Shown here piece by piece: positions 1-64,000 of a stretch of 64,000 bases of DNA (positions within the stretch are counted from its first letter, which is position 1; every line of letters starts with the position of its first letter). Source of the stretch: Altererythrobacter sp. BO-6. GTDB taxonomy: Bacteria > Pseudomonadota > Alphaproteobacteria > Sphingomonadales > Sphingomonadaceae. The position numbers and the translations under genes are program-made. The DNA is taken from NCBI RefSeq assembly GCF_011047315.1, contig NZ_CP049259.1:434001-498000 (forward strand). The letters run 5' to 3'. Below the pieces are notes generated by a model. The model was not told where the DNA came from, made no database searches, and worked only from the letters and a program-made list of their open reading frames with translations.

Positions 1-784
1 CCAGCTCTACCAGCTGCGCGGGCGTGTCGGCCGCGCCAAGCTGCGTGCCTATGCCTACCTTACCTATGACAAGGACGTGCAGCTGTCCGAAATCGCCGAG
101 AAGCGGCTGAAGGTGCTGGGCGATCTCGATTCGCTCGGCGCCGGGTTCCAGCTCGCCAGCCATGATCTGGACCTTCGCGGCGCCGGGAACCTGCTCGGTG
201 ACGAACAGTCGGGCCATATCCGCGAGGTCGGCTTCGAGCTTTACCAGTCGATGCTGGAGGACGCGATCCTTGCCGCCAAGGCCGGCGAAGCGGGGCTTGC
301 AGCATCGCGCGATACAGTGAGCCCGCAGATCACCGTCGATGCGCCGATCATGATCCCTGAGGAATATGTGCCTGACCTGGCAGTGCGCATGGCACTCTAT
401 CGCCGCCTCAATGACGCCAAGGACAAGGCCGAGATCGAGGCGATGGCGGCCGAGATGATCGACCGCTTCGGCCCGCTACCCGATGCCACCGCGAACCTGG
501 TCAAGCTTATCGAGATCAAGCACCAGGCGATCGCCGCAAACATCGCCAAGATCGATGTCGGCGCGCGCGGCACGCTGGTGAGTTTCCACCTTGACGATTT
601 CCCCGATCCGGCGGGCCTGCTGGCTTATGTCGACCGGCTCAAAGGCACCGCCCGGCTGCGGCCTGACATGAAGCTGGTGATCGACCGTGCCTGGGGCGAT
701 CCGCAAAGTCGCCTCAACGGGCTGTTCCAGCTGACCAAGGGGCTTTCGGCGATCGTGAAAAAGGCGGCGAAGGCCGCGGCCTAA
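1..784 (+). CDS. mfd: Transcription-repair coupling factor Mfd, C-terminal part
   Basis: Only the last 260 residues are in the window; the reading frame is open from base 2. Mfd is a DNA translocase that removes stalled RNA polymerase from template-strand lesions and recruits UvrA. The fragment opens with QLRGRVGR, which is helicase motif VI of the RecG/Mfd translocases, and continues into the C-terminal TRCF domain, including the stretch IPEEYVPDLAVRMALYRRL. The stop TAA overlaps the stop of the convergent EAL gene by 4 bases. The internal GTG at 77 is not a real start because the helicase motif lies upstream of it. Confidence 0.95.
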   Translation, partial: QLYQLRGRVGRAKLRAYAYLTYDKDVQLSEIAEKRLKVLGDLDSLGAGFQLASHDLDLRGAGNLLGDEQSGHIREVGFELYQSMLEDAILAAKAGEAGLAASRDTVSPQITVDAPIMIPEEYVPDLAVRMALYRRLNDAKDKAEIEAMAAEMIDRFGPLPDATANLVKLIEIKHQAIAANIAKIDVGARGTLVSFHLDDFPDPAGLLAYVDRLKGTARLRPDMKLVIDRAWGDPQSRLNGLFQLTKGLSAIVKKAAKAAA

Positions 785-1602
785 ACGGCGAGCTGCTCAA
801 CCAGTTCGTCGTGGCGCACCGGTGGCGAACCCAGGAACCCCTGCCAGCTGGCACATCCCTCGCCGATGACGACATCACGCTGGTCTGCGTGCTCGATACC
901 CTCGGCCACCACCTCCAGTTCCAGCACTTTCGCCAGGGTTACAATCGCCCGCAACACCGCACGATCACGCTCGCTCGCGGCAATGCCCTGCACCATCGAA
1001 CGGTCTAGCTTGAGTGCGTCGAGCGGCAGGCGCTTGAGATAGTCGAAATTGCAGAAGCCCGCGCCGAAATCGTCGAGCGCGATCCGCACACCCAGTTCGC
1101 GCAAAGGGGCAATTCGGCGCGCCGCAAGGTCGAGATCGTCGAGCAGGAGCTCCTCGGTGATCTCCAGCGTCACCAGCTGAGGATTGATCCCGGCGGCCGC
1201 CAGATCGGCGCTCAGTTGGCTGATCAAGCCCCCGCCCAAAAGCTGCCGAGCCGGAATATTCAGTGACAGCCCCAAACCCTCCGGCCAATTCGCGGCCTGG
1301 CGGATCGCCAATGACACCAGGTGTTCCGCCAATTTCTCCCTCAGACCTGCCTTGGCCGCGAGATCGAACAGCGCCTGCGCGCCGATTTCACCGAAAACCG
1401 CGTGCTGCCAGCGCGCCAGCGCCTCGGCAGAGACGATACGCCCGGTCACACACGAATATATCGGCTGGAACCTAATCTCGACCTGGCCAAGCCGCAGGGC
1501 AAGCTCCAGCTCATCGGCAAGCTCGCCCGAATCGCGCGCAAACAACGCTGATTGCGCGCCTTTCTGGCCGGTTCGCTCGAGGATGGTCATGCCCATTGCC
1601 AT
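781..1602 (-). CDS. EAL-domain cyclic-di-GMP phosphodiesterase
   Basis: A 273-residue stand-alone EAL protein that should hydrolyse cyclic di-GMP in the cytoplasm. Catalytic landmarks are visible in order: AEALARW (the EAL signature), an Asn in SLNIPARQL, Glu in LEITEE, DDFGAGF, LKLDR, the EGIE motif and QGF near the C-terminus. All metal and catalytic positions appear kept, so an active enzyme is more likely than a degenerate sensor. No GGDEF, PAS or membrane segment is attached. The frame is open further upstream, but ATG codons at 1602, 1596 and 1590 are the plausible starts because longer versions would run into nadK. It diverges from nadK and converges on mfd. Confidence 0.88.
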   Translation of the reverse strand: MAMGMTILERTGQKGAQSALFARDSGELADELELALRLGQVEIRFQPIYSCVTGRIVSAEALARWQHAVFGEIGAQALFDLAAKAGLREKLAEHLVSLAIRQAANWPEGLGLSLNIPARQLLGGGLISQLSADLAAAGINPQLVTLEITEELLLDDLDLAARRIAPLRELGVRIALDDFGAGFCNFDYLKRLPLDALKLDRSMVQGIAASERDRAVLRAIVTLAKVLELEVVAEGIEHADQRDVVIGEGCASWQGFLGSPPVRHDELVEQLAV

Positions 1603-1706
1603 ACACGCATCGCGCGCTACCTGCCCGCAAAGAATCCCTTCCGTTGAAAAATGGCACAACCCGCCATAGGGAGGATATCCGGCAAGCGGGCGAAAGGGAC
1701 CTCGGA

Positions 1707-2495
1707 TTGGCCAAAGTGCAAGAATTCGAACGCATTGCCCTGATCGCTTCGGATACGGAGCGGGCGCAGGCTGCCTTTGCCGAATTGCTGCCAACCCGCA
1801 ATTGGGCGCCGCTGGATGATGCAGAGGCGGTGGTCGTGCTGGGCGGCGACGGCTTCATGCTGCAAACGCTCCACGCCATGCTTGAAAATGGACGCGTGAT
1901 CCCCGCTTACGGCGTCAACCTTGGGACGGTCGGCTTCCTGATGAACCGTCATCGCGCGGGCAGCGACATCTGCAAGCGGATCGCCCGCGCCCGCTCGATC
2001 GCGATTGCGCCGCTGTGCATGGACGCGGTGACGCAGGACAATGGCCGGCACCGATTCTTCGCCATCAACGAAGTCTCGCTGCTGCGCGAAACCCGCCAGA
2101 CCGCCAAGATCGAAGTCACCGTGGATGACAAGGTTCGTATCGCCGAGCTGGTGTGTGACGGCGTGCTGGTGTCGACCCCGGCCGGATCGACCGCCTACAA
2201 TTTGTCCGCCAATGGCCCGATCCTGCCGCTCGATTCGCAACTGCTGGCGCTGACACCGATCAGCCCCTTCCGCCCGCGCCGCTGGCGCGGGGCGATCCTG
2301 CCAGACCGCAGCACGATCAAGCTCACCGTGCGTGAACCGCACAAGCGCCCGGTTTCGGTCGTCGCCGACCAGAAGGAAGTGCGCGACATCGCCGAAGTCT
2401 CGCTCGCCATCGCCCGCGAGTGCGAGCTAACCCTGCTGTTCGACCCGGGCCATGCGCTCGACGAACGGATCGTTTCAGAGCAGTTCGTGGTCTAG
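1707..2495 (+). CDS. nadK: NAD kinase
   Basis: ATP-dependent NAD kinase making NADP+, 262 residues. The signature GGDG is at about residues 46-49, followed by NLGTVGFLMN at about 71-80, an NE motif (AINEVSLLR) and the TPAGSTAYNLSANGP loop, all typical of the family. The frame is open back to 1596, but TTG at 1707 is the best start: it is preceded by AAAGGGA at a spacing of about 7 bases and gives the normal alphaproteobacterial N-terminus just before EFERIALIAS. GTG at 1716 is an alternative. The gene ends 84 bases before tRNA-Asn. Confidence 0.92.
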   Translation: MAKVQEFERIALIASDTERAQAAFAELLPTRNWAPLDDAEAVVVLGGDGFMLQTLHAMLENGRVIPAYGVNLGTVGFLMNRHRAGSDICKRIARARSIAIAPLCMDAVTQDNGRHRFFAINEVSLLRETRQTAKIEVTVDDKVRIAELVCDGVLVSTPAGSTAYNLSANGPILPLDSQLLALTPISPFRPRRWRGAILPDRSTIKLTVREPHKRPVSVVADQKEVRDIAEVSLAIARECELTLLFDPGHALDERIVSEQFVV

Positions 2496-2579
2496 CGCTG
2501 CGGCGCGGCAAAAGTCGCAAACTGGCTCTTGCCAAACGAATCCGCCGCCCATATAGGCGCACCCCTGCCTTCGGGCTGC

Positions 2580-2654
2580 TCCCCGATAGCTCAGCGGTAG
2601 AGTAGGTGACTGTTAATCACTTGGTCGTTGGTTCGAATCCAACTCGGGGAGCCA
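2580..2654 (+). tRNA. tRNA-Asn (GTT)
   Basis: A full cloverleaf can be folded. Acceptor arm TCCCCGA pairs with TCGGGGA, the D arm begins AGCTCAGCGGTAGAG, the anticodon loop CTGTTAATC reads GTT, and the T arm contains GGTTCGAATCC. CCA is encoded at the 3' end. Confidence 0.97.
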
Positions 2655-2673
2655 TTCAGCAGCTTCGGGCCCA

Positions 2674-3429
2674 TTAAGCGCCAAGCAGCAGCCTTCCACC
2701 CACCCAGATCACCAGCGCCGCTGTCAGCCAGCGGATGATCCGTTGCGGCAGGAATTTAACAGCCAACAGGCTGCCGATCTGCCCTCCGACTGCCACCGCG
2801 ATCAGCAGCGCCAGACCGCCATAAACCGCACCACCCAGCAATCCGGTGCCATTCTTGAGCAATTGCCCGGCAAGGCCAAACAGCGAATTTACCAGGATGA
2901 ACAGGCTGGCCGTCGCGGCGATAGCGCGGGCATTGTTCCAGCGCGTGAGGTGCAGCAGGGGCGCCAGGAAAATGCCGCCGCCGATACCCACCAACCCAGC
3001 TAGATAGCCCAGCGGTGCTGCCGCAACCGGCACCATGCGCGCCATTGGGTGCGGCTGGCCTTCATGCTCGTTTGCGATCGGCAGCAGCATCGTGACGCCT
3101 GTCAGCAACAGGCTCGCACCGAGCAGCAGCATGAATGTTTCCTGCTTGATCGGGGTCAGACCGCCGAGGAATGCCGCAGGCGCCGCCAGCGCGGTCAGCA
3201 GGATTGCGCCGCGCCATGGCGTGACCTTCGCCCGCGCAAACCGAACCGTGCTGCCCGCCACCACCACGATGTTGCAGGCCAGCGCCAGTACCGGCAGCAG
3301 GCGATAATCGAGGCCCGACAGCGCCAATAGCGCCGCATAGGTTGAGCCGCCGCCGAAACCGACGGCGGCGTACAACAGCGCCGTGACGAAGAATGCCGCA
3401 ATCAGCGCAAACGGGACCAGGCCGCTCAT
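2674..3429 (-). CDS. TSUP (TauE/SafE) family membrane permease
   Basis: A 251-residue integral membrane protein with about eight hydrophobic segments and the TSUP layout: an N-terminal AAVGFGGGSTYAAL repeat and the matching second repeat LVGIGGGIFLAPLL. Family members export or import sulfite, sulfoacetate or other small organic anions through the inner membrane. The substrate cannot be read from the sequence and the neighbours (tRNA-Asn and secA) give no clue. It lies 36 bases downstream of secA on the same strand and could be read through from it. Confidence 0.88.
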   Translation of the reverse strand: MSGLVPFALIAAFFVTALLYAAVGFGGGSTYAALLALSGLDYRLLPVLALACNIVVVAGSTVRFARAKVTPWRGAILLTALAAPAAFLGGLTPIKQETFMLLLGASLLLTGVTMLLPIANEHEGQPHPMARMVPVAAAPLGYLAGLVGIGGGIFLAPLLHLTRWNNARAIAATASLFILVNSLFGLAGQLLKNGTGLLGGAVYGGLALLIAVAVGGQIGSLLAVKFLPQRIIRWLTAALVIWVGGRLLLGA

Positions 3430-3465
3430 TCAGCCGATCCCGCCTGGCCCATCAGCCTTGCAGGA

Positions 3466-6234
3466 TTATTCGGCGGCCGCACTGCCGCCAGCAGCCCCGT
3501 GGCAATGCTTGTACTTGTTGCCCGAACCACAGGGGCACGGCGCATTCCGGCTGATATCGAGGCCTTCGAAGGGGTTGTCCGTGTTCGATCCGCCGGGGCC
3601 GAAGGCCGCACGCGGGCTGCCCGCCAGCGAACCGAACAGTTCGGGCCGCTCCGCCGAACCATCGAGGTCAGCGGAATTGTCCAGCCCGCTGAAGGGATCG
3701 ATATGGCCGGTGAGGAATTCCGGCAGGTCCGGCAGGGCCTGCGGCTCGGGCCGCTGGATCCGCAGCTCGGACTTGACCAGGATCTTGGTCACATCTTCGC
3801 GCAGGGTGTCGAGCATGTTCTCGAACAGGCCGAAGGCTTCCTGCTTGTACTCGTTGATCGGCTGCTTCTGCGCAATCCCGCGCATCCAGATCACCTGGCG
3901 CAGCGCGTCGAGCGTGGCGAGGTGTTCTTTCCAGTGATAATCGAGCCGCTCGAGCAGGACCGACTTTTCGACCTGGCGCCAGATCGAAGGATCGGATTCG
4001 GCGATCTTGCCCTCCATGATTTCGTCCGCCGCGGCACGGATCCGCTCTTCGAGCAGTTCCGGCTCGACCTGGTCTTCTTCCAGCCAGTCATCGATCGGCG
4101 GAGTGAGGCCGAAGATTTCCTCGACCTTCTCCTTCAGCCCGGCAACGTCCCACTGCTCAGGGTATGATCCCGGCGGGCAAGCGGTGCCGACCAGGGCGTT
4201 GACGGTGTCGTGGCGCATGTCTTCGACCACATCGTCGACCCGGTCGGCCTCCATGATCTCGCCGCGCTGCTCGTAGATGACCTTGCGCTGATCGTTCATC
4301 ACGTCGTCGTACTGGACGACCTGCTTGCGCACTTCGTAGTTGCGCGCTTCGACCTTCTTCTGCGCGGTCTCGATCGCCTTGGAGAGCCATTTCGAACCGA
4401 TCGCCTCGCCATCGGCAAGGTTCGAATTCATCATCTTGGCGAACAGTGTGTCCGGCCCGAAGATGCGCAGCAGATCGTCCTCAAGGCAAAGGTAAAAGCG
4501 GCTGAGGCCGGGGTCGCCCTGACGGCCCGAGCGGCCGCGCAGCTGGTTATCGATGCGGCGGCTTTCGTGACGCTCGGTGCCGAGCACGAACAGACCGCCC
4601 GCCTCCAGCACTTTCTTCTTTTCCGCCGCGACTTCGGCCTTGATCCGGTCAATCTCAAGCTGCCGCTTGGGATCGTCTTCGGCCATATCGCCCAATTCGT
4701 CCTGGATGCGGAATTCGACATTGCCGCCCAGCTGGATGTCGGTGCCGCGGCCGGCCATGTTGGTGGCGATGGTCACTGCGCCAAGCCGCCCCGCCTGCGC
4801 CACAATATGCGCTTCCTGCTCGTGGAAACGGGCATTGAGCACCGCGTGCTTGACGCCTTCCTTGTCAAGGAACTGGCTCAAAAGCTCGGACTTCTCGATC
4901 GAGACCGTACCGACCAGCACCGGCTGGCCGATCTCGTTCTTCTCCTTGATCGCCTTGGCAATGGCAGCAAACTTGTCGAGCGTGTTCTTGTAGAACTCGT
5001 CCTCCTCGTCGATCCGCTGGACCGGGACATTGGTCGGGATCTCGACCACATTCATCTTGTAGATGTCCCAGAATTCCGCGGCCTCGGTGGCGGCCGTGCC
5101 GGTCATGCCCGACAGCTTGGGATACATGCGGAAATAGTTCTGGAAGGTGATCGAGGCCATGGTCTGGTTCTCGGGCTCGATCTTCACGCCTTCCTTGGCT
5201 TCGACCGCCTGGTGCAGGCCGTTCGACCAGCGGCGCCCGTCCATCATGCGGCCGGTGAATTCGTCGATGATGACGACCTTGTTGTCCTTCACGATGTAGT
5301 CGGTGTCGCGCTTGAACATGATGTTCGCCTTCAGCGCCTGGTCCAGGTGGTGGACCACCTGCGTATTCTCGACATCGTAGAGATTTTCGGTGGCGAGCAG
5401 GCCGCGCTCGATAAGGATCTTCTCGATCTCGTCCGTGCCTTCCTCGGTCAGCTGGATGTTGCGGGTCTTCTCGTCCTTTTCATACCAGTCTTCGGGAATG
5501 CCTTTCACCACCTCGTCGAGCGCGACGTAGAGCTCGCTCTTGTCCTCGGTCGGGCCGGAAATGATCAGCGGGGTACGTGCTTCGTCGATCAGGATCGAAT
5601 CGACCTCGTCAACGATCGCGTAATTGAACGGGCGCTGCACCATCTGGTCGCGCGAGTGCTTCATGTTGTCGCGCAGGTAGTCAAAGCCGAGTTCGTTGTT
5701 CGTGGCATAGGTGATGTCGGAATTGTAGGCTTCGCGGCGCTGGTATTCGTTGAGGTTGGGCACGATCACACCCACGCTCAGGCCCAGCCAGTTGTGCAGT
5801 TGCCCCATCCATTCTGCGTCGCGGCGGGCCAGGTAATCGTTGACGGTAACGACGTGAACGCCCTTGCCTTCGATCGCGTTGAGATAGGTGGCAAGCGTCG
5901 CCACCAACGTCTTGCCCTCACCCGTGCGCATCTCGGAAATTTCGCCGCGGTGAAGCACGATCCCGCCGATCATCTGGACATCGAAATGGCGCATGCCGAG
6001 CACGCGGACCGATGCTTCGCGCACGGTGGCGAAGGCTTCAGGCAGGATATCGTCAAGCGTGGCGCCAGCTTCGAGCTGGCCACGGAACTTGGCAGTCTGG
6101 GCCTTCAGCTCGTCATCCGAAAGAGCCTGCATCTGCGGCTCCAACGCATTGATCTGGTTGACGATCTTGCCGAGTGACTTGACGTAACGGTCATTGGAAG
6201 AACCGAACAGCGATTTGGCGATTGTTTGAAACAT
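3466..6234 (-). CDS. secA: Preprotein translocase ATPase SecA
   Basis: The 922-residue motor that drives unfolded preproteins through SecYEG. Visible are the Walker A motif [11 protein letters not shown], the DEAD-type [14 protein letters not shown], the helicase motif [11 protein letters not shown], and [13 protein letters not shown] of nucleotide-binding fold 2. The C-terminus is the zinc-binding SEC-C tail [14 protein letters not shown] that docks SecB, then a short Ala-rich end. Length fits alphaproteobacterial SecA. A GC-rich hairpin sits in its leader. The small secreted-protein gene upstream is on the same strand, 95 bases away. Confidence 0.98.
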
Positions 6235-6270
6235 GGAAAGGGTCCTGTCGGGACATGATGTGTAGGAATT

Positions 6271-6298
6271 GCAGCCGCGCGCATAAGGCGCAGGCTGC
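6271..6298 (-). promoter_or_regulatory. Hairpin in the secA leader
   Basis: Arms GCAGCC and GGCTGC enclose a second GCGC/GCGC pairing around an ATAAG loop, 37 to 64 bases upstream of the secA start codon. In RNA it would make a stable stem. A regulatory role is inference; E. coli secA is controlled through its leader, but by secM, and no secM-like gene is seen here. Confidence 0.35.
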
Positions 6299-6329
6299 CG
6301 GAATTTCGACGGAAAATGAGGTTAGGGCG

Positions 6330-6602
6330 CTATTCGTAAGCGCGGTCGATGCCGAACAGCACCGGCGGCCGCAGCACGCGCTTGACGCGCTTGGCCGGCT
6401 TGTCAGCCTTGTCAGCCTCATCAGGGCGGCTGCTGGCTTCATCGTCGCGGCAAGGGCGACGGTCATCGGCGTGATCTTCAGCCGTATCGGCCGCTACGCC
6501 AATCTCGCAATTGAGCGCTTCCAGAACCGACGCGTTCGCAGGTGCGCCGAATGCGGCGAGCCCCGTTAACAGCGCAATGCAGGTCAGAAAGCGTCCCAAC
6601 AT
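6330..6602 (-). CDS. Small secreted protein of unknown function
   Basis: A 90-residue protein with a clear Sec signal peptide: MLGRFLTCIALLTGLAAFGA followed by a likely cut after PANA (about residue 24). The mature part is hydrophilic and charged, with a Cys at 32 and 51 that could form a disulfide, an Asp/Lys-rich middle (DEADKADKPAK) and a C-terminal PPVLFGIDRAYE. A GTG 36 bases further upstream could lengthen the N-terminus. It sits in the gap between secA and the divergent argJ, where related genomes often carry a parvulin-type prolyl isomerase; I see no isomerase motif in it. No function is recognised. Confidence 0.6.
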   Translation of the reverse strand: MLGRFLTCIALLTGLAAFGAPANASVLEALNCEIGVAADTAEDHADDRRPCRDDEASSRPDEADKADKPAKRVKRVLRPPVLFGIDRAYE

Positions 6603-6683
6603 GGCGCCTAGATACGCGCTCTTCTTCAATTCGTCCACTACCCAAGGCGGATTTACTGTGCGGCCCCGGCAAGCTAGCGCGGA

Positions 6684-7916
6684 ATGATGGAAAACGCCGT
6701 TTCGCCCCTTGCTCACCCGTTCCCCGATGACATGCCCGATATCGCGGGGGTTACGCTGCGTGTTGCACGCGCGCGCTACAAGAATTGGGACCGTGTTGAC
6801 CTGACCTATGCCGAGCTGTGCGAGGGTACGCACGTAGCCGGCGTGTTCACTACCAGCGCCTGTGCGTCGAGCGAAGTCGAAATGGGTCGCGAGCAGGTGA
6901 AGCAAGGCATCGCCCGCGCGCTGATCGTCAACGCGGGCAATTCCAACGCTTTCACCGGCTATCGCGGGCGCGAGGCGGTAAAACAGATCGTGGACCAGGT
7001 GGCTGCGCATCTCGGCTGCGCGCCGGGCGAGGTTTTCGTGTCTTCAACCGGTGTGATCGGTGTGCCGCTGCCCAAGGACAAGGCGCTCGCCGGGGTAGCC
7101 GCCGCGCTTGAGGCCGGGCCATGCAGCTGGGAAGACGCCGCGCTCGCCATCTCCACCACGGACACCTTCGCCAAGGGGGCAAACGCCAGTGCGATGATCG
7201 GTGGCACGCGGGTGGAACTGGCGGGGATCATCAAGGGCAGCGGGATGATCGCGCCCGACATGGCGACCATGCTGGGCTATATCTTCACCGACGCCGCAGT
7301 CGAGCCAGCGTTTCTCCAGCAACTGCTGACGCAGGCCAATCGCCAGACCTTCTCCTGCATCACGGTCGATGGCGATACCTCGACCAGCGACACAGTGATG
7401 GCCTTCGCGACCGGCAAGGCTGGCAATGCGCCCTTGGCTTCGTTCGACGATCCTGGTGCAGATGCCTTTGCCGCCGCGTTGACCGATCTGTGCCGCCAAC
7501 TCGCCCAGCTAGTGGTGCGCGATGGCGAAGGCGCGAGCAAGTTCATCGCGATCCGAGTATCAGGCGCCGCTAGTGACGAAAGCGCCCACCGGATCGGCAT
7601 GGCCATCGCCAATTCGCCGCTGGTCAAGACCGCCATCGCGGGCGAAGACGCCAATTGGGGCCGCGTCGTCATGGCTGTGGGCAAGGCCGGCGAACCGGCC
7701 GATCGTGACAGACTGTCGATTGCATTCGGCGGCATCTGGACGGCTAGGAACGGCTTGCCGGTCGAAAATTATGACGAAGCGCCGGTTGCGGCGCATCTGA
7801 AGGGACAGGAAATCGATATCGCCGTGGACCTTGGCCTGGGTGAAGGCCGCGCAACCGTATGGACCTGCGATCTCACCCACGGCTATATCTCGATCAACGC
7901 GGATTATCGCTCTTGA
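6684..7916 (+). CDS. argJ: Bifunctional glutamate N-acetyltransferase / acetylglutamate synthase ArgJ
   Basis: A 410-residue ArgJ that transfers acetyl from N-acetylornithine to glutamate in the cyclic arginine pathway and may also use acetyl-CoA. The protein is made as one chain that cleaves itself. The cleavage site is visible as MATMLGY, with Thr195 as the catalytic nucleophile exposed at the start of the beta chain. Other family blocks are NAGNSNAFTG and STGVIGVPLP in the alpha chain and KFIAIRVSG and GEDANWGRVV in the beta chain. The stop TGA overlaps the TTG start of the next gene, suggesting coupled translation. Confidence 0.97.
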   Translation: MMENAVSPLAHPFPDDMPDIAGVTLRVARARYKNWDRVDLTYAELCEGTHVAGVFTTSACASSEVEMGREQVKQGIARALIVNAGNSNAFTGYRGREAVKQIVDQVAAHLGCAPGEVFVSSTGVIGVPLPKDKALAGVAAALEAGPCSWEDAALAISTTDTFAKGANASAMIGGTRVELAGIIKGSGMIAPDMATMLGYIFTDAAVEPAFLQQLLTQANRQTFSCITVDGDTSTSDTVMAFATGKAGNAPLASFDDPGADAFAAALTDLCRQLAQLVVRDGEGASKFIAIRVSGAASDESAHRIGMAIANSPLVKTAIAGEDANWGRVVMAVGKAGEPADRDRLSIAFGGIWTARNGLPVENYDEAPVAAHLKGQEIDIAVDLGLGEGRATVWTCDLTHGYISINADYRS

Positions 7917-8710
7917 ACCAGCTTGATGCCGCAGTGCTGCGCCTGATGCGCGACGTAGGTGAACGCGTGATCCTGCCGCGTTTCCAGAACCTTGCGCAGC
8001 ACGAAATCGACGAGAAGGCGGCAGACGACTTCGTCACCGTGGCCGATCACGAAGCGGAGGAAATGCTCGAAGCGGGACTTGCGGCGATCGATCCCTCGCT
8101 GGCGATTGTCGGCGAAGAGGCCGCGCATGCGAACAATGGCGTGCTCGACCAGCTCTCGCATGATTGCTGGATCGTCGATCCGCTCGATGGCACGCACAAT
8201 TTCGCGCATGGCAAGCCGCCCTTCGGCATCATCATCGCGCAGGCGAGCGGGGGCGAGTGCCAGTCCGGCTGGATCTACGATTGCCTGTCAGGCCGTTTCT
8301 GCCACGCGCATCGTGGAAAAGGCGCGTTTGTGAACGGCGAGCGCATTGCCGCGCGCACCACCGGCGAAAATCCGCCGGTTGCAGCGATCTCGCGGATTTT
8401 CCTCACCGAAGAGCAGCGCGCACTGGTCGATGCCAGGCTCGCGCCGTTCTATCGCCTGGTCGATATTCCGCGCTGCGCGGCGGAGCAGTATCCGCGGCTG
8501 GCGCTGGGCGAGAACGATATCTCCAGCTTCAAACGCACGCTGGCGTGGGACCATGCCGCCGGGGTGCTGTGGCTCAACGAATCCGGCGGAAAGGCCGCGC
8601 GGCTCGACGGCAGCGCCTATCGCGTCGATGAGCACGACAAGCCGGGCCTGATCGGTGCATCAAGCCCGGCCTTGTGGGATGAGTTCGCCGAGCGCGCGCT
8701 CGGCGATTGA
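7913..8710 (+). CDS. Inositol monophosphatase family phosphatase, possible histidinol-phosphatase
   Basis: A 265-residue magnesium-dependent phosphatase. Family motifs are visible: VGEEA (metal ligands), WIVDPLDGTHNF from about residue 86, and WDHAAG in the C-terminal half. The TTG start at 7913 overlaps the argJ stop as TTGA; the frame is open further upstream inside argJ, but that part does not resemble the family. Several alphaproteobacteria and actinobacteria use such an enzyme (HisN) for the histidinol phosphate step of histidine synthesis. The link to argJ fits an amino-acid role, but inositol phosphate or phosphoadenosine substrates are not excluded. Confidence 0.88.
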   Translation: MNQLDAAVLRLMRDVGERVILPRFQNLAQHEIDEKAADDFVTVADHEAEEMLEAGLAAIDPSLAIVGEEAAHANNGVLDQLSHDCWIVDPLDGTHNFAHGKPPFGIIIAQASGGECQSGWIYDCLSGRFCHAHRGKGAFVNGERIAARTTGENPPVAAISRIFLTEEQRALVDARLAPFYRLVDIPRCAAEQYPRLALGENDISSFKRTLAWDHAAGVLWLNESGGKAARLDGSAYRVDEHDKPGLIGASSPALWDEFAERALGD

Positions 8711-8714
8711 TCGC

Positions 8715-9035
8715 TTAGAGTTCGCCTTCGAGCCAGGCCTTGAGCGCGCTCTTGGGCCGCGCACCGGTCAGGCTCGCAGCCGGCTTGCCGTCCTTGTAGA
8801 GCACGAGGAAGGGAATGCCCTGTACCCCCAGCTGGCCCGGCACATCGGGGTTTTCCATGATGTCCATCTTGGCGATGGTGACCTGGCCGGCCAGCTCGTC
8901 GCTGATTTCCTCCAGCGCGGGCGCGATCATCTTGCAGGGGCCGCACCAGTCGGCCCAGAAGTCGACCAGCACGGGCTTGTCGGCTTCGATCACATCGCTC
9001 TGGAAGCTGGCATCGGTGACATTGACGGTTGCCAT
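8715..9035 (-). CDS. trxA: Thioredoxin
   Basis: A 106-residue cytoplasmic dithiol reductant. The active site WCGPC places the cysteines at residues 31 and 34, and the cis-proline loop GIPFLVLY follows. The start at MATVNVTD gives the standard length; the open frame reaches 9152 but would add 39 unrelated residues overlapping addA. It lies 49 bases downstream of addA on the same strand and may be the last gene of the divL-addA operon. It converges on the phosphatase gene with a 4-base gap. Confidence 0.97.
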   Translation of the reverse strand: MATVNVTDASFQSDVIEADKPVLVDFWADWCGPCKMIAPALEEISDELAGQVTIAKMDIMENPDVPGQLGVQGIPFLVLYKDGKPAASLTGARPKSALKAWLEGEL

Positions 9036-9084
9036 GGGCAATCTCCTGATTGTTCGTTGGGTCCTAGTTAGGGTGTTTTGCGCG

Positions 9085-12000
9085 TCACTCAACGGGTGAT
9101 GTCGCATAGCTTTGCTGCGCGGATTGGAAGGCGTTTTTGTGTAACCCGACAAGTTCCTGCGGCAATTCGAAAATCTGCGGCGTCTGGGTGTAGACGATTG
9201 CGGCGCGCACCGTGCGCCCGGGATATATCACTTCCAGCGCGGCGACATAGGCCGCCATCTGCCGCAGCGTGGATTCGGGGATGTCTTCCAGCCGGGCGGG
9301 CGGGCGCCGCGCAGTCTTGTAATCGACCACGGTCACCTGCTCAGGGGTGACAAGCAACCGGTCAGCGATTCCGGCGATGACGACGCCGTCAACCGTCGCT
9401 GCGAGCGGGACCTCGGCCAGCGAGGCATGGCTGAACACCTCGGCCAGATCGGGCTGCGCCAGCACCTCGAGCGCCCGTGCCGCAATTTCCTGCCGCGCTG
9501 CTTCGTCAAGCTCGCGCGCCTGCCGCTCAAGCCAGCGCGCTGCGGCCGCTGGGCGATCTGAAGGCGCAAGATCGGGCAAGCGTTCCAGCAGGGCATGGAT
9601 CAGTACGCCGCGCCGCGCGGCTTCGCGTGCCACCTCCGGCGGCAACGGCGGATCGCTGCCCTGCTCTTCACCCGCAGACGATGGCGCAAGCGGCCGCGGT
9701 GGGCGAGGCTCCGGCCCGATCGGGCGGCGCAGCCAGGCGGGCTCTGCCAGTTTTTCAGGCGTTATGGCTTCCGTTTGAGCCGCAACCGGCGGTGCCCGTT
9801 CACCCCATTCGCGCCGCGCGCGCCATAGATCGTCTCCCAGCGCATTCTCGCCAAACAGCGGGGCAAGCCGCGCGTACCAGCTGTCTTCATGCGGGCCGTT
9901 CCTGGCCTTGGGGCCGAGCGAACCCCCGATGAACAGTGCCTCTTCCGCGCGGGTCATCGCGACATAGAGCAGCCGCCAATGCTCCTGCAATTCGGCTTCC
10001 TTGGCCGCTTCGTAAGCATCGGCCACGCGCCCGATCTGCATCTCCTTGCCCAGCGACGGCATCGGCACCTTGCGCGCATCGTCCAAGTCTTGCCCGGCGG
10101 CTTGTTCCGCCAGCTCGACATCGCGCACCTTGCCCGGTGCGCTGGTGGCATCGGCCAGGATCACGATCGGCGCCTGCAGGCCCTTGGAGCCGTGCACGGT
10201 CATCACCCGCACCAGGTCAGGCGCGTCATCCGGGTCGCGCTTAAGCTCGCCCTCGCCCGCGTCGAACCACTGTATGAAGCCGGCGAGGCTGGCGGTATGG
10301 CTCGCTTCATAGCCGAACGCAGCATTGAGCAATTCGTCGATCGGATCGTTGGCCTCGCGCCCCAGGCGCGCGACCAGCTTCGCCCGACCCTGCCATGGCC
10401 CCACCAGCAGCCATTGCAGCAAAGCCTGCGGCGTTTCGAAATCGGCCAGCGCCAACAACTCGCGCAGCCGGGCGACCGTCGCCTGCACGAAGGGATCGGC
10501 GTGCTCGCGCAGATGATGCCACAGCCGCTTGCCCTTCGCGCGCGGGACATGTGCCAGCAGATCATCTTGCGACCACCCTACCAGCGGCGAGGACAGCAGG
10601 TTCGCCAGTTCCAGATCGTCAAGCGGCTGCACTGCAAAGCGCAGTGCCGACATCAGGTCCTTCACCGCCAGCGGCTCTCCCAGCCGCAGCCGGTCGACCC
10701 CCGCGACGGGCACGCCCTTGGCATGAAGCCGTGCAACGATCAGCCCGGCCAGCTCCTTGCGGCTGCGCACCAGCACCATGATGTCACCCGGACGGGCGTT
10801 GCGATGCGTGCCTTTCTGCAAGGCGAATGGTTCTGCCCCCTTGGTCCAGCGCGCGACCTGCGTGGCGATTTTCTCCGCCAGTTTGCGGTCATGCCGGGCG
10901 AGCCAGTTTTCCTGCCCCTCTTCTTCCGGGTCATCGCCTTCCTGCCCGCGCTCGTCATGCACCGGGTTCCACAGCGTGACGAGGCCAGGCCGGTCCTGCC
11001 CTACATGCGGGTGGTGCCCGTCGGTCAGCCCCATGTCCCCCGGACCGATCGCTGCAATCGCGCGGTCGACGAATTCCAGCACGGGAATGGCGGTGCGGAA
11101 CGACTGGCCGAGGTCGAGGTCTCGCAACTCGCGCTGGCGGCGATTGATCCGAGCGGCAGCAGCATTGGCGTTCGCTGCGTCCATCGCCGCCGCCACCCGC
11201 TCCTTCGCCCTTTGGAAGTTTTCCGGGCTCGTGCCTTGGAAGCCGAAGATCGCCTGCTTGGTGTCGCCAACGGTGAAGATCGTGCGGACCTTGTCGCCGG
11301 CCGCCCCTTCGCCGGCGAAGAAATCGTCGATCAGCGCGTCGATAATGCGCCATTGCGCTTCGTTCGTGTCCTGCGCCTCGTCGACCAGGATATGATCGAA
11401 CTGGCGATCGAGCTTGAAGCGGATCCAGTCGCCCGCGACCTGTTCCTTGAGCAGGCTGGCGGCGCGTTCGATCAGATCGTCGAAGTCGAGCAGGCCTTCG
11501 CGCGCCTTGGCTTCGTCCCATCGCAGCGCGAAGGCGCGGCCCAGCTCCAGCGCCGGGGTGAGGAAGTCAGCGAGTTCGAGGAGCGTCCGGAAGTCGCGGA
11601 TGAGGCGAATGTTTTCCTGAACCTTGTCAATATAGATCCCGTATTCGGGATCGCGCTTGAGGATGTTTTTAAGCTGCTTCGGCGCATCGGTCGTCTTGGT
11701 GAATAGCCCGTCATATAGCTCATCAATCGTGCGTGCACGTTCCAGCGGATCGCGCGCCAACCATACCTCGATTGCGGCACTTCCTTCGCGACCCGTTGCT
11801 GTGTCCCACGCCGACAAGGTTTGCTGGCAGCGCAGCAGGCTCGCCGTATCGAAGGTGTAATTGTCGCACATCTCGGCGAGGTGGGCTTCGCTGGCATCGC
11901 TTGGAATACCCAGCAACTGCTTCACCTGCGGCGCCATCGGCGGCTGCCATCCCCGCCTTCCAAACCACAGCTCGCGCGCCTTGGCGCAGCGCATCAGCCA

Positions 12001-12588
12001 TGCCTGCAGCGCGTCCGCACCCTTGGCGATGGTGAAGCGCTCGACCGCTTCGAGCGTGGCCCGGTCGCCCGCCTGTTCGGCCTCGACCAGCATGTCACCA
12101 AGCACCTGCCGCGAAAGCAAATGCCGTTCGCGATCCTCCATCGGCCGCATGCCCGGCATCAGGCCCGCTTCCTCGGGGAAATTGGCCAGCAGCCACTGCG
12201 AAAACGCGTGGATCGTATCGATCCTGAGGCCCCCGCCCGAGCAATCGAGCACGCTGGCGAACAGGGTGCGCGCGCGAGCCCGGGTTTCGTGATCGTTGGA
12301 TGCGCCGAGGTGGATCAGCTCCTTTCCGAGACGCCCCTCATCGATCCGCACCCAGCGCGCCAGCACAGCATTGATGCGCACCGCCATTTCCGCCGCGCCC
12401 GCCTTGGTAAAGGTCAGGCACAGGATCTGTTCGGGCTGGACATCGGGGCGCAGCAGCAAGCGCAGCACTCGCGCGGAGATCACCTGCGTCTTGCCCGTGC
12501 CCGCCGATGCAGACAGCCACACGCTTTCCTCAGGGTCGGCTGCGCCCTGCTGGTTGCCGACCAGCGGATAGACTTCGCCGCTGCTCAC
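9085..12588 (-). CDS. addA: Double-strand break repair helicase-nuclease AddA
   Basis: A 1167-residue alphaproteobacterial AddA, the UvrD-like 3'-5' helicase of the AddAB complex that resects DNA ends for RecA. Walker A is ASAGTGKT (Lys33), Walker B appears as LVDEAQDTNEAQW, and later helicase motifs include TVHGSKGLQAPIV. The C-terminal RecB-type nuclease domain shows VTVVDYKTARRP and a QMAAY helix. The start is GTG at 12588, forming a GTGA overlap with the addB stop; the frame extends 14 codons further but only into addB. Because of that overlap, translation of addA probably depends on ribosomes finishing addB. Confidence 0.95.
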   Translation of the reverse strand: MSSGEVYPLVGNQQGAADPEESVWLSASAGTGKTQVISARVLRLLLRPDVQPEQILCLTFTKAGAAEMAVRINAVLARWVRIDEGRLGKELIHLGASNDHETRARARTLFASVLDCSGGGLRIDTIHAFSQWLLANFPEEAGLMPGMRPMEDRERHLLSRQVLGDMLVEAEQAGDRATLEAVERFTIAKGADALQAWLMRCAKARELWFGRRGWQPPMAPQVKQLLGIPSDASEAHLAEMCDNYTFDTASLLRCQQTLSAWDTATGREGSAAIEVWLARDPLERARTIDELYDGLFTKTTDAPKQLKNILKRDPEYGIYIDKVQENIRLIRDFRTLLELADFLTPALELGRAFALRWDEAKAREGLLDFDDLIERAASLLKEQVAGDWIRFKLDRQFDHILVDEAQDTNEAQWRIIDALIDDFFAGEGAAGDKVRTIFTVGDTKQAIFGFQGTSPENFQRAKERVAAAMDAANANAAAARINRRQRELRDLDLGQSFRTAIPVLEFVDRAIAAIGPGDMGLTDGHHPHVGQDRPGLVTLWNPVHDERGQEGDDPEEEGQENWLARHDRKLAEKIATQVARWTKGAEPFALQKGTHRNARPGDIMVLVRSRKELAGLIVARLHAKGVPVAGVDRLRLGEPLAVKDLMSALRFAVQPLDDLELANLLSSPLVGWSQDDLLAHVPRAKGKRLWHHLREHADPFVQATVARLRELLALADFETPQALLQWLLVGPWQGRAKLVARLGREANDPIDELLNAAFGYEASHTASLAGFIQWFDAGEGELKRDPDDAPDLVRVMTVHGSKGLQAPIVILADATSAPGKVRDVELAEQAAGQDLDDARKVPMPSLGKEMQIGRVADAYEAAKEAELQEHWRLLYVAMTRAEEALFIGGSLGPKARNGPHEDSWYARLAPLFGENALGDDLWRARREWGERAPPVAAQTEAITPEKLAEPAWLRRPIGPEPRPPRPLAPSSAGEEQGSDPPLPPEVAREAARRGVLIHALLERLPDLAPSDRPAAAARWLERQARELDEAARQEIAARALEVLAQPDLAEVFSHASLAEVPLAATVDGVVIAGIADRLLVTPEQVTVVDYKTARRPPARLEDIPESTLRQMAAYVAALEVIYPGRTVRAAIVYTQTPQIFELPQELVGLHKNAFQSAQQSYATSPVE

Positions 12589-15500
12589 GCTTCGCCCTCC
12601 CCGTCGGTATCGGCCAGCTGGATCTGCCACTCGTCGAGCCGCATCAGCTGGTCATAATCGGTGTAGCCGGGATAGGCGGGGTTGAGCTTGGCGGTGAAGG
12701 GATCGGTGCCCTTGATGAACTTGCCGATTGCCTTTTGCAGGAAGCGCTCATGCTCCGGCAGGAAATCTTCGGGATCGATTCCAGTTCTCTTGCCTCCGTC
12801 CTTCCACGGCGTCGCGATGTAACCAAAATCTCCATCAGCTTTGGCGAGCGACCAGTATTCGTACTTTGTAGTCTCGCCGGATATGTCACCGAACTTACCG
12901 TCGCGCGCGATCAGGCCCATCGTTCCCATCTGCAGCGCAAAGCCCTTTTCCACTTTTTTGGCGGAGGGTGGATCATTCGTCTTGTAATCGACAATCGCCA
13001 GCGTTCCGTCCGGCATCCGGTCGATCCGGTCTGCCCGGCCATAGACCTTGACCCCGTCGAACGTCATCTCGCCCTTTCGCTCGACCGCGATCAACCGTCG
13101 GTCCGGCCTCTGTGCAATCTCTTCTGCCACCCACGCCAGCCCCTCAAGGATGCGCGGGCGCCACAGGCCCCACATCAGCGGGTGGATATTGGCTTCGCGC
13201 AGGAACGCCTCGGCGACGGCCCGAATGTCCGGATCTTCACCTTGCAGCTGCGCCTCGTGCCAGCGCTGCAGGATTGCATGCACCTGCGTGCCCTTCCAGG
13301 CAAAATCCTTGTCCGGATCGGCAGCGAGCGGGTCAAGCTTGCGCAGCCTGAGGATTTCCTGCGCGTAGAACTGGTAGGGATCACCCAGCAACCGGTCGAG
13401 CCCGGTCACCTTGATCGGCACATCGCGCAGGCTGGCATCGGGGCAGGGTTCGGGGCGCGGATAGGCCTCGCCCTGTTCAGCCTGCCGGTCAAGTTGCGCC
13501 GCGAGCTGCGGTGCCTCGCGCTCCTCATGGTCCTTCGCATTCTCGCCCAGCAGCGCTTGCACTCGCAGCAGGAAGCGCGAGGGGATGGTCGGCCCGTCCA
13601 TGTCGCGGATCGCGCGGGTCAGCACTACTTCGGGCGCGCCCAGCGCGCTCGCCAGGTCATGCGCGGCAAGGCCGATGCGGAATTCCGGCCCCGGCATGCC
13701 CAGCGCGCGCAGGATCGCCGGAGCCAGCAGCGGTTCTGCCGCCAGCACCTGTGGCCAGGTCCCTTCGTTCAGCCCGCCGCAGATCACCAGGTCCGCGCGG
13801 GTCATGCGGGATCTCGAGCAGGCCGTAGATCGCCACGCGCGGATGCCCGCCATAAGGCGGCCGCACCGCCACCTGCTCCATCGCGTCGCGCAGGATCGGA
13901 TGTAGGTCCGCGAGTTCGATGCGCGTTTCGGTGGCGCGCGCATGCAGGCGCAAATCCTCGACCAGCCGCGCCAGCGCGCGCCCGTCTTCCTGCGCCCATA
14001 GGCCTTCGCCCGCGAGCGCCTCACCCAACGTTGCCAGCGCATAGATCGCGTCGGCGAGCGGCACCTCAGCGTCCGGCAACTCCAATAGCGGCGCAAGTAG
14101 TGCTTCAACGCCCAGCCACCACGGCTCAACCCCAGCCTTGCGGGCGATGGTACGGAGCGCCCCCTGCCCAGGCGCCGGGCGCGGGCCGCGCAGCTCGCGC
14201 TCGAATGCCCGCAGCGCTTCGAGCCATGCTCGCCGCTCCTCGCCGCGCCGCACGAGCGGGTGGCCAAGCGCGGCGACAAGTTGCACCGGCGCCAGCCCTT
14301 CGCTCGCCAGTTCCGCCAGCTCCAGCAGCAACCGCCCCGCCGCCGTCAGCGACAGCGGGCGCCCCGCCGTATCGTCAGCCACGATGTGCCAGCGCCCGAG
14401 ATGCTGCACCACGCGCCGCGCCAGCGCGCGATCGGGCGTAACCAGCGCGACGCGCCGCTCAGGCACTTCGATCGCCTGGCGAATCAGCACGGCGATCGCT
14501 TGTGCCTCTTCCTCGCTCGTCGCCGCAGTCAACATGCAAACATCGGACAGCCGTCGCTTTGATGCATCGAGCGAAGCCCACACCTTGCTCGCTTCTGGCG
14601 GCAGGAACAGCGAGGAGATCGCATGGCTGCGCTCGGGCGGCGCCGCGCTCATCCCCTTGCGGTGCCACGGGCGAACCTCGCCGCGCGCCACGCCCATGCG
14701 GTTAAGCAGCAGCTTGAGATGGTATTGTGGATGGGTGGCGGCTTCGCTCCGGGTGAAAGCCGGCGCGCCCGGCTCTGGCGGCTGGCCGGCGCGGCCCAGT
14801 TCCTGCCAGGTCGCATCGTCCATCGTCAGGTCGAGATCGGGCAGGATCACTGCCCCTTGCGGCAATTCGGAAATGACGCGCAGCAAGCGCGCGAGCGCGG
14901 GCGCGGCACTGGTCACCCCGGCCGCGACAATCGGCGTTACAGGTGAATCCTCCCGCCAGCGTTTCACCGCGTGCTCGAACAGCAGATTGCGGCGGGTCGC
15001 AAGATCGACTTCGCCCCGCTCGGCAAGGCGCGCTTGCCACTGCGCCAATACGATCGCGAACAGCCGGGTGCTGTCCTGCCAATGCTTGGCGAGGTCGGCA
15101 TTGGCGCCGGTGACCCGGTCGCTCAGCAGATCCGCGAATTCAACCTGTTCGGCCAGCAGCCGGTCCATCGTGCTGCCCAGCTCGCGGGCCATCCGCAGCA
15201 ATGCCGGTTTGGCCGGCGCCGGCTTCCCTTCTACCGTCAGCGCATCTTGCACGATAGCCGCGAGTTCCAGCCAGCGGCGGGTCGGGTCGGCCGCAGGCGG
15301 AATGTCATTGGCACCGAGCGGATCGAGCACGCTGCCAAGGCTTTCGTCGAGATCGACATCGCCCACCGTCACCATGCGCGGCATCAGCAGCCCGGGAGTA
15401 CCCGTTTCCCCCGCGTGGCGGATAAAGGCCTCGCTCACGCTGCGCGCCGCACGGCTCGATGGGAGCAGCAGCGTCAGCTTGGCAAGGCCGAACTCCGCAT

Positions 15501-15594
15501 CGGCGTAGCGCGGCACCAGGCCCGCCACCAGCGCATCGGCAAACCCGCGATGCGCGGCGATGGAATAGATCTCGGGCTTGCCCCGTTCACCCAC
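12585..15594 (-). pseudogene. addB: Double-strand break repair protein AddB, apparent frameshift
   Basis: AddB partners AddA; it would be about 1002 residues if read through one frame change. The first part is open from GTG at 15594 to beyond the block HPRVAIYGLLE. The second part resumes in another frame at MTRADLVICGGLNEGTWP, which normally follows directly. The join needs removal of one base at the GGG run 13808-13810 (CCC in the coding strand), giving LLEIRMTRADL. The C-terminal nuclease domain is intact, with AIVDYKTNDPP and an ALQMGTMGL helix; no Fe-S cysteine set is seen, as in other alphaproteobacterial AddB. As written, translation would stop at about 13657. Sequencing error or a real mutation cannot be told apart here. 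The start overlaps the murU stop by 8 bases. Confidence 0.9.
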
Positions 15595-16303
15595 GCCGCA
15601 GCGCTTCTTCGGTCGGCGCGATCGCTTCCGGAGTGCCGACTTCGAACCATTGCCCGGTAAAGGATGTGCCGAACAGCCGGCCTTCCTCGATCGCGCGGTT
15701 CCACAGGACATTGGTCGAGAAGGGGCCTTCCGGCGCATCGCGCATCAGGCGGTGCGAGACCAGCTGGATGCCGGTGTAGATAAAGGGTGCAATCCGCCCC
15801 GGCTTGCGGCGGCTCAGCCGCCCCAGCGCATCCATATGGAAATCGCCGGGCCCGCTGAAGTTCATCGCCCGCGCATGCGGCACCAACAATAGCAGCGCAT
15901 CCATCCGCTCCGCATCCCACATCAGCGACAGGTCATGGAAGGCGTTGCGCGGCCCGTCGAGCCAGATGTTGTCGGCATTGAGCGAGAAAAACGGATCGGG
16001 CAGGTGCGGCAGAGCCTTCACCATCCCGCCACCCGTTTCGAGCAGCTGCGCGCGTTCGTCCGATATCGTGATCGCAGGGGCCTTGCGCTCGCGCAGATGC
16101 GCTTCCAGCGCGCCCGCCAGGTAATGCACGTTGACCACCGCGCGGGCCACACCCGCCGCGACAAGCCGGTCGAGCGCGTGATCGATCAGCGGCTTCCCCC
16201 CCACCCGCACCATCGGCTTGGGCTGGCTAGCGGTGAGCGGGCGCATCCGCTTGCCGAGGCCCGCCGCGAGCACCATTGCGGTATCGCTCGCGAGATCGCT
16301 CAT
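15587..16303 (-). CDS. murU: N-acetylmuramate-1-phosphate uridylyltransferase (MurU-type nucleotidyltransferase)
   Basis: A 238-residue sugar-1-phosphate nucleotidyltransferase. The N-terminus carries AMVLAAGLGKRMRPLT and KPMVRVGGKPLIDH, the nucleotide- and sugar-binding loops of the family, followed by SLNADNIWLDG with the metal-binding Asp. The next gene upstream is an AmgK-type sugar kinase. That pair converts MurNAc to UDP-MurNAc in the cell-wall recycling route known from Pseudomonas putida, which bypasses de novo UDP-MurNAc synthesis and lowers fosfomycin sensitivity. ATGA overlap with amgK. The assignment to MurU rests on family features plus the neighbour. Confidence 0.85.
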   Translation of the reverse strand: MSDLASDTAMVLAAGLGKRMRPLTASQPKPMVRVGGKPLIDHALDRLVAAGVARAVVNVHYLAGALEAHLRERKAPAITISDERAQLLETGGGMVKALPHLPDPFFSLNADNIWLDGPRNAFHDLSLMWDAERMDALLLLVPHARAMNFSGPGDFHMDALGRLSRRKPGRIAPFIYTGIQLVSHRLMRDAPEGPFSTNVLWNRAIEEGRLFGTSFTGQWFEVGTPEAIAPTEEALRRG

Positions 16304-17286
16304 GCGATCGTGCCTCCGCCGCTCGCTCGCAATTCATCGGGAATGTTCGCGTCGAACCAGCGCGCCACCGGTGCCAGCGCCGGATGCGCCAGGTCGCGCT
16401 CCATCAGCGCCCATACGCGCGGGATCAGCTCGAGATAGCGTGGTTTGCCGTCGCGCTTGTAAAGCCGGGTGAAGATACCGACGATCTTGGCATTGCGCTG
16501 CGCGCCAAGCCGCGCGTAATCCGCCTCGAATTCCGGGCCCGGTGCGCAAGCGGCAATGTACCGGTCAAGCATTGCCCGCTCCAGTTCGGGCGCTACGTCG
16601 CGCCGCGCATCCTGCAGCAAGGAGACGAGGTCATAAGCGGCGTGGCCCACCAGTGCATCCTGGAAATCGATCAATCCCTGAGGCGCACCCTCGCGTGGAT
16701 CGCCCAACAGCATGATGTTTTCGGCGTGGTAGTCGCGGAGCACTGTCACGCCCGGCTGCTGGCGGGCAAGCATGGGCGAAAGCACCTCGTCCCAAGCGGC
16801 GCGATATCCCTCTTCGTCCACCGACAGCCCCACCGCGGGGCAATACCATTCGGTCAGCAGCGCCGCCTCGCGCTGGTACGCGGCCAGATCGTAAGGCGAG
16901 AATGGCCCCGGATCGAGCCGATGCAGCGCGACCAGAGCATCGATTGCGCCCGCATAGGCGCTCACTTCGGCATCGGGATTGTCATCGAGCCAGTCGCGCA
17001 TCCGGTCATTGCCGAAATCCTCGGTCAGGACCCAGCCCTCGCGCGGGTTCTGGGCGTAGATTTCAGGCGCGCGCATGCCGTTATTGGTGAGCCACTGGGC
17101 AACGAGCAGGAACGGCGCCGGGTCCTCATGCGGTGGCGGCGCATGCATCAGCATGGCTTGCCTCGCACCGTGACGGACACGGAAATAGCGCCGGAACGAT
17201 GCATCGCCCGGGATCGGGTCGATCGCCGCCCCGCCCCAGCCCGCGCTTTCGAGAAATTCAACCAGTCCAGCAGGAAGTTCGCTCAT
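16300..17286 (-). CDS. amgK: N-acetylmuramate/N-acetylglucosamine anomeric kinase (AmgK-type phosphotransferase)
   Basis: A 328-residue aminoglycoside-phosphotransferase-fold kinase. The N-terminal lobe has GDASFRRYFRV, the phosphate-binding region. The catalytic loop is VLRDYHAENIML and the metal-binding loop LIDFQDALVGHAAYDL. AmgK phosphorylates the anomeric hydroxyl of MurNAc or GlcNAc recovered from peptidoglycan turnover and feeds MurU, whose gene follows with an ATGA overlap. The start ATG at 17286 overlaps the tsaE stop as ATGA. The frame opens six codons earlier, but the overlap start looks right. A general choline or aminoglycoside kinase role is less likely given murU. Confidence 0.85.
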   Translation of the reverse strand: MSELPAGLVEFLESAGWGGAAIDPIPGDASFRRYFRVRHGARQAMLMHAPPPHEDPAPFLLVAQWLTNNGMRAPEIYAQNPREGWVLTEDFGNDRMRDWLDDNPDAEVSAYAGAIDALVALHRLDPGPFSPYDLAAYQREAALLTEWYCPAVGLSVDEEGYRAAWDEVLSPMLARQQPGVTVLRDYHAENIMLLGDPREGAPQGLIDFQDALVGHAAYDLVSLLQDARRDVAPELERAMLDRYIAACAPGPEFEADYARLGAQRNAKIVGIFTRLYKRDGKPRYLELIPRVWALMERDLAHPALAPVARWFDANIPDELRASGGGTIA

Positions 17287-17726
17287 GGCATGCGCCCTAG
17301 CCAATCGGCCCCGCCCTCGACAATCGCCCTTCGGCCCTGCCCCACAGATTCCAGCGTTACCGCAAGGCAGGCCGGTTCATGCTTAAAGCCCCCGGCCTTG
17401 TCGGGCCATTCGGCGAGCAACGCTGCGCCTTCGCGATAATCGTCCAGGCCCAATTCGCGCAGCTCGGCCGGATCATCGAGCCGATAAAAATCGGCATGGA
17501 CAACCGGGATCCGCAGCGGCGGCGCGGTGTAGGTCTCGATAATGGTAAAGGTGGGTGACGGCACCTCGCCGACATGGCCGAGCGCTTTGAGGATAGCACG
17601 TGACAAGGTGGTCTTGCCCGCACCCAGATCGCCTGAAAGTGCGACCACATCGCCCGCCCGCAGCTGCGCAGCGATGCGCGCGCCAAATGCGCCCATGGCA
17701 GCAAGATCGGGCAGATCGACGATCAC
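17283..17726 (-). CDS. tsaE: tRNA threonylcarbamoyladenosine biosynthesis ATPase TsaE
   Basis: A 147-residue P-loop ATPase that works with TsaB and TsaD in making the t6A modification at position 37 of tRNAs reading ANN codons. Walker A is GDLGAGKT at residues 32-39. Family blocks SPTFTIIETY and VVHADFYRLDDPAELRELGL follow. The start is GTG at 17726, overlapping the divL stop as GTGA. Its position between divL and amgK has no obvious functional logic and probably reflects coupling of housekeeping genes in this operon. Confidence 0.95.
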   Translation of the reverse strand: MIVDLPDLAAMGAFGARIAAQLRAGDVVALSGDLGAGKTTLSRAILKALGHVGEVPSPTFTIIETYTAPPLRIPVVHADFYRLDDPAELRELGLDDYREGAALLAEWPDKAGGFKHEPACLAVTLESVGQGRRAIVEGGADWLGRMP

Positions 17727-20062
17727 GGCAGCAGGATCAACGCGGTCGTTCCCACGCCCTTGCGGCTTTCCAGCGTCAGCGTGCCGCCGTGCGCCTCGAC
17801 CAGCTGCCGCGCCAGCGGAATGCCGAGCCCCTGGCGCGGCTCGACCTTGGCTCCGGGCTGGATCCGCACCCCTTCCTGCACGCGAAGCAAGTCCTGCTTG
17901 CTCATGCCGGGGCCGTTGTCCGACACGACGATGCGAGCGCCTTCGCGGGTGCGCGCGATATCGACCAGGATTTTGCCGCCCTTGCCGGTGGCCGCAATCG
18001 CGTTGTCGAGCAGTTGGCCGATCGCCCGCCCCAGCTGGCGTTTGTCGGCATCGATCGCCCCGCCGGGGTTACCGCGCAGGTCCAGCGTGAGGCCTGCTTG
18101 CTTGATCGCTTCTTCGCGCTCGCGCACGATCTCCGTGACGAAGGACAGCATCTCCAGCCGCTGTTTGGAAATCGGCAGCAGCCCTGCCTCGCTTTGCGAC
18201 AGGTCGAGCACGTTCTCCACCTGCTCGGTCAGCCGGCCGACCGAGGCCAGGATCGCGTCGACATATTCCTTCATCTGGTCGCTTACCGGCCCTGCGGCAC
18301 CGCTTTGGATCAGCTCGGCAAACCCGCCAATCGAGGTCAGCGGCGTGCGGAATTCATAGGACATATTGGCCAGGAAGCGGGCCTTCACCGCGTCCGCCTC
18401 TTCCAGTGCAATGTTGCGTTCGCGCAGCGCGGCCTCGGCCATTTGCGAGTCCGTGATGTCCAGCACCGTCAGCAGGCCATTGCCATCGGGCAGCGGGATG
18501 CCGGCAAATTCCAGCGTTCGCCCATCGGCCAGTTCGACCCGCCCGCCTTTTTCGCGCCGGTCAAGCGTGGCGGCGCGAATGATCTCGCCAATCGCACCTG
18601 CCTGATTGGGTTCTGCGAGATTGGGCGCGATCGCAGCCAGCAAACCGTCAGCGGGTGGATGGTTGTCGAGCAGTTCGGGTTCGAGACCCCAGGTTCCGGC
18701 AAAGCTGCGGTTCCACAATTGCAGCGATCCATCGGGCGCGAACACCGCCAGCGCTTCGAACAGGCTGTCGAGCATGGCTGTGCGGGTGCGCAGCAAGGTG
18801 TCGCGCGTTGCCGAAAGCGCCAGCTGCTCGGTCTGGTCTTCCGCAAACAACACCAGCCCGCCATCGGGCATCGGCTGGGCCACAATCCGCAGATGCGTGC
18901 CGCCGGGCAGTGGCCATGCCTCCTCCTGCGCTTCGCTGGCGCTGAACCAGGCGATATGCTCGCGCCGCCAAAGCGGGAAATCGCGCACTTCGGGCGTGCG
19001 GCGCTTTTCCCGCGCATCGCTGAGGAAGCGTTCGAACGGGATTGCATCACCGACGATACCGAAGGGCAAGTCGAACAGGCGCAGGAACGGACGATTGGCA
19101 AAGACAAGCTTCTGATTGGCTTCGAACTGCGCCACACCCACGGAAAGCTGGTCCAGCATCGCGCGCTGGGCCTGGCGAAAGGCACGGAATTCGCGCGCCT
19201 GCTGCTCCATTTCCTCGATGTCGATCGCGTAGCCCGCGATTCCTTCGTCGCCGATCGGCAGGTCGCTGACCTTCATCTGGCGGCGCGATCCGTCGATCGT
19301 CGTCGGCACGGTGCGTTCCATCACTTCGCCGCGTTCGGCAGCCAGCATGGCGATGTCACCCGCAGATTGCCCTTTTTCAGGTTCGAGCAGCTCGATCTGC
19401 TTCGCCACCACGTCGTCGGCGCTATCGGCATCGACGGCGGCAACATAGGCACGATTTACAAGCCGCAGCCGCGCATCGCGCCCGCGGAACCACATCGGGA
19501 TCGGTGCAGCTTCGATCAGGCCGACCAGCGCACTGAAATCACCCCTCGCCTGGGCAGCTTCCTCCCGCAGGCGCGCGAGTTCGCCTTCGCTTTCGCTGAA
19601 ATCGAAGATCCACACCAGCGCCGCCCCGCCCGGGGCGATCCGCGCATCGGCCAGCGTGCCGCGAAAGGCGAAGCTGCGCCCGCTCTCAGGCACGCTGATC
19701 GAAATGCGGAATGGCGCAGCGGTTTTCTGCGTGCGCCGCACCGCTTCGGAAAGCTGCGCCAGCTGACCCTGCGTGATGCCGGAGCCGTCACCCCCGGCAA
19801 GCTCGCTCAGGAATTGCGGCGGGCTCGCCAAGCCCAGCCAGCCTGCCAGCCGGTCATGCACCTCAATCCGCCCGTCGGCGCGCACCAGCATGGGAATGGC
19901 CGGCGCTTCATCAAGCATGCCGTTCACACGGGCCAGCGAACGCCGCATCGCTTCATGCCGCTGCGACCGGCGCGCCGACCGCACCATCAGCAAGGCAGCC
20001 GCTACCGTCCAGGCGGCAAGCACCAGGCCAATCAGCGCCAGCGATGTCGGCGAGAAATCCAT
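17723..20062 (-). CDS. divL: DivL-type tyrosine pseudo-histidine kinase
   Basis: A 779-residue membrane sensor protein close in length to Caulobacter DivL (769). One N-terminal membrane segment (LALIGLVLAAWTVAAALLMV) is followed by several PAS-like regions, a dimerisation helix and a complete ATPase domain: N box LLDNAIAATGKGGKI, G1 box VSDNGPGM, G2 box GLGIPLARQL. At the phospho-acceptor site the sequence is NMSYEFRTPLTS, so Tyr569 (codon 18356-18358) replaces the usual His, the hallmark of DivL. In Caulobacter, DivL binds DivK and controls CckA, and so CtrA and cell-cycle asymmetry. It is the first gene of the operon that ends with addA or trxA, and lies 100 bases downstream of ahcY behind a terminator. 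Confidence 0.9.
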   Translation of the reverse strand: MDFSPTSLALIGLVLAAWTVAAALLMVRSARRSQRHEAMRRSLARVNGMLDEAPAIPMLVRADGRIEVHDRLAGWLGLASPPQFLSELAGGDGSGITQGQLAQLSEAVRRTQKTAAPFRISISVPESGRSFAFRGTLADARIAPGGAALVWIFDFSESEGELARLREEAAQARGDFSALVGLIEAAPIPMWFRGRDARLRLVNRAYVAAVDADSADDVVAKQIELLEPEKGQSAGDIAMLAAERGEVMERTVPTTIDGSRRQMKVSDLPIGDEGIAGYAIDIEEMEQQAREFRAFRQAQRAMLDQLSVGVAQFEANQKLVFANRPFLRLFDLPFGIVGDAIPFERFLSDAREKRRTPEVRDFPLWRREHIAWFSASEAQEEAWPLPGGTHLRIVAQPMPDGGLVLFAEDQTEQLALSATRDTLLRTRTAMLDSLFEALAVFAPDGSLQLWNRSFAGTWGLEPELLDNHPPADGLLAAIAPNLAEPNQAGAIGEIIRAATLDRREKGGRVELADGRTLEFAGIPLPDGNGLLTVLDITDSQMAEAALRERNIALEEADAVKARFLANMSYEFRTPLTSIGGFAELIQSGAAGPVSDQMKEYVDAILASVGRLTEQVENVLDLSQSEAGLLPISKQRLEMLSFVTEIVREREEAIKQAGLTLDLRGNPGGAIDADKRQLGRAIGQLLDNAIAATGKGGKILVDIARTREGARIVVSDNGPGMSKQDLLRVQEGVRIQPGAKVEPRQGLGIPLARQLVEAHGGTLTLESRKGVGTTALILLP

Positions 20063-20103
20063 CGTCCCCAGCTATGCGCGGCACGGGCCGGATGCAACGC
20101 CCG

Positions 20104-20136
20104 ACAAAAGAAAAGCCCCCTGAAAGCGGGGGCTTT
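20104..20136 (-). terminator. Rho-independent terminator of ahcY
   Basis: On the minus strand the stem AAAGCCCCC / GGGGGCTTT with a 7-base loop is followed by TTTTCTTTT. It lies 27 bases past the ahcY stop and before divL, so divL probably has its own promoter in the remaining 40 bases or depends on read-through. Confidence 0.85.
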
Positions 20137-20162
20137 CCGGATAATCGGGATGAGCCGACCGC

Positions 20163-21575
20163 TCAGTAGCGGTAATGGTCCGGCTTGAACGGCCCTTCCA
20201 CCGATACGCCGATGTATTCGGCCTGCTTCTGGCTCAGCCTGGTCAGCTGCACGCCCAGCTTTTCGAGGTGCAGCGCGGCCACCTTCTCGTCGAGATGCTT
20301 GGGCAGGACATAGACCTGGTTGTCATACTCGTCCGACTTGGTGAACAGTTCGATCTGCGCCAGCGTCTGGTTGGTAAAGCTGCTCGACATCACGAAGCTG
20401 GGGTGGCCGGTGGCACAGCCCAGGTTCACCAGCCGGCCCTTGGCCAGCACCAGGATCGACTTGCCATCGGGGAAAGTGACCTTGTCGGTGCCTTCCTTGA
20501 TCTGCTTCCACTCGTAATTGTCGAGCGCGCTGATCTGGATCTCGCTGTCGAAGTGGCCGATGTTGCAGACTATGGCCATGTTCTTCATCGCCTTCATGTG
20601 CTCGCCGGTGATCACGTCTTCATTGCCGGTCGCGGTCACGAAGATATCGGCGCGCTTGGCCGCTTCCTCCATCGAGACGACTTCAAAGCCGTCCATCGCC
20701 GCCTGAAGCGCGCAGATCGGGTCGATCTCCGTCACCATCACGCGCGCCCCGCCGTCACGCAGCGATGCGGCCGAGCCCTTGCCCACGTCGCCATAGCCCG
20801 CGACACAGGCGACCTTGCCCGCCAGCATCACGTCGGTTGCGCGGCGGATCGCGTCGACCAGCGATTCCTTGCAGCCGTAGAGGTTATCGAACTTCGACTT
20901 GGTCACGCTGTCGTTCACATTGATCGCGGGGAACGGCAGCTTGCCCTGCTTGGCGATCTGGTACAGCCGCATCACGCCGGTGGTGGTCTCCTCCGACACG
21001 CCCTTGATGTTCTTCACGGTACGGGTGAGATAGCCCGGCCGCGCCTTCACGAAGGCCTTCAGCGCGCGCTGGAATTCGATTTCCTCGGCATTGCCCGGAT
21101 CGGGCATGGACTCGCCCGCTTCGATGCGCGCGCCCCACAGCGCGAACATGGTGGCATCGCCGCCATCGTCGAGGATCATGTTGGCGGTCAGGTCAGGGTC
21201 GGAATCGGTCGCCCAGTCGAAGATGCGGCCGACATAGTCCCAGTAATCCGCCAGGCTTTCGCCCTTGATCGCGAACACCGGAATGCCCTGCGCCGCGATC
21301 GCCGCCGCCGCGTGATCCTGCGTCGAGAAGATGTTGCAGGTCGCCCAGCGCACTTCCGCACCCAGCGCCACCAGCGTTTCGATCAGCACCGCGGTCTGGA
21401 TCGTCATGTGGAGCGAGCCAGTGATCCGCGCGCCCTTGAGCGGCTGCGCCGCGCCATATTCCTCGCGCAAAGCCATGAGGCCCGGCATTTCGGTTTCGGC
21501 GATCTCGATCTCGTCGCGGCCAAATTCGGCCAGCGCAATATCCTTGATGATGTAATCCTGGGCAGCTTCAGCCAC
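20163..21575 (-). CDS. ahcY: Adenosylhomocysteinase
   Basis: A 470-residue S-adenosylhomocysteine hydrolase that splits SAH into adenosine and homocysteine and keeps methyltransferases free of product inhibition. The NAD-binding loop [14 protein letters not shown] is clear, as are [21 protein letters not shown] and the C-terminal KPDHYRY. The start is GTG at 21575, preceded by AGGAG seven bases away and yielding [15 protein letters not shown]; the frame is open another 46 codons but that stretch is not family-like. It diverges from a peroxiredoxin gene across a short AT-rich region with an inverted repeat. Confidence 0.97.
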
Positions 21576-21668
21576 GGACAAACTCCTGAGAATGCAAGGC
21601 GCACCGGCCAGCGATGCGCGGGGTAAAAGCGTGGCCGAGCCTCTAGCGAAGCGACCCGCGCGAAGCAA

Positions 21669-21688
21669 ATATAAAAGAATCTTTATAT
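21669..21688. promoter_or_regulatory. 20-base inverted repeat between ahcY and the peroxiredoxin gene
   Basis: ATATAAA-AGAATC-TTTATAT has perfect 7-base arms in an AT-rich pocket of an otherwise GC-rich region, midway between two divergent starts (94 bases from ahcY, 76 from the peroxiredoxin gene). The shape fits an operator for a dimeric ArsR-type regulator. Control of ahcY by the SAH-responsive regulator SahR is known in other Proteobacteria; assigning this site to SahR is inference. Confidence 0.45.
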
Positions 21689-21763
21689 GCTGAGTTGTTG
21701 CGGAGCGGCGCACAAGCTCTATATCGGGCGCACTCGGACGGGATCACGAAAGGATATTACAAA

Positions 21764-22243
21764 ATGGCAATTTCGGTGGGTGACAAGCTTCCTGACGTCA
21801 AGCTGGTCAAGGCAACGGCCGAAGGCCCGCAGCCGGTCAGCTCGGCGGAATATTTCGCTGGCAAGAAAGTGGCGCTTTTTTCGGTCCCGGGGGCCTTTAC
21901 CCCGACCTGTTCGGCCCGCCACCTGCCCGGTTATGTCGACAAGGCGGCAGAGCTGAAGGCCAAGGGCGTGGACGAAATCGTCGCCACCGCCGTAAATGAC
22001 GCGTTCGTCATGGGCGCCTGGAACAAGGCCGCCGGCAGCGATGACATCACCATGCTGGCTGACGGCAATGGCGACTTCGCCGAAGCCGTGGGCCTGACCA
22101 TGGACGGTTCGGGCTTTGGCATGGGCAAGCGCGGCCAGCGCTTCTCGATGGTGGTCGAAGACGGCGTGGTGAAGGAACTCAACGTCGAGGCACCGGGCGA
22201 TTTCTCGGTCTCGAGCGCGGAGCACATGCTCGGCCAGCTTTAA
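21764..22243 (+). CDS. Prx5-type (AhpE/Grx-dependent class) peroxiredoxin
   Basis: A 160-residue thiol peroxidase. The peroxidatic motif is PGAFTPTCS with Cys49; no second cysteine exists anywhere in the protein, so this is a 1-Cys enzyme that needs an external thiol such as glutathione/glutaredoxin for recycling. Family features MAISVGDKLPDVKL and GLTMDGSGFGMGKRGQRF are present. ATG at 21764 follows AAGGATA; an upstream extension to 21695 is not family-like. The gene ends at a strong terminator shared with the convergent HTH gene. Confidence 0.93.
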   Translation: MAISVGDKLPDVKLVKATAEGPQPVSSAEYFAGKKVALFSVPGAFTPTCSARHLPGYVDKAAELKAKGVDEIVATAVNDAFVMGAWNKAAGSDDITMLADGNGDFAEAVGLTMDGSGFGMGKRGQRFSMVVEDGVVKELNVEAPGDFSVSSAEHMLGQL

Positions 22244-22298
22244 GCCTGGAAAAGCCCCGCGGTGGAACGCCGAAAGGGGTATTTTGCAAAACATTGGC

Positions 22299-22332
22299 GG
22301 GGCGGGCCTCACAGGCTCGCCCCGTTGCTTTT
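22299..22332. terminator. Terminator between convergent peroxiredoxin and HTH genes
   Basis: GGGGCGGGCCT / AGGCTCGCCCC with a 3-base loop (one G-T pair) is followed by GTTGCTTTTT. The hairpin covers the stop codon of the minus-strand HTH gene. It is a good terminator for the plus strand; the minus direction lacks a clear T run. Confidence 0.7.
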
Positions 22333-22776
22333 TGGCACAGCACCGGTGCGCCGCAACAGCCGGAAAAGCACGGAATTGCAAGGCTTTCGGCGGATTGCCG
22401 TCATCCGCCCGCGATAGATCACCGGCTGGACCAGCCCGCTCTTGATCCGCCGCACCAGCTCCAGATTTGTCACCTTCCGCCAATCGCGCCTTGGGCGCGC
22501 GATCCGGCCCGTGCCGGGCGGTGTCAGCACGCTATCCCAGGCGAAGGCGAAATCCTCTCCCCCCGCCCGCTCGCGCAGGCGATAGGCGCTCGCCCGCGAC
22601 ATGCCCACAGCGCGCGCCGCCGCGCCGACCGAACCGGTGAGATAGAGCTGCGTGAGGAAGTGGCATTGCCGCGCCTCGCTCCACCCGTCACGCCGCGCGC
22701 GCGAGGGCGCCGGATGGAAGAACGGCGGACGGCGGCGGAGTTTATGCGGGGATGTGCGTTTCGTACGCTTCGCCAT
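22309..22776 (-). CDS. Small helix-turn-helix protein of unknown role
   Basis: A 155-residue very basic protein. Residues about 45-70 form a helix-turn-helix: TGSVGAAARAVGMSRASAYR, a pattern seen in resolvase and phage-type DNA-binding domains. The N-terminus (KRTKRTSPHKLRRRPP) and the middle (RIARPRRDWRK) are Arg/Lys rich. The sequence has no effector domain. Similar small HTH proteins are common in sphingomonads, but I cannot name a target. It stands alone between two convergent or same-strand genes with 70 bases upstream to the CPBP gene. Confidence 0.75.
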   Translation of the reverse strand: MAKRTKRTSPHKLRRRPPFFHPAPSRARRDGWSEARQCHFLTQLYLTGSVGAAARAVGMSRASAYRLRERAGGEDFAFAWDSVLTPPGTGRIARPRRDWRKVTNLELVRRIKSGLVQPVIYRGRMTAIRRKPCNSVLFRLLRRTGAVPKSNGASL

Positions 22777-22846
22777 CTGGCAGGATGGAGCAGGTTTCGG
22801 CGATGTAGGAAAGCGCGGCGATGTCTGTTTCTAAGGTGCGACGCGA

Positions 22847-23767
22847 CTACGGTTGTTGCCCGGAAGGAGACGGGTCGATCCCGTCCTGTTCGCGCGACCT
22901 TGCAAGCCAAAGAAGGACCAGGCCAGCAACCGTCAACAAGGCAACGGTAAACACGCTCCCTTCCGGCCCCTCGCCCGCACCCGTAAGCCAGGCAGGCCCG
23001 ACAGGCACCATTTTCACCAACAGCGCAGGCAGACCGCTATCCAGACCCGTAATCGGCACATCGAAGCCGGTCGCGCCGAACCAGTTCCAGCCGGTGTGCC
23101 AGCCCATCACCCCCCAGACCGAATTCGAACGCTGCACCCAGGCGCAGGCGAAAATCGAAAAGACGAATGTCATCGCCAGCGGCAACAGCGGCTTTCCGGG
23201 CGAGAAGTGAAGAAAAGTGAAAGCAGCCCCCGTCAATATGTAGGCGGCGGGCACATTCCAGCGCCGCATGATGGTCGAAAACAACCAGCCGCGAAAGGCG
23301 ATTTCCTCGATGCTCGCTTGCAGGGTGAAGCCGGCGAGCAACAGGATGATCCAGCCGAGCGCAGCCGGGCTGGCGAAGGCAGGGAACAGGTCACCGACTC
23401 GATACCCGCCGGAAAGGGCTATCGCAGCCACGATCGCGCCCATGAAGCCAATGCCCACTGCGAGCCCGACCAGGAATTTCTTGAACCCTTGTTCCCCGCG
23501 AAGGCCGATGCTTTCGAGACTTCGCTTTTCGACCCAGCGCACCCAGGCAAATATCGCCATCCCCATGGCGATGAACGATGCCAGGATGAGGAACAGCCCC
23601 ATGGTCCCCTTCGGCGAACCATTCGCGTCGGTAAAGCCGAGACCTTCGAGCAGGAAATCGGTCGGCAGGAGGCTGATTGCAACAAGCAAGATGCAGATAA
23701 AGGGGGCGGCGATACTCGGCGCAATCCAGCCTCTGGCCGGCTCGTCGGAAAAGATCATCTGTTTCAT
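22847..23767 (-). CDS. CPBP family intramembrane metalloprotease
   Basis: A 306-residue membrane protein with about eight hydrophobic segments. The CPBP (Abi, Rce1-like) motifs are present: EEIAFRGW, then a His in TFLHFSPG, and GWHTGWNW. Members are intramembrane glutamate proteases involved in CAAX processing, bacteriocin self-immunity or anti-sigma factor cleavage; the substrate here is unknown. The start is ATG at 23767 (MKQMIFSDEP). The frame is open upstream to 23941 inside the AraC-type gene, but that is not used. It lies 31 bases downstream of that regulator and may be co-transcribed with it. Confidence 0.88.
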   Translation of the reverse strand: MKQMIFSDEPARGWIAPSIAAPFICILLVAISLLPTDFLLEGLGFTDANGSPKGTMGLFLILASFIAMGMAIFAWVRWVEKRSLESIGLRGEQGFKKFLVGLAVGIGFMGAIVAAIALSGGYRVGDLFPAFASPAALGWIILLLAGFTLQASIEEIAFRGWLFSTIMRRWNVPAAYILTGAAFTFLHFSPGKPLLPLAMTFVFSIFACAWVQRSNSVWGVMGWHTGWNWFGATGFDVPITGLDSGLPALLVKMVPVGPAWLTGAGEGPEGSVFTVALLTVAGLVLLWLARSREQDGIDPSPSGQQP

Positions 23768-23798
23768 GCGTTGCGAGCTAACCGCCCGCCGAAGACAG

Positions 23799-24633
23799 CT
23801 ATAGAACGATCGTGCGGAACAAGTCCGAACGAAGCCACTCCTTCGGCGTGAGACCAACAGCCTTGCGGAATGTGCGCCCGAAATGGCTCTGATCCGCAAA
23901 ACCGGCGCCATGAGCGGCATCGGCCAACGTTGCGCCCTCACGCATGAGGCGTTTGGCGAGATCGACCCGGCGGTGCTGTAAATAGCGATAGGGACTGGTG
24001 CCTAACAGTGTCCGGAAATCGCGCGAAAGCTGCCACCGGTCACAACCGGAAACCTGTTCAAGGTCCTCCAGTCGCGCGCCTACAACGACAGCGGTTTCGA
24101 GATAATCCTGCGCCCTCATCACCGCTGTTCGGTTGGCGATCCTTACCTTTGCCTCCCTGCCAGCCACGTCGTTCATGGCTTGCGCCAGATCGTAGAGCGC
24201 GTCTTCATAAGCTCCGGGATCCTCGACGCCCGCACAGTCGATAACCATGGTGCAGGCTGCCGCGATCAAGGAAGGATCCGTCGAGACTCCATTGGCGATA
24301 AACGGCAGTTCCACGCCCTCAAGCACTGCCTGGACATGTGTTGGCGGAATATAGGCCGCCCAATAGCTGAAGCCGGATCTCGTCATGGCAGTGCCCATCA
24401 TGCAATTCGTCGGGGTGAAGAATCAGCACCTGGCCCGGCAATGAATACCGCATCTCCCCGCGATAGTTGAATGTCTGCACCCCGGCCATGGTCACAGCGA
24501 CGGTGTAGGTATCGTGGCGATGCGGCGAAAACGCCGCCCCGACGAGCCGGTTGGTGACGCGCTCGACTGGCTCGAACGACTCGGCTGAAAGCGAAGGGTT
24601 CGAGGAATGCGCTGCAGATCTCATCAACATCAT
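23799..24633 (-). pseudogene. AraC family regulator with N-terminal cupin domain, apparent frameshift
   Basis: Read together, two frames give a typical AraC regulator of about 277 residues. The N-terminal sensing half (MLMRSAAHSS to LHPDELHDGHCHDE) is a cupin with the HRHDTYTVAV motif, in one frame from ATG 24633. The rest begins in the next frame at SGFSYWAAYIPP and carries two helix-turn-helix units, the second in GATLADAAHGAGFADQSHFGRTFRK. The join needs loss of one base near 24378, between GAG and TCC of the coding strand. The spacing between HDG and GF (six residues) then matches other family members. As written, the first frame stops at 24319. Confidence 0.82.
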
Positions 24634-24661
24634 ATTGGGCGCAAAAAGCAGGAAGGCAAAT

Positions 24662-24700
24662 CATGCAAACTCGAATTTTTCGCTCGGGACTTTTTGCATG
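24662..24700. repeat. Inverted repeat upstream of the AraC-type gene
   Basis: Perfect 8-base arms CATGCAAA and TTTGCATG are separated by 23 bases, in the 147-base gap between the AraC-type gene and the divergent PAP2 gene. It may be an operator for that regulator or an accidental palindrome; nothing else is seen in the gap. Confidence 0.35.
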
Positions 24701-24780
24701 TTTTCCGGGCCCAAACCGCCGCCCAATACTTCGCATCGATGGAAAAGGCCTATTAACCAATCGCAGCTAGAGCGTTGAAA

Positions 24781-25752
24781 ATGAACACCGCTCCGCTCTC
24801 CCTGCGTGACTTCATCCTGCAAGACGGCGGAGCTGGAACGCCGCAAGTCCGCCCGCGCCCGGTTGCGCTGGCAGTAGCGTTGCTGGCCTTCCTTGCCCTG
24901 TCCGCCCTCGCCAGCGCTGTGGTCTTCGCGCAAACCGGCCTTCAGCTCGCGTGGGGCGACTTCCAGCCGTTCATCGTGCTCGCCGTGGCGATGCTGGGCC
25001 TCTCCGCCTTCTGCTACAAGCGCTATGACGACAAGCGGCTGGCGCACGCCGCTGCGGTTGTGGGCGTCGCCACGCTGGCGCTGCTGGCCTGCGGCGTCCT
25101 GTCAAACGGCGGCCTGCGCTTGCGAATGCCGCTCAGCGATCCGATGCTGGCCGCGATCGACGCCAGCTTCGGCATTCACGTTGACGCCATCGTCCAATGG
25201 AGCGTCGGCATGCCCTGGCTGATCGATGCGCTGGGCGTAATCTACAATGCCTCGCACCTGATCCTGGCTGCATTGATCCTGTGGTTCATCATCCGCAGCC
25301 ATTTCGCCAAGGTCTGGGAACTGGTGGCGACGGTCGCCTTCTCCATGCAGATCGTCGCTTTCGTTTCGATCCTGATGCCGGCCTGGGGCGCGATGAAGCA
25401 TTTCGGCTTGTACGGGCTTCAAGGCAACGGACTGCCCGCGGGCGCAGGCATCTATCACAGCGAGACATTCCGTGCGCTTTATGAGGGAACCGACCCGCTG
25501 TTCACCCTCGACAGCATGAACGGCGTGGTCACCTTCCCCTCGTTCCACACCGTGCTGGCGCTGCTGATCGCCCAGGCGCTGTGGCTGACGCCGCTACGCT
25601 GGCTGGCGGTAGCCCTCACGGGCGCGACGATCTTCTCGACCATCCCGATCGGCGGGCATTACGTGATCGACCTGGTTGGCGGGGCCGCGATCTGGCTGGG
25701 CTGCGCAATGCTGGCCAACCGCCTGACCCACGGCAAAGCCGCCGCTCAGTAA
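24781..25752 (+). CDS. PAP2 / inositolphosphotransferase Aur1-like membrane protein
   Basis: A 323-residue membrane protein with about seven hydrophobic segments. The last third carries the PAP2-type phosphatase or phosphotransferase motifs TFPSFHTVLAL and IGGHYVIDLVGG, which supply the catalytic histidines and Asp. The spacing and C-terminal location resemble Aur1/inositolphosphotransferases that transfer head groups onto lipids such as ceramide. Sphingomonads make glycosphingolipids, so a lipid substrate is attractive but unproven. ATG at 24781 is chosen over a TTG two codons earlier. The stop overlaps that of the convergent folE. Confidence 0.8.
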   Translation: MNTAPLSLRDFILQDGGAGTPQVRPRPVALAVALLAFLALSALASAVVFAQTGLQLAWGDFQPFIVLAVAMLGLSAFCYKRYDDKRLAHAAAVVGVATLALLACGVLSNGGLRLRMPLSDPMLAAIDASFGIHVDAIVQWSVGMPWLIDALGVIYNASHLILAALILWFIIRSHFAKVWELVATVAFSMQIVAFVSILMPAWGAMKHFGLYGLQGNGLPAGAGIYHSETFRALYEGTDPLFTLDSMNGVVTFPSFHTVLALLIAQALWLTPLRWLAVALTGATIFSTIPIGGHYVIDLVGGAAIWLGCAMLANRLTHGKAAAQ

Positions 25753-26369
25753 CCCATCAGCTTGAGCACTTCCTCACGGCTGCGATGATCGTCAAGGAAG
25801 CAGCCGTGCAGGCGTGACGTGATCATGCCCACGCCGGGCGTGCGCACGCCGCGGCCGGTCATGCAGCCATGCTGCGCCTCGATCACCACCGCGACGCCCT
25901 TGGGCTCGAGATTGTCCCAGATGCACTGCGCAACCTCGGCGGTCAGCCGCTCCTGGATCTGCAACCGGCGGGCATAGCCGTGCAGCACGCGGGCGAGCTT
26001 GGAAATGCCGACAACGTGCTTGTCGGGCAGATAGGCGATCGCCGCCTTGCCGGTGATCGGCGCCATGTGGTGTTCGCAATGGCTCTGGAACGGAATATCC
26101 TTGAGCAGGACGATCTCGTCATAGCCGCCCACTTCCTCGAACACGCGGCTGAGGTGGATCGCCGGATCCTCCTGATAGCCCTGGCAGTATTCAAGCCACG
26201 CGCGCCCCACGCGCTTGGGCGTGTCGCGCAGGCCTTCGCGTTCCGGGTCATCGCCCGACCAGCGGATCAGCGTGCGGATCGCATCCTGCACATCTTCGGG
26301 CACATCGGGTTTGTTCAAGGGATTCTCCGGATCGAACTCGTCATGATCATGCACGTTCATATAGTTCAT
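25746..26369 (-). CDS. folE: GTP cyclohydrolase I
   Basis: A 207-residue FolE converting GTP to dihydroneopterin triphosphate, the first step of folate and tetrahydrobiopterin synthesis. The active-site zinc ligands are visible in QSHCEHHMAP and in HGCMTGRGV. Other blocks are ARRLQIQERLTAEVA and TSRLHGCFLDD. ATG at 26369 (MNYMNVHDHDEF) is preferred to the in-frame codon at 26423. The gene is convergent with the PAP2 gene (7-base overlap of ends) and has no folate genes beside it. Confidence 0.97.
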   Translation of the reverse strand: MNYMNVHDHDEFDPENPLNKPDVPEDVQDAIRTLIRWSGDDPEREGLRDTPKRVGRAWLEYCQGYQEDPAIHLSRVFEEVGGYDEIVLLKDIPFQSHCEHHMAPITGKAAIAYLPDKHVVGISKLARVLHGYARRLQIQERLTAEVAQCIWDNLEPKGVAVVIEAQHGCMTGRGVRTPGVGMITSRLHGCFLDDHRSREEVLKLMGY

Positions 26370-26551
26370 GGCTATGGCTTTCGCTTGAGAACCGGCCGTC
26401 TGCGCCGCCCCATGCCGCGCCAATTCGCCGGTTCGAGTTGCAAGCGCGGCTTGCGATCTGGGTTAATCCCGCTTTCATAACTGCGATTGCGCCAATCCGT
26501 TCCACGCGGCGCAACACTTGCTCTGTTCGGCCCTGCCCCCATATCTTCCGA

Positions 26552-26950
26552 ATGCGTGAGCACATCGGACCTTCGCCGCAGGAATTCGAACGGCTTGCCC
26601 GCCAGGCGCTGGCGACCATGCCGCAGCAGTTCCGCGAGCCGCTGGCCAATGTCGTCCTGCGAATCGAGGAATTTGCCAGCCGCGAGCAGCTCGATTCGGT
26701 CGGGATTGCCAGCCGCTGGGAGCTGAGCGGGCTGTATGAGGGCCACCCCTTGCCCGATTCGTCGATCTGGCAATCGGGCGAGATGCCGCCGATGATCAGC
26801 CTGTTTCGCCAGCCACTGCTGGCCGAAATGTATGAAACCGGGGTGGGCCTGGCCGAGCTGGTGCACCATGTGGTGGTGCATGAGGCGGGCCATCACTTCG
26901 GTTTTTCCGACGACGACATGCACATGATCGAGGACAGCGCGGAAGACTAG
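26552..26950 (+). CDS. Small zincin-like metallopeptidase family protein
   Basis: A 132-residue protein of the family once called DUF1025. Near the C-terminus is HEAGHHFGFSDDDMH, an HExxH zinc site with a third ligand in the following SDDDMH. It has no signal peptide. The upstream part, FERLARQALATMPQQF, is the usual N-terminal helix. Function is unknown; the small size and conserved zinc site suggest a minimal peptidase or a metal-binding adaptor. The frame is open to 26438, but MREHIGPSPQEF is the natural start. Confidence 0.88.
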   Translation: MREHIGPSPQEFERLARQALATMPQQFREPLANVVLRIEEFASREQLDSVGIASRWELSGLYEGHPLPDSSIWQSGEMPPMISLFRQPLLAEMYETGVGLAELVHHVVVHEAGHHFGFSDDDMHMIEDSAED

Positions 26951-26956
26951 CAACAC

Positions 26957-26991
26957 AAAAGACCACCCCTCTTTACGAGAGATGGCCTTTT
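26957..26991. terminator. Possible terminator after the metallopeptidase gene
   Basis: AAAAGaCCA and TGGcCTTTT pair with one mismatch around a 17-base centre that has TCT/AGA. T-runs and A-runs at the two ends would serve either strand. It separates the metallopeptidase gene from the opposing tRNA-Arg. Confidence 0.45.
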
Positions 26992-26993
26992 GA

Positions 26994-27070
26994 TGGCGCA
27001 CCCGGAACGATTCGAACGTCCGACCCCCAGATTCGTAGTCTGGTGCTCTATCCAGCTGAGCTACGGGTGC
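26994..27070 (-). tRNA. tRNA-Arg (ACG)
   Basis: Minus-strand cloverleaf of 77 bases. Acceptor GCACCCG pairs with CGGGTGC, the D arm is GCTCAGCTGGATAGAGC, the anticodon loop CTACGAATC reads ACG, and the T arm contains CGTTCGAATCG. CCA is encoded. Confidence 0.97.
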
Positions 27071-27087
27071 GCGCTAGGGGGCGCCAT

Positions 27088-27558
27088 TTAGGGGGCCTTG
27101 CCCGGCTTGGCAATCCCCAATCCGGCCTCTTTTGCAAACAGGCGGGCAGCGAGTTCGACATCAAGCGGCGGCTTGTCCAGTTCCATAACCTCGTCCGGGG
27201 TGAACCAGCCAATCCCCTCGCCTTCCAGCGCCTGCGGCTCCCCCTGCCATGCCTCGATTCTGTAAAGCAGTATGACAATCGAATTCTGGCTCGTTTCCGC
27301 CTCGCTCTGCGCAAAGATCAGCGGCGCCAGTTCGCTACCATTCACTATGATGCCGAGTTCTTCCTGAAGTTCGCGAACCAGTGATTCTGTCGGTTTTTCC
27401 GATACTTCCACCTTCCCGCCCGGAAACTCCCACAACCCGCCATGCTGCTTGGCGAAGGGGCGCCGGTGCATCAGCCACCGGCCGAAGCCATCCGTCAGTG
27501 CAGCGGCCACCACCAGCATCCATGTCGGATTTCTTTCCAACCTATTCGCTCCCTTCAA
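27088..27558 (-). CDS. mutT: Nudix hydrolase, MutT-like (8-oxo-dGTP diphosphatase)
   Basis: A 156-residue (or 143 if ATG at 27519 is used) Nudix protein. The Nudix box is complete: GGKVEVSEKPTESLVRELQ followed by EELGI, matching GX5EX7REUXEEXGU. LMHRRPFAKQHGGLWEFPGG just before it is typical of MutT, which removes 8-oxo-dGTP from the nucleotide pool. It is a stand-alone gene between tRNA-Arg and the Flp pilins. Other nucleoside triphosphate substrates cannot be excluded from sequence. Confidence 0.88.
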   Translation of the reverse strand: MKGANRLERNPTWMLVVAAALTDGFGRWLMHRRPFAKQHGGLWEFPGGKVEVSEKPTESLVRELQEELGIIVNGSELAPLIFAQSEAETSQNSIVILLYRIEAWQGEPQALEGEGIGWFTPDEVMELDKPPLDVELAARLFAKEAGLGIAKPGKAP

Positions 27559-27621
27559 CCTTTTCTTAACCCGTGCGCGCGCAAATTGATCGTATCAGGA
27601 CGCAACAGACGGAATTTGTCC

Positions 27622-27813
27622 ATGAAATTGCCGGATATCCTTAAGCGTATCGGAACCGACAATTCCGGGGCAACCGCAATCGAATACGGCCTGATCGCGA
27701 GCTTGATTGTTATCGCATCGATCGGCGCTTTCGGCGCAGTAGCGGACGAAAACGACGGTCTTTATGCGAAAGTATCAAACAAGATCACGGGTGTGATGGG
27801 GGGAACGCCGTAA
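27622..27813 (+). CDS. Flp/Fap-type pilin
   Basis: A 63-residue type IVb prepilin. After a short leader, SGATAIEYGLIASLIVI contains the cleavage site (after Gly, before ATAIEY) and the hydrophobic helix used for pilus packing. Cleavage would need a CpaA/TadV-type peptidase, which is not in the window. It is followed 120 bases later by a second pilin. The two share the core but differ at the C-terminus, so they look like an old duplication. Confidence 0.93.
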   Translation: MKLPDILKRIGTDNSGATAIEYGLIASLIVIASIGAFGAVADENDGLYAKVSNKITGVMGGTP

Positions 27814-27933
27814 CCATTTTGAAAGGTCCCGAATTAGGAATTTTTCAACAGCTTGCCCTTATCACTGCAAATCGTCCGTTCGGTCTTTGGCTGGCGGGCA
27901 CGGGTACCGAAGACTGAAACCAGGAGACTACAC

Positions 27934-28149
<216 letters not shown>

Positions 28150-28174
28150 TCGTCTAGCGATTACGGCAAAGAGA

Positions 28175-28205
28175 GCGGCGGGGATTTCCCCGCCGCTTTT
28201 CTTTT
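28175..28205 (+). terminator. Rho-independent terminator after the Flp pilin genes
   Basis: A perfect 9-base stem GCGGCGGGG / CCCCGCCGC with loop ATTT is followed by TTTTCTTTT, 25 bases after the pilin stop. Confidence 0.92.
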
Positions 28206-28247
28206 GCCCAACGCAAAAATTTCGCCGCGCTGATGCCTCAAGGCATT

Positions 28248-29726
28248 CTAGCGCGCCCGCACCACCAGCTTTACCTTTTGCCCGGCCTGGACTTGCTCGC
28301 TTGCGCCAAGCCCGTTGAGCACCCGGAACCGTTCTTCCTGCGCATCGGTAAACGCCATCCGCCGTGCGAGCGACGCAACGCTTTCGCCGCGCTGGACCGT
28401 TACCACATCGATTCGCCGCGGAATGACGGCCGCCGCCTCGCTCGCGCTGATTCGCCGCATCGACCGGAACATCGAATCGAACGTCCTGGCCCCTCCAGCC
28501 GGTGTGACCGTAACGAAATGATAGGCCCGATCCTTCGCGAATTCATACGCGAACACAACCACATCCACCTGGCTGCTGCCATTGTTGACCCGCGCCGTGC
28601 CGTAGGCGGCCGGAATCCCGTTCACGGTCGTCCGCTCGAGCGTTTGCGGCGCAAGCTGTTGCTGCTGGCCGCCCAGCGCCGCGAATTGCTGGCGCACATA
28701 GGCCTGCAAGTCGCCATTATAGGGCGCCAGCGTCAGTTGCCCTTTGCCCGACTGGCCGTTGATGCTGACCGCGCGCGAGCCGTTCATCATGTAAAAGCCC
28801 TGCGGCGCGGTGAAACTGAGGCGCAATTCGGGATGAATGAACTCGCGCCCCTCAACGATACCCTGTGACGGGTCGTCTCCATAGACCAGCCCGTCGATCC
28901 GGGTCAGGAAGGTGTCGCGGTTGAGCACGGTGCCCGGCAACCCCTGCGCCTTGGTCAGCGCGGTCTGCACGCGGCTGGCCGGATCGGGGTGCGTTGAGGC
29001 CCACACCGGCGGGCGGGCATCGCCTGCCCCCAGCAATCGCGCGTCCAGCGCATTTTGCGAAGCCAGGCTCGACAGCACCGTGCCCATCGCGCGCGGATCG
29101 TATCCCGCCTTGGTCAGGTACTGGATGCCCAGATCGTCCGCCTGCAATTCCTGGCTGCGCGAAAATTTCAGCGTCAGCAGCTGCGAACCTTGCAGGAAAC
29201 CGCGGCTCAGCACATTGCCGATCTCGCTATTACCAAGCAGCACGCCGGACAGGATCGCACCGAGTCCGCCGAGCAGCGAATTCTGCGTCGCTTTCTGCTG
29301 CCGCCGCTGCGAATGGCGTGCAGCCACATGCGCCACTTCATGGCCCATCACTGCGGCCAGTTCCGCCTCGTTGTTCATCAGGCCAACCAGCTGGCGCGTG
29401 GTGTAGACATAGCCACCGGGGATCGCGAAAGCATTGTTGACCGAGCTGTTCAGCAGCGAAACCGTGAAACTGTCGCGCGCATTGCCAAGGCCCGACTGCA
29501 CGGCAATATTCTTGCCGACTTGTTCGACATAGGCGGCCTGAGCGCCGCTCATCGCGCCGCCGAATTCGGCCAGTAATTGCGGGTGCAGCTCTGCCCCCTG
29601 CTGTGCTTCCGACTGGGTAATCGGGGTTGATGCGCTGGGGATAGCACCGCCTCCCATGCACCCGGTCAACGCAAGCGCCAGGGGTGCGGCGGTTGCAAGT
29701 GCCAGCGATCTGCTCGAAAAAGCCAT
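28248..29726 (-). CDS. M48 family metalloprotease lipoprotein with LysM-like C-terminus
   Basis: A 492-residue periplasmic protease. A lipoprotein signal ends at LALTGC (Cys23), so it should be membrane anchored. The zinc site is HEVAH (129-133) with the distal ligand in SRSQELQADDLG. This is the BepA/LoiP class, which degrades misassembled outer membrane proteins such as LptD. A central domain of about 130 residues follows, and the C-terminal 60 residues (TVQRGESVASLARRM ... VQAGQKVKLV) resemble a LysM peptidoglycan-binding unit. It is transcribed toward the pilin terminator. Confidence 0.92.
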   Translation of the reverse strand: MAFSSRSLALATAAPLALALTGCMGGGAIPSASTPITQSEAQQGAELHPQLLAEFGGAMSGAQAAYVEQVGKNIAVQSGLGNARDSFTVSLLNSSVNNAFAIPGGYVYTTRQLVGLMNNEAELAAVMGHEVAHVAARHSQRRQQKATQNSLLGGLGAILSGVLLGNSEIGNVLSRGFLQGSQLLTLKFSRSQELQADDLGIQYLTKAGYDPRAMGTVLSSLASQNALDARLLGAGDARPPVWASTHPDPASRVQTALTKAQGLPGTVLNRDTFLTRIDGLVYGDDPSQGIVEGREFIHPELRLSFTAPQGFYMMNGSRAVSINGQSGKGQLTLAPYNGDLQAYVRQQFAALGGQQQQLAPQTLERTTVNGIPAAYGTARVNNGSSQVDVVVFAYEFAKDRAYHFVTVTPAGGARTFDSMFRSMRRISASEAAAVIPRRIDVVTVQRGESVASLARRMAFTDAQEERFRVLNGLGASEQVQAGQKVKLVVRAR

Positions 29727-29833
29727 GATGTCTCTCCGGTTTCGTGTCGAGACGCCCCACCCGCGCCGTAAGCCATAGCATCGCCGATCAGCGGCGATGC
29801 TGCAAGGGGTTCACAAATACCGGGAAATTGCGG

Positions 29834-30781
29834 TCAGGATGCGCCGATCTGCAGGAAACGGTCTTCGCGCATCCTGCGCAGATCGTCGACGGGTAGCTTG
29901 ACCAGCTTCTCAAGCTCTTCGGCGATGGCATTGCCCAGGCTGCGGGCCGTGGCTTCTGGCGCGCGGTGCGCCCCGCCGACCGGCTCCTTCACGATCCGGT
30001 CGATCACCTTGAGCCGCTTCAAATGCTGCGCGGTAACCTTCATCGCTTCTGCCGCGTCGGGTGCTTTTTCCGCTGTGCGCCACAGGATCGAGGCGCAGCC
30101 TTCGGGGGAGATCACCGAATAGACCGCATGTTCCAGCATCAGCACGCGCTCTGCGCTGGCCAGCGCCACCGCGCCGCCCGATCCGCCTTCACCCACGATC
30201 GTGGCGACCATCGGTACCGGCAGCGCGAGGCACGCCTCGGTCGAACGGGCGATGGCTTCTGCCTGCCCGCGCTCTTCGGCCTCGACGCCGGGAAACGCGC
30301 CCGATGTATCGACCAGCGTGACTACCGGCAGGCCAAAGCGACCGGCTAGTTCCATCAGGCGGATCGCCTTGCGATAGCCCTCCGGCTTGCCCATGCCGAA
30401 ATTGTGCCGCAGGCGGCTTTCGGTGTCATGGCCCTTCTCATGCCCGATCAGAACGACCCGGCGGCCCTTGAGCCGCGCAAAGCCGCCCAGGATCGCTTCG
30501 TCCTCACCGTAATAGCGATCTCCGCCCAGCGGCACGAATTCGTCAAAGGCGTGCGCCACATAGTCCCGGAAATGCGGGCGCTGCGGGTGGCGGGCCACCT
30601 GGGTCTTTTGCCACGGCGTCAGCGAGGCATAGGTGCTGGCCAGCAAGTCGCGGCTTTTCTGCTCGAGCCGCTTGAGCTCGGCGGCGATATCGACCTCGTC
30701 ACCCTCGGCCGCGGCACGCAATTCCGCGATCCGCTCTTCCAGCTTGGCGACAGGCTTCTCGAAATCGAGATAGGAAATCAT
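29834..30781 (-). CDS. accA: Acetyl-CoA carboxylase carboxyltransferase subunit alpha
   Basis: The 315-residue alpha subunit of the carboxyltransferase that makes malonyl-CoA for fatty acid synthesis. Signature segments are present: YLDFEKPVAKLE at the N-terminus, FVPLGGDRYYGEDEAILGG, GRFGLPVVTLVDTSGAFPG and GEGGSGGAVAL. It has no zinc finger, which belongs to AccD. It lies 15 bases downstream of xerD on the same strand, so it is likely the last gene of that group. Confidence 0.98.
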   Translation of the reverse strand: MISYLDFEKPVAKLEERIAELRAAAEGDEVDIAAELKRLEQKSRDLLASTYASLTPWQKTQVARHPQRPHFRDYVAHAFDEFVPLGGDRYYGEDEAILGGFARLKGRRVVLIGHEKGHDTESRLRHNFGMGKPEGYRKAIRLMELAGRFGLPVVTLVDTSGAFPGVEAEERGQAEAIARSTEACLALPVPMVATIVGEGGSGGAVALASAERVLMLEHAVYSVISPEGCASILWRTAEKAPDAAEAMKVTAQHLKRLKVIDRIVKEPVGGAHRAPEATARSLGNAIAEELEKLVKLPVDDLRRMREDRFLQIGAS

Positions 30782-30796
30782 CCAGCCCCGCTAGTC

Positions 30797-31681
30797 TCAA
30801 CTGGCGCCGCGGGCAAGGGGATGCCGTGCATTGACCAGCGCGACGAGCCGCGCGGCATCGACGTGGGTGTAGATCTGCGTGGTGGAAATGTCGGCGTGGC
30901 CCAGCAAGGTTTGCAGCACCCGCAGGTCTGCCCCGCCCTCCAGCAGGTGCGTGGCAAAGGCATGGCGCAGCACATGCGGGCTGATCCCGGCCGGATCGAG
31001 CCCGGCGCGCAAGGCGAGCTCTTTCAGCAGCTGGAACAGCCGAACCCGCGTCAGGTGCTTGTTGCGCGAGGGAAAGAGGTAGCGCGACTTCGCATCGCCC
31101 GCGTCGCTGCGTACGGCCAGCCACCGCGCCAGCGCCTCGCGCGCCCGCTCGCTCACCGGCACCATCCGCGCCTGCCCGCCCTTGCCAATCACGGTCAGCA
31201 GCGGCGCGTCACGCGGCACGGCAGACAAAGGCAACGACACGAGCTCGCTGGCGCGCAGGCCCGAACCATAGAGCAGTTCGAGCAGGGCCAGCTGGCGAAT
31301 CGCAGCGGGTTTCCCGCTTTGGGCCTCCAGTTCCGCCCGACCGAACAACCGCTCGACATCCGCATGCGACAGGATCTTGGGCAAAGGGCGCCGCGTGCGC
31401 GGGCTCGGCAAGGCGCGCGATGGATCGTCGCGCCGCCAGCCTTCGTCGACCGCAAAGCCGAAGAACTGCCGCAGCGCAGAGCCCTTTCGCGCCACCGTAG
31501 CTGGCGCAAGATCTGCCCATGCGGCGGCAAGGCGTGCGACATCTTCGCGGCTCGCCTCTGCCAGGTCGCCGATCAGCTCTTCTGCGCCCTCAAGGTCACG
31601 GCGATAAGCCGCCAGCGTGTTAGACGCCGCGCCGCGCTCTGCCGCCAGCATTTCGAGAAAAGCCTGTGTCGCCGCGCCCAT
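30797..31681 (-). CDS. xerD: Tyrosine recombinase XerD
   Basis: A 294-residue site-specific recombinase resolving chromosome dimers at dif with XerC. The N-terminal SAM-like domain is followed by the catalytic domain, with Arg in LRASELVSL, the HVLRHAFATHLLEGG motif, LGHADISTTQIY with the nucleophilic Tyr, and THVD. XerC or XerD cannot be told apart with certainty; the typical gene order beside accA supports XerD. Its ATG overlaps the stop of the upstream 608-residue gene as TGATG, so the two are translationally linked. Confidence 0.87.
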   Translation of the reverse strand: MGAATQAFLEMLAAERGAASNTLAAYRRDLEGAEELIGDLAEASREDVARLAAAWADLAPATVARKGSALRQFFGFAVDEGWRRDDPSRALPSPRTRRPLPKILSHADVERLFGRAELEAQSGKPAAIRQLALLELLYGSGLRASELVSLPLSAVPRDAPLLTVIGKGGQARMVPVSERAREALARWLAVRSDAGDAKSRYLFPSRNKHLTRVRLFQLLKELALRAGLDPAGISPHVLRHAFATHLLEGGADLRVLQTLLGHADISTTQIYTHVDAARLVALVNARHPLARGAS

Positions 31682-33507
31682 CAGCCGCGCGCGATCGCCT
31701 CCGCCGCGATCATGCGCGCTTCGGCCTCCAGCCCGACCCGGCGCAGCGCCGAGACGATGTGGTAGAGATGACGCGGGGTCATCCGCTGCCAGCCCTCACC
31801 CTGCATGCCGAGACCGGCGAGGAGCGCAACGAGCGCGCGGTTTTCCACCGCAGCGGCGCGTGAAATGGTGCGTGACCAGCGCGTTTCGCGGTTGAGATCG
31901 AGCTCCACCCGACCGGCAAAATCGCCGAGATCGTCGGGTGCGATCCGCCCGAGACCTGCCAGCCCGGCCAGCAGCAGTTTCGAACGGCGATAGTCGCTGC
32001 TGCCGTCGTCATCGATGAAAGCATCCACTGCATCGCGCGGCACGGGCCGTGCGCCCCCTGCCCGGGCTAGAGCGACCAGCGCCCAGCCATCGCTGCCCGG
32101 TTCGACCACGCTGGCCCACGCGTTGGCGTCTCGGTCGAGCCCAGCGGTCAGCATGGAGGCCAGCAGCGCAGGGGCAGCGTCGGCGTAGTCTGCCGAGGCC
32201 GGCATACGGGCTGCCGCATAGGCGGTGAGAACATAGCGCCCGTAATCACCCGCGGTGTCGCCACCCCAGATCGCACGCATCGCCCCAAGCCGCGCCTGCG
32301 GATCGGACCCGACATAGGCTTCGCGCAGCTGGGTCGCGACGTCGGTCGGGTCGCCAGTCATGCCTTCCATAGCGAAAATCTGGCCGTAGAGGTCGACCAT
32401 CGCGCGAGACGAGAAGATCCCTTCACGGGCCGCGCGATCTGCGCCTTGCGCCCTCAACGAAAGCGGCACCGAAGGCGTGAAGGCCCAGATCCGCTCATAA
32501 TAAGGGGTGACTTGCTCGCGCAGGTTTTCCGGAATTTCCTCGCCAACCGCATTGGCCAGCGCAAATCGCCAGGGGCTGAGTTCTTCAACCTCGTCCCATT
32601 CGACATCGACCGCACGGCGCCCGCGCCCCGCGGCTCCGGCCAAGCGCTGGGCCAGCAGGACATCGATCGCCGGAGCGGCTTCAGTGCGCAACAACCGGTC
32701 AAGCTGCGAGCCGCCGAGCACGCCTTCCCCGGCATAGGAATTGCAGATCGCGCGCAGCATCTGCCACTGCACATCGTCGCGGTCAGGTCCGCGCAGTCGC
32801 ACGACCGGACAGGTGCCGATCACGTCGGTGGTGGCGAGATAGGCTTCCAGCCCGGCATTGAGCAGCCCGTCGTTCCAGTTGTTCGCATCGACATCCTGCA
32901 CTAGCGCCCGGGCAATGCCGTATTCGCCCATGCGGTTGAGCGCGCGCGCCCGCAGCCCGGCGAATTCCGCCGGGTCCATCCCCTCCGGGGTCGCCAACCG
33001 ACTAGCCAGCGCGCGGCGGAGCAGGATGTGCCCCCATCGCGACACCACCGGCCCGTCGAGCCCTTCCAGCACGGCCTTGACCAGCCCGGCCGGTTGGCGC
33101 GCCAGCGACCTTGACGGCAGGCCGTTTTCCTCGGCCGAAATCACGCCGACGCGGGTCATCGCGCGGCGGGCGGCGGGCGGGATATCGTAATTCGACCTTA
33201 GCCCCAGCAACTCGTCGAGTTCCTCGGGCGACATTGCCTCAAGCTGTTCTATCGACGGAATCGAGCTGAGATCCACACCCGACAGGTCAGGCATCGCCGG
33301 CAACTGCCCGGGCAGCGGCTGGACCACGGGCGTACCTGGCGCCGGAGCCGCTCCGGGCGCAGGCTGGGCAGGTGCGGGGCGCTGCGCGGGTGCGGGTGCG
33401 GGGTCGTCAAACCCCGGTGGCAGCAGCGATCTGGGGGCATCCTGCGCAAAAGTGAGCGTCGCGGTCAGTGCGATGCCCGCGCCCGCCAGCCATTTCCATT
33501 GTGCCAT
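31681..33507 (-). CDS. Exported protein of unknown function, 608 residues
   Basis: Signal peptide MAQWKWLAGAGIALTATLTF with a likely cut after AQ, then an Ala-Pro-rich linker (residues about 36-70), then about 520 residues of Ala-rich alpha-helical sequence with TPR-like spacing (for example ARALNRMGEYGIARALVQDV). No catalytic motif is visible. The gene overlaps xerD downstream and a 65-residue membrane protein upstream, both by one base (TGATG). Such alpha-solenoid periplasmic proteins often act as scaffolds. I recognise no named family; conservation among sphingomonads is likely but not checked. Confidence 0.8.
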   Translation of the reverse strand: MAQWKWLAGAGIALTATLTFAQDAPRSLLPPGFDDPAPAPAQRPAPAQPAPGAAPAPGTPVVQPLPGQLPAMPDLSGVDLSSIPSIEQLEAMSPEELDELLGLRSNYDIPPAARRAMTRVGVISAEENGLPSRSLARQPAGLVKAVLEGLDGPVVSRWGHILLRRALASRLATPEGMDPAEFAGLRARALNRMGEYGIARALVQDVDANNWNDGLLNAGLEAYLATTDVIGTCPVVRLRGPDRDDVQWQMLRAICNSYAGEGVLGGSQLDRLLRTEAAPAIDVLLAQRLAGAAGRGRRAVDVEWDEVEELSPWRFALANAVGEEIPENLREQVTPYYERIWAFTPSVPLSLRAQGADRAAREGIFSSRAMVDLYGQIFAMEGMTGDPTDVATQLREAYVGSDPQARLGAMRAIWGGDTAGDYGRYVLTAYAAARMPASADYADAAPALLASMLTAGLDRDANAWASVVEPGSDGWALVALARAGGARPVPRDAVDAFIDDDGSSDYRRSKLLLAGLAGLGRIAPDDLGDFAGRVELDLNRETRWSRTISRAAAVENRALVALLAGLGMQGEGWQRMTPRHLYHIVSALRRVGLEAEARMIAAEAIARG

Positions 33508-33704
33508 CAGCGCGCCTCCGGCACGGGAATTTCCTGCGAAATGGCGCGGATCGGTTCTTCCCCGCCGTCAAACCAGGCGAGCGCGAGAAGCACGGCGATT
33601 GCCCCGCCCCACAGCCAGATGCGGCTGGCCCTGCGTGACCCCCGCCGCCCCATCAACGGCGGCCCGGCATCCATCGAAAGAATTGCGCTGCGCTTCCTTG
33701 CCAT
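33507..33704 (-). CDS. Small single-pass membrane protein of unknown function
   Basis: A 65-residue protein with a basic cytoplasmic N-terminus (GRRGSRRASRIW), one hydrophobic helix (IWLWGGAIAVLLALAWF) and a short acidic external tail ending IPVPEAR. Its stop overlaps the start of the 608-residue gene as TGATG, suggesting a joint role, perhaps as a membrane anchor for it. It diverges from aroK with about 38 bases between starts. No homologue is recognised. Confidence 0.7.
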   Translation of the reverse strand: MARKRSAILSMDAGPPLMGRRGSRRASRIWLWGGAIAVLLALAWFDGGEEPIRAISQEIPVPEAR

Positions 33705-33742
33705 ATTGCATGGCCACTAGCCGATCTATAGGCCGCTGGGCA

Positions 33743-34312
33743 ATGACCGAAGATCGACCTGCCCTCAGCCCGGAACGGATTGCCCGGCTGGCATCGCGCC
33801 TTGATCGGCCGCTGGTGCTGGTGGGGCTGATGGGTGTCGGCAAATCGACTGTCGGGCGGCGGCTTGCGGCGATCCTCGGGCGCGACTTCGTCGATGCGGA
33901 CGAGGAAATCGAAAATGCGGCGCAGCGCAGCATTCCGGAAATTTTCGAGCAATTCGGCGAGCCTTATTTCCGCGACGGCGAGCGCCGCGTGATCGCCCGC
34001 CTGATCGAAGAGCACAGCGGCGTGATCGCGACCGGCGGCGGGGCCTTCGTCAATGCCGAAACGCGCGCATTGATCCTCGACCGGGCGATCGCGGTGTGGA
34101 TCGATTGCGCGATCGACACGCTGGTCGAACGCACCTCGCGCAAGAACAACCGCCCGCTCCTCAAAACCGGCAACCCGCGCGAAATCCTGACCCGCCTCTA
34201 TGAAGAGCGCAGGCCCTGCTATGCCGAGGCGCCGATCCATGTCATGAGCGACGCCGGCCCGCATGAAACCACGGTGGCGAAGATACTGGAGGCGCTCGAT
34301 ACATGGCTGTGA
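33743..34312 (+). CDS. aroK: Shikimate kinase
   Basis: A 189-residue shikimate 3-phosphotransferase of aromatic amino acid synthesis. Walker A is GLMGVGKST (residues 28-36), then DADEEIE for shikimate and metal binding, FRDGERRVI and VIATGGGAF, and a lid with RKNNRPLL. The N-terminus has about 20 residues more than E. coli AroK. ATG at 33743 is chosen; the frame is open far upstream but that stretch overlaps divergent genes. It overlaps aroB by 10 bases. Confidence 0.96.
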
Positions 34313-35412
34313 TCCCGGTCGAACTGGCAGGCCGAAGCTATGAAGTGCTGGTCGGGCGCGACCTGCTCGACGATGCCGCGCGCCATGCTGCTGCGTTCAT
34401 GCGCAAGGCCAGGGTTGCAGTGGTCGCCGATGCCAATGCCCGCGCGCATCACGGCGCACGGCTGGGGGCTGCGCTGGCGGCTGGCGGGCGCGAGGTCGCA
34501 TGGTTCGAGGTGCCATCTGGCGAAGGCTCGAAAAGCTGGCAGGGCCTGCAAGCGCTCACCGACTGGCTGCTGGAACAGGGCGTCGAACGCGGCGACCATG
34601 TGTTCGCGCTGGGCGGCGGTGTGGTGGGCGACCTGACCGGATTTGCCTGCTCTATCGTCAAGCGCGGCTGCGGTTTCGTGCAGATTCCCACCACACTGCT
34701 GGCGCAGGTCGATTCCAGCGTGGGCGGCAAGACCGCGATCAACACCGCCGCGGGCAAAAACCTCATCGGGGCATTCCACCAGCCCTCGCTGGTGCTGGCA
34801 GACCTGACCGCGCTCGACACCTTGCCTGATCGCGAAATGCGCGCGGGATATGCCGAGGTCATCAAATACGGGATCCTGGGCGACCGCGCGTTTTTCGATT
34901 GGCTGGCGGACAATGGCACCAAGGTGCTCGCGCGCGATCCTGAAGCGCTGGAATACGCAGTTGCCACCAGCGTTGCCGCCAAGGCGCGGATCGTCGCCGA
35001 GGACGAGCGCGAGACCAGCGGCACGCGCGCGCTGCTGAACCTCGGTCACACCTTTGGCCACGCGCTGGAGGCGGAGACCGGCTTTTCGGACCGGCTGCTG
35101 CACGGCGAAGGGGTGGCGCTGGGCATGGTGCTGGCCGCGCGCTATTCGGCGCGGCGCGGCCTGATCAGCTTGGAGGATGCGGAACTCGTTACGCAAGCTA
35201 TCGCAGCGGTCGGCCTGCCGTCCGAGATTGCGCAGCTTGGCCTGGACTGCGACGGGCGCAAACTCGCCGATCACATGCTGCATGACAAGAAGATGGATGC
35301 AGGCACCCTGCCCTTCCTTTTGCTGCGCAGCATCGGTGCAGCATTTCTGGCGAAAGACGTAGCTCTGGATGACGTCGCGAGCTTCCTCGACGAAGAGCTT
35401 CAGCGCAGCTAA
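34303..35412 (+). CDS. aroB: 3-dehydroquinate synthase
   Basis: A 369-residue NAD- and zinc-dependent enzyme that closes DAHP to 3-dehydroquinate, the second shikimate pathway step. Motifs visible: [14 protein letters not shown] (NAD site), [31 protein letters not shown] and [11 protein letters not shown] with zinc-ligand histidines. It overlaps aroK by 10 bases, making a two-gene operon for steps 2 and 5 of the pathway. The peptide transporter gene follows 34 bases later behind its own strong ribosome binding site. Confidence 0.98.
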
Positions 35413-35446
35413 ATCACGCCAAACGCAGACAGGAGGGAAGTTCTGC

Positions 35447-36859
35447 ATGACCGTTGCCGAAGCAACACCCGATCTCGATTTCCACTGGGAAGACAAGAGC
35501 TTCCTGGGCCATCCCAAGGGCCTGGGCTACCTCGCCTTCACTGAAGCGTGGGAGCGGTTCAGCTATTACGGCATGCAGACGCTGCTGGTGCTCTACATGG
35601 TCAATTTCCTGCTCAAACCCGAAGAGGTCAGCAGCGTGGCCGGGATCGAACAGCTGCGCGCGATCTATGGCGGGATCGACGGGCAGGCCTTTGCCAGCGC
35701 GATCTTCGGCACCTATGCCGCCAGCGTTTACCTCACGCCAATCCTGGGCGGCTGGCTGGCCGACAAGGTGCTGGGCAAGCGCCGCACTGTATTGCTAGGC
35801 GCGGTGACCATGGCGCTCGGCCATTTCCTGATGGCGTTCAACGTCACCTTCCTGCTCGCATTGCTGTGCCTGATCATCGGATCGGGCATGTTCAAGGGCA
35901 ATATCGCGAGCCAGGTGGGCAGCCTTTACAAGCCCGACGACCTGCGCCGCGCCGATGCCTTCCAGATATTCTACCTCGGCATCAACGCAGGGGTGATTGC
36001 CAGCCCCTTCATCGTCGGCACACTCGGCGAAAAGGTCGGCTGGCACTATGGCTTCGGCGCGGCAGGCGTGGGCATGCTGATCGGGCTCGCAATCTATATC
36101 GCGGGCCAGAAATATTTGCCCAAGGAGCATTTCGATGTTCCGGGCGCAGCGGCGCAAAAGGCAGCCAAGCCCGTGCAGCCGCCGATGACGCGGCAAGACT
36201 GGCTCGCCACGCTAGCGCTGCTCCTCCTGATCCCGGTCATGGCCATCGCGATCGTGCCCAACAACCAGATCTTCAACGCCTATCTCGTCTGGGGCGACCA
36301 GCAATTCGCGCTCTATTGGGGCGATGAAAAACTGCCGACCAGCTGGCTGGTCTCACTCGACGCGGTGGTTTCGGTCAGCTTCCTGGCCGGTGTCGCGGGC
36401 TTCTATCGCTGGTGGAAAACCAGATGGACCGAGCCGGACGAGCTGACCAAGATCATCATCGGCTCGCTGTTCTCGATCGGCGGGATGGCGTGCCTCTACA
36501 TGGCGGCAGCCACCACGCCGCCGGGCGAGAAAATCGGCCTGTTCTGGCCGGTGATGTTCCACATCGTGAACTCGATCGGCTTTGCGCACATGCTGCCGGT
36601 CAGCCTGGCGCTGTTCGCCCGGCTCGCGCCCAAACAGATCAACGCCACGGTGATCGGCCTTTACTATCTCGCTTTCTTCGCGGGCAATTCGCTGGTCGGC
36701 TATGTTGGCGGCTGGTTCGAGACCATGCCGGTAACGCAGTTCTGGCTGATCCACATGGGCTTTGCCGCCACAGCAGGTGTAGTTTTCCTGCTGTTCAAGC
36801 TGCTGCTCGCGCCGCGCCTGATGCATCCGGCGCATTCGGAGGACGTGGCGCTGGCATGA
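35447..36859 (+). CDS. POT family proton-dependent oligopeptide transporter
   Basis: A 470-residue major-facilitator protein of the POT/PTR2 class, which imports di- and tripeptides with protons. The diagnostic ExxER motif appears in TEAWERFSYYGM, followed by GGWLADKVLGKRR (loop 2-3) and FYLGINAGVIASPFI (PTR2 motif). About 14 hydrophobic segments are expected. ATG at 35447 follows AGGAGGG. The stop overlaps the start of the cyclase gene as ATGA, so transporter, cyclase and acetyltransferase form an operon. Confidence 0.93.
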   Translation: MTVAEATPDLDFHWEDKSFLGHPKGLGYLAFTEAWERFSYYGMQTLLVLYMVNFLLKPEEVSSVAGIEQLRAIYGGIDGQAFASAIFGTYAASVYLTPILGGWLADKVLGKRRTVLLGAVTMALGHFLMAFNVTFLLALLCLIIGSGMFKGNIASQVGSLYKPDDLRRADAFQIFYLGINAGVIASPFIVGTLGEKVGWHYGFGAAGVGMLIGLAIYIAGQKYLPKEHFDVPGAAAQKAAKPVQPPMTRQDWLATLALLLLIPVMAIAIVPNNQIFNAYLVWGDQQFALYWGDEKLPTSWLVSLDAVVSVSFLAGVAGFYRWWKTRWTEPDELTKIIIGSLFSIGGMACLYMAAATTPPGEKIGLFWPVMFHIVNSIGFAHMLPVSLALFARLAPKQINATVIGLYYLAFFAGNSLVGYVGGWFETMPVTQFWLIHMGFAATAGVVFLLFKLLLAPRLMHPAHSEDVALA

Positions 36860-37626
36860 CCCGCTTCATCGACCTCTCGATCCCGATCACCAATGACGTG
36901 ATTTCCGATCCTGAGGTGATGCGGCCCAAGGTCACCTACATGACCCACGAGAACACGTGGCAGCAGATTGCCATGTTCTTTCCGGGGCTCGCGAAAGACG
37001 ACCTGCCCGATGGCGAAGGCTGGGCCGTCGAATTCCTCGAGCTCAGCACGCACAATGGCACGCATATGGATGCGCCGTGGCATTACCACTCGACCACGGA
37101 TAGCGGGGCCTCCCCTGCCCCCAGCATCGACGAGGCCCCGCTGGACCGTTTCTTCCGCCCCGGTGTGAAATTGGACTTCTCGCATTTGCCGCATGGCCAT
37201 GTGGTGAGCGCGGCGGAGCTGGAAGAAGCCTTCGCCAGGATCGGTTATGACCTTCAGCCGCTCGACATCGTGCTGATCCAGTCGGGCGCGGTCTATGGTA
37301 CCGACAATTTCACGGACCAGGGCGTGGGCCTCGGCGCAGAAGCGACGCTGTGGCTGACCGAACGCGGCGTGGAAGTGGTCGGCACCGATGCCTGGAGCTG
37401 GGACGCGCCCTTCAGCCATACCGCAAAGCGCTGGGCAGAAACCAAGGACCCGTCGATCATCTGGGAAGGCCACAAGGCGGGCCGCATCCGCCCCTATTAC
37501 CAGATCGAGAAGCTCACCAACCTCGCCGCGCTGCCCAGCCACGGCTTCATGTTCAGCTGCTTCCCGGTGAAGATCGAACGTGCCAGCGCCGGCTGGATCC
37601 GTGCTGTGGCGATCCTGGAAGGCTGA
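36856..37626 (+). CDS. Cyclase family (kynurenine formamidase-like) metal hydrolase
   Basis: A 256-residue member of the cyclase/kynurenine formamidase family. The metal-binding signature is HNGTHMDAPWHY. Family members hydrolyse amide or ester bonds in small molecules such as N-formylkynurenine or isatin. A longer N-terminal region than KynB and the DLSIPITNDV start suit a broader cyclase. No kynurenine gene is near. Its place directly after a peptide transporter suggests action on an imported compound, but the substrate is unknown. Confidence 0.85.
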   Translation: MTRFIDLSIPITNDVISDPEVMRPKVTYMTHENTWQQIAMFFPGLAKDDLPDGEGWAVEFLELSTHNGTHMDAPWHYHSTTDSGASPAPSIDEAPLDRFFRPGVKLDFSHLPHGHVVSAAELEEAFARIGYDLQPLDIVLIQSGAVYGTDNFTDQGVGLGAEATLWLTERGVEVVGTDAWSWDAPFSHTAKRWAETKDPSIIWEGHKAGRIRPYYQIEKLTNLAALPSHGFMFSCFPVKIERASAGWIRAVAILEG

Positions 37627-37628
37627 TC

Positions 37629-38090
37629 GTGCGGGTCGGCAGGGCATCGCTGGAGGACCAACAGGTCTGCGATTTGCTCGAAGCGCATCAGCGGAACATG
37701 TATGAAATTTCGCCGCCGGGCACGTCCTTCGCGCTCGATCTGGCCGGGCTATCAGGGCCGCAGATTTCGCTGTTTGGCGCGTGGGACGGAGATGTGCTGA
37801 TCGCGGTGGGTGCGCTCAAGCGGCTGTCGCCCGAGCTTGCGGAGGTCAAGTCGATGCGCACCCATGCTGACCATCTTGGCAAGGGTGCGGCGCAGGCGGT
37901 GCTGAATTTGATCCTCGAAACCGCACGCAGCGAAGCGATCAGCCGCGTAAGCCTCGAAACCGGCACGAGCGCCGACTTCACGCCAGCAATCAGGCTTTAC
38001 CTCAAAAACGGTTTCCGGCCGGGCGAAGCCTTCGCGGATTACGCCAACGGCCCGCACAACCAGTGCTATCACCTGGAGCTGAACGGCTGA
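37629..38090 (+). CDS. GNAT family N-acetyltransferase
   Basis: A 153-residue acetyltransferase. The acetyl-CoA binding signature lies in KSMRTHADHLGKGAAQAVL (Arg/Gln-X-X-Gly-X-Gly/Ala-like), and the C-terminal part has IRLYLKNGFRPGEAFADY, typical of GNAT. It is similar to small acetyltransferases of unknown amino-group substrates. It starts with GTG at 37629, 2 bases after the cyclase stop, in the same operon; the frame is open far upstream into that gene. It ends 3 bases from the convergent pccA stop. Confidence 0.83.
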   Translation: MRVGRASLEDQQVCDLLEAHQRNMYEISPPGTSFALDLAGLSGPQISLFGAWDGDVLIAVGALKRLSPELAEVKSMRTHADHLGKGAAQAVLNLILETARSEAISRVSLETGTSADFTPAIRLYLKNGFRPGEAFADYANGPHNQCYHLELNG

Positions 38091-38093
38091 GCG

Positions 38094-40178
38094 CTATTCC
38101 AGCTCCAGGATGATCGCATCGACCGCAAGGCTTTCGCCCTCGGCTGCATTGACCTTGGCGACGACCGCCTGCTTCTCCGCGCGCAGGATGTTTTCCATCT
38201 TCATCGCTTCGACTGTGGCGAGCGGCTGGCCCGGCTGGACCTCATCGCCTTCGGCAACATGCAGCTTCACCAGCAGGCCGGGCATCGGGCAGATCAGCAG
38301 CTTGGAAAGATCGGGCGGCTCCTTTTCGAGCATCAGGCTCTCATGCCGCGCAAGCCGCAGCGGCAGCACCAGCGCGGTGTGCGCAGCGCCGCGGGTGGTC
38401 ACTCTCCACTGGTTGCCGATCCGCTCGACAATCAGGCCGAGCTTCAGGCCCTCTCCATCGGTGGCAGTGGCCTGCACCATGCCCGGGCGCCAATCACAGG
38501 TACCGGCGATGCGCATCCCGTCGACCACGGCATGGCCCTCCCCAAGAATGACCTCGAAGCGCCTGTCACCGAGCTTCACCAGCCATTCGGTGGTGACCCG
38601 CACCACGCCCTCGCGCCCATCGTCGCCGTCCAACTGGCCAGAGATGCGCCGCGCGCGGCTCTGGAGCGTGAATTCGTTGCCCGCGCACACGGCAGCCAGA
38701 AGGCGAAGCAGCTCCTCGCTGGTCGCCGCGCCGTGGAAGCCCTCGGGATATTCCTCGGCGATGAAGCCCGTGGTCAGCGCGCCACTGCGGAAGCGCGGAT
38801 GCTGCATGATCGCGCTGAGGAAATCGACATTGTGCCCCAGCCCCTTGATGCGGAACGCGTCAAGCGCATGAATCTGAAGGTCCGCCGCCTCGTCGCGCGT
38901 CTTGCCCCAGGTGATCAGCTTGGCGATCATCGGGTCATAAAACATGCTGACTTCGCCGCCTTCGTAGACACCGTCGTCCAGCCTGACATATCCGTTTCCG
39001 TTCGCATCGAGCGAAGTCGAGATGCTGGCGTCATGTGTCTCGACTGCGCTCGACACGAACGGACCTTGGTGAAACTTGGCCGGAGGCGGAGAATACTCAA
39101 CCAGACGCCCGGTCGAAGGCAGGAAGCCGCGATAGGGGTCTTCGGCATAGACGCGGTTCTCGATCGCCCAGCCATCGATGCCGATATCGTCCTGCGTCAG
39201 GCTGAGCTTCTCGCCCGCCGCGACGCGGATCATCTGCTCGACCAGATCGATCCCGGTGATCGCCTCGGTGACCGGGTGCTCCACCTGCAGGCGGGTGTTC
39301 ATTTCGAGGAAGTAGAAGCTTTCCCCCGTCGGGTCCGCCCCGCTGACAATCAGCTCGACCGTGCCTGCGCTGTAATAGCCCACCGCGCGCGCCAGCGCGA
39401 CGCACTGTTCGCCCATCGCCTTGCGCATCTTGGGGGTGACGAAGGGCGATGGCGCTTCCTCCACCACCTTCTGGTGGCGGCGCTGGATGCTGCATTCGCG
39501 CTCGTTGAGGTAGAGAATGTTGCCATGCTTATCGCCCAGGATCTGGATTTCGATATGCCGCGGGTTGAGGATGAATTTCTCGATGAAGACGCGGTCATCG
39601 CCGAAGCTGTTCAGCCCCTCGCGCTTCACGCTTTCGAAGCCTTCGCGCACGTCCTTTTCGTTGTACGCGAGGCGCATGCCCTTGCCCCCGCCGCCGGCGC
39701 TGGCCTTCATCATCACCGGATAGCCGATCTCGTTCGAGATCCGTACCGCATGCTCGGTATCCTCGATCTCGCCGACGAAGCCCGGAACGACGTTGACCCC
39801 CGCTTCCTTGGCGAGCTTCTTGGACTCGATCTTGTCGCCCATCGCGGCGATCGCGTTCACCGGCGGGCCGATGAATTCGATCCCTTCGGCCGCAAGCGCC
39901 TCGGCAAAGCTGGTGCGTTCGGACAGGAAGCCATAGCCCGGATGCACCGCTTCGGCGCCGGTCTGCTTGCACGCCGCGATGATCTTGTCCGCGATCAGAT
40001 AGCTTTCGGCGGCAGGCGAAGGGCCGATGTGCACCGCCTCGTCCGCCATCTTCACGAAAGGCGCGCGCGCATCGGCATCGGAATAGACCGCGACGGTCTG
40101 GATACCCATGCGGCGCGCGGTCTTGATGACGCGGCAGGCAATCTCGCCACGGTTGGCAATGAGGATCTTTTTGAACAT
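38094..40178 (-). CDS. pccA: Propionyl-CoA carboxylase, biotin-containing alpha subunit
   Basis: A 694-residue biotin carboxylase with biotin carrier domain. N-terminal FKKILIANRGEIACRV, ATP-grasp loop KASAGGGGKGMR, ECSIQRRHQKVVEEAPS and EMNTRLQVEHPVTEAITG are all present, and the biotinyl site is EAMKMEN with Lys660. The operon with pccB, epimerase and mutase marks it as PccA rather than a methylcrotonyl-CoA carboxylase. About residues 372-396 (VSSAVETHDASISTSLDANG) are encoded by an inserted palindromic repeat; the chain is correspondingly longer than usual. The frame stays open across it. Confidence 0.95.
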   Translation of the reverse strand: MFKKILIANRGEIACRVIKTARRMGIQTVAVYSDADARAPFVKMADEAVHIGPSPAAESYLIADKIIAACKQTGAEAVHPGYGFLSERTSFAEALAAEGIEFIGPPVNAIAAMGDKIESKKLAKEAGVNVVPGFVGEIEDTEHAVRISNEIGYPVMMKASAGGGGKGMRLAYNEKDVREGFESVKREGLNSFGDDRVFIEKFILNPRHIEIQILGDKHGNILYLNERECSIQRRHQKVVEEAPSPFVTPKMRKAMGEQCVALARAVGYYSAGTVELIVSGADPTGESFYFLEMNTRLQVEHPVTEAITGIDLVEQMIRVAAGEKLSLTQDDIGIDGWAIENRVYAEDPYRGFLPSTGRLVEYSPPPAKFHQGPFVSSAVETHDASISTSLDANGNGYVRLDDGVYEGGEVSMFYDPMIAKLITWGKTRDEAADLQIHALDAFRIKGLGHNVDFLSAIMQHPRFRSGALTTGFIAEEYPEGFHGAATSEELLRLLAAVCAGNEFTLQSRARRISGQLDGDDGREGVVRVTTEWLVKLGDRRFEVILGEGHAVVDGMRIAGTCDWRPGMVQATATDGEGLKLGLIVERIGNQWRVTTRGAAHTALVLPLRLARHESLMLEKEPPDLSKLLICPMPGLLVKLHVAEGDEVQPGQPLATVEAMKMENILRAEKQAVVAKVNAAEGESLAVDAIILELE
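38997..39063. repeat. Two-unit REP (BIME-like) palindrome inside pccA
   Basis: Two 29-base units in inverted orientation (38997-39025 and 39035-39063) flank a 9-base spacer. They match at 24 of 29 positions. Each unit alone can fold into a hairpin (CTCGAC...CGA core). Two of the differing positions change together with their pairing partners (CA/TG in one unit, TG/CA in the other), so the stem is kept. The length of the insertion and its lack of a stop keep pccA in frame. Confidence 0.85.
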
Positions 40179-40181
40179 TAG

Positions 40182-42407
40182 CTACTCCGCAACCTCATCC
40201 AAAGGCGGCATATTGTGACCGAGGAGCGTCAGGATATCCGCCGCGCATTCGACTACGTTGGAACCGGGGCCGTAAATCCCCTGCACGCCCTTTTCACGCA
40301 GGAAATCATAGTCTTGTGGCGGAATAACACCTCCCGCCGTCACCTTGATATCGGGCCGCCCGGCCTCGCGCAGCAGCTGGATCAGTTCGGGGATCAGCGT
40401 CTTGTGCCCGGCCGCGAGCGAGCTGGCGCCCACCACATCGACCTGTTTCTGCAGCGCCAGCGCGGCGGTTTCCTTGGGCGTCTGGAACAGCGGGCCAGAG
40501 ATTACGTCAAAGCCCATGTCGGCAAAGGCGCTGGCGATCACATTGGCGCCGCGATCGTGCCCATCCTGCCCCATTTTCGCGACCAGGATCCGCGGCTTGC
40601 GGCCCAGCCGCTGTTCGACCGCGGCGACGCCTTCGGTCACCTGGCGATAGCGCGCATCCTCGGCATAGGCTTGCGAATACACGCCCTTCACCGGTTGCGG
40701 CATGGTGTTGTAGCGTCCGAAGGCCGCTTCCATCGCGGCCGAGATTTCGCCCAGCGTCGCATCGTGGCGCGCCGCTTCGACCGCGCGGGCGAGCAGGTTC
40801 ACATCGCCTTTCTTTTCCATCTCTGCCAGTACCGAGGGAGGCAGCGGGATGCCGCGCTCGTCGCGCCCGGTACGCAGCGCTTCGTTGCTGATGCTCGGGT
40901 CGGCCTCGGCCGCTTCGGTCAGCGCCTTGAGCGCCGCCTGGCAGGCGGCTTCGTCGCGCGCGTCCTTCACCGCCCTGATCCGCGCGATCTGCGCCTCGCG
41001 TACCGCATGGTTGTCGATATCGAGCGTTTCGATCGGGTCTTCCTTGTCCTTGCGGTACTTGTTGACGCCGACGATCACCGTATCGCCCTTGTCGATCGCG
41101 GTCTGCTTCTGCGCCGCAGCTTCCTCGATCGCCGCCTTGGGCTTGCCGGTGCCGACATAGTCGGTCATCCCGCCTGCTGCATCGACCTCGGCCATCAGCG
41201 CCTCGGCCTCGTCCACCAGCGTCTGCGTCAGCGCCTCGATGTAGTACGAGCCGCCAAGCGGATCGACGACGTTGCAGATGCCGCTTTCCTCCTGCAGCAC
41301 CAGCTGGGTGTTGCGTGCGATGCGGGCGCTGAAATCGGTCGGCAGCGCGATCGCTTCGTCGAGCGCATTGGTGTGGAGCGACTGCGTGCCGCCCAAAGTC
41401 GCCGCCATCGCCTCGATCGTGGTGCGGATGACGTTGTTGTAAGGGTCCTGCTCCTGCAAGCTGACGCCGCTGGTCTGGCAGTGGGTGCGCAGCATCTTGC
41501 TGCGTTCCTGCTTCGCGCCCAGCCCGTCCATCACCCGGTACCACAGCGTGCGCGCGGCGCGCAGCTTCGCCACCTCCATGAAGAAGTTCATGCCGATGCC
41601 GAAGAAGAAGCTCAGGCGACCCGCAAAGGCGTCGATATCGAGTCCCGCCGCCATCGCGCGCTGGGCGTATTCCTTGCCGTCAGCAATGGTGAAGGCAAGC
41701 TCCTGCACCGCCGTCGCGCCGGCCTCGTGCATGTGATAGCCCGAGATCGAAATAGAGTTGAATTTCGGCATGTTGCGCGAGGTATATGCGATGATGTCCG
41801 AAACGATCCGCATGCTCGGCTCAGGCGGATAGATATAGGTGTTGCGGACCATGAACTCCTTGAGGATATCGTTCTGGATGGTCCCGTCGAGCTTGTCCTG
41901 GCTCACGCCCTGCCGCTCCGCCGCGACGATGAAGAACGCCAGCACCGGGATCACGGCGCCGTTCATAGTCATGCTGACGGACATCTGATCGAGCGGAATC
42001 TGGTCGAACAGGATTTCCATGTCGCGCACGGTGTCGATCGCGACGCCCGCCTTGCCGACATCGCCCACCACGCGCGGGTGATCGGAATCGTAGCCACGGT
42101 GCGTCGCAAGGTCGAAGGCGACCGAAAGGCCCTTTTGCCCCATCGCCAGATTGCGGCGATAGAATGCGTTCGATTCCTCGGCGGTCGAAAAACCCGCATA
42201 TTGCCGGATCGTCCACGGGCGCCCGGCATACATCGATGCCTTCACCCCGCGGGTGAACGGCGCGAAACCGGGCAGGCCGGGATCGGCCGCCACGTCTTCA
42301 GCCGTGTAGAGCGGCTTGATGTCGAAGCCTTCAGGCGTCGGCCAGGTCAAATCCTTGCCGCGCACTTCCTTGTCGGCGAGCGCCTTCCAGTCTTCGATAT
42401 CGGCCAT
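40182..42407 (-). CDS. scpA: Methylmalonyl-CoA mutase
   Basis: A 741-residue adenosylcobalamin-dependent mutase turning (R)-methylmalonyl-CoA into succinyl-CoA. The catalytic half has [34 protein letters not shown] and [16 protein letters not shown]. The C-terminal B12-binding domain has [10 protein letters not shown] with His617 as the lower cobalt ligand, GASSLAAGH and TAGGVIPPQ. It is a single-chain enzyme, as in E. coli Sbm. The stop is 3 bases from the pccA start. The dependence on B12 implies synthesis or uptake elsewhere. Confidence 0.97.
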
Positions 42408-42408
42408 C

Positions 42409-43194
42409 TTACTTGCCCTTGAATTCCGCCTTGCGCTTCTGGAGGAAAGCCATCCCGCCTTCCATCGCGTCTTCGCTTGCGCCTGCGATCCGTTGCCCTT
42501 CGGCTTCCGCCACCAGCACTTCCGGCAGCGCGCCGTCGAGCGCCAGCGCGATATTCTTCTTCATCGTCGCATAGGCCAGTGTCGGACCATTGGCGAGCTT
42601 GAGCGACAATGCGCGCGCCTCGTCCATCAGCGCATCGTCATCGCAGGCCTTGTAGATCAGGCCCCACGCCTCGGCCTGTTCCGCGCCGATCTTCTCGCCC
42701 AGCATCATCATGCGCGTGGCATTGGCGCGGCCGATCGCCCGGGCCAGCAGCCAGGTCGAGCCGCCATCGGGCACGAGGCCGATATTGACGAAGGCTTGCA
42801 GGAAATAGGCGCTCTTGCCCGCGATGGTGAAATCGCCCGCCAGCGCGAGGCTGCACCCGACGCCCGCCGCCGGGCCGTTCACCGCGCAGATCACCGGCAC
42901 CGGCAAGCGAAGGACATGACTGACCATCGGGTTATAGTGGTTCTGCAGCGCGCGGTGGCTGCCGCCCTTCAGTGCCAGTGCGCTCGCTTCACCCCGCGCC
43001 GAAAGGTCCGCACCCGAGCAGAAGCCCTTGCCCGCACCGGTAATCAGCACCGCCCGCGCATCGCCCAGATCATACAGCGCCGCGCCGATCTCGTCCGCCA
43101 TCGCGGGCGGCATGGCGTTGAGCCGGTCAGGCCGGTTGAGCGTGATGGTCAGCAGCGGTCCGTCGCGCTCGACCTGGATGGTTTCATAGGACAT
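42409..43194 (-). CDS. Enoyl-CoA hydratase/isomerase family protein
   Basis: A 261-residue crotonase-fold enzyme. The oxyanion hole regions are visible: [15 protein letters not shown] and [20 protein letters not shown]. The Glu normally following for hydratase activity is not clearly placed: the region reads [23 protein letters not shown], with Asp where hydratases have Glu, closer to PaaG/PaaB-type isomerases. It sits one base from the mutase start and downstream of the REP pair. It probably serves the breakdown of odd- or branched-chain acyl-CoA feeding propionyl-CoA, but the substrate is unknown. Confidence 0.88.
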
Positions 43195-43210
43195 CATTCA
43201 CTCCCTATTT

Positions 43211-43291
43211 TCGTCATCCCCGCGAAAGCGGGGATCCATTCCAAAGCCAGAAAGGCGGCAGGTTGGATTCCCGCTTTCGCGGGAATGACGA
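43211..43291. repeat. Two-unit REP palindrome between mce and the crotonase gene
   Basis: Units of 28 bases (43211-43238 and 43264-43291) in inverted orientation with a 25-base centre. They match at 26 of 28. The core GCGAAAGC with G-rich arms is a widespread proteobacterial extragenic palindrome. The two differences sit at paired positions (C-G in one unit, T-A in the other). In the mRNA the pair would form either two hairpins or one long stem within the operon. Confidence 0.9.
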
Positions 43292-43299
43292 AGAAAAAA

Positions 43300-43737
43300 T
43301 CAGTGGGCATTGCTTTTCGGCGTTTCGAGAATTTCCGTAAGCACGCCCTGCATGTCCTTGGGATGGACGAAAAAGATAGGCGTGCCGTGAGCGCCGATCC
43401 GCGTCGGGCCGAGGATGCGCTTGCCCATCGCCTCGAACTCGGCGCGCGCCGCTTCGATATCGGGCACTTCGAAGCAGAGATGGTGCTGCCCGCCAGAGGG
43501 GTTTTTCGCGAGGAAACCGCTAACGGCGGTCTCGTCATTGAGCGGCTGGATCAGCTCGATCTGAGTCCCATCCATGCCTGAATGTGTCGGAGTATCGACG
43601 AAGATGATCTTCAGCCCATCCTGCGGCACGTCAGCCTCATGGAAGCTCGTCGCGCCCATGACGTCGCGCCAATAAGCAACCGCCGCGTCCATGTCCGGCA
43701 CGACAACGCCAATGTGATTGAGCCGTCCGAGTTTCAT
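43300..43737 (-). CDS. mce: Methylmalonyl-CoA epimerase
   Basis: A 145-residue vicinal-oxygen-chelate fold protein that interconverts (S)- and (R)-methylmalonyl-CoA between PccAB and the mutase. The start LGRLNHIGVVVPD carries the first metal His, and GGQHHLCFEVPD and IFFVHPKDMQGVLTEI supply the other ligands (His and Glu). It begins 9 bases after the pccB stop. Confidence 0.95.
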   Translation of the reverse strand: MKLGRLNHIGVVVPDMDAAVAYWRDVMGATSFHEADVPQDGLKIIFVDTPTHSGMDGTQIELIQPLNDETAVSGFLAKNPSGGQHHLCFEVPDIEAARAEFEAMGKRILGPTRIGAHGTPIFFVHPKDMQGVLTEILETPKSNAH

Positions 43738-43746
43738 GCCACGCTC

Positions 43747-45279
43747 CTAAAGCGGAATATTGTCATGCTTCTTCCACGGGTTCTCTAGGCTCTTGCCGCG
43801 CAGCTTGCGAAGCCCCAGCGCGATCCGCCGCCGTGTCGAATGCGGGTAGATCACCTCGTCGATATAGCCGCGTTGCGCCGCCACGAAGGGGTTGGCGAAA
43901 CGGTCTTCATATTCGTTGGTGCGCTCGGCGATTTTGGCCGGATCGTCCTTCTCGCTGCGGAAGATGATCTCCACCGCGCCCTTCGCGCCCATTACCGCAA
44001 TCTCTGCGGTCGGCCAGGCGTAGTTCAAGTCTCCGCGCAGGTGCTTTGACGCCATCACGTCATAGGCCCCGCCATAGGCCTTGCGGGTGATCACGGTGAT
44101 CTTGGGCACGGTCGCCTCGGCATAGGCAAACAGCAGTTTTGCGCCGTGCTTGATGATGCCGCCCAGCTCCTGCGCGGTGCCGGGCAGGAAGCCGGGCACA
44201 TCGACGAAGGTCAGGATCGGGATTTCGAACGCATCGCAGAAACGTACGAAGCGCGCGGCCTTCTTGGACGAGTTGATGTCGAGCACGCCCGCTAGCACCA
44301 TCGGCTGGTTGGCGACCACGCCCACCGTGCGCCCCTCTACCCGGCCGAAGCCGCAGATGATGTTCGCCGCATGGGCCGGCTGGATCTCGAAGAAATCGCC
44401 TTCGTCCAGCACCTTGCGGATGACTTCGTGCATGTCATAGGGCTGGTTGGCGTTGTCGGGGATCAGCGTGTCGAGGCTGTCCTCCAGCCGGTCCCACGGG
44501 TCGCTGGTCGGCCGCTCGGGCACGGCTTCGCGATTCGACAGCGGCAGGTAGTCAAAGAACTGGCGCGTCGCCAGCAGCGCCTCGATATCGTTTTCGAACG
44601 CGACATCGGCGACCGAAGTCTTGGAAGTATGGGTGATCGCCCCGCCCAGTTCTTCCTGTGTCACGACCTCGTTGGTGACGGTTTTCACCACGTCAGGGCC
44701 GGTGACGAACATGTAGCTCGAATCCTTCACCATGAAGATGAAGTCGGTCATGGCGGGCGAATAAACCGCCCCGCCCGCGCACGGCCCCATGATGAGGCTG
44801 ATTTGCGGCACCACGCCGCTCGCGAGCACGTTGCGCTGGAACACCTCGGCATAGCCACCGAGGCTGGCGACGCCCTCCTGAATCCGCGCGCCGCCCGAAT
44901 CGTTCAAACCGATCACCGGCGCGCCGACCTTGAGCGCAGTGTCCATCACCTTGCAGATCTTTTCCGCATGGCGCTTGCTGAGCGAGCCGCCGAACACAGT
45001 GAAGTCCTGGCTGAAGACATAGACCAGCCGGCCGTTGATGGTGCCCGAACCGGTGACCACGCCATCGCCCGGGATGCGCTGGTCGGCCATGCCGAAATCG
45101 ACGCAATCATGCTCGACATAGCGATCGAGCTCTTCGAAGCTGCCTTCATCAAGCAGCACTTCGAGCCGCTCGCGCGCGGTCAGCTTGCCCTTGGCATGCT
45201 GCGCGGCAATCCGCTTTTCCCCACCACCAAGCGCAGCGGCGGCCCGGCGGCGTTCCATTTCGGCGATATTTGCGGACAT
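43747..45279 (-). CDS. pccB: Propionyl-CoA carboxylase beta subunit
   Basis: The 510-residue carboxyltransferase partner of PccA. Visible features are [53 protein letters not shown] and [11 protein letters not shown], the acyl-CoA and carboxybiotin pockets. Propionyl-CoA selectivity is inferred from the operon. ATG at 45279 ([12 protein letters not shown]), preceded by AAAGGGGG, is better than the TTG one codon earlier. It is the first gene of the propionate operon; 68 bases separate it from the SDR gene upstream. Confidence 0.96.
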
Positions 45280-45347
45280 CAAGCCCCCTTTGATGACTAC
45301 GATTGCATGACAGCGCCTAGCCAGTCGATACGGCCAGCGTCAACGTA

Positions 45348-46070
45348 TCAAAAGCGCAGCATTATCCGCCGTGCGAGTGCAGGCGAGATCGAATAGACCG
45401 CGCGCAGCAGCTTGACCTGGCCGATATTGGCCTCGTCCGAGCCGCTTTCGATCGCGTCGACGATCTGCGCGGCGCATTCGGGCGCTGGCATTTTCGACAT
45501 CGCATTATCGGCATTCATCTGCGTGTCGACCACCGGCGGAAGCACCTCGATCACACGAATAGCGGTGCCTTTCAACTGCTCGCGCAGCGTCAGCGAGTAA
45601 CTGCGGAGCCCCGCCTTGGTCGCGCAATAGACCGGCGTGCGCGTGGAAGGCGCGATAGCCAGCCCGCTGGTGACATTGACGATTGCTGCTTCCGGCCTTT
45701 TGGCCAAGGCGGGAATCAATGCGCTGGCCAGCCTGATCGGCGCGTTGAGATTGGCATAGATGCAGGCGTCGGCCGCATCGCTATCGGGTGGACCCTTGCG
45801 GAAATCGTGATCGACCAGTTGCCCGGCATTGTTGATCAGGATGTCGATCGCGCGATTTCCCCATGCCGCAACAAGCGCATCGACGCCTTTCGCGTTCGAC
45901 AGATCTGCTTCGATCGCCTCGAACCCCTCGGCGCGCATGAAATCGAGCCGGTCCCGGTTGCGCCCGGTAATCACCACGGTTGCGCCCTTTGCCTTGAGCT
46001 GGCGCGCCAGTTCGCGCCCGATCCCTGCACTGCCCCCGGTCAACAGGACGGACTTGTCTTTGATATCCAT
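45348..46070 (-). CDS. Short-chain dehydrogenase/reductase
   Basis: A 240-residue NAD(P)-dependent oxidoreductase. TGGSAGIGRELA is the cofactor loop, INNAGQ the structural motif, and S-YCATK the catalytic Ser-Tyr-Lys (VNVTSGLAIAP ... YCATKAG). It resembles DltE-like SDRs of unknown substrate. The start ATG at 46070 overlaps the stop of the upstream epimerase-type gene as TGATG, so both are one operon, perhaps a two-step reduction. The frame is open further into that gene but the start is set by the overlap. Confidence 0.88.
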   Translation of the reverse strand: MDIKDKSVLLTGGSAGIGRELARQLKAKGATVVITGRNRDRLDFMRAEGFEAIEADLSNAKGVDALVAAWGNRAIDILINNAGQLVDHDFRKGPPDSDAADACIYANLNAPIRLASALIPALAKRPEAAIVNVTSGLAIAPSTRTPVYCATKAGLRSYSLTLREQLKGTAIRVIEVLPPVVDTQMNADNAMSKMPAPECAAQIVDAIESGSDEANIGQVKLLRAVYSISPALARRIMLRF

Positions 46071-47092
46071 CAGACTTTCACCACCCCGTGCTCGATCAGG
46101 CTCTTCGCGCATTCGACGATGGTCGTCTCCTCGTCGCGCGTTTTCCAGCCCAGCCGCTCCAGCGCATGGCTGGCATTGGCATGGCGCGTCTTGCCCAGTT
46201 CGCTCTTGATCGTGCGGATGCCCGGATTGAACAGCGCCAGCAGGTGCACCATCCAGTTCGGCATCTGCCTGGTCGGCACTTTGCGCGTGTGCGCCGCAGG
46301 CAGATTGTCGCGCAAGACCTGGCCGATTTCGATGAACTTCATGAATTTGCCGGCGGCGAGGAACCGTTCGCCCGCCAGCCCCGATTCTTCGAGGCAGCGC
46401 ACATGCAGGTCGGCGATGTCGCGGATGTCGACCACCGCAAAGCCAAGGTCGGGCGCCAGCGGGGCCGAACCATCGAGCAATTGCTTGATCGCTTCGACCG
46501 ATGCCGAGAAATCCGCATTGTAGACCGGGCCGAGCACCATGCTGGGATTGACCGAGACGAATTCCATCTCGCCGCCTTCGGATGCCATCCACTCGCGGGC
46601 AGCGCGCTCCGCGATCGTCTTCGATTTCACATAGGCATAGACATCGGGATGATCGGCGTTGGTCCAGTCGCTTTCACTGACGGTATAGACCTTTTCGCTG
46701 CGGCCATAGGCGATTGCCGCCATCGAACTCGTCTGGACGAAGCGCTTTGCCCCCGCATCGCGCGCGAAGCGCAGCGCCCGCAAGGTACCTTCGCGGGCTG
46801 GCACGATCAGGTCATCTTCGTGGCGGGGCGGAGCAGCAGGAATGGGCGACGCGACATGCGCCACTGCATCGCAACCCGCGCAGGCCTCGGCCCAGCCATC
46901 GTCGCTCATCAAATCGGCCTGGAACACTTTCAGCCGGTCGCCCGCCTCGGGCCAGCGCGCTCGCAAGCCTGGCTCACTCTTCACCTTTTTACGCACGGTG
47001 GTATGGACGGTGTAGCCTTTGGCCAGAAGCTGGTCGATTACCTCGCCACCGATATAGCCGGTGCCGCCGGTTACGAGTATTGTGCTTGGCAT
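46070..47092 (-). CDS. NAD-dependent epimerase/dehydratase, dihydroflavonol reductase-like
   Basis: A 340-residue extended SDR. The NADP loop ILVTGGTGYIGGEV is at the N-terminus, with QTSSMAAIAYG (catalytic Ser), YVKSKTIAE (Tyr-X3-Lys) and NPSMVLGP further on. This matches the dihydroflavonol-4-reductase/cinnamoyl-CoA reductase branch, which in bacteria reduces aldehydes or ketones of many kinds. ATG 47092 is used rather than the upstream codon at 47269, which would overlap the divergent flavoprotein gene. Confidence 0.88.
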   Translation of the reverse strand: MPSTILVTGGTGYIGGEVIDQLLAKGYTVHTTVRKKVKSEPGLRARWPEAGDRLKVFQADLMSDDGWAEACAGCDAVAHVASPIPAAPPRHEDDLIVPAREGTLRALRFARDAGAKRFVQTSSMAAIAYGRSEKVYTVSESDWTNADHPDVYAYVKSKTIAERAAREWMASEGGEMEFVSVNPSMVLGPVYNADFSASVEAIKQLLDGSAPLAPDLGFAVVDIRDIADLHVRCLEESGLAGERFLAAGKFMKFIEIGQVLRDNLPAAHTRKVPTRQMPNWMVHLLALFNPGIRTIKSELGKTRHANASHALERLGWKTRDEETTIVECAKSLIEHGVVKV

Positions 47093-47148
47093 TCGTGCCT
47101 CTCCTTTGCCACAAGGGATATGGCAAAAGGTTGCAATAGGCAACGAAA

Positions 47149-48264
47149 GTGGAGCGGCAATTGCAGCAAGTTGATTTCGTGGTGATTGGAGCCGGAATTG
47201 CCGGCCTGTCGGCAGCCCCACGGCTGGCGCAGCATGGGTCAGTCGTAGTGTGCGAGGCGGAGGCGGCACCGGGCGTGCACGCTTCCGGACGCAGCGCCGC
47301 TTTCGCTCATTTCGACATGGATGAACCCGTGGTGCGCGCGCTCACCGCCGCCAGCATGCCGCATTTCACCGAACCGGCCGCGATCGCACATCCCGCACTG
47401 TTCCTGGCGCTCGACGGCCAACTTGCCAAACTCGACCAGGCCGAAGCCAATTACCGCCAATGGGCGCCCGAGGTGCAACGGCTGAGCGCCGGGGAAGCCT
47501 GCGAAATGGTGCCGGTCCTGCGGAGCGACAGCGTGGCAGGTGCATTGCTCGACACCATGGGACGCAAGCTTGACGCGCACGCGATGCTGGAAGGGCACCG
47601 CAAGGCGCTGCGCGAAAACGGCGGCGAACTGGCTGTGAATGCGCCGGTCGAGGCAATCCGCCGCGATGGCGAGCGCTGGCTTATCGATACGCCCGCAGGT
47701 TCCTTTACAGCCCGCGTCGTGGTCAACGCTGCCGGGGCCTGGGTTGACCACATCGCCGCGCTGGCAGGCGTCGCGCCGATCGGGATCCGCCCCTTGCGGC
47801 GCACGGTCATCACTTTCGACCTGCCTGATGGCATGGATGTGGCCCATTGGCCCTTCACCAAGACTGTTGGCCCCGGTTTCTACATCGAGCCGGAAGGGCG
47901 CGGGCGGCTGCTTGCCTGCGCGATGGACGAGCATCCAACCGATCCCTGCGATGCCCAGCCCGAGGAAGAGGATGTCGCGCTCGCCGCATGGCGGGTCGAG
48001 GAATCGACCACGCTGGAAATCCGCCGCATCGCCAGCAAATGGGCCGGCCTCAGGAGCTTTGCGCCCGACCGGCGCCCGGTCGCCGGGTTCGACACGGATG
48101 CGCCCGGTTTCTTGTGGCTGGCGGGTCAGGGCGGCTTCGGCCTGCAGACCTCGCCCGGCATGGCCATGGCCGCCGAAGCGCTGGCCTGCGGGCTCGACTG
48201 GCCGGAGGAATTGCGCGCCGTCGGCGTCGAAGCCGATGCGCTGTCGCCTGCGCGGCTGCCTTAA
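47149..48264 (+). CDS. FAD-dependent D-arginine dehydrogenase-like oxidoreductase
   Basis: A 371-residue DAO-family flavoenzyme. The FAD dinucleotide motif is VVIGAGIAGLSAA, and residues EAAPGVHASGRSAAF follow as in D-arginine dehydrogenase DauA of Pseudomonas aeruginosa, where I recall matching blocks (VRALTAAS, VPVLR, VVNAAGAWVD, WAGLRSFAPD, GQGGFGLQTSP). It would oxidise D-amino acids to keto acids. No DauB (2-ketoarginine reductase) is beside it. GTG at 47149 is the first codon; TTG at 47161 is possible. Its stop overlaps the gor stop by 4 bases. Confidence 0.87.
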   Translation: MERQLQQVDFVVIGAGIAGLSAAPRLAQHGSVVVCEAEAAPGVHASGRSAAFAHFDMDEPVVRALTAASMPHFTEPAAIAHPALFLALDGQLAKLDQAEANYRQWAPEVQRLSAGEACEMVPVLRSDSVAGALLDTMGRKLDAHAMLEGHRKALRENGGELAVNAPVEAIRRDGERWLIDTPAGSFTARVVVNAAGAWVDHIAALAGVAPIGIRPLRRTVITFDLPDGMDVAHWPFTKTVGPGFYIEPEGRGRLLACAMDEHPTDPCDAQPEEEDVALAAWRVEESTTLEIRRIASKWAGLRSFAPDRRPVAGFDTDAPGFLWLAGQGGFGLQTSPGMAMAAEALACGLDWPEELRAVGVEADALSPARLP

Positions 48265-49607
48265 CGCAGCAGCACCAGCTCTTCTGCCATCGAAGGGTGC
48301 AGCGCGACGGTGTCGTCGAAGGCCTGCTTGGTAAGGCCGGCCTTCACCGCCACCGCTGCCACTTGCAGGATTTCGGGCGCTTCCGGGCCGATCATGTGAA
48401 TGCCCAGGATCTTCTCGGAAGTCGCTTCGACGATCATCTTGTACAGCCCGCGTTCGGCATGGGTTGAGAAGATGTTCTTCATCGGCCGGAAATCGGAGGT
48501 GTAGACCTTCACATCGCCATAGGTCTTGCGCGCCTCGCTTTCGGTCAGGCCGACACCGGCCAGCGGCGGCTGGCTGAACACAGCGCTTGGAATCGACGAA
48601 TAATCGATCGTGCGCGGATTGCCGCCGAACACCGTATCGGCAAATGCATGGCCTTCGCGGATCGCGACCGGCGTCAGCTGCACCCGGTCGGTCACATCGC
48701 CGACCGCATAGATGCTCTCGCAGCTGGTTCGGTTGTATTCGTCGACCCGAATCGCGCCGTTTTCGGCCAGTTCCACGCCTGCGCTTTCGAGCCCCAGGCC
48801 CGCACTTTTCGGGTTGCGGCCCGTGGCGATCAGCACCTGGTCAACCTTGACCGGATTGGCCCCGCCCAGATCGACCAGCAGACACCCGTCTGCGTCTTTG
48901 TCCACCCGCTGGATCTGGCTGTGCATGCGGAAATCGATCCCGCGCCCCATCGCGATGTGCAGCATCCGGTCCACGATCTGCTCGTCATAACTGCGCAGGA
49001 TCCGGTCGGTGCGGTTGACCACCGTCACTTCGCTGCCGAGCGCGTTGAAGATGCCGGCGAATTCCATCGCGATATAGCCGCCACCCACCACCATCAGGCA
49101 GCGCGGCTGCTGTTCCAGATGAAACACCTCGTTGGAGCTGATGCAGTGCTCGACACCGGGAAAATCGGGCATGGCCGGCCACGCGCCGGTGGCGATCAGG
49201 ATATATTTCGCGGTGACTTCGCGACCGCTTGCCAGCCGCACCGAATGCGGGCCGGTGACCGTCGCCCGCTCGACAAAAACCTCGACCTTGTGGTTCGACA
49301 GCGTCTGGCCATAGAGGCCTTCGAGCCGGTCGACGTCCTTGTTCACGAAATCGCGCAGGGTGGCCCAGTCGAAGCTCTTGCCTTCGATCGTCCAGCCAAG
49401 GTTGGCCGCGTGGCCCAGTTCCTCGGCGAACATCGATCCGTAAACCAGCATCTTCTTGGGCACGCAGCCGCGGATCACGCAGGTCCCGCCAACGCGGTAT
49501 TCCTCGGCCACCGCCACCCGCGCGCCATGCGCGGCGGCTACGCGGCTGGCGCGTACCCCGCCCGAACCGGCGCCGATGGTGAAGAGGTCATAATCATATT
49601 CGGCCAT
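48261..49607 (-). CDS. gor: Glutathione-disulfide reductase
   Basis: A 448-residue flavoprotein reducing oxidised glutathione with NADPH. FAD loop TIGAGSGGVRASR, redox disulfide GGTCVIRGCVPKK (Cys43, Cys48), NADPH region VVGGGYIAMEFAG, and the C-terminal active-site base in TVALHPSMAEEL, all in order. ATG at 49607 is the start; an extension to 49661 is not family-like. It is compatible with a 1-Cys peroxiredoxin elsewhere in the window that needs a glutathione-type reductant. Confidence 0.95.
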   Translation of the reverse strand: MAEYDYDLFTIGAGSGGVRASRVAAAHGARVAVAEEYRVGGTCVIRGCVPKKMLVYGSMFAEELGHAANLGWTIEGKSFDWATLRDFVNKDVDRLEGLYGQTLSNHKVEVFVERATVTGPHSVRLASGREVTAKYILIATGAWPAMPDFPGVEHCISSNEVFHLEQQPRCLMVVGGGYIAMEFAGIFNALGSEVTVVNRTDRILRSYDEQIVDRMLHIAMGRGIDFRMHSQIQRVDKDADGCLLVDLGGANPVKVDQVLIATGRNPKSAGLGLESAGVELAENGAIRVDEYNRTSCESIYAVGDVTDRVQLTPVAIREGHAFADTVFGGNPRTIDYSSIPSAVFSQPPLAGVGLTESEARKTYGDVKVYTSDFRPMKNIFSTHAERGLYKMIVEATSEKILGIHMIGPEAPEILQVAAVAVKAGLTKQAFDDTVALHPSMAEELVLLR

Positions 49608-49706
49608 GAACAAGCTCCTGCTGCGTGGGCGGCATATGGCGACAAGCTGGGTGCTTGCCAACCGCCCTGCCGTGCAAGAGCCTGTTCGAAAATCTGGCCT
49701 GTGAGG

Positions 49707-51095
49707 TTACGCGCTGGCAGCGCGCGGCCCGCGCCGTCCGCCCGAACCACGGCGACTACCTCCGCCCGGCTTGCCGCGGAAGCCACCCGGGCGATTGGGC
49801 TTGCCCTTGCGCGACGGGTGCTTCTGCTTCGGTTTTGGCTGGCTGGCAGCTTCGCCCTGAGGACGCGGCGCGCCCCTGGGCTTGGGACTCACGCGGGTGC
49901 GCTGGCCCGGCGCGGCGCGCTTGGTCGGGCCGACGCCTTCCACCACGGCGCGGAAGTTATCGGGCAGCGGCAGGCGCTCGAACTCCGCATCGGTATTCTT
50001 GCGAATGTCCTTGAGATAGTCGCGCTCGTCCTCGGCACAGAAAGCGATCGCGATCCCGTCCGCCCCGGCGCGTGCGGTCCGCCCGATCCGGTGGACATAC
50101 TGCTCAGGCACATTGGGCAGCTCGAAATTGATCACATGGCTCACGCCCGGAATGTCGATGCCGCGCGCAGCCACATCGGTCGCGACGAGGATCGGCGTGC
50201 GGGCCGATTTGAATTCTGCCAGTGCCCGCTCACGCTGCGGCTGGCTCTTGTTGCCATGGATCGCATTGGCGGGAATGCCGATCTGCGACAGCCGCTTTAC
50301 CACACGATCCGCGCCGTGCTTGGTGCGGGTAAAGATCAGCACGCGCTCGAACTTGCCGGGCACCTGGTGGCGTTCCTGCAGGATCATCTCCAGCAGCGTC
50401 TGCTTCTCGTCCTGCTGCACCATGAACAGGTACTGGTCGATCCGTTCGGCAGTGGTCGCCGCCGGGGTCACGCTGACCTGCACCGGATTGTTGCAATACT
50501 GGCCAACCAGTTCCTTGATCGCCTTGGGCATGGTGGCGCTGAAAAACAGCGTCTGCCGCTCGGCCGGGGCGAGCTGGTGGATGCGGCGCAGCGCATGGAT
50601 GAAGCCGAGGTCGAGCATCTGGTCGGCTTCGTCGAGTACGAGGATTTCCACGCCCGAAAGGTTGAACGCCTTCTGGTCAATGAGGTCGAGCAAGCGACCG
50701 GGCGTGGCAACCAGGATATCGGTGCCGCGGTGCAGCTTGTTGCGATCCTTGCCCACCGAAGTGCCGCCGACGATCGATTGCACCTTGAGGCCGGCCATTG
50801 CGCCGTAATCCTTAGCGCTCTGGGCAATCTGCCCGGCGAGTTCGCGGGTCGGCGCGAGCACCAGCATGCGGCAGCTCTTGAACGGGATGCGATTGTCAGC
50901 CTCGCGCAGCCGGTCGATGCTAGGCAGCATGAAGGCTGCGGTCTTGCCGGTGCCGGTCTGGGCGATACCCAGCAGGTCGCGCCCTTCGAGCACAGGCGGG
51001 ATCGCCTGCGCCTGGATCGGGGTTGGCGTGTCATAGCCCTTCAAGTCGAGGGCCTGGAGAACGGGCTGCGACAGCCCGAGATTTTCGAATTTCAT
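49707..51095 (-). CDS. rhlE: DEAD-box RNA helicase, RhlE type
   Basis: A 462-residue helicase. Q motif region TPTPIQAQAIPPVL, motif I AQTGTGKT, PTRELAGQIA, DEAD box VLDEADQMLD, SAT motif, and HRIGRTARAG are all present. The last 70 residues are Arg, Lys and Gly rich (for example GGGSRRGSGGRRG), a likely RNA-binding tail. RhlE helps ribosome assembly and RNA decay, and in some bacteria low-temperature growth. The start is ATG 51095 (MKFENLGLS), inside a longer open frame. Confidence 0.93.
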   Translation of the reverse strand: MKFENLGLSQPVLQALDLKGYDTPTPIQAQAIPPVLEGRDLLGIAQTGTGKTAAFMLPSIDRLREADNRIPFKSCRMLVLAPTRELAGQIAQSAKDYGAMAGLKVQSIVGGTSVGKDRNKLHRGTDILVATPGRLLDLIDQKAFNLSGVEILVLDEADQMLDLGFIHALRRIHQLAPAERQTLFFSATMPKAIKELVGQYCNNPVQVSVTPAATTAERIDQYLFMVQQDEKQTLLEMILQERHQVPGKFERVLIFTRTKHGADRVVKRLSQIGIPANAIHGNKSQPQRERALAEFKSARTPILVATDVAARGIDIPGVSHVINFELPNVPEQYVHRIGRTARAGADGIAIAFCAEDERDYLKDIRKNTDAEFERLPLPDNFRAVVEGVGPTKRAAPGQRTRVSPKPRGAPRPQGEAASQPKPKQKHPSRKGKPNRPGGFRGKPGGGSRRGSGGRRGPRAASA

Positions 51096-51389
51096 GTACA
51101 ATACTCGCAATATATGCGGCGCGCACGCGGAACGGAGTCCGGGCGCGGCGCGGGTGTCTCAAACGACCCGCGTGAAAAGGGAAGTCCTTGGGGAAAAACC
51201 GAGGCGCGGCCGGGGCGGATGTTTTCTCGTTTCCGCCGCTTCACGCTGGCTAGCGCGCTTCGATGGGCCGCATGTGGATGCTGCATTGCAAAAAGTCAAT
51301 TCATTTCATCTGCGGGTACGATTATTTCACTTGCTCCTCTGCCCGCCACAGCGCATCTCTGCCCAGGGGGCGCAAGGGGGAAACTGCAG
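51096..51389. other. Intergenic region between divergent rhlE-type and Nramp-related genes
   Basis: A 294-base divergent gap, the longest in the window. The rhlE-proximal part is GC rich with short C/G-run palindromes; the part next to the transporter has an A+T-rich pocket at about 51280-51320 where promoter elements could lie, and GCAAGGGGGAAAC just before the transporter ATG as a ribosome binding site. Long leaders are common for cold-induced helicases. I see no known riboswitch or ORF. Confidence 0.4.
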
Positions 51390-52631
51390 ATGAAATCAGG
51401 CCTTTTGCGCAAACTGGCAGGTCCGGGTTTGATCTTTACCGGGGCTGCGATCGGGACGTCGCATCTGGTCCAGTCGACCCGTGCCGGCGCGCTCTTTAGC
51501 CTGGCGCTCGTGATTGTGATCGTCCTCGCCAATGTGCTGAAGTATCCGGCTTATCGCTTCGGGATCGACTTTGCCCATGCGCGCGGGCGATCTCTCCTGA
51601 CTGGCTATCGCGAACTGGGTGTCTGGGCGCTGGTGCTGTTCCTGTTGCTGGTCGCGCCACTGGTGCCGATCATCTGGGCCGCAATCAGCGCAGCAACTGC
51701 CGGCATCGTAACCGTGCTGATCGGGCCGGTTGCGCCGGTGCCGGTACTGGCGGCACTGATCCTCGTGGCAGCCGTTTGCCTGCTGCTTATCGGCGGCTAT
51801 CGCCTGCTCGACAGGGTCAACGCGGTGCTGCTGGCGTTTCTCGTCATTGCCACGCTGCTAACCACGGCGATGGTGCTGCCACGCGTGGAATGGGGAACAC
51901 TGGTTGATTTCAGCTGGACGCGCGAAGCCGCCGCGCTGCTGTTTATCGTTGCGCTGGCAGGCTTCATGCCCAACCCGATGGACGTGGCGGTGCCGCTCTC
52001 GCTGTGGAAGGTCGAGGCCGACCGCCAATTGCCCGGTGGCGTCCGGCCCACCCTGTCTGAGGCCCGCAAGAGCTTCTTCTGGCCCTATGTCCTGACCGCC
52101 TTCATGGCGGTGTGTTTCTGCATCATGGGAGCGGGCGTGATGCATCCGCAGGGTATCACGCCATTGGCTGATGCACCCGGTTTCGCTGCGCAGGTCGTCA
52201 ATCTCTATCGCGAAGCGCTTGGCCCGGGCGCAGCCGCGCTCGCTGCGATTTCTGCGCTCAGCGTGATGCTGACGACGGTGATTGCCGGAATTGACGCCTA
52301 TGCCCGCACATTTGCTGCATCGCGGGCGATCTTCGCCGGTCGCGACGATATTTCCTACACCCGCCCCGAATATGCCGGTTTTACTCTGCTGTTCCTTGCT
52401 ATCGCGCTGACAGTGGTTTTCACACTGTTGTCCGACCTCACCACATTCCTCGATGTCGTGACCTCCGCCAGTTTTGTAATCGCGCCGCTGATCGCGCTGC
52501 TCAATCATCTCGTGGTGACAAGGTGCGAAATGCCGGAAGACGCGCGGCCTTCACAGTTGGCCCGATGGCATAATGGCCTCGGCATCACAGTGATGACGGC
52601 GTTGGCCGTGACGTATTTCGTCCTGATCTAG
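51390..52631 (+). CDS. Nramp-related divalent metal transporter, atypical metal site
   Basis: A 413-residue protein with about eleven hydrophobic segments. The N-terminus GPGLIFTGAAIGTSHL corresponds to the Nramp first helix, and GFMPNPMDVAVPLSLW to the sixth. Canonical Nramp proteins have DPGN and MPH there to bind manganese or iron; both are absent. Related sequences that I recall in Bacteroidetes share the SHLVQSTRAGA version. So it may carry another ion or be a diverged manganese/magnesium carrier. The ATG is at 51390 after a strong purine-rich site; the long open frame upstream is antisense to rhlE and gor and is not coding. Confidence 0.82.
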   Translation: MKSGLLRKLAGPGLIFTGAAIGTSHLVQSTRAGALFSLALVIVIVLANVLKYPAYRFGIDFAHARGRSLLTGYRELGVWALVLFLLLVAPLVPIIWAAISAATAGIVTVLIGPVAPVPVLAALILVAAVCLLLIGGYRLLDRVNAVLLAFLVIATLLTTAMVLPRVEWGTLVDFSWTREAAALLFIVALAGFMPNPMDVAVPLSLWKVEADRQLPGGVRPTLSEARKSFFWPYVLTAFMAVCFCIMGAGVMHPQGITPLADAPGFAAQVVNLYREALGPGAAALAAISALSVMLTTVIAGIDAYARTFAASRAIFAGRDDISYTRPEYAGFTLLFLAIALTVVFTLLSDLTTFLDVVTSASFVIAPLIALLNHLVVTRCEMPEDARPSQLARWHNGLGITVMTALAVTYFVLI

Positions 52632-53101
52632 CGGCCGAACGGCTTGTTCAGCTGTACGATCTTCCAGTTGAGGCAGGACGCAAAGCTGACCCACACGAGA
52701 TAGGGCACGATCAGCCAGCTCGCGAGCACGGACCAGTCGCGCAGGAACACGGTAAGCGCTAGCACGGAGGCCCACAGGAAAGGCACCTCGACCAGCGCCC
52801 AGTCAGGCCGACGCGCGGTAAAGAAAATCGGCGACCAGGCGAAGTGGAACACGCCGTTGATCACATAGAGCGCGATCAGGAAATCCGTCTGCCCTTGTGC
52901 CTCAGCGGCATCCCAGCTCAGCCAGAACGCGTAACCCGCCAGCCCCAGGATCACCGTCCAGGCCGGGCCGAACAGCCAGTCTGGCGGTTGCCAGCTGGGC
53001 TTTTTCAGCTCGTAATACCACGCCCCGATTGTGGTCAGCAGCCCACCTCCCGCTGCAAGGATGACCGCCCAGGCGATGGCGAAGATGAGCGGGAAGGACA
53101 T
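52628..53101 (-). CDS. tspO: TspO/MBR family tryptophan-rich sensory protein
   Basis: A 157-residue five-helix membrane protein. Family residues are clear: YYELKKPSWQPPDWLFGPAWT in the N-terminal half, then an NGVFHFAWSPIFF helix. TspO binds porphyrins and, in Rhodobacter, modulates photosynthesis gene expression and stress responses. It ends 4 bases into the Nramp-related gene from the opposite strand. Photosynthetic members of this order exist, but no photosynthesis gene is in the window. Confidence 0.92.
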   Translation of the reverse strand: MSFPLIFAIAWAVILAAGGGLLTTIGAWYYELKKPSWQPPDWLFGPAWTVILGLAGYAFWLSWDAAEAQGQTDFLIALYVINGVFHFAWSPIFFTARRPDWALVEVPFLWASVLALTVFLRDWSVLASWLIVPYLVWVSFASCLNWKIVQLNKPFGR

Positions 53102-53245
53102 GGCGCAGGCTTAGGCGCTGATGCGAGCTCTGGCAAACGGCATCTCCGCGGGCGCGATTTGCGCAAGATCAAGGTTTCTGGCGAAGTGGCGGCGCATGTG
53201 GGTTTATGGAGAGGCCTGTCCCGAATGGAGAGTGAGAGGCAGGCG

Positions 53246-54040
53246 ATGGCGGAGAAGAACATGGCCACTGCTGAAAATGTCCAGGTCGCCTCGATGCCGG
53301 TCGCACGCGACCTGAGCATTGCCGATCTTGGGCAAGCGCTGGCGGCGGGCTGGCGCGATTTTCGTGCACAGCCAGCCTATGGCCTGTTCTTCTCCGCCAT
53401 TTTCTTGGGCGCGGGATGGTTCCTGTTCCTTGTGCTGAAAGACCGGGCGAGCCTCGCCTGGCTGATCCCCACAAGCGCAGGCTTCCCGATCCTTGCGCCC
53501 TTTGCAGCAGCGGGCCTCTATGAGGTCAGCCGCCGGCTCGAGACCGGTGAGCCGCTCAGCTGGCGGCCCGTGCTGGGCGCAGTGCGCGGGCGCGGGGATG
53601 ACCAGTTGCCGGTGCTGGGCGTGCTCGCCTTCGTGTTTTTCGCCTTCTGGGTGATCATTGCGCACACCATTTTCGGCGTATTCATGGGGCCATCGGGCTT
53701 CGGCGGAGACCCGCTGTCAGTGCTCGCCAGCCAGCAGGGCCTGATAATGCTGGCAGTGGGTAGCGCCGTAGGAGCGGTGCTCGCTTTCACCTTCTTCGCG
53801 ATGACCGTGGTGAGCATGCCGATGCTGGTCGACCGCGAGGTGGACTTCGTCTCGGCGATCATCGTCAGCTTCCGCGTGGTGCGCGCAAACCTGTTCACGA
53901 TGCTGGTCTGGGCGGCGTTCGTGGCCGTCGCGCTGTTCGCAGCAATGGTACCGCTGCTGCTGGGGCTGCTGGTGGTGCTGCCGCTGCTGGGGCATGCGAC
54001 GTGGCACCTTTATCGCCGGGCGACGATAGCCTCAGCCTAG
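53246..54040 (+). CDS. DUF2189 domain membrane protein
   Basis: A 264-residue protein with a polar N-terminus followed by DLGQALAAGWRDFRAQPAYG, the DUF2189 entry motif, and six or seven hydrophobic segments. Function is unknown; family members are inner membrane proteins near respiratory genes in some species. ATG at 53246 has GAGAGG ahead of it; ATG at 53225 would add seven residues. The stop runs 9 bases into the opposing pgi end. Confidence 0.82.
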   Translation: MAEKNMATAENVQVASMPVARDLSIADLGQALAAGWRDFRAQPAYGLFFSAIFLGAGWFLFLVLKDRASLAWLIPTSAGFPILAPFAAAGLYEVSRRLETGEPLSWRPVLGAVRGRGDDQLPVLGVLAFVFFAFWVIIAHTIFGVFMGPSGFGGDPLSVLASQQGLIMLAVGSAVGAVLAFTFFAMTVVSMPMLVDREVDFVSAIIVSFRVVRANLFTMLVWAAFVAVALFAAMVPLLLGLLVVLPLLGHATWHLYRRATIASA

Positions 54041-55573
54041 GCCCGCAGCCTTCAGCAGCGCCTGCGTGCTCGGGTCGAAATCACCGCCGCCGGCCTCGAT
54101 ATCCTTGGCCATCTTCTTGCCCAGCTCGACCCCGAACTGGTCGAAGGGGTTGATCTGCATCAGCACGGCATTGGCGAAGGTGCGGTGTTCGTGGAACGCG
54201 ATGAGCGCGCCCAGCGTCGCCGCATCAAGATCGTCGCACAGCATGGTTGCGCTTGGCCGATCGCCCGGGAAGGCGCGCGCCGGGTCTTTCCCGTCCTTGG
54301 CCATATTGCCGCCTGCCATCAGCGCGGCCCCTTGCGCAAAACAATTGGTCAGCAGGATCGCGTGATGCGCCGGATCGAGCGCGTCGCCCGGCGCAATGCT
54401 GGCGATGAAGTCCACCGGCACCAGATGCGTGCCCTGGTGCAGCAGCTGGAACACCGCGTGCTGGGCATCGGTGCCCACCCCGCCCCAGGTGATCGGCGCG
54501 GTTGGCCCATCGACCTGCGAACCGTCCGCCTTCACCCGCTTGCCGTTCGATTCCATCTCCAGCTGCTGGAGATAGTCGGGCAGCAGGCCCAGCCGCTCGT
54601 CATAAGCGAAGCAGGCGCGGGTCTGGCAGCCGCGCAGGCGGGTGTAATACTGGTCGGCAAAGGCGGCGCGCAGGCACAGGTTTTCGCGCCCGTCAGTGTC
54701 GCGGAAATGCTCGTCCACCGCGCGCGCGCCGGCAAGGAAAGCGGTGAAATCGTCCATCCCCACCGCCAGCGCGACCGGAAAGCCGATCGATGACCACAGC
54801 GAATAGCGCCCGCCCACACTTTCCGGGAAGGGCAGCACGCGGGTCTCGTCGACACCCCATTCCACCGCCTTTTCAGGCGAGGCAGTGAGCGCCACCACGC
54901 GGCCAGAGGGGTCCGACACGCCATTCTCGCCGAGCCACTTCAGCGCCGATTGCGCATTAGTCATGGTCTCGATCGTGGTGAAGGTTTTCGATGCCACCGC
55001 GATCATGGTGGTTGCCGGATCGCAGGCCGCAAAGGCCGCTTCCAGTGCAACGCCGTCGATATTCGAGACGACGTGCACATCGACCAGCGCCAGGTCGCGG
55101 GTCAGTGCGTCGATCGCCAGCGCCGGGCCAAGTGCACTGCCGCCAATGCCGATATGGATCAGGTGCTTGACCTCACCGAAGGCGCCGCCGTGGATCGCCT
55201 CGACCAGCATGCCCATTCGCGCCAGCAGCGCCTCTCCTTCCTCGACATCCGCCGCATCGCCTACCCCGCGCATCGCGCTGTGTGTGGCGGCGCGGCCTTC
55301 GGTGACATTGATCACTTCACCGCCCAGCAGCATGGCTCTCCGCCCGGCGAAATCGCATGCCTCAGCCAGTTCTTCGAAAGCGCCAAGCAAATCGCCATCA
55401 AGATGCGTCTTCGACCAGTCGAACAGGATGCCATTTGGCCCGCCCTCGCCCGGCCATTCGATCCGACCGGAGAGAGCCGAAACGCGCCCCTCGTCAGCCT
55501 CAAACAGTTCCTGCAAACTGCGCTGCGGCAGCGCTTCCAGGCAATTCCAGGCGGCGGCGATCTTGTCGGACAT
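54032..55573 (-). CDS. pgi: Glucose-6-phosphate isomerase
   Basis: A 513-residue phosphoglucose isomerase of glycolysis and gluconeogenesis. Motifs include GIGGSALGPALAIDAL, SKTFTTIETM, the first family signature around LPFPESVGGRYSLWS, and ITWGGVGTDAQHA with HQGTHLVPVDF, which holds the catalytic His. The start MSDKIAAAWN at 55573 is used; the longer frame to 55783 overlaps the divergent lepB. It faces the DUF2189 gene and diverges from lepB with a 49-base gap. Confidence 0.96.
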   Translation of the reverse strand: MSDKIAAAWNCLEALPQRSLQELFEADEGRVSALSGRIEWPGEGGPNGILFDWSKTHLDGDLLGAFEELAEACDFAGRRAMLLGGEVINVTEGRAATHSAMRGVGDAADVEEGEALLARMGMLVEAIHGGAFGEVKHLIHIGIGGSALGPALAIDALTRDLALVDVHVVSNIDGVALEAAFAACDPATTMIAVASKTFTTIETMTNAQSALKWLGENGVSDPSGRVVALTASPEKAVEWGVDETRVLPFPESVGGRYSLWSSIGFPVALAVGMDDFTAFLAGARAVDEHFRDTDGRENLCLRAAFADQYYTRLRGCQTRACFAYDERLGLLPDYLQQLEMESNGKRVKADGSQVDGPTAPITWGGVGTDAQHAVFQLLHQGTHLVPVDFIASIAPGDALDPAHHAILLTNCFAQGAALMAGGNMAKDGKDPARAFPGDRPSATMLCDDLDAATLGALIAFHEHRTFANAVLMQINPFDQFGVELGKKMAKDIEAGGGDFDPSTQALLKAAGLG

Positions 55574-55622
55574 ATCGAAAAGCCTTTCACAACATGCATC
55601 TCCGCGATTAGGAGCGTGAGCG

Positions 55623-56450
55623 ATGGATGGGAACCCCGCAGATACGAATGCACGCGCCGATTTGGCGGAAAACGACGGCGAAAGCTGGGGCAGCTTCGCC
55701 GGCTTCGTGCTCAAGCTGGCATTGGTAGTGCTGGTATTCCGCAGTTTCGTGTTCGCGCCGTTCTCGATTCCCAGTGAAAGCATGCTGCCGCGGCTGTGGA
55801 ACGGGGATTACCTGCTCGCAGCGAAATGGCCCTATGGCTTTTCGCGCTATTCATTGCCGTTCGAATTGCCGCTGATCCCCGGCCGCGTATTGGCGAGCCA
55901 GCCCGAGCGCGGCGACATTGTGATCTTCAAGCATCCGGTCGACGGCACAGACTACATCAAGCGGGTCATCGGCCTACCGGGCGACAGCGTGGAATTGCGC
56001 GACGGGCATGTGGTGCTGAACGGGCAGGAACTGCAGTATCGCGAGGCGCCGCCCGCGCTGGTGCGCCCTTCCCCCAACACGCCGTGCCATCCGCAGGCGC
56101 GACTGGTCGAAAGCCATGATGGCCTCGCCTGCAGCTATCGAGTGGAGCTCGAAGTGCTCCCCACTGGCCGCAGCTATCCGGTGATCGATCTTGGCCCTTC
56201 ACAGGCGGACAATCGCCCCGCAGTAATCGTGCCCCAAGGCCGGATTTTCGTAATGGGCGACAATCGCGACAATTCGCAAGACAGCCGCTTTGAAGCGCGT
56301 GCGGGCCGCGGGGTGGGCCTCGTCCCGCAAGACATGCTGGTGGGCCGGGCAACGGTGATCATGTGGTCCACCGATGGCAGCGCCGAATGGATCAAGCCAT
56401 GGACCTGGTTCACCGCCGCGCGCTGGGGCCGGATCGGGGACGTGCTGTGA
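55623..56450 (+). CDS. lepB: Signal peptidase I
   Basis: A 275-residue membrane peptidase that removes Sec and Tat signal peptides. One N-terminal membrane helix (FVLKLALVVLVFRSFVF) precedes the catalytic PSESMLP (Ser53). The general base Lys is in TDYIKRVIGLPGDSVE, and FVMGDNRDNSQDSR is the conserved block near the C-terminus. The stop overlaps the rnc start as GTGA. lepB-rnc-era is a widely kept order. Confidence 0.96.
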   Translation: MDGNPADTNARADLAENDGESWGSFAGFVLKLALVVLVFRSFVFAPFSIPSESMLPRLWNGDYLLAAKWPYGFSRYSLPFELPLIPGRVLASQPERGDIVIFKHPVDGTDYIKRVIGLPGDSVELRDGHVVLNGQELQYREAPPALVRPSPNTPCHPQARLVESHDGLACSYRVELEVLPTGRSYPVIDLGPSQADNRPAVIVPQGRIFVMGDNRDNSQDSRFEARAGRGVGLVPQDMLVGRATVIMWSTDGSAEWIKPWTWFTAARWGRIGDVL

Positions 56451-57118
56451 GCGAGCTTGCGCCCGAAACGCAGGCCTGGCTGGGCACGCTCGGGATCGTG
56501 CCGCGTGACGAGCATCGCTGGCTTGCCGCGCTCACCCACGGCAGCATGGCGGCCGACGTGAACTACGAGCGGCTGGAGTTTCTGGGAGACCGCGTGCTGG
56601 GCCTGGCGATGGCGGATTGGCTGTTCGAAGCGAGCAAGGCCGCCGAGGGTACGCTGTCGCAACGGCTCAATGCACTGGTCAGCCGCCAGACCTGCGCACA
56701 GGTCGCTGCACAGATCGGCCTGCCTGAGCATATCCGGCTGGGCAAGCAGGCGCGCGACGATGGCGCGCGCGAAAGCGTCAACATCCTCGGCGATGTGATG
56801 GAGGCCATGCTTGGCGCCCATTTCCTCGATTTCGGTTTTGCGCCCACCCGCGACCTGATCCGGCGCTTCTGGGCCGAAGAATTTTCCGGCGGCGCCGGCC
56901 AGCGCAAGCATCCCAAAAGCGCTTTGCAGGAATGGGCCGCAGGCAACCAGCGCAAACCGCCCGAATACGAACTGATCGCGCGCGAGGGCCCTGACCACGC
57001 GGCGCGCTTCACCGTGCGGGTCAGCGTGAAGAATGTCGGCGCAGCTGAAGCGACCGCGAACAGCAAGCAAGAGGCCGAGCGGCTCGCCGCCGCCGCCTTT
57101 ATGGAGCAATTTGGATGA
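56447..57118 (+). CDS. rnc: Ribonuclease III
   Basis: A 223-residue double-strand-specific endonuclease that processes rRNA and some mRNAs. The signature YERLEFLGDRVLGL supplies catalytic acidic residues; the second site is ILGDVMEAMLGAHFLD. A C-terminal double-stranded RNA binding domain begins HPKSALQEWAAGNQRKPPEYE and ends with KQEAERLAAAAFMEQF. It starts with GTG at 56447 inside the lepB stop and its own stop overlaps the era start as ATGA. Confidence 0.97.
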   Translation: MSELAPETQAWLGTLGIVPRDEHRWLAALTHGSMAADVNYERLEFLGDRVLGLAMADWLFEASKAAEGTLSQRLNALVSRQTCAQVAAQIGLPEHIRLGKQARDDGARESVNILGDVMEAMLGAHFLDFGFAPTRDLIRRFWAEEFSGGAGQRKHPKSALQEWAAGNQRKPPEYELIAREGPDHAARFTVRVSVKNVGAAEATANSKQEAERLAAAAFMEQFG

Positions 57119-58020
57119 CTATGGACAAGACCACCCGCTGCGGCGTTGTTGCGGTGATCGGCGCTCCCAATGCCGGCAAGAGCACGCTGGTAAACCAGCT
57201 CGTCGGCCAGAAGGTCGCGATCACCAGCCCCAAGGCGCAAACCACGCGCGCGCGGATGCTGGGGATTGCGCTTGAAGGCCCGGTGCAGATGATCCTGGTC
57301 GATACGCCGGGTATCTTCGCGCCGAAGCGCAAGCTCGATCGTGCCATGGTCAGCGCGGCCTGGGAAGGTGCCGAGGCAGCCGATGCCGTGCTGTTGCTGG
57401 TCGATCCGGTCAAGCAGCGGCGGCACGAGCTGGAACCGCTGCTGGAAGCCCTCTCCAACCGGCCAGAGCGCAAGATCCTGGTGCTCAACAAGGTCGATGT
57501 CGCGAAGAAGGAGCCGCTGCTGGCGCTGGCGCAGGAACTGTCAGGCAAGGTCGAATTTAGCGATGTCTTTTTCATCTCCGCACTTACCGGCGATGGCGTG
57601 GCGGAAATGAAGACGGCACTGGCCGGCCTGATGCCGGAGGGGCCATGGCATTATCCCGAAGACCAGGTGTCCGATGCGAGCGAGCGCCTGCTCGCCGCCG
57701 AGGTCACCCGCGAGCAGCTCTATCGCCAGCTCCACGAGGAATTGCCCTATGACAGCGCGGTGCGCCCGGAAAGCTATCAGCACCGCCCCGATGGCAGCGT
57801 GGAAATCCACCAGCAGATCGTGGTCGGCCGGGAAACCCAGCGCCCGATAGTGCTGGGCAAAGGCGGCAGCCGGATCAAGGCGATCGGTGAGGCCGCTCGC
57901 AAGGAACTGAGCGAGATGCTGGGCGTGAAGGTGCACCTGTTCCTGCATGTCAAAGTCAGCGAGAACTGGGCGGAAGATCGGGAGATTTTCGAGGAAATCG
58001 GGCTCGACTGGGTGCGGTAA
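57115..58020 (+). CDS. era: GTPase Era
   Basis: A 301-residue GTPase for assembly of the 30S ribosome. G1 is GAPNAGKST, G2 lies in KAQTTRARM, G3 is DTPGIF and G4 is NKVD. The C-terminal KH domain contains VVGRETQRPIVLGKGGSRIKAIG, which binds the 16S rRNA 3' end. It is the third gene of the lepB-rnc-era operon. The DUF4010 gene begins 11 bases later and may be co-transcribed. Confidence 0.98.
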   Translation: MTMDKTTRCGVVAVIGAPNAGKSTLVNQLVGQKVAITSPKAQTTRARMLGIALEGPVQMILVDTPGIFAPKRKLDRAMVSAAWEGAEAADAVLLLVDPVKQRRHELEPLLEALSNRPERKILVLNKVDVAKKEPLLALAQELSGKVEFSDVFFISALTGDGVAEMKTALAGLMPEGPWHYPEDQVSDASERLLAAEVTREQLYRQLHEELPYDSAVRPESYQHRPDGSVEIHQQIVVGRETQRPIVLGKGGSRIKAIGEAARKELSEMLGVKVHLFLHVKVSENWAEDREIFEEIGLDWVR

Positions 58021-58031
58021 GGCCGATCGCC

Positions 58032-59285
58032 ATGCCCTCCACCGACCTCCTCCTTCAGATCGGCGCCGCACTCGCGGTCGGGCTGCTGGTAGGCGTCGAG
58101 CGCGGCTGGAACCTGCGCAGCGCCCAGCAAGGGATGCGCGTCGCGGGTGTTCGCACCTTCAGCCTGCTGGGCCTAGTCGCCGGGCTGGCCGGACTGCTCG
58201 GATCGACCGGATACCAGATCGTTGCCAGCGCTATCGTGGTTGGCGCCGCTGCAGTGATCGCGATCGGCTATGGGCAAGCCGCCAAGGCGGATGGCAAGCC
58301 CGATGCGACCTCGGCCGTGGCCGCTATCGTCACGCTCGCTCTCGGCTTCCTGGGCGGCAGCGGCGAACCCGCGCTGGCAGTGGCAGGCGGTGCCGTCGTC
58401 ACCCTGATCCTGGCCTTGCGGGCCGAATTGCATCAACTGGTCGATGCGCTCGACGAGGCCGATGTGAAGGCCTTCGCGCGCTATGCGGTCATTGCGCTGG
58501 CGGTATTCCCCTTCCTGCCAGAGGGGCGCTTTGGCCCTTATGACGCATGGGAGCCGCAGACGCTGTGGCTGGTGGTGGTGATCGTCACCGGATTTTCGTT
58601 CCTTGGCTATGTCGCCAACCGGCTGTTCGGGGCGAAGCGCGGCACCATCGCCACCGCAATCATCGGCGGTGCCTATAGCTCCACCGCGGTCACACAAAGC
58701 TTCTCGCAGCGGCTCGGCGCAGGCCATGGCGGCGCAGCGGAAAACGCCGGGATCGCGCTCGCCACCGCGGTGATGTACCTGCGCGTCATCGTCCTCGTCG
58801 CGCTGATCGCAACACCGCTGCTGGTCCCATTCGTAATTATCCTCGCGCCTGCGCTGCTGGCCGGCTTCGCCGTCAGCTACTGGCTCTATCGCAAGGCGGA
58901 GCACGGGACCGGCCCTGCCCCGCCCGGCAACCCGATTGCCTTGCTGCCTGCCTTCGGCTTCGTCGCTTTCGTGGCGGTTGCGGCGGTGGTCGCCCGCTGG
59001 GCGCAGGACAGTTTCGGCGAGCAAGGCATCGCAATATTGCTGTTCCTGATGGGCACGATGGATGTCGATGCCTCGATCGTGACCGCGGGCGGGCTGGAAC
59101 CGGGTACGATCAGCCCGGCGCTTGCCGCCCTCGCCATCGCTGGTACGATCCTGGCCAATATGGCGGTCAAACTGGGCGTGACCCTGGCCTATGGGCGCGG
59201 CGCGGCCCGGCCGGCCAGCCTTGCCCTGGCGGCGAGCATGGTTGCGCTCGTTGCCAGCCTGCTGGCGGGGTATTTGCGGCTATAG
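58032..59285 (+). CDS. MgtC/SapB-DUF4010 family membrane protein
   Basis: A 417-residue membrane protein. The N-terminal region ALAVGLLVGVERGWNLR resembles the MgtC/SapB domain entry, and the C-terminal two-thirds with GAYSSTAVTQSFSQR and LFLMGTMDVDASIVTAGG match DUF4010. About ten hydrophobic segments are visible. MgtC domains are linked to magnesium homeostasis, but DUF4010 proteins are not characterised. It follows era closely. No magnesium riboswitch is seen. Confidence 0.85.
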   Translation: MPSTDLLLQIGAALAVGLLVGVERGWNLRSAQQGMRVAGVRTFSLLGLVAGLAGLLGSTGYQIVASAIVVGAAAVIAIGYGQAAKADGKPDATSAVAAIVTLALGFLGGSGEPALAVAGGAVVTLILALRAELHQLVDALDEADVKAFARYAVIALAVFPFLPEGRFGPYDAWEPQTLWLVVVIVTGFSFLGYVANRLFGAKRGTIATAIIGGAYSSTAVTQSFSQRLGAGHGGAAENAGIALATAVMYLRVIVLVALIATPLLVPFVIILAPALLAGFAVSYWLYRKAEHGTGPAPPGNPIALLPAFGFVAFVAVAAVVARWAQDSFGEQGIAILLFLMGTMDVDASIVTAGGLEPGTISPALAALAIAGTILANMAVKLGVTLAYGRGAARPASLALAASMVALVASLLAGYLRL

Positions 59286-59295
59286 CTGCGCGCGC

Positions 59296-59835
59296 TCAGC
59301 GCACGCCCAGCTTTTCCAGCTTGGCTGACAGCGCCGCCTCGTCAAACGGCTTGATCACGTAATCGTCTGCCCCGGCCGCAATCCCTTCATGGATGTCGCT
59401 GATATCGCCTTTGGACGTGCAGAACACCACGGTCGGCGCACGCGGGGTTGGGATTGCGCGCAGCTCGGTCACGAAAGCGATGCCGTCCATCTCGGGCATT
59501 TGCCAATCGGTCAGCACCAGGTCGGGCATGGCACGCTTGCACCAGGCCAAACCTTCGTGTCCGTTTTCCGCTTCGATCACGCGATAGCCCAGATTGGCAG
59601 CGATCTTGCTGGCGACCTTGCGGATCACGCGGCTGTCATCGACGACCAGGCAGGTGCGCTGGCGCGCGGCACGGGTTTCGTTGACATCGCGCATCGCCTT
59701 GGCCGCGCGGACGATTGCATCGGTATCGAACGCAGCTTCGCCATCGGCGACGAACTCGGCTTCATTGTCGAGATGGTCGAGCAGTTGCTCCGCCCGCACC
59801 GGGGTTTCCGCACTCTCGCCACGCGCGCCGGCCAT
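59296..59835 (-). CDS. CheY-like response regulator with N-terminal extension
   Basis: A 179-residue protein. The last 120 residues are a receiver domain: acidic pocket VVDDSR, phospho-acceptor Asp in VLTDWQMPEMDG, Thr in VVFCTSKGD and Lys in KPFDEAAL. No output domain follows. The first 58 residues are charged and Ala-rich (EQLLDHLDNEAEFVADGEAAF), with no clear homologue; they may be a docking region. Single-domain regulators of this type in alphaproteobacteria act in phosphorelays. No kinase gene is near. It lies 20 bases downstream of the 90-residue gene. Confidence 0.85.
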   Translation of the reverse strand: MAGARGESAETPVRAEQLLDHLDNEAEFVADGEAAFDTDAIVRAAKAMRDVNETRAARQRTCLVVDDSRVIRKVASKIAANLGYRVIEAENGHEGLAWCKRAMPDLVLTDWQMPEMDGIAFVTELRAIPTPRAPTVVFCTSKGDISDIHEGIAAGADDYVIKPFDEAALSAKLEKLGVR

Positions 59836-59855
59836 CGGGCCGGTGGTACGCTTGA

Positions 59856-60128
59856 TCAGATTCTGAATGGTGCGAACTCCCCGTAAACGTCCAGCCCCTG
59901 CTTGGGATGAGGGGAGGTCAATTCGCCCTCAGTCATGCGGACATGCAGGAAAGGAATCCAGACATCGCCATACTCGGCCTTCTGGTACCACACGTCGAGG
60001 ACGTCATAGCTGGCCCAGATCCCGTCCGGCTCGCGCAGTCGCAGCCCCTCGCCGATCCGCGGCACGGCGGCAAAGCGCAGCCGCGACTGGGTCTGGTGGG
60101 TCTCGTTCTGGACTTCGATTTCGATCAC
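59856..60128 (-). CDS. Conserved-looking small protein of unknown function
   Basis: A 90-residue soluble protein with no signal peptide or membrane segment. It is aromatic and acidic (WYQKAEYGDVWIPFLHVR) and looks like a compact beta fold. It starts with GTG at 60128 and lies just upstream of the CheY-like gene in the same direction, so the two are probably co-transcribed. No family is recognised. Confidence 0.6.
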   Translation of the reverse strand: MIEIEVQNETHQTQSRLRFAAVPRIGEGLRLREPDGIWASYDVLDVWYQKAEYGDVWIPFLHVRMTEGELTSPHPKQGLDVYGEFAPFRI

Positions 60129-60219
60129 GCGTGCTAACCGTTGCTGGGATCAACACCTAACGCGCAATTCTTGATGATTTACGAATGACTCCGCCTCAAC
60201 GCAGGGTTGCGAGGGATGG

Positions 60220-62757
60220 TTACTTGGCCTTTGCCGCCTTCTTTTTCGGCGCGGCCTTCTTGCGACCCTTTTTCTTCGCGGGGCCTTTCGCGGCGCGGGC
60301 ATCGATCAGCTCGATCGCCTGCGCCTCGGTCACGTCCTCGGGCTTCACATCCTTGGGGATGGTCGCATTGGTGGTGCCATCGGTGACATAGGGGCCGTAG
60401 CGGCCCGGCATGACCTTGATCTCGCCCCCGCTGGTGGGATGCGTGCCAAGCGTCTTGATCGGCTCTGCCCGAGAACCATTTGGGCCCCGCGTCCCGCCGC
60501 CACCGCGATTGGCCGCCTGCGCCAGGATATCGACCGCGCGGTTCATGCCCACTTCGAACACTTCACGGGTGTTCGAGAGCTTTCCATATTTCCCGTCATG
60601 GCGAAGATAGGGGCCGTAACGCCCTATATTGGCTTCGATTTCCAGCCCCGTATCCGGATGCGCGCCGATGATGCGGGGCAGGTCAAGCAGCTTCACCGCC
60701 CAGTCGAGATCGAAATCGTCGAGATCCTTGGGGATCGACGCGCGCTTCGCTTCCTTGCCCTCGCCCATTTCGACATATGGGCCGAAGCGCCCGGTCTTGC
60801 GATGGATCGGCAGGCCGGTTTCGGGATGGGTGCCGAGCACACCATCCTCGCCATTCTCCTCGCCATTGCCGCCCGGCTGGGCAAAGCGGCGAGTATATTT
60901 GCATTCGGGATAGTTGTTGCAGGCGACAAAGGCGCCGAAGCGGCCACCGCGCAGGCTCAGCCGACCGCCCTCGCGCCCTTCATCCCGGCACAGCGGGCAT
61001 CCGCGCGGATCGGCACCATCCTCGCGTGGCGGGAAAAGATAGTCCGACAGGTAATCGTCCAGCGCCTCGGTCACTTCCGAAGGCAGCTTGTCCATTACCT
61101 CATCGGCTTTGGGCTTGAAGTCGGCCCAGAACTTGGTGAGCAGCTCCTTGTATTCCTCGCGCCCGTCGGAAACCGTGTCGAGCTCGTCCTCCATCCCCGC
61201 GGTGAAGTCATAGGCGACATAGGTGGGGAAGAAGCGTTCGAGAAAGGCTGTGAGAAGTCGCCCGGATTCCTCTGCAAAGAAACGGTTTTTCTCCATCCGC
61301 ACATAGTCGCGATCGCGCAGCGTCTGGATGGTCGAGGCATAGGTCGACGGTCGCCCGATCCCAAGCTCTTCCAGCCGCTTGACCAGCGAGGCTTCGGAAA
61401 AGCGCGGCGGCGGCTGGGTGAAGTGCTGGTTCGCCTCGACCGCGCGCTTTGCCGGGCTGTCGCCCTTGCGCATCACCGGCAGCAGGCCATCCTCGTCATC
61501 TTCGGGATCGTCGAAGCCTTCCTGGTACACCGCCAGGAAGCCAGGAAATTTCACGACCTGCCCTGTCGCGCGCAGTTCATGCGCGCCGGTGGGATCGCGC
61601 AAGGTTACCGTGGTCCGCTCCAGCTGCGCGGCGGCCATCTGGCTCGCCATCGCGCGCTTGAAGATCAGCTGGTACAGCTTGGCCTCGTCGCCCGAACCGG
61701 CATGCTCGCGGCGAAAATCGGTCGGCCGGATCGCTTCGTGCGCTTCCTGCGCGTTTTTCGCCTTGGTCGAATAGAAGCGCGGTTTTTCAGGCAGGTAGGC
61801 GCTGTCATAACGTTCGCCGATGGCATCGCGCAGAGCCATAATCGCCCCCGCATCCATCTGTACCCCGTCGGTCCGCATGTAGGTGATCGCGCCGGCTTCA
61901 TAGAGGTTCTGCGCGAGCCGCATCGTGTGGCTAGCGGAAAAGCCCAGCTTGCGCGCGGCCTCCTGCTGCAAGGTGGACGTGGTAAACGGCGGCGCGGGAT
62001 TGCGCTTGAGCGGCTTGGTCTCGATCTCCTCGACCGTGAAGCGCCCTGCCTCGACCGCGGCTTTGGCCGCCATCGCGCTGCCTTCATTGCCAAGGCTCAG
62101 CTTGTCGAGCTTCCGGCCTTCGAATTTCACCAGGCGCGCGTCAAAATCCGTGCCGTCATGCGCCAGCTTGGCCACAACCGACCAGTATTCGTCGGCCCGG
62201 AAGGCTTCGATCTCGCGCTCGCGGTCGACAATCAGCCTTAGGGCCACCGATTGCACGCGCCCCGCGCTTTTGGCGCCCGGCAGCTTGCGCCACAGCACGG
62301 GGCTGAGGGTGAAGCCGAACAGGTAATCGAGCGCGCGCCGCGCCAGATAGGCGTCGATCAGAGGCTGGTCGAGCTCGCGCGGGCTCTTCATCGCTTCCGT
62401 TACCGCATTCTTGGTGATCGCATTGAAGGTGACGCGATCGACCTTGGCGGGGAGGACCTTGCGCTTCTTCAGCAGCTCCTGCACGTGCCAGCTGATCGCC
62501 TCGCCTTCGCGGTCAGGGTCGGTCGCGAGCACCAGGCGCGAGGCGTTCTTGGCAGCGTCGGCGATTTCCTTGAAGCGGCTCTGCTTGTCGCGATAGAGTT
62601 CCCAGTCCATCGCGAAATCCTCGTCCGGGCGCACGCTGCCATCCTTGGGCGGCAGGTCGCGGACATGCCCGAAGCTGGCGAGAACCTTGAAGTCCTTGCC
62701 GAGGTATTTCTCGATGGTTTTCGCCTTGGCCGGCGATTCGACGATAACAAGCTGCAT
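60220..62757 (-). CDS. topA: DNA topoisomerase I
   Basis: An 845-residue type IA topoisomerase that relaxes negative supercoils. The Toprim domain opens with MQLVIVESPAKAKTIEKYL, and the active-site Tyr region is ITYMRTDG (usual form TDS). A four-cysteine zinc motif (CPLC ... CNNYPEC) follows, then three C-terminal repeats with GRFGPYV or GRYGPY at about residues 675, 735 and 795, and a Lys/Ala-rich end. It is downstream of dprA on the same strand, 83 bases away; the gap contains an alternating pyrimidine-purine tract. Confidence 0.97.
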   Translation of the reverse strand: MQLVIVESPAKAKTIEKYLGKDFKVLASFGHVRDLPPKDGSVRPDEDFAMDWELYRDKQSRFKEIADAAKNASRLVLATDPDREGEAISWHVQELLKKRKVLPAKVDRVTFNAITKNAVTEAMKSPRELDQPLIDAYLARRALDYLFGFTLSPVLWRKLPGAKSAGRVQSVALRLIVDREREIEAFRADEYWSVVAKLAHDGTDFDARLVKFEGRKLDKLSLGNEGSAMAAKAAVEAGRFTVEEIETKPLKRNPAPPFTTSTLQQEAARKLGFSASHTMRLAQNLYEAGAITYMRTDGVQMDAGAIMALRDAIGERYDSAYLPEKPRFYSTKAKNAQEAHEAIRPTDFRREHAGSGDEAKLYQLIFKRAMASQMAAAQLERTTVTLRDPTGAHELRATGQVVKFPGFLAVYQEGFDDPEDDEDGLLPVMRKGDSPAKRAVEANQHFTQPPPRFSEASLVKRLEELGIGRPSTYASTIQTLRDRDYVRMEKNRFFAEESGRLLTAFLERFFPTYVAYDFTAGMEDELDTVSDGREEYKELLTKFWADFKPKADEVMDKLPSEVTEALDDYLSDYLFPPREDGADPRGCPLCRDEGREGGRLSLRGGRFGAFVACNNYPECKYTRRFAQPGGNGEENGEDGVLGTHPETGLPIHRKTGRFGPYVEMGEGKEAKRASIPKDLDDFDLDWAVKLLDLPRIIGAHPDTGLEIEANIGRYGPYLRHDGKYGKLSNTREVFEVGMNRAVDILAQAANRGGGGTRGPNGSRAEPIKTLGTHPTSGGEIKVMPGRYGPYVTDGTTNATIPKDVKPEDVTEAQAIELIDARAAKGPAKKKGRKKAAPKKKAAKAK

Positions 62758-62776
62758 TGCGGTGTTTCTGTGCCCC

Positions 62777-62814
62777 TACGCGTATACGTGCCCATACACG
62801 TACACGTACGCGCG
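62777..62814. promoter_or_regulatory. Alternating pyrimidine-purine tract upstream of topA
   Basis: Positions 62777-62791 and 62793-62814 alternate strictly between pyrimidine and purine (for example TACGCGTATACGTG and CATACACGTACACGTACG), broken only by CC. It contains ACGCGT, GTATAC and repeated ACGTAC. Such tracts can flip to left-handed DNA under negative supercoiling. It lies 20-57 bases before the topA start codon. Confidence 0.5.
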
Positions 62815-62840
62815 AGGGTGGCGGCGGATTTCGAGGTTCG

Positions 62841-63956
62841 TCAAGAGGTCAATGAAACGCGGCCACCTGCATGCCGTTCCAGCAGCCCCGCGATCTCCAG
62901 CTCCAGCAGCGCCATCTGCACCGCCGCCGCGCCCGCGCCCGACTGGCGGATCAGCTCATCGACCGCCACCGGCGCTGTGGTGAGCAGGCTGGCGAGATCG
63001 GCCGGTTCGGCCTCTGCCCATTCCTCCGGCTCGAAATCGAACACTGGTGAAGCGACGCGGAAGCTGGAACGGGGCGTGCCGTCGAACCCGCTGAGCAGTT
63101 CCACCACCTCGTCGGGCGACTGCACCAGCACCGCGCCTTCGCGGATCAGCTGGTTGCAGCCCTGCGAACGCGCATCGAGCGGCGAACCGGGGATCGCCAT
63201 CACCTCCCTGCCCGCTTCTCCCGCCAGCCGCGCGGTGATCAGCGAGCCGGACTTGGGCGCGGCCTCCACCACCAGCGTGCCCGCAGCCATCCCGGCGATG
63301 ATACGATTGCGGCTGGGGAAGTGGCTGCCCTTCGGCTCTGTGCCGGGCGGTTGCTCGGCAATAAGCAAGCCTTGCTGCGCGATCCGTTCCTGCAAGTCCT
63401 GATGCTGCGGCGGGTAGGCCACATCGATCCCGCTGGCGATCACGCCCACGGTAGCGGGGAAAGCACCTTCATGCGCTGCGCCATCGATCCCGCGCGCCAG
63501 CCCAGAGACAACGGTAAACCCCTCGCCCGCCAGCGCGGCCGCAAATTCACGCGCCAGCTTGATCGCCGCGGCACTGGCATTGCGCGCGCCGACCATGGCG
63601 ACACAGGGCCTGGCTGCCAGCGCCCTATCGCCGCGATAGGTAACAATCGGCGGGGCGCTGTCGAGCTGCGCCAGCAGCACAGGATAGTCCGGCTGGTCAT
63701 GGAACAGGTACTTCGCGCCCGCCTTGCGCACGGCGGCCACTTCGCGCTCGATCGCCTCGACCGGAGCTGCGCGATATTGCCGCCCACCCCGCTTGCCGAG
63801 ATCCGGCAGCGCCTCCAGCGCCGCAACAGCATGGCCGAACCGCGCCAGCAGCTGGCGATAGCTGACCGGCCCGATGTTGGGGCTCCGCAACAGACGGATG
63901 CGGGCGAATGCTTCTTCCTGTGAGAGGAGAGCTGGCTGCGACCCCGTGCTCTCCAT
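62841..63956 (-). CDS. dprA: DNA-processing protein DprA
   Basis: A 371-residue RecA loader of natural transformation. The Rossmann core has VAMVGARNASAAAIK, VVSGLARGIDGAAH and VGVIASGIDVAYPPQH, typical of DprA/Smf. The C-terminal 60 residues (LLTTAPVAVDELIRQ to GLLERHAGGRVSL) form a winged-helix domain seen in long DprA forms. The N-terminus up to about 90 is a SAM-like helical region. It is the gene before topA; a likely plsY end lies just upstream. Confidence 0.95.
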   Translation of the reverse strand: MESTGSQPALLSQEEAFARIRLLRSPNIGPVSYRQLLARFGHAVAALEALPDLGKRGGRQYRAAPVEAIEREVAAVRKAGAKYLFHDQPDYPVLLAQLDSAPPIVTYRGDRALAARPCVAMVGARNASAAAIKLAREFAAALAGEGFTVVSGLARGIDGAAHEGAFPATVGVIASGIDVAYPPQHQDLQERIAQQGLLIAEQPPGTEPKGSHFPSRNRIIAGMAAGTLVVEAAPKSGSLITARLAGEAGREVMAIPGSPLDARSQGCNQLIREGAVLVQSPDEVVELLSGFDGTPRSSFRVASPVFDFEPEEWAEAEPADLASLLTTAPVAVDELIRQSGAGAAAVQMALLELEIAGLLERHAGGRVSLTS

Positions 63957-63972
63957 CAGCTGGCGGATCGTA

Positions 63973-64000
63973 TCATTTCTTGCCGCCCACCTTCGGCTCT
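63973..64000 (-). CDS. plsY: C-terminal end of an upstream gene, probably plsY
   Basis: Only eight codons and a stop are in the window (EPKVGGKK). The frame is open to the window edge. The plsY-dprA-topA order is common in this bacterial group and PlsY chains often end in such a Lys-rich tail, so glycerol-3-phosphate acyltransferase is the likely identity. The evidence is thin because no core residue is visible. Confidence 0.4.

Follow-up and report, generated by a model that had tools for sequence, protein, structure and literature searches.

The pccA locus and its palindromic dimer

The window, that is, the whole stretch of 64,000 nucleotides analysed here, is part of the genome of Altererythrobacter sp. 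BO-6 (G000), which consists of a single contig of 3.04 Mb. One of its genes, pccA, encodes a product with the Pfam domains Biotin_carb_N, CPSase_L_D2, Biotin_carb_C, PCC_BT and Biotin_lipoyl, and 3n6r (PCC alpha) was the top solved-structure match of this product. The features of the locus are listed below.

38094-40178, minus strand: pccA, propionyl-CoA carboxylase alpha subunit, 694 aa, the host gene (intact open reading frame, Pfam, 3n6r match)
38985-39078, minus strand: permissive PccA loop, about residues 367-398, site of recurring palindromic inserts in relatives (inverted-repeat scan, insertions of at least 15 residues, pLDDT below 50)
38997-39063, no strand: family-A REP-like dimer, two opposed hairpin units, PccA codons 372-394 (arms, folding, kin elsewhere in the genome)
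38998-39025, plus strand: unit 1, with unpaired head CCGTTC, hairpin and variable stem pair CA/TG (sequence reading, 102-unit consensus)
39035-39062, minus strand: unit 2, with unpaired head CCGTTC, hairpin and variable stem pair TG/CA (sequence reading, 102-unit consensus)

An earlier sequence-only reading had described a REP-type dimer inserted in frame within a functional-looking pccA, adding residues from 372 on, and both points were confirmed: the 694-aa frame is intact and the insert covers codons 372-394. The inverted arms (38997-39022 and 39038-39063) showed 88% complementarity around a spacer of 15 nt. Unit 1 (28 nt) reads CCGTTC-G-CA-TCGAGCGAAGTCGAGA-TG-C and is joined to unit 2, also 28 nt, by a linker at 39026-39034. 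The stem positions had been said to differ between the units only in compensating pairs, which holds for the stem alone: two stem pairs differ and are compensated (CA/TG versus TG/CA), and one loop base differs as well. Folding of 38997-39063 gave a z-score of -5.4 as DNA and -5.8 as RNA, with 0 of 200 shuffles as good in each case. Allowing at most one mismatch, TCGAGCGNAGTCGAGA occurred at 3 sites in the window against a mean of 0.00 over 100 shuffles; two of these were the pccA pair, and the third, at 6867 with 1 mismatch, was solitary and in a different reading frame. The motif count and folding z-scores, together with the inverted-repeat scan, covariation and dispersed copies described below, ruled out a chance palindrome. 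Scanning window positions 38000-44000 against Rfam returned zero families at the gathering threshold.

As modelled by AlphaFold2 with 40 PccA sequences, the protein had a mean pLDDT of 85.0 and dropped under 50 in two stretches, model residues 369-392 and 517-522. Since the model lacks Met1, model residues 369-392 correspond to PccA 370-393, nearly the exact span of the insert, and are flanked by two strands. The insert had been placed between the biotin carboxylase lobes; it actually lies in the C-terminal portion of the biotin carboxylase (BC) domain, in a hairpin loop between model strands 360-362 and 395-401. Relatives had also been expected to run straight into DDGVYEGG, but they have other loop sequences there, of variable length.

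A dispersed family of paired hairpins

A search of the genome for the unit had been suggested, and the family proved to be dispersed. At 1 mismatch, G000 contained 20 motif matches, forming 9 dimers plus single sites at 440867 and 2815998, which lie inside other genes and look like chance sites. Judged by eye, the heads point inward in one dimer (274715) and outward in the other eight, and six of the nine dimers lie between genes. The exact pattern GAGCGNAGTCGARR gave 88 units in G030 and 117 in G069, both of the same genus, 34 in G209 and 200 in G239, both of other genera, and 0 units each in G091 and G018.

Covariation was assessed in 102 family-A units, comprising those of G000, those in 40 G030 stretches and those at the pccA loci L102, L103, L070 and L269. 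The head CCGTTC was near-invariant across this set, and the two variable stem positions were Watson-Crick paired in 100/102 and 102/102 units, while shuffle controls averaged 40.0 and 46.4 and reached at most 54 and 63, indicating that the hairpin is maintained across family A. Folding had been thought to be selected within pccA; compensated stems turned out to be a feature of the whole dispersed family, which speaks for the copying mode of the element and not for selection on folding inside this gene. Units open in all six frames made up 79 of the 102, compared with 14.7% of shuffled units and 1638/5000 random 31-mers of the window.

According to a definition quoted in PMC12306157, a REP is a short palindromic unit with a common motif, present in many copies and usually extragenic. 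Family A has such a unit (28-nt consensus) and is multicopy in G000, G030 and G069, with the pccA copy being intragenic. As for the GTAG/CGTC superfamily, whose unpaired terminal tag was looked for, the head was CCGTTC in nearly all 102 units. The Y1 transposase of RAYT-associated REPs (REPtrons), which had been named as something to look for, was not found: a Y1_Tnp (PF01797, RAYT-type) profile search of G000, the REP-rich G030 and G069 gave no match. Y1_Tnp matches were present in 7 of 100 genus genomes, G091 among them. The mode of insertion resembles that of Rickettsia palindromic elements (RPE), the copy being in frame in an intact gene of known function and absent from close relatives.

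The three in-gene dimers of G000, identified by eye, lie in pccA, in a carboxyltransferase-like gene (L010) and in ligA (L001, G000:C1 26806-29821). L010 gave an NCBIfam match under the curated cut-off, and its G030 counterpart L324 a strong Pfam Carboxyl_trans match. Compared with G030 ligA, the frame of G000 ligA shifts shortly upstream of the repeat, which is either a sequencing error or a real lesion, so that only the C-terminal part is read in the repeat's frame. In G030, the survey covered 40 stretches with 44 repeat clusters, from which 40 candidate frames were searched against Pfam; a repeat was counted only if it fell within a Pfam domain or between two domains of the same frame, and N-terminal cases were set aside. 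By this count 11 clusters were in frame in 9 genes, namely two class I tRNA synthetases, a carboxyltransferase, UvrC, CarA, TrmD and UvrA, plus GlyS and LigA with two clusters each; with pccA added, the tally of in-frame clusters rises to at least 12 of 45, spread over 10 genes, a lower bound for tolerated copies because long spurious frames are common in GC-rich DNA. Several hosts translate the repeat as PF.SSEVE...STSLDTNG, and others use other frames. The earlier proposal that REP elements in this lineage are tolerated in proteins or even create loops thus held for tolerance but not for loop creation, the variable-length loop being already there in relatives.

Flank comparison showed that 6 of the 9 G000 sites (pccA, ligA, the carboxyltransferase gene, L012, L013 and L015) are common to G030, so some copies are inherited; L003 and L006 had no counterpart in the G030 stretches compared, and the result for L008 was ambiguous. 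G030 glyS and ligA (L341, L343) each carry two separate in-frame family-A insertions. The one in the adenylation domain of G030 ligA is missing from G000 ligA, and at the second G030 ligA site the alignment was too diverged for an empty-site comparison to be read.

Palindromic inserts in one PccA loop

Three sets of PccA loci were compared. The first comprised the 80 loci nearest by protein match; the second, for the genus, 70 loci from 100 sampled genomes, with 69 loops read; the third, for the family, 148 loci from 147 genomes, taken from an even sample of 159 genomes in 91 genera, with G000 as the 148th genome and 11 genomes left out for want of a listed near-full-length PccA row. Among the family loops, 144 were read by script, 3 were printed without an end anchor and 1 was unread. 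Four inserts were seen in the genus set: family A accounted for three, counting the one in the window, and the fourth, in G091, belonged to a different family. The remaining 65 of 69 genus loops had no palindromic insert, in agreement with the expectation that close relatives lack it; these insert-free loops and the differing insert types among relatives excluded an old protein segment. The family set gave 11 complete palindromic inserts (L177, L190, L202, L208, L226, L241, L243, L246, L247, L269 and L285) and 2 partial ones (L172 and L239). Merging all sets yielded 284 distinct PccA coding sequences with 23 complete and 3 partial inserts (L059, L172 and L239 being the partial ones), every one of them in the same loop.

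Sorted by eye, the 23 complete inserts fell into nine sequence types, making about six groups: A (TCGAGCGAAGTCGAGA) with its look-alikes A2 and A3, the G-rich B and C, the CGTC-like D, and E, F and G. The types differ in sequence, length and exact position within the loop. Among the best 120 homologues listed from a protein database, 118 loops could be read, 105 of which were of a plain 55-residue type; the 13 longer ones, the window's own included, had inserts that by eye resembled types A, E and B. The same PccA loop is occupied by family E in several Erythrobacter-like proteins (P0010, P0093, P0110, P0116 and P0118); G091 has 67 units of this family and also Y1 transposase matches. The longest PccA loop (L071/L285, a 99-residue segment) contains a B-type element and further inverted repeats, as if nested one in another.

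An unsupervised scan of the 284 coding sequences for ungapped inverted repeats placed 17 of 17 hits of score at least 15 at residues 362-400; at looser cuts, 17/18 hits of score at least 14 and 19/24 of at least 13 fell there. When the loop segment was folded, 20 of the 23 complete inserts reached a z under -4, L079, L119 and L057 falling short, and 0 of 256 insert-free segments went below -3; three partial rows were in neither group, and L170 and L310 had no segment. Apart from a single sequence with such an insertion at residues 52-53, insertions of at least 15 residues relative to the core columns were confined to this loop. Furthermore, the family of the pccA insert was multicopy in 18 of the 21 host genomes tested, which covered types A, A2, B, C, D and E and the partial insert L172. 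By the patterns used, it was not multicopy in the hosts of L053 (2 matches), L079 (4) and L172 (3, a partial insert). For types B and C the reversed-pattern control nearly equalled the pattern and was uninformative, so the baseline was taken from G000 and G018, with 3 each.

The homologous segment of AccC was exactly 37 residues long in 29 of 30 loci of the same family sample, with one unread; this control consists of the 30 best-scoring loci, so the comparison leans toward regular sequences. The match to E. coli BC stopped at the PccA loop (residue 364 of the cut reference, BC 360), beside F363, which we take to be part of the BC dimer interface. Neither the alpha subunits nor the biotin-carboxylase domains of PCC are known to form an AccC-type dimer; our search for literature on the PCC dimer interface found no paper. 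An F363 mutant of E. coli BC has been crystallised (2gpw).

On a pccA tree built without the loop, 20 changes were required for the complete inserts and 22 when partial ones were included, gains and losses together, with FastTree (284 rows) and IQ-TREE (61 chosen rows) in agreement; in the IQ-TREE result, starred branches force 16 of these 22 changes. Three sister pairs carry unlike insert types (L071/L067, L077/L079 and L241/L269), which speaks for turnover. Although G000, G030 and G069 have the family-A insert and other repeat sites in common, the pccA tree does not place them together, which means that recombination or loss is part of the history of this copy. The inserts of G069 and G030 (L102 and L103) were identical over 66 nt by eye in genes that differ at 225/2082 positions, and block identities of pccA among the three genomes look mosaic. 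Loop exchange by recombination, or conversion between copies, is therefore likely in the genus, and the 66-nt identity suggests that such an exchange or conversion was recent and local. The suggested gain of the loop in one clade did not materialise, since different repeat families entered it many times, and a clean one-clade gain of family A was likewise unsupported, its three carriers being ungrouped and their blocks mosaic.

Origin of the inserts and comparison with known repeats

Taken as a whole, the earlier interpretation was partly supported. We favour, with a probability of roughly 80%, the explanation that a dispersed REP-like dimer entered a disordered PccA loop in frame, by broad insertion, selective sieving and accumulation there. 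Putatively mobile, mostly stop-free palindromes would insert widely across the genome, and the insertions would be lost from nearly all of pccA. The loop at about residues 367-398 may take some 20-50 extra residues, and inserts in it would build up and be replaced over time. The order of events would be broad insertion and then sieving, not site targeting; the loop is presumably free since the PCC biotin-carboxylase domains would lack the AccC-type dimer, and the inserts are probably nearly neutral. The PccA loop thus looks like a natural refuge in which selfish DNA can land safely. We consider it unlikely that the loop is a standing safe harbour for unrelated palindromic families, freed by loss of AccC-type dimerisation, in which the hairpins pace translation or hold the BC domains apart.

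Choice of a DNA target site by the repeats, rather than a sieve of protein tolerance, would agree with the fact that several inserts come after a native HQAPF/RQGPF stretch, part of which is encoded by the family-A start CCGTTC. Entry points differ by family, however, loops without this motif were entered as well, and other family-A copies lie in many unrelated genes and between genes, which makes such targeting improbable. Still less probable is a single old palindromic insertion in a common ancestor, followed by divergence and frequent loss. The family-A insert common to G000, G030 and G069 and the six sites common to G000 and G030 are in its favour, but the inserts vary in sequence type, in length and in where exactly they sit, the types disagree within three sister pairs, and in 18 of 21 cases the family matching the pccA insert is multicopy in that insert's own host.

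Retention of the insert for a function, either as an mRNA hairpin pacing translation of the BC domain or as a loop tuning holoenzyme assembly, is very improbable. In its favour, the predicted mRNA hairpin of the pccA insert is very stable (-46 kcal/mol), gains were repeated and many, and the G069 and G030 inserts are identical over 66 nt in genes that otherwise differ. Against this, most PccA genes lack a palindromic insert, the encoded peptides are unlike between families, sister genes differ or are insert-free, and the identity may reflect recent exchange or conversion. The idea that an ordinary protein loop just happens to be palindromic can practically be dismissed: loop length varies in insert-free relatives as well, but the dispersed copies and covariation refute it and the fold statistics also stand against it.

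The preferred explanation, a dispersed dimer sieved into one loop, draws on a kind of element that is already known from published in-frame REPs and Rickettsia elements. RPE comprise several families of about 150 bp, in frame within unrelated protein genes (Ogata 2000, 2002, as described in PMC3733652 and PMC10969869). Compared by description only, the present inserts are similar in being palindromic repeats of several families, in frame within protein genes; they differ in consisting of 28-nt units in dimers of 65-70 nt, in sphingomonads, and in that one loop of one gene is re-entered by different families. REPs in frame within genes, including DNA ligase, uvrA and tRNA synthetases, are reported in Di Nocera 2013 (PMC3733652), which also describes CGTC repeats without transposase, with hosts including E. 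litoralis (spelt lithoralis) and S. alaskensis; in that paper, REPs share roughly the same position in a single instance, recB of two Xanthomonas species, and other genes have them at different sites. Family A shares with GTAG/CGTC REPs tagged hairpins in opposed dimers, some in frame in repair and tRNA genes as in G030; those REPs lie mostly between genes, as 6 of the 9 G000 dimers do by eye. Its unpaired head CCGTTC is neither GTAG nor CGTC; D-type PccA inserts (e.g. L247) resemble CGTC repeats by eye. With RAYT-mobilised REPs and BIMEs, which lie mostly between genes, family A shares opposed hairpin dimers, the unpaired head and dispersal, the difference being that G000, G030 and G069 have no Y1_Tnp match.

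What appears to be new is that unrelated families have entered the same loop again and again, together with a structural reason for this and a comparison matched by fold. Our search of the open-licence literature found no paper on palindromic inserts in PccA or on recurrent entry of one loop, although PccA may be among the genes with intragenic REPs listed in Additional file 3 of PMC3733652. In-frame repeat inserts have so far been listed singly, while here at least 20 state changes are recorded in one enzyme loop by different families. Together with the fold-matched AccC comparison, this record opens two general questions to testing: do selfish palindromes enter proteins broadly, with protein structure then acting as the sieve, and do protein loops commonly lengthen through mobile DNA? 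The inserts also amount to a naturally occurring set of loop insertions that propionyl-CoA carboxylase tolerates.

The window also contains a second, unrelated repeat dimer, CGTCATCCCCGCGAAAGCGGGGATCCATTC...GGATTCCCGCTTTCGCGGGAATGACG, at 43212-43291, which is of the published CGTC type by eye. It sits between the ORFs 42409-43197 and 43300-43737, which, judging from their sequences, are presumably enoyl-CoA hydratase-like and methylmalonyl-CoA epimerase-like, respectively.
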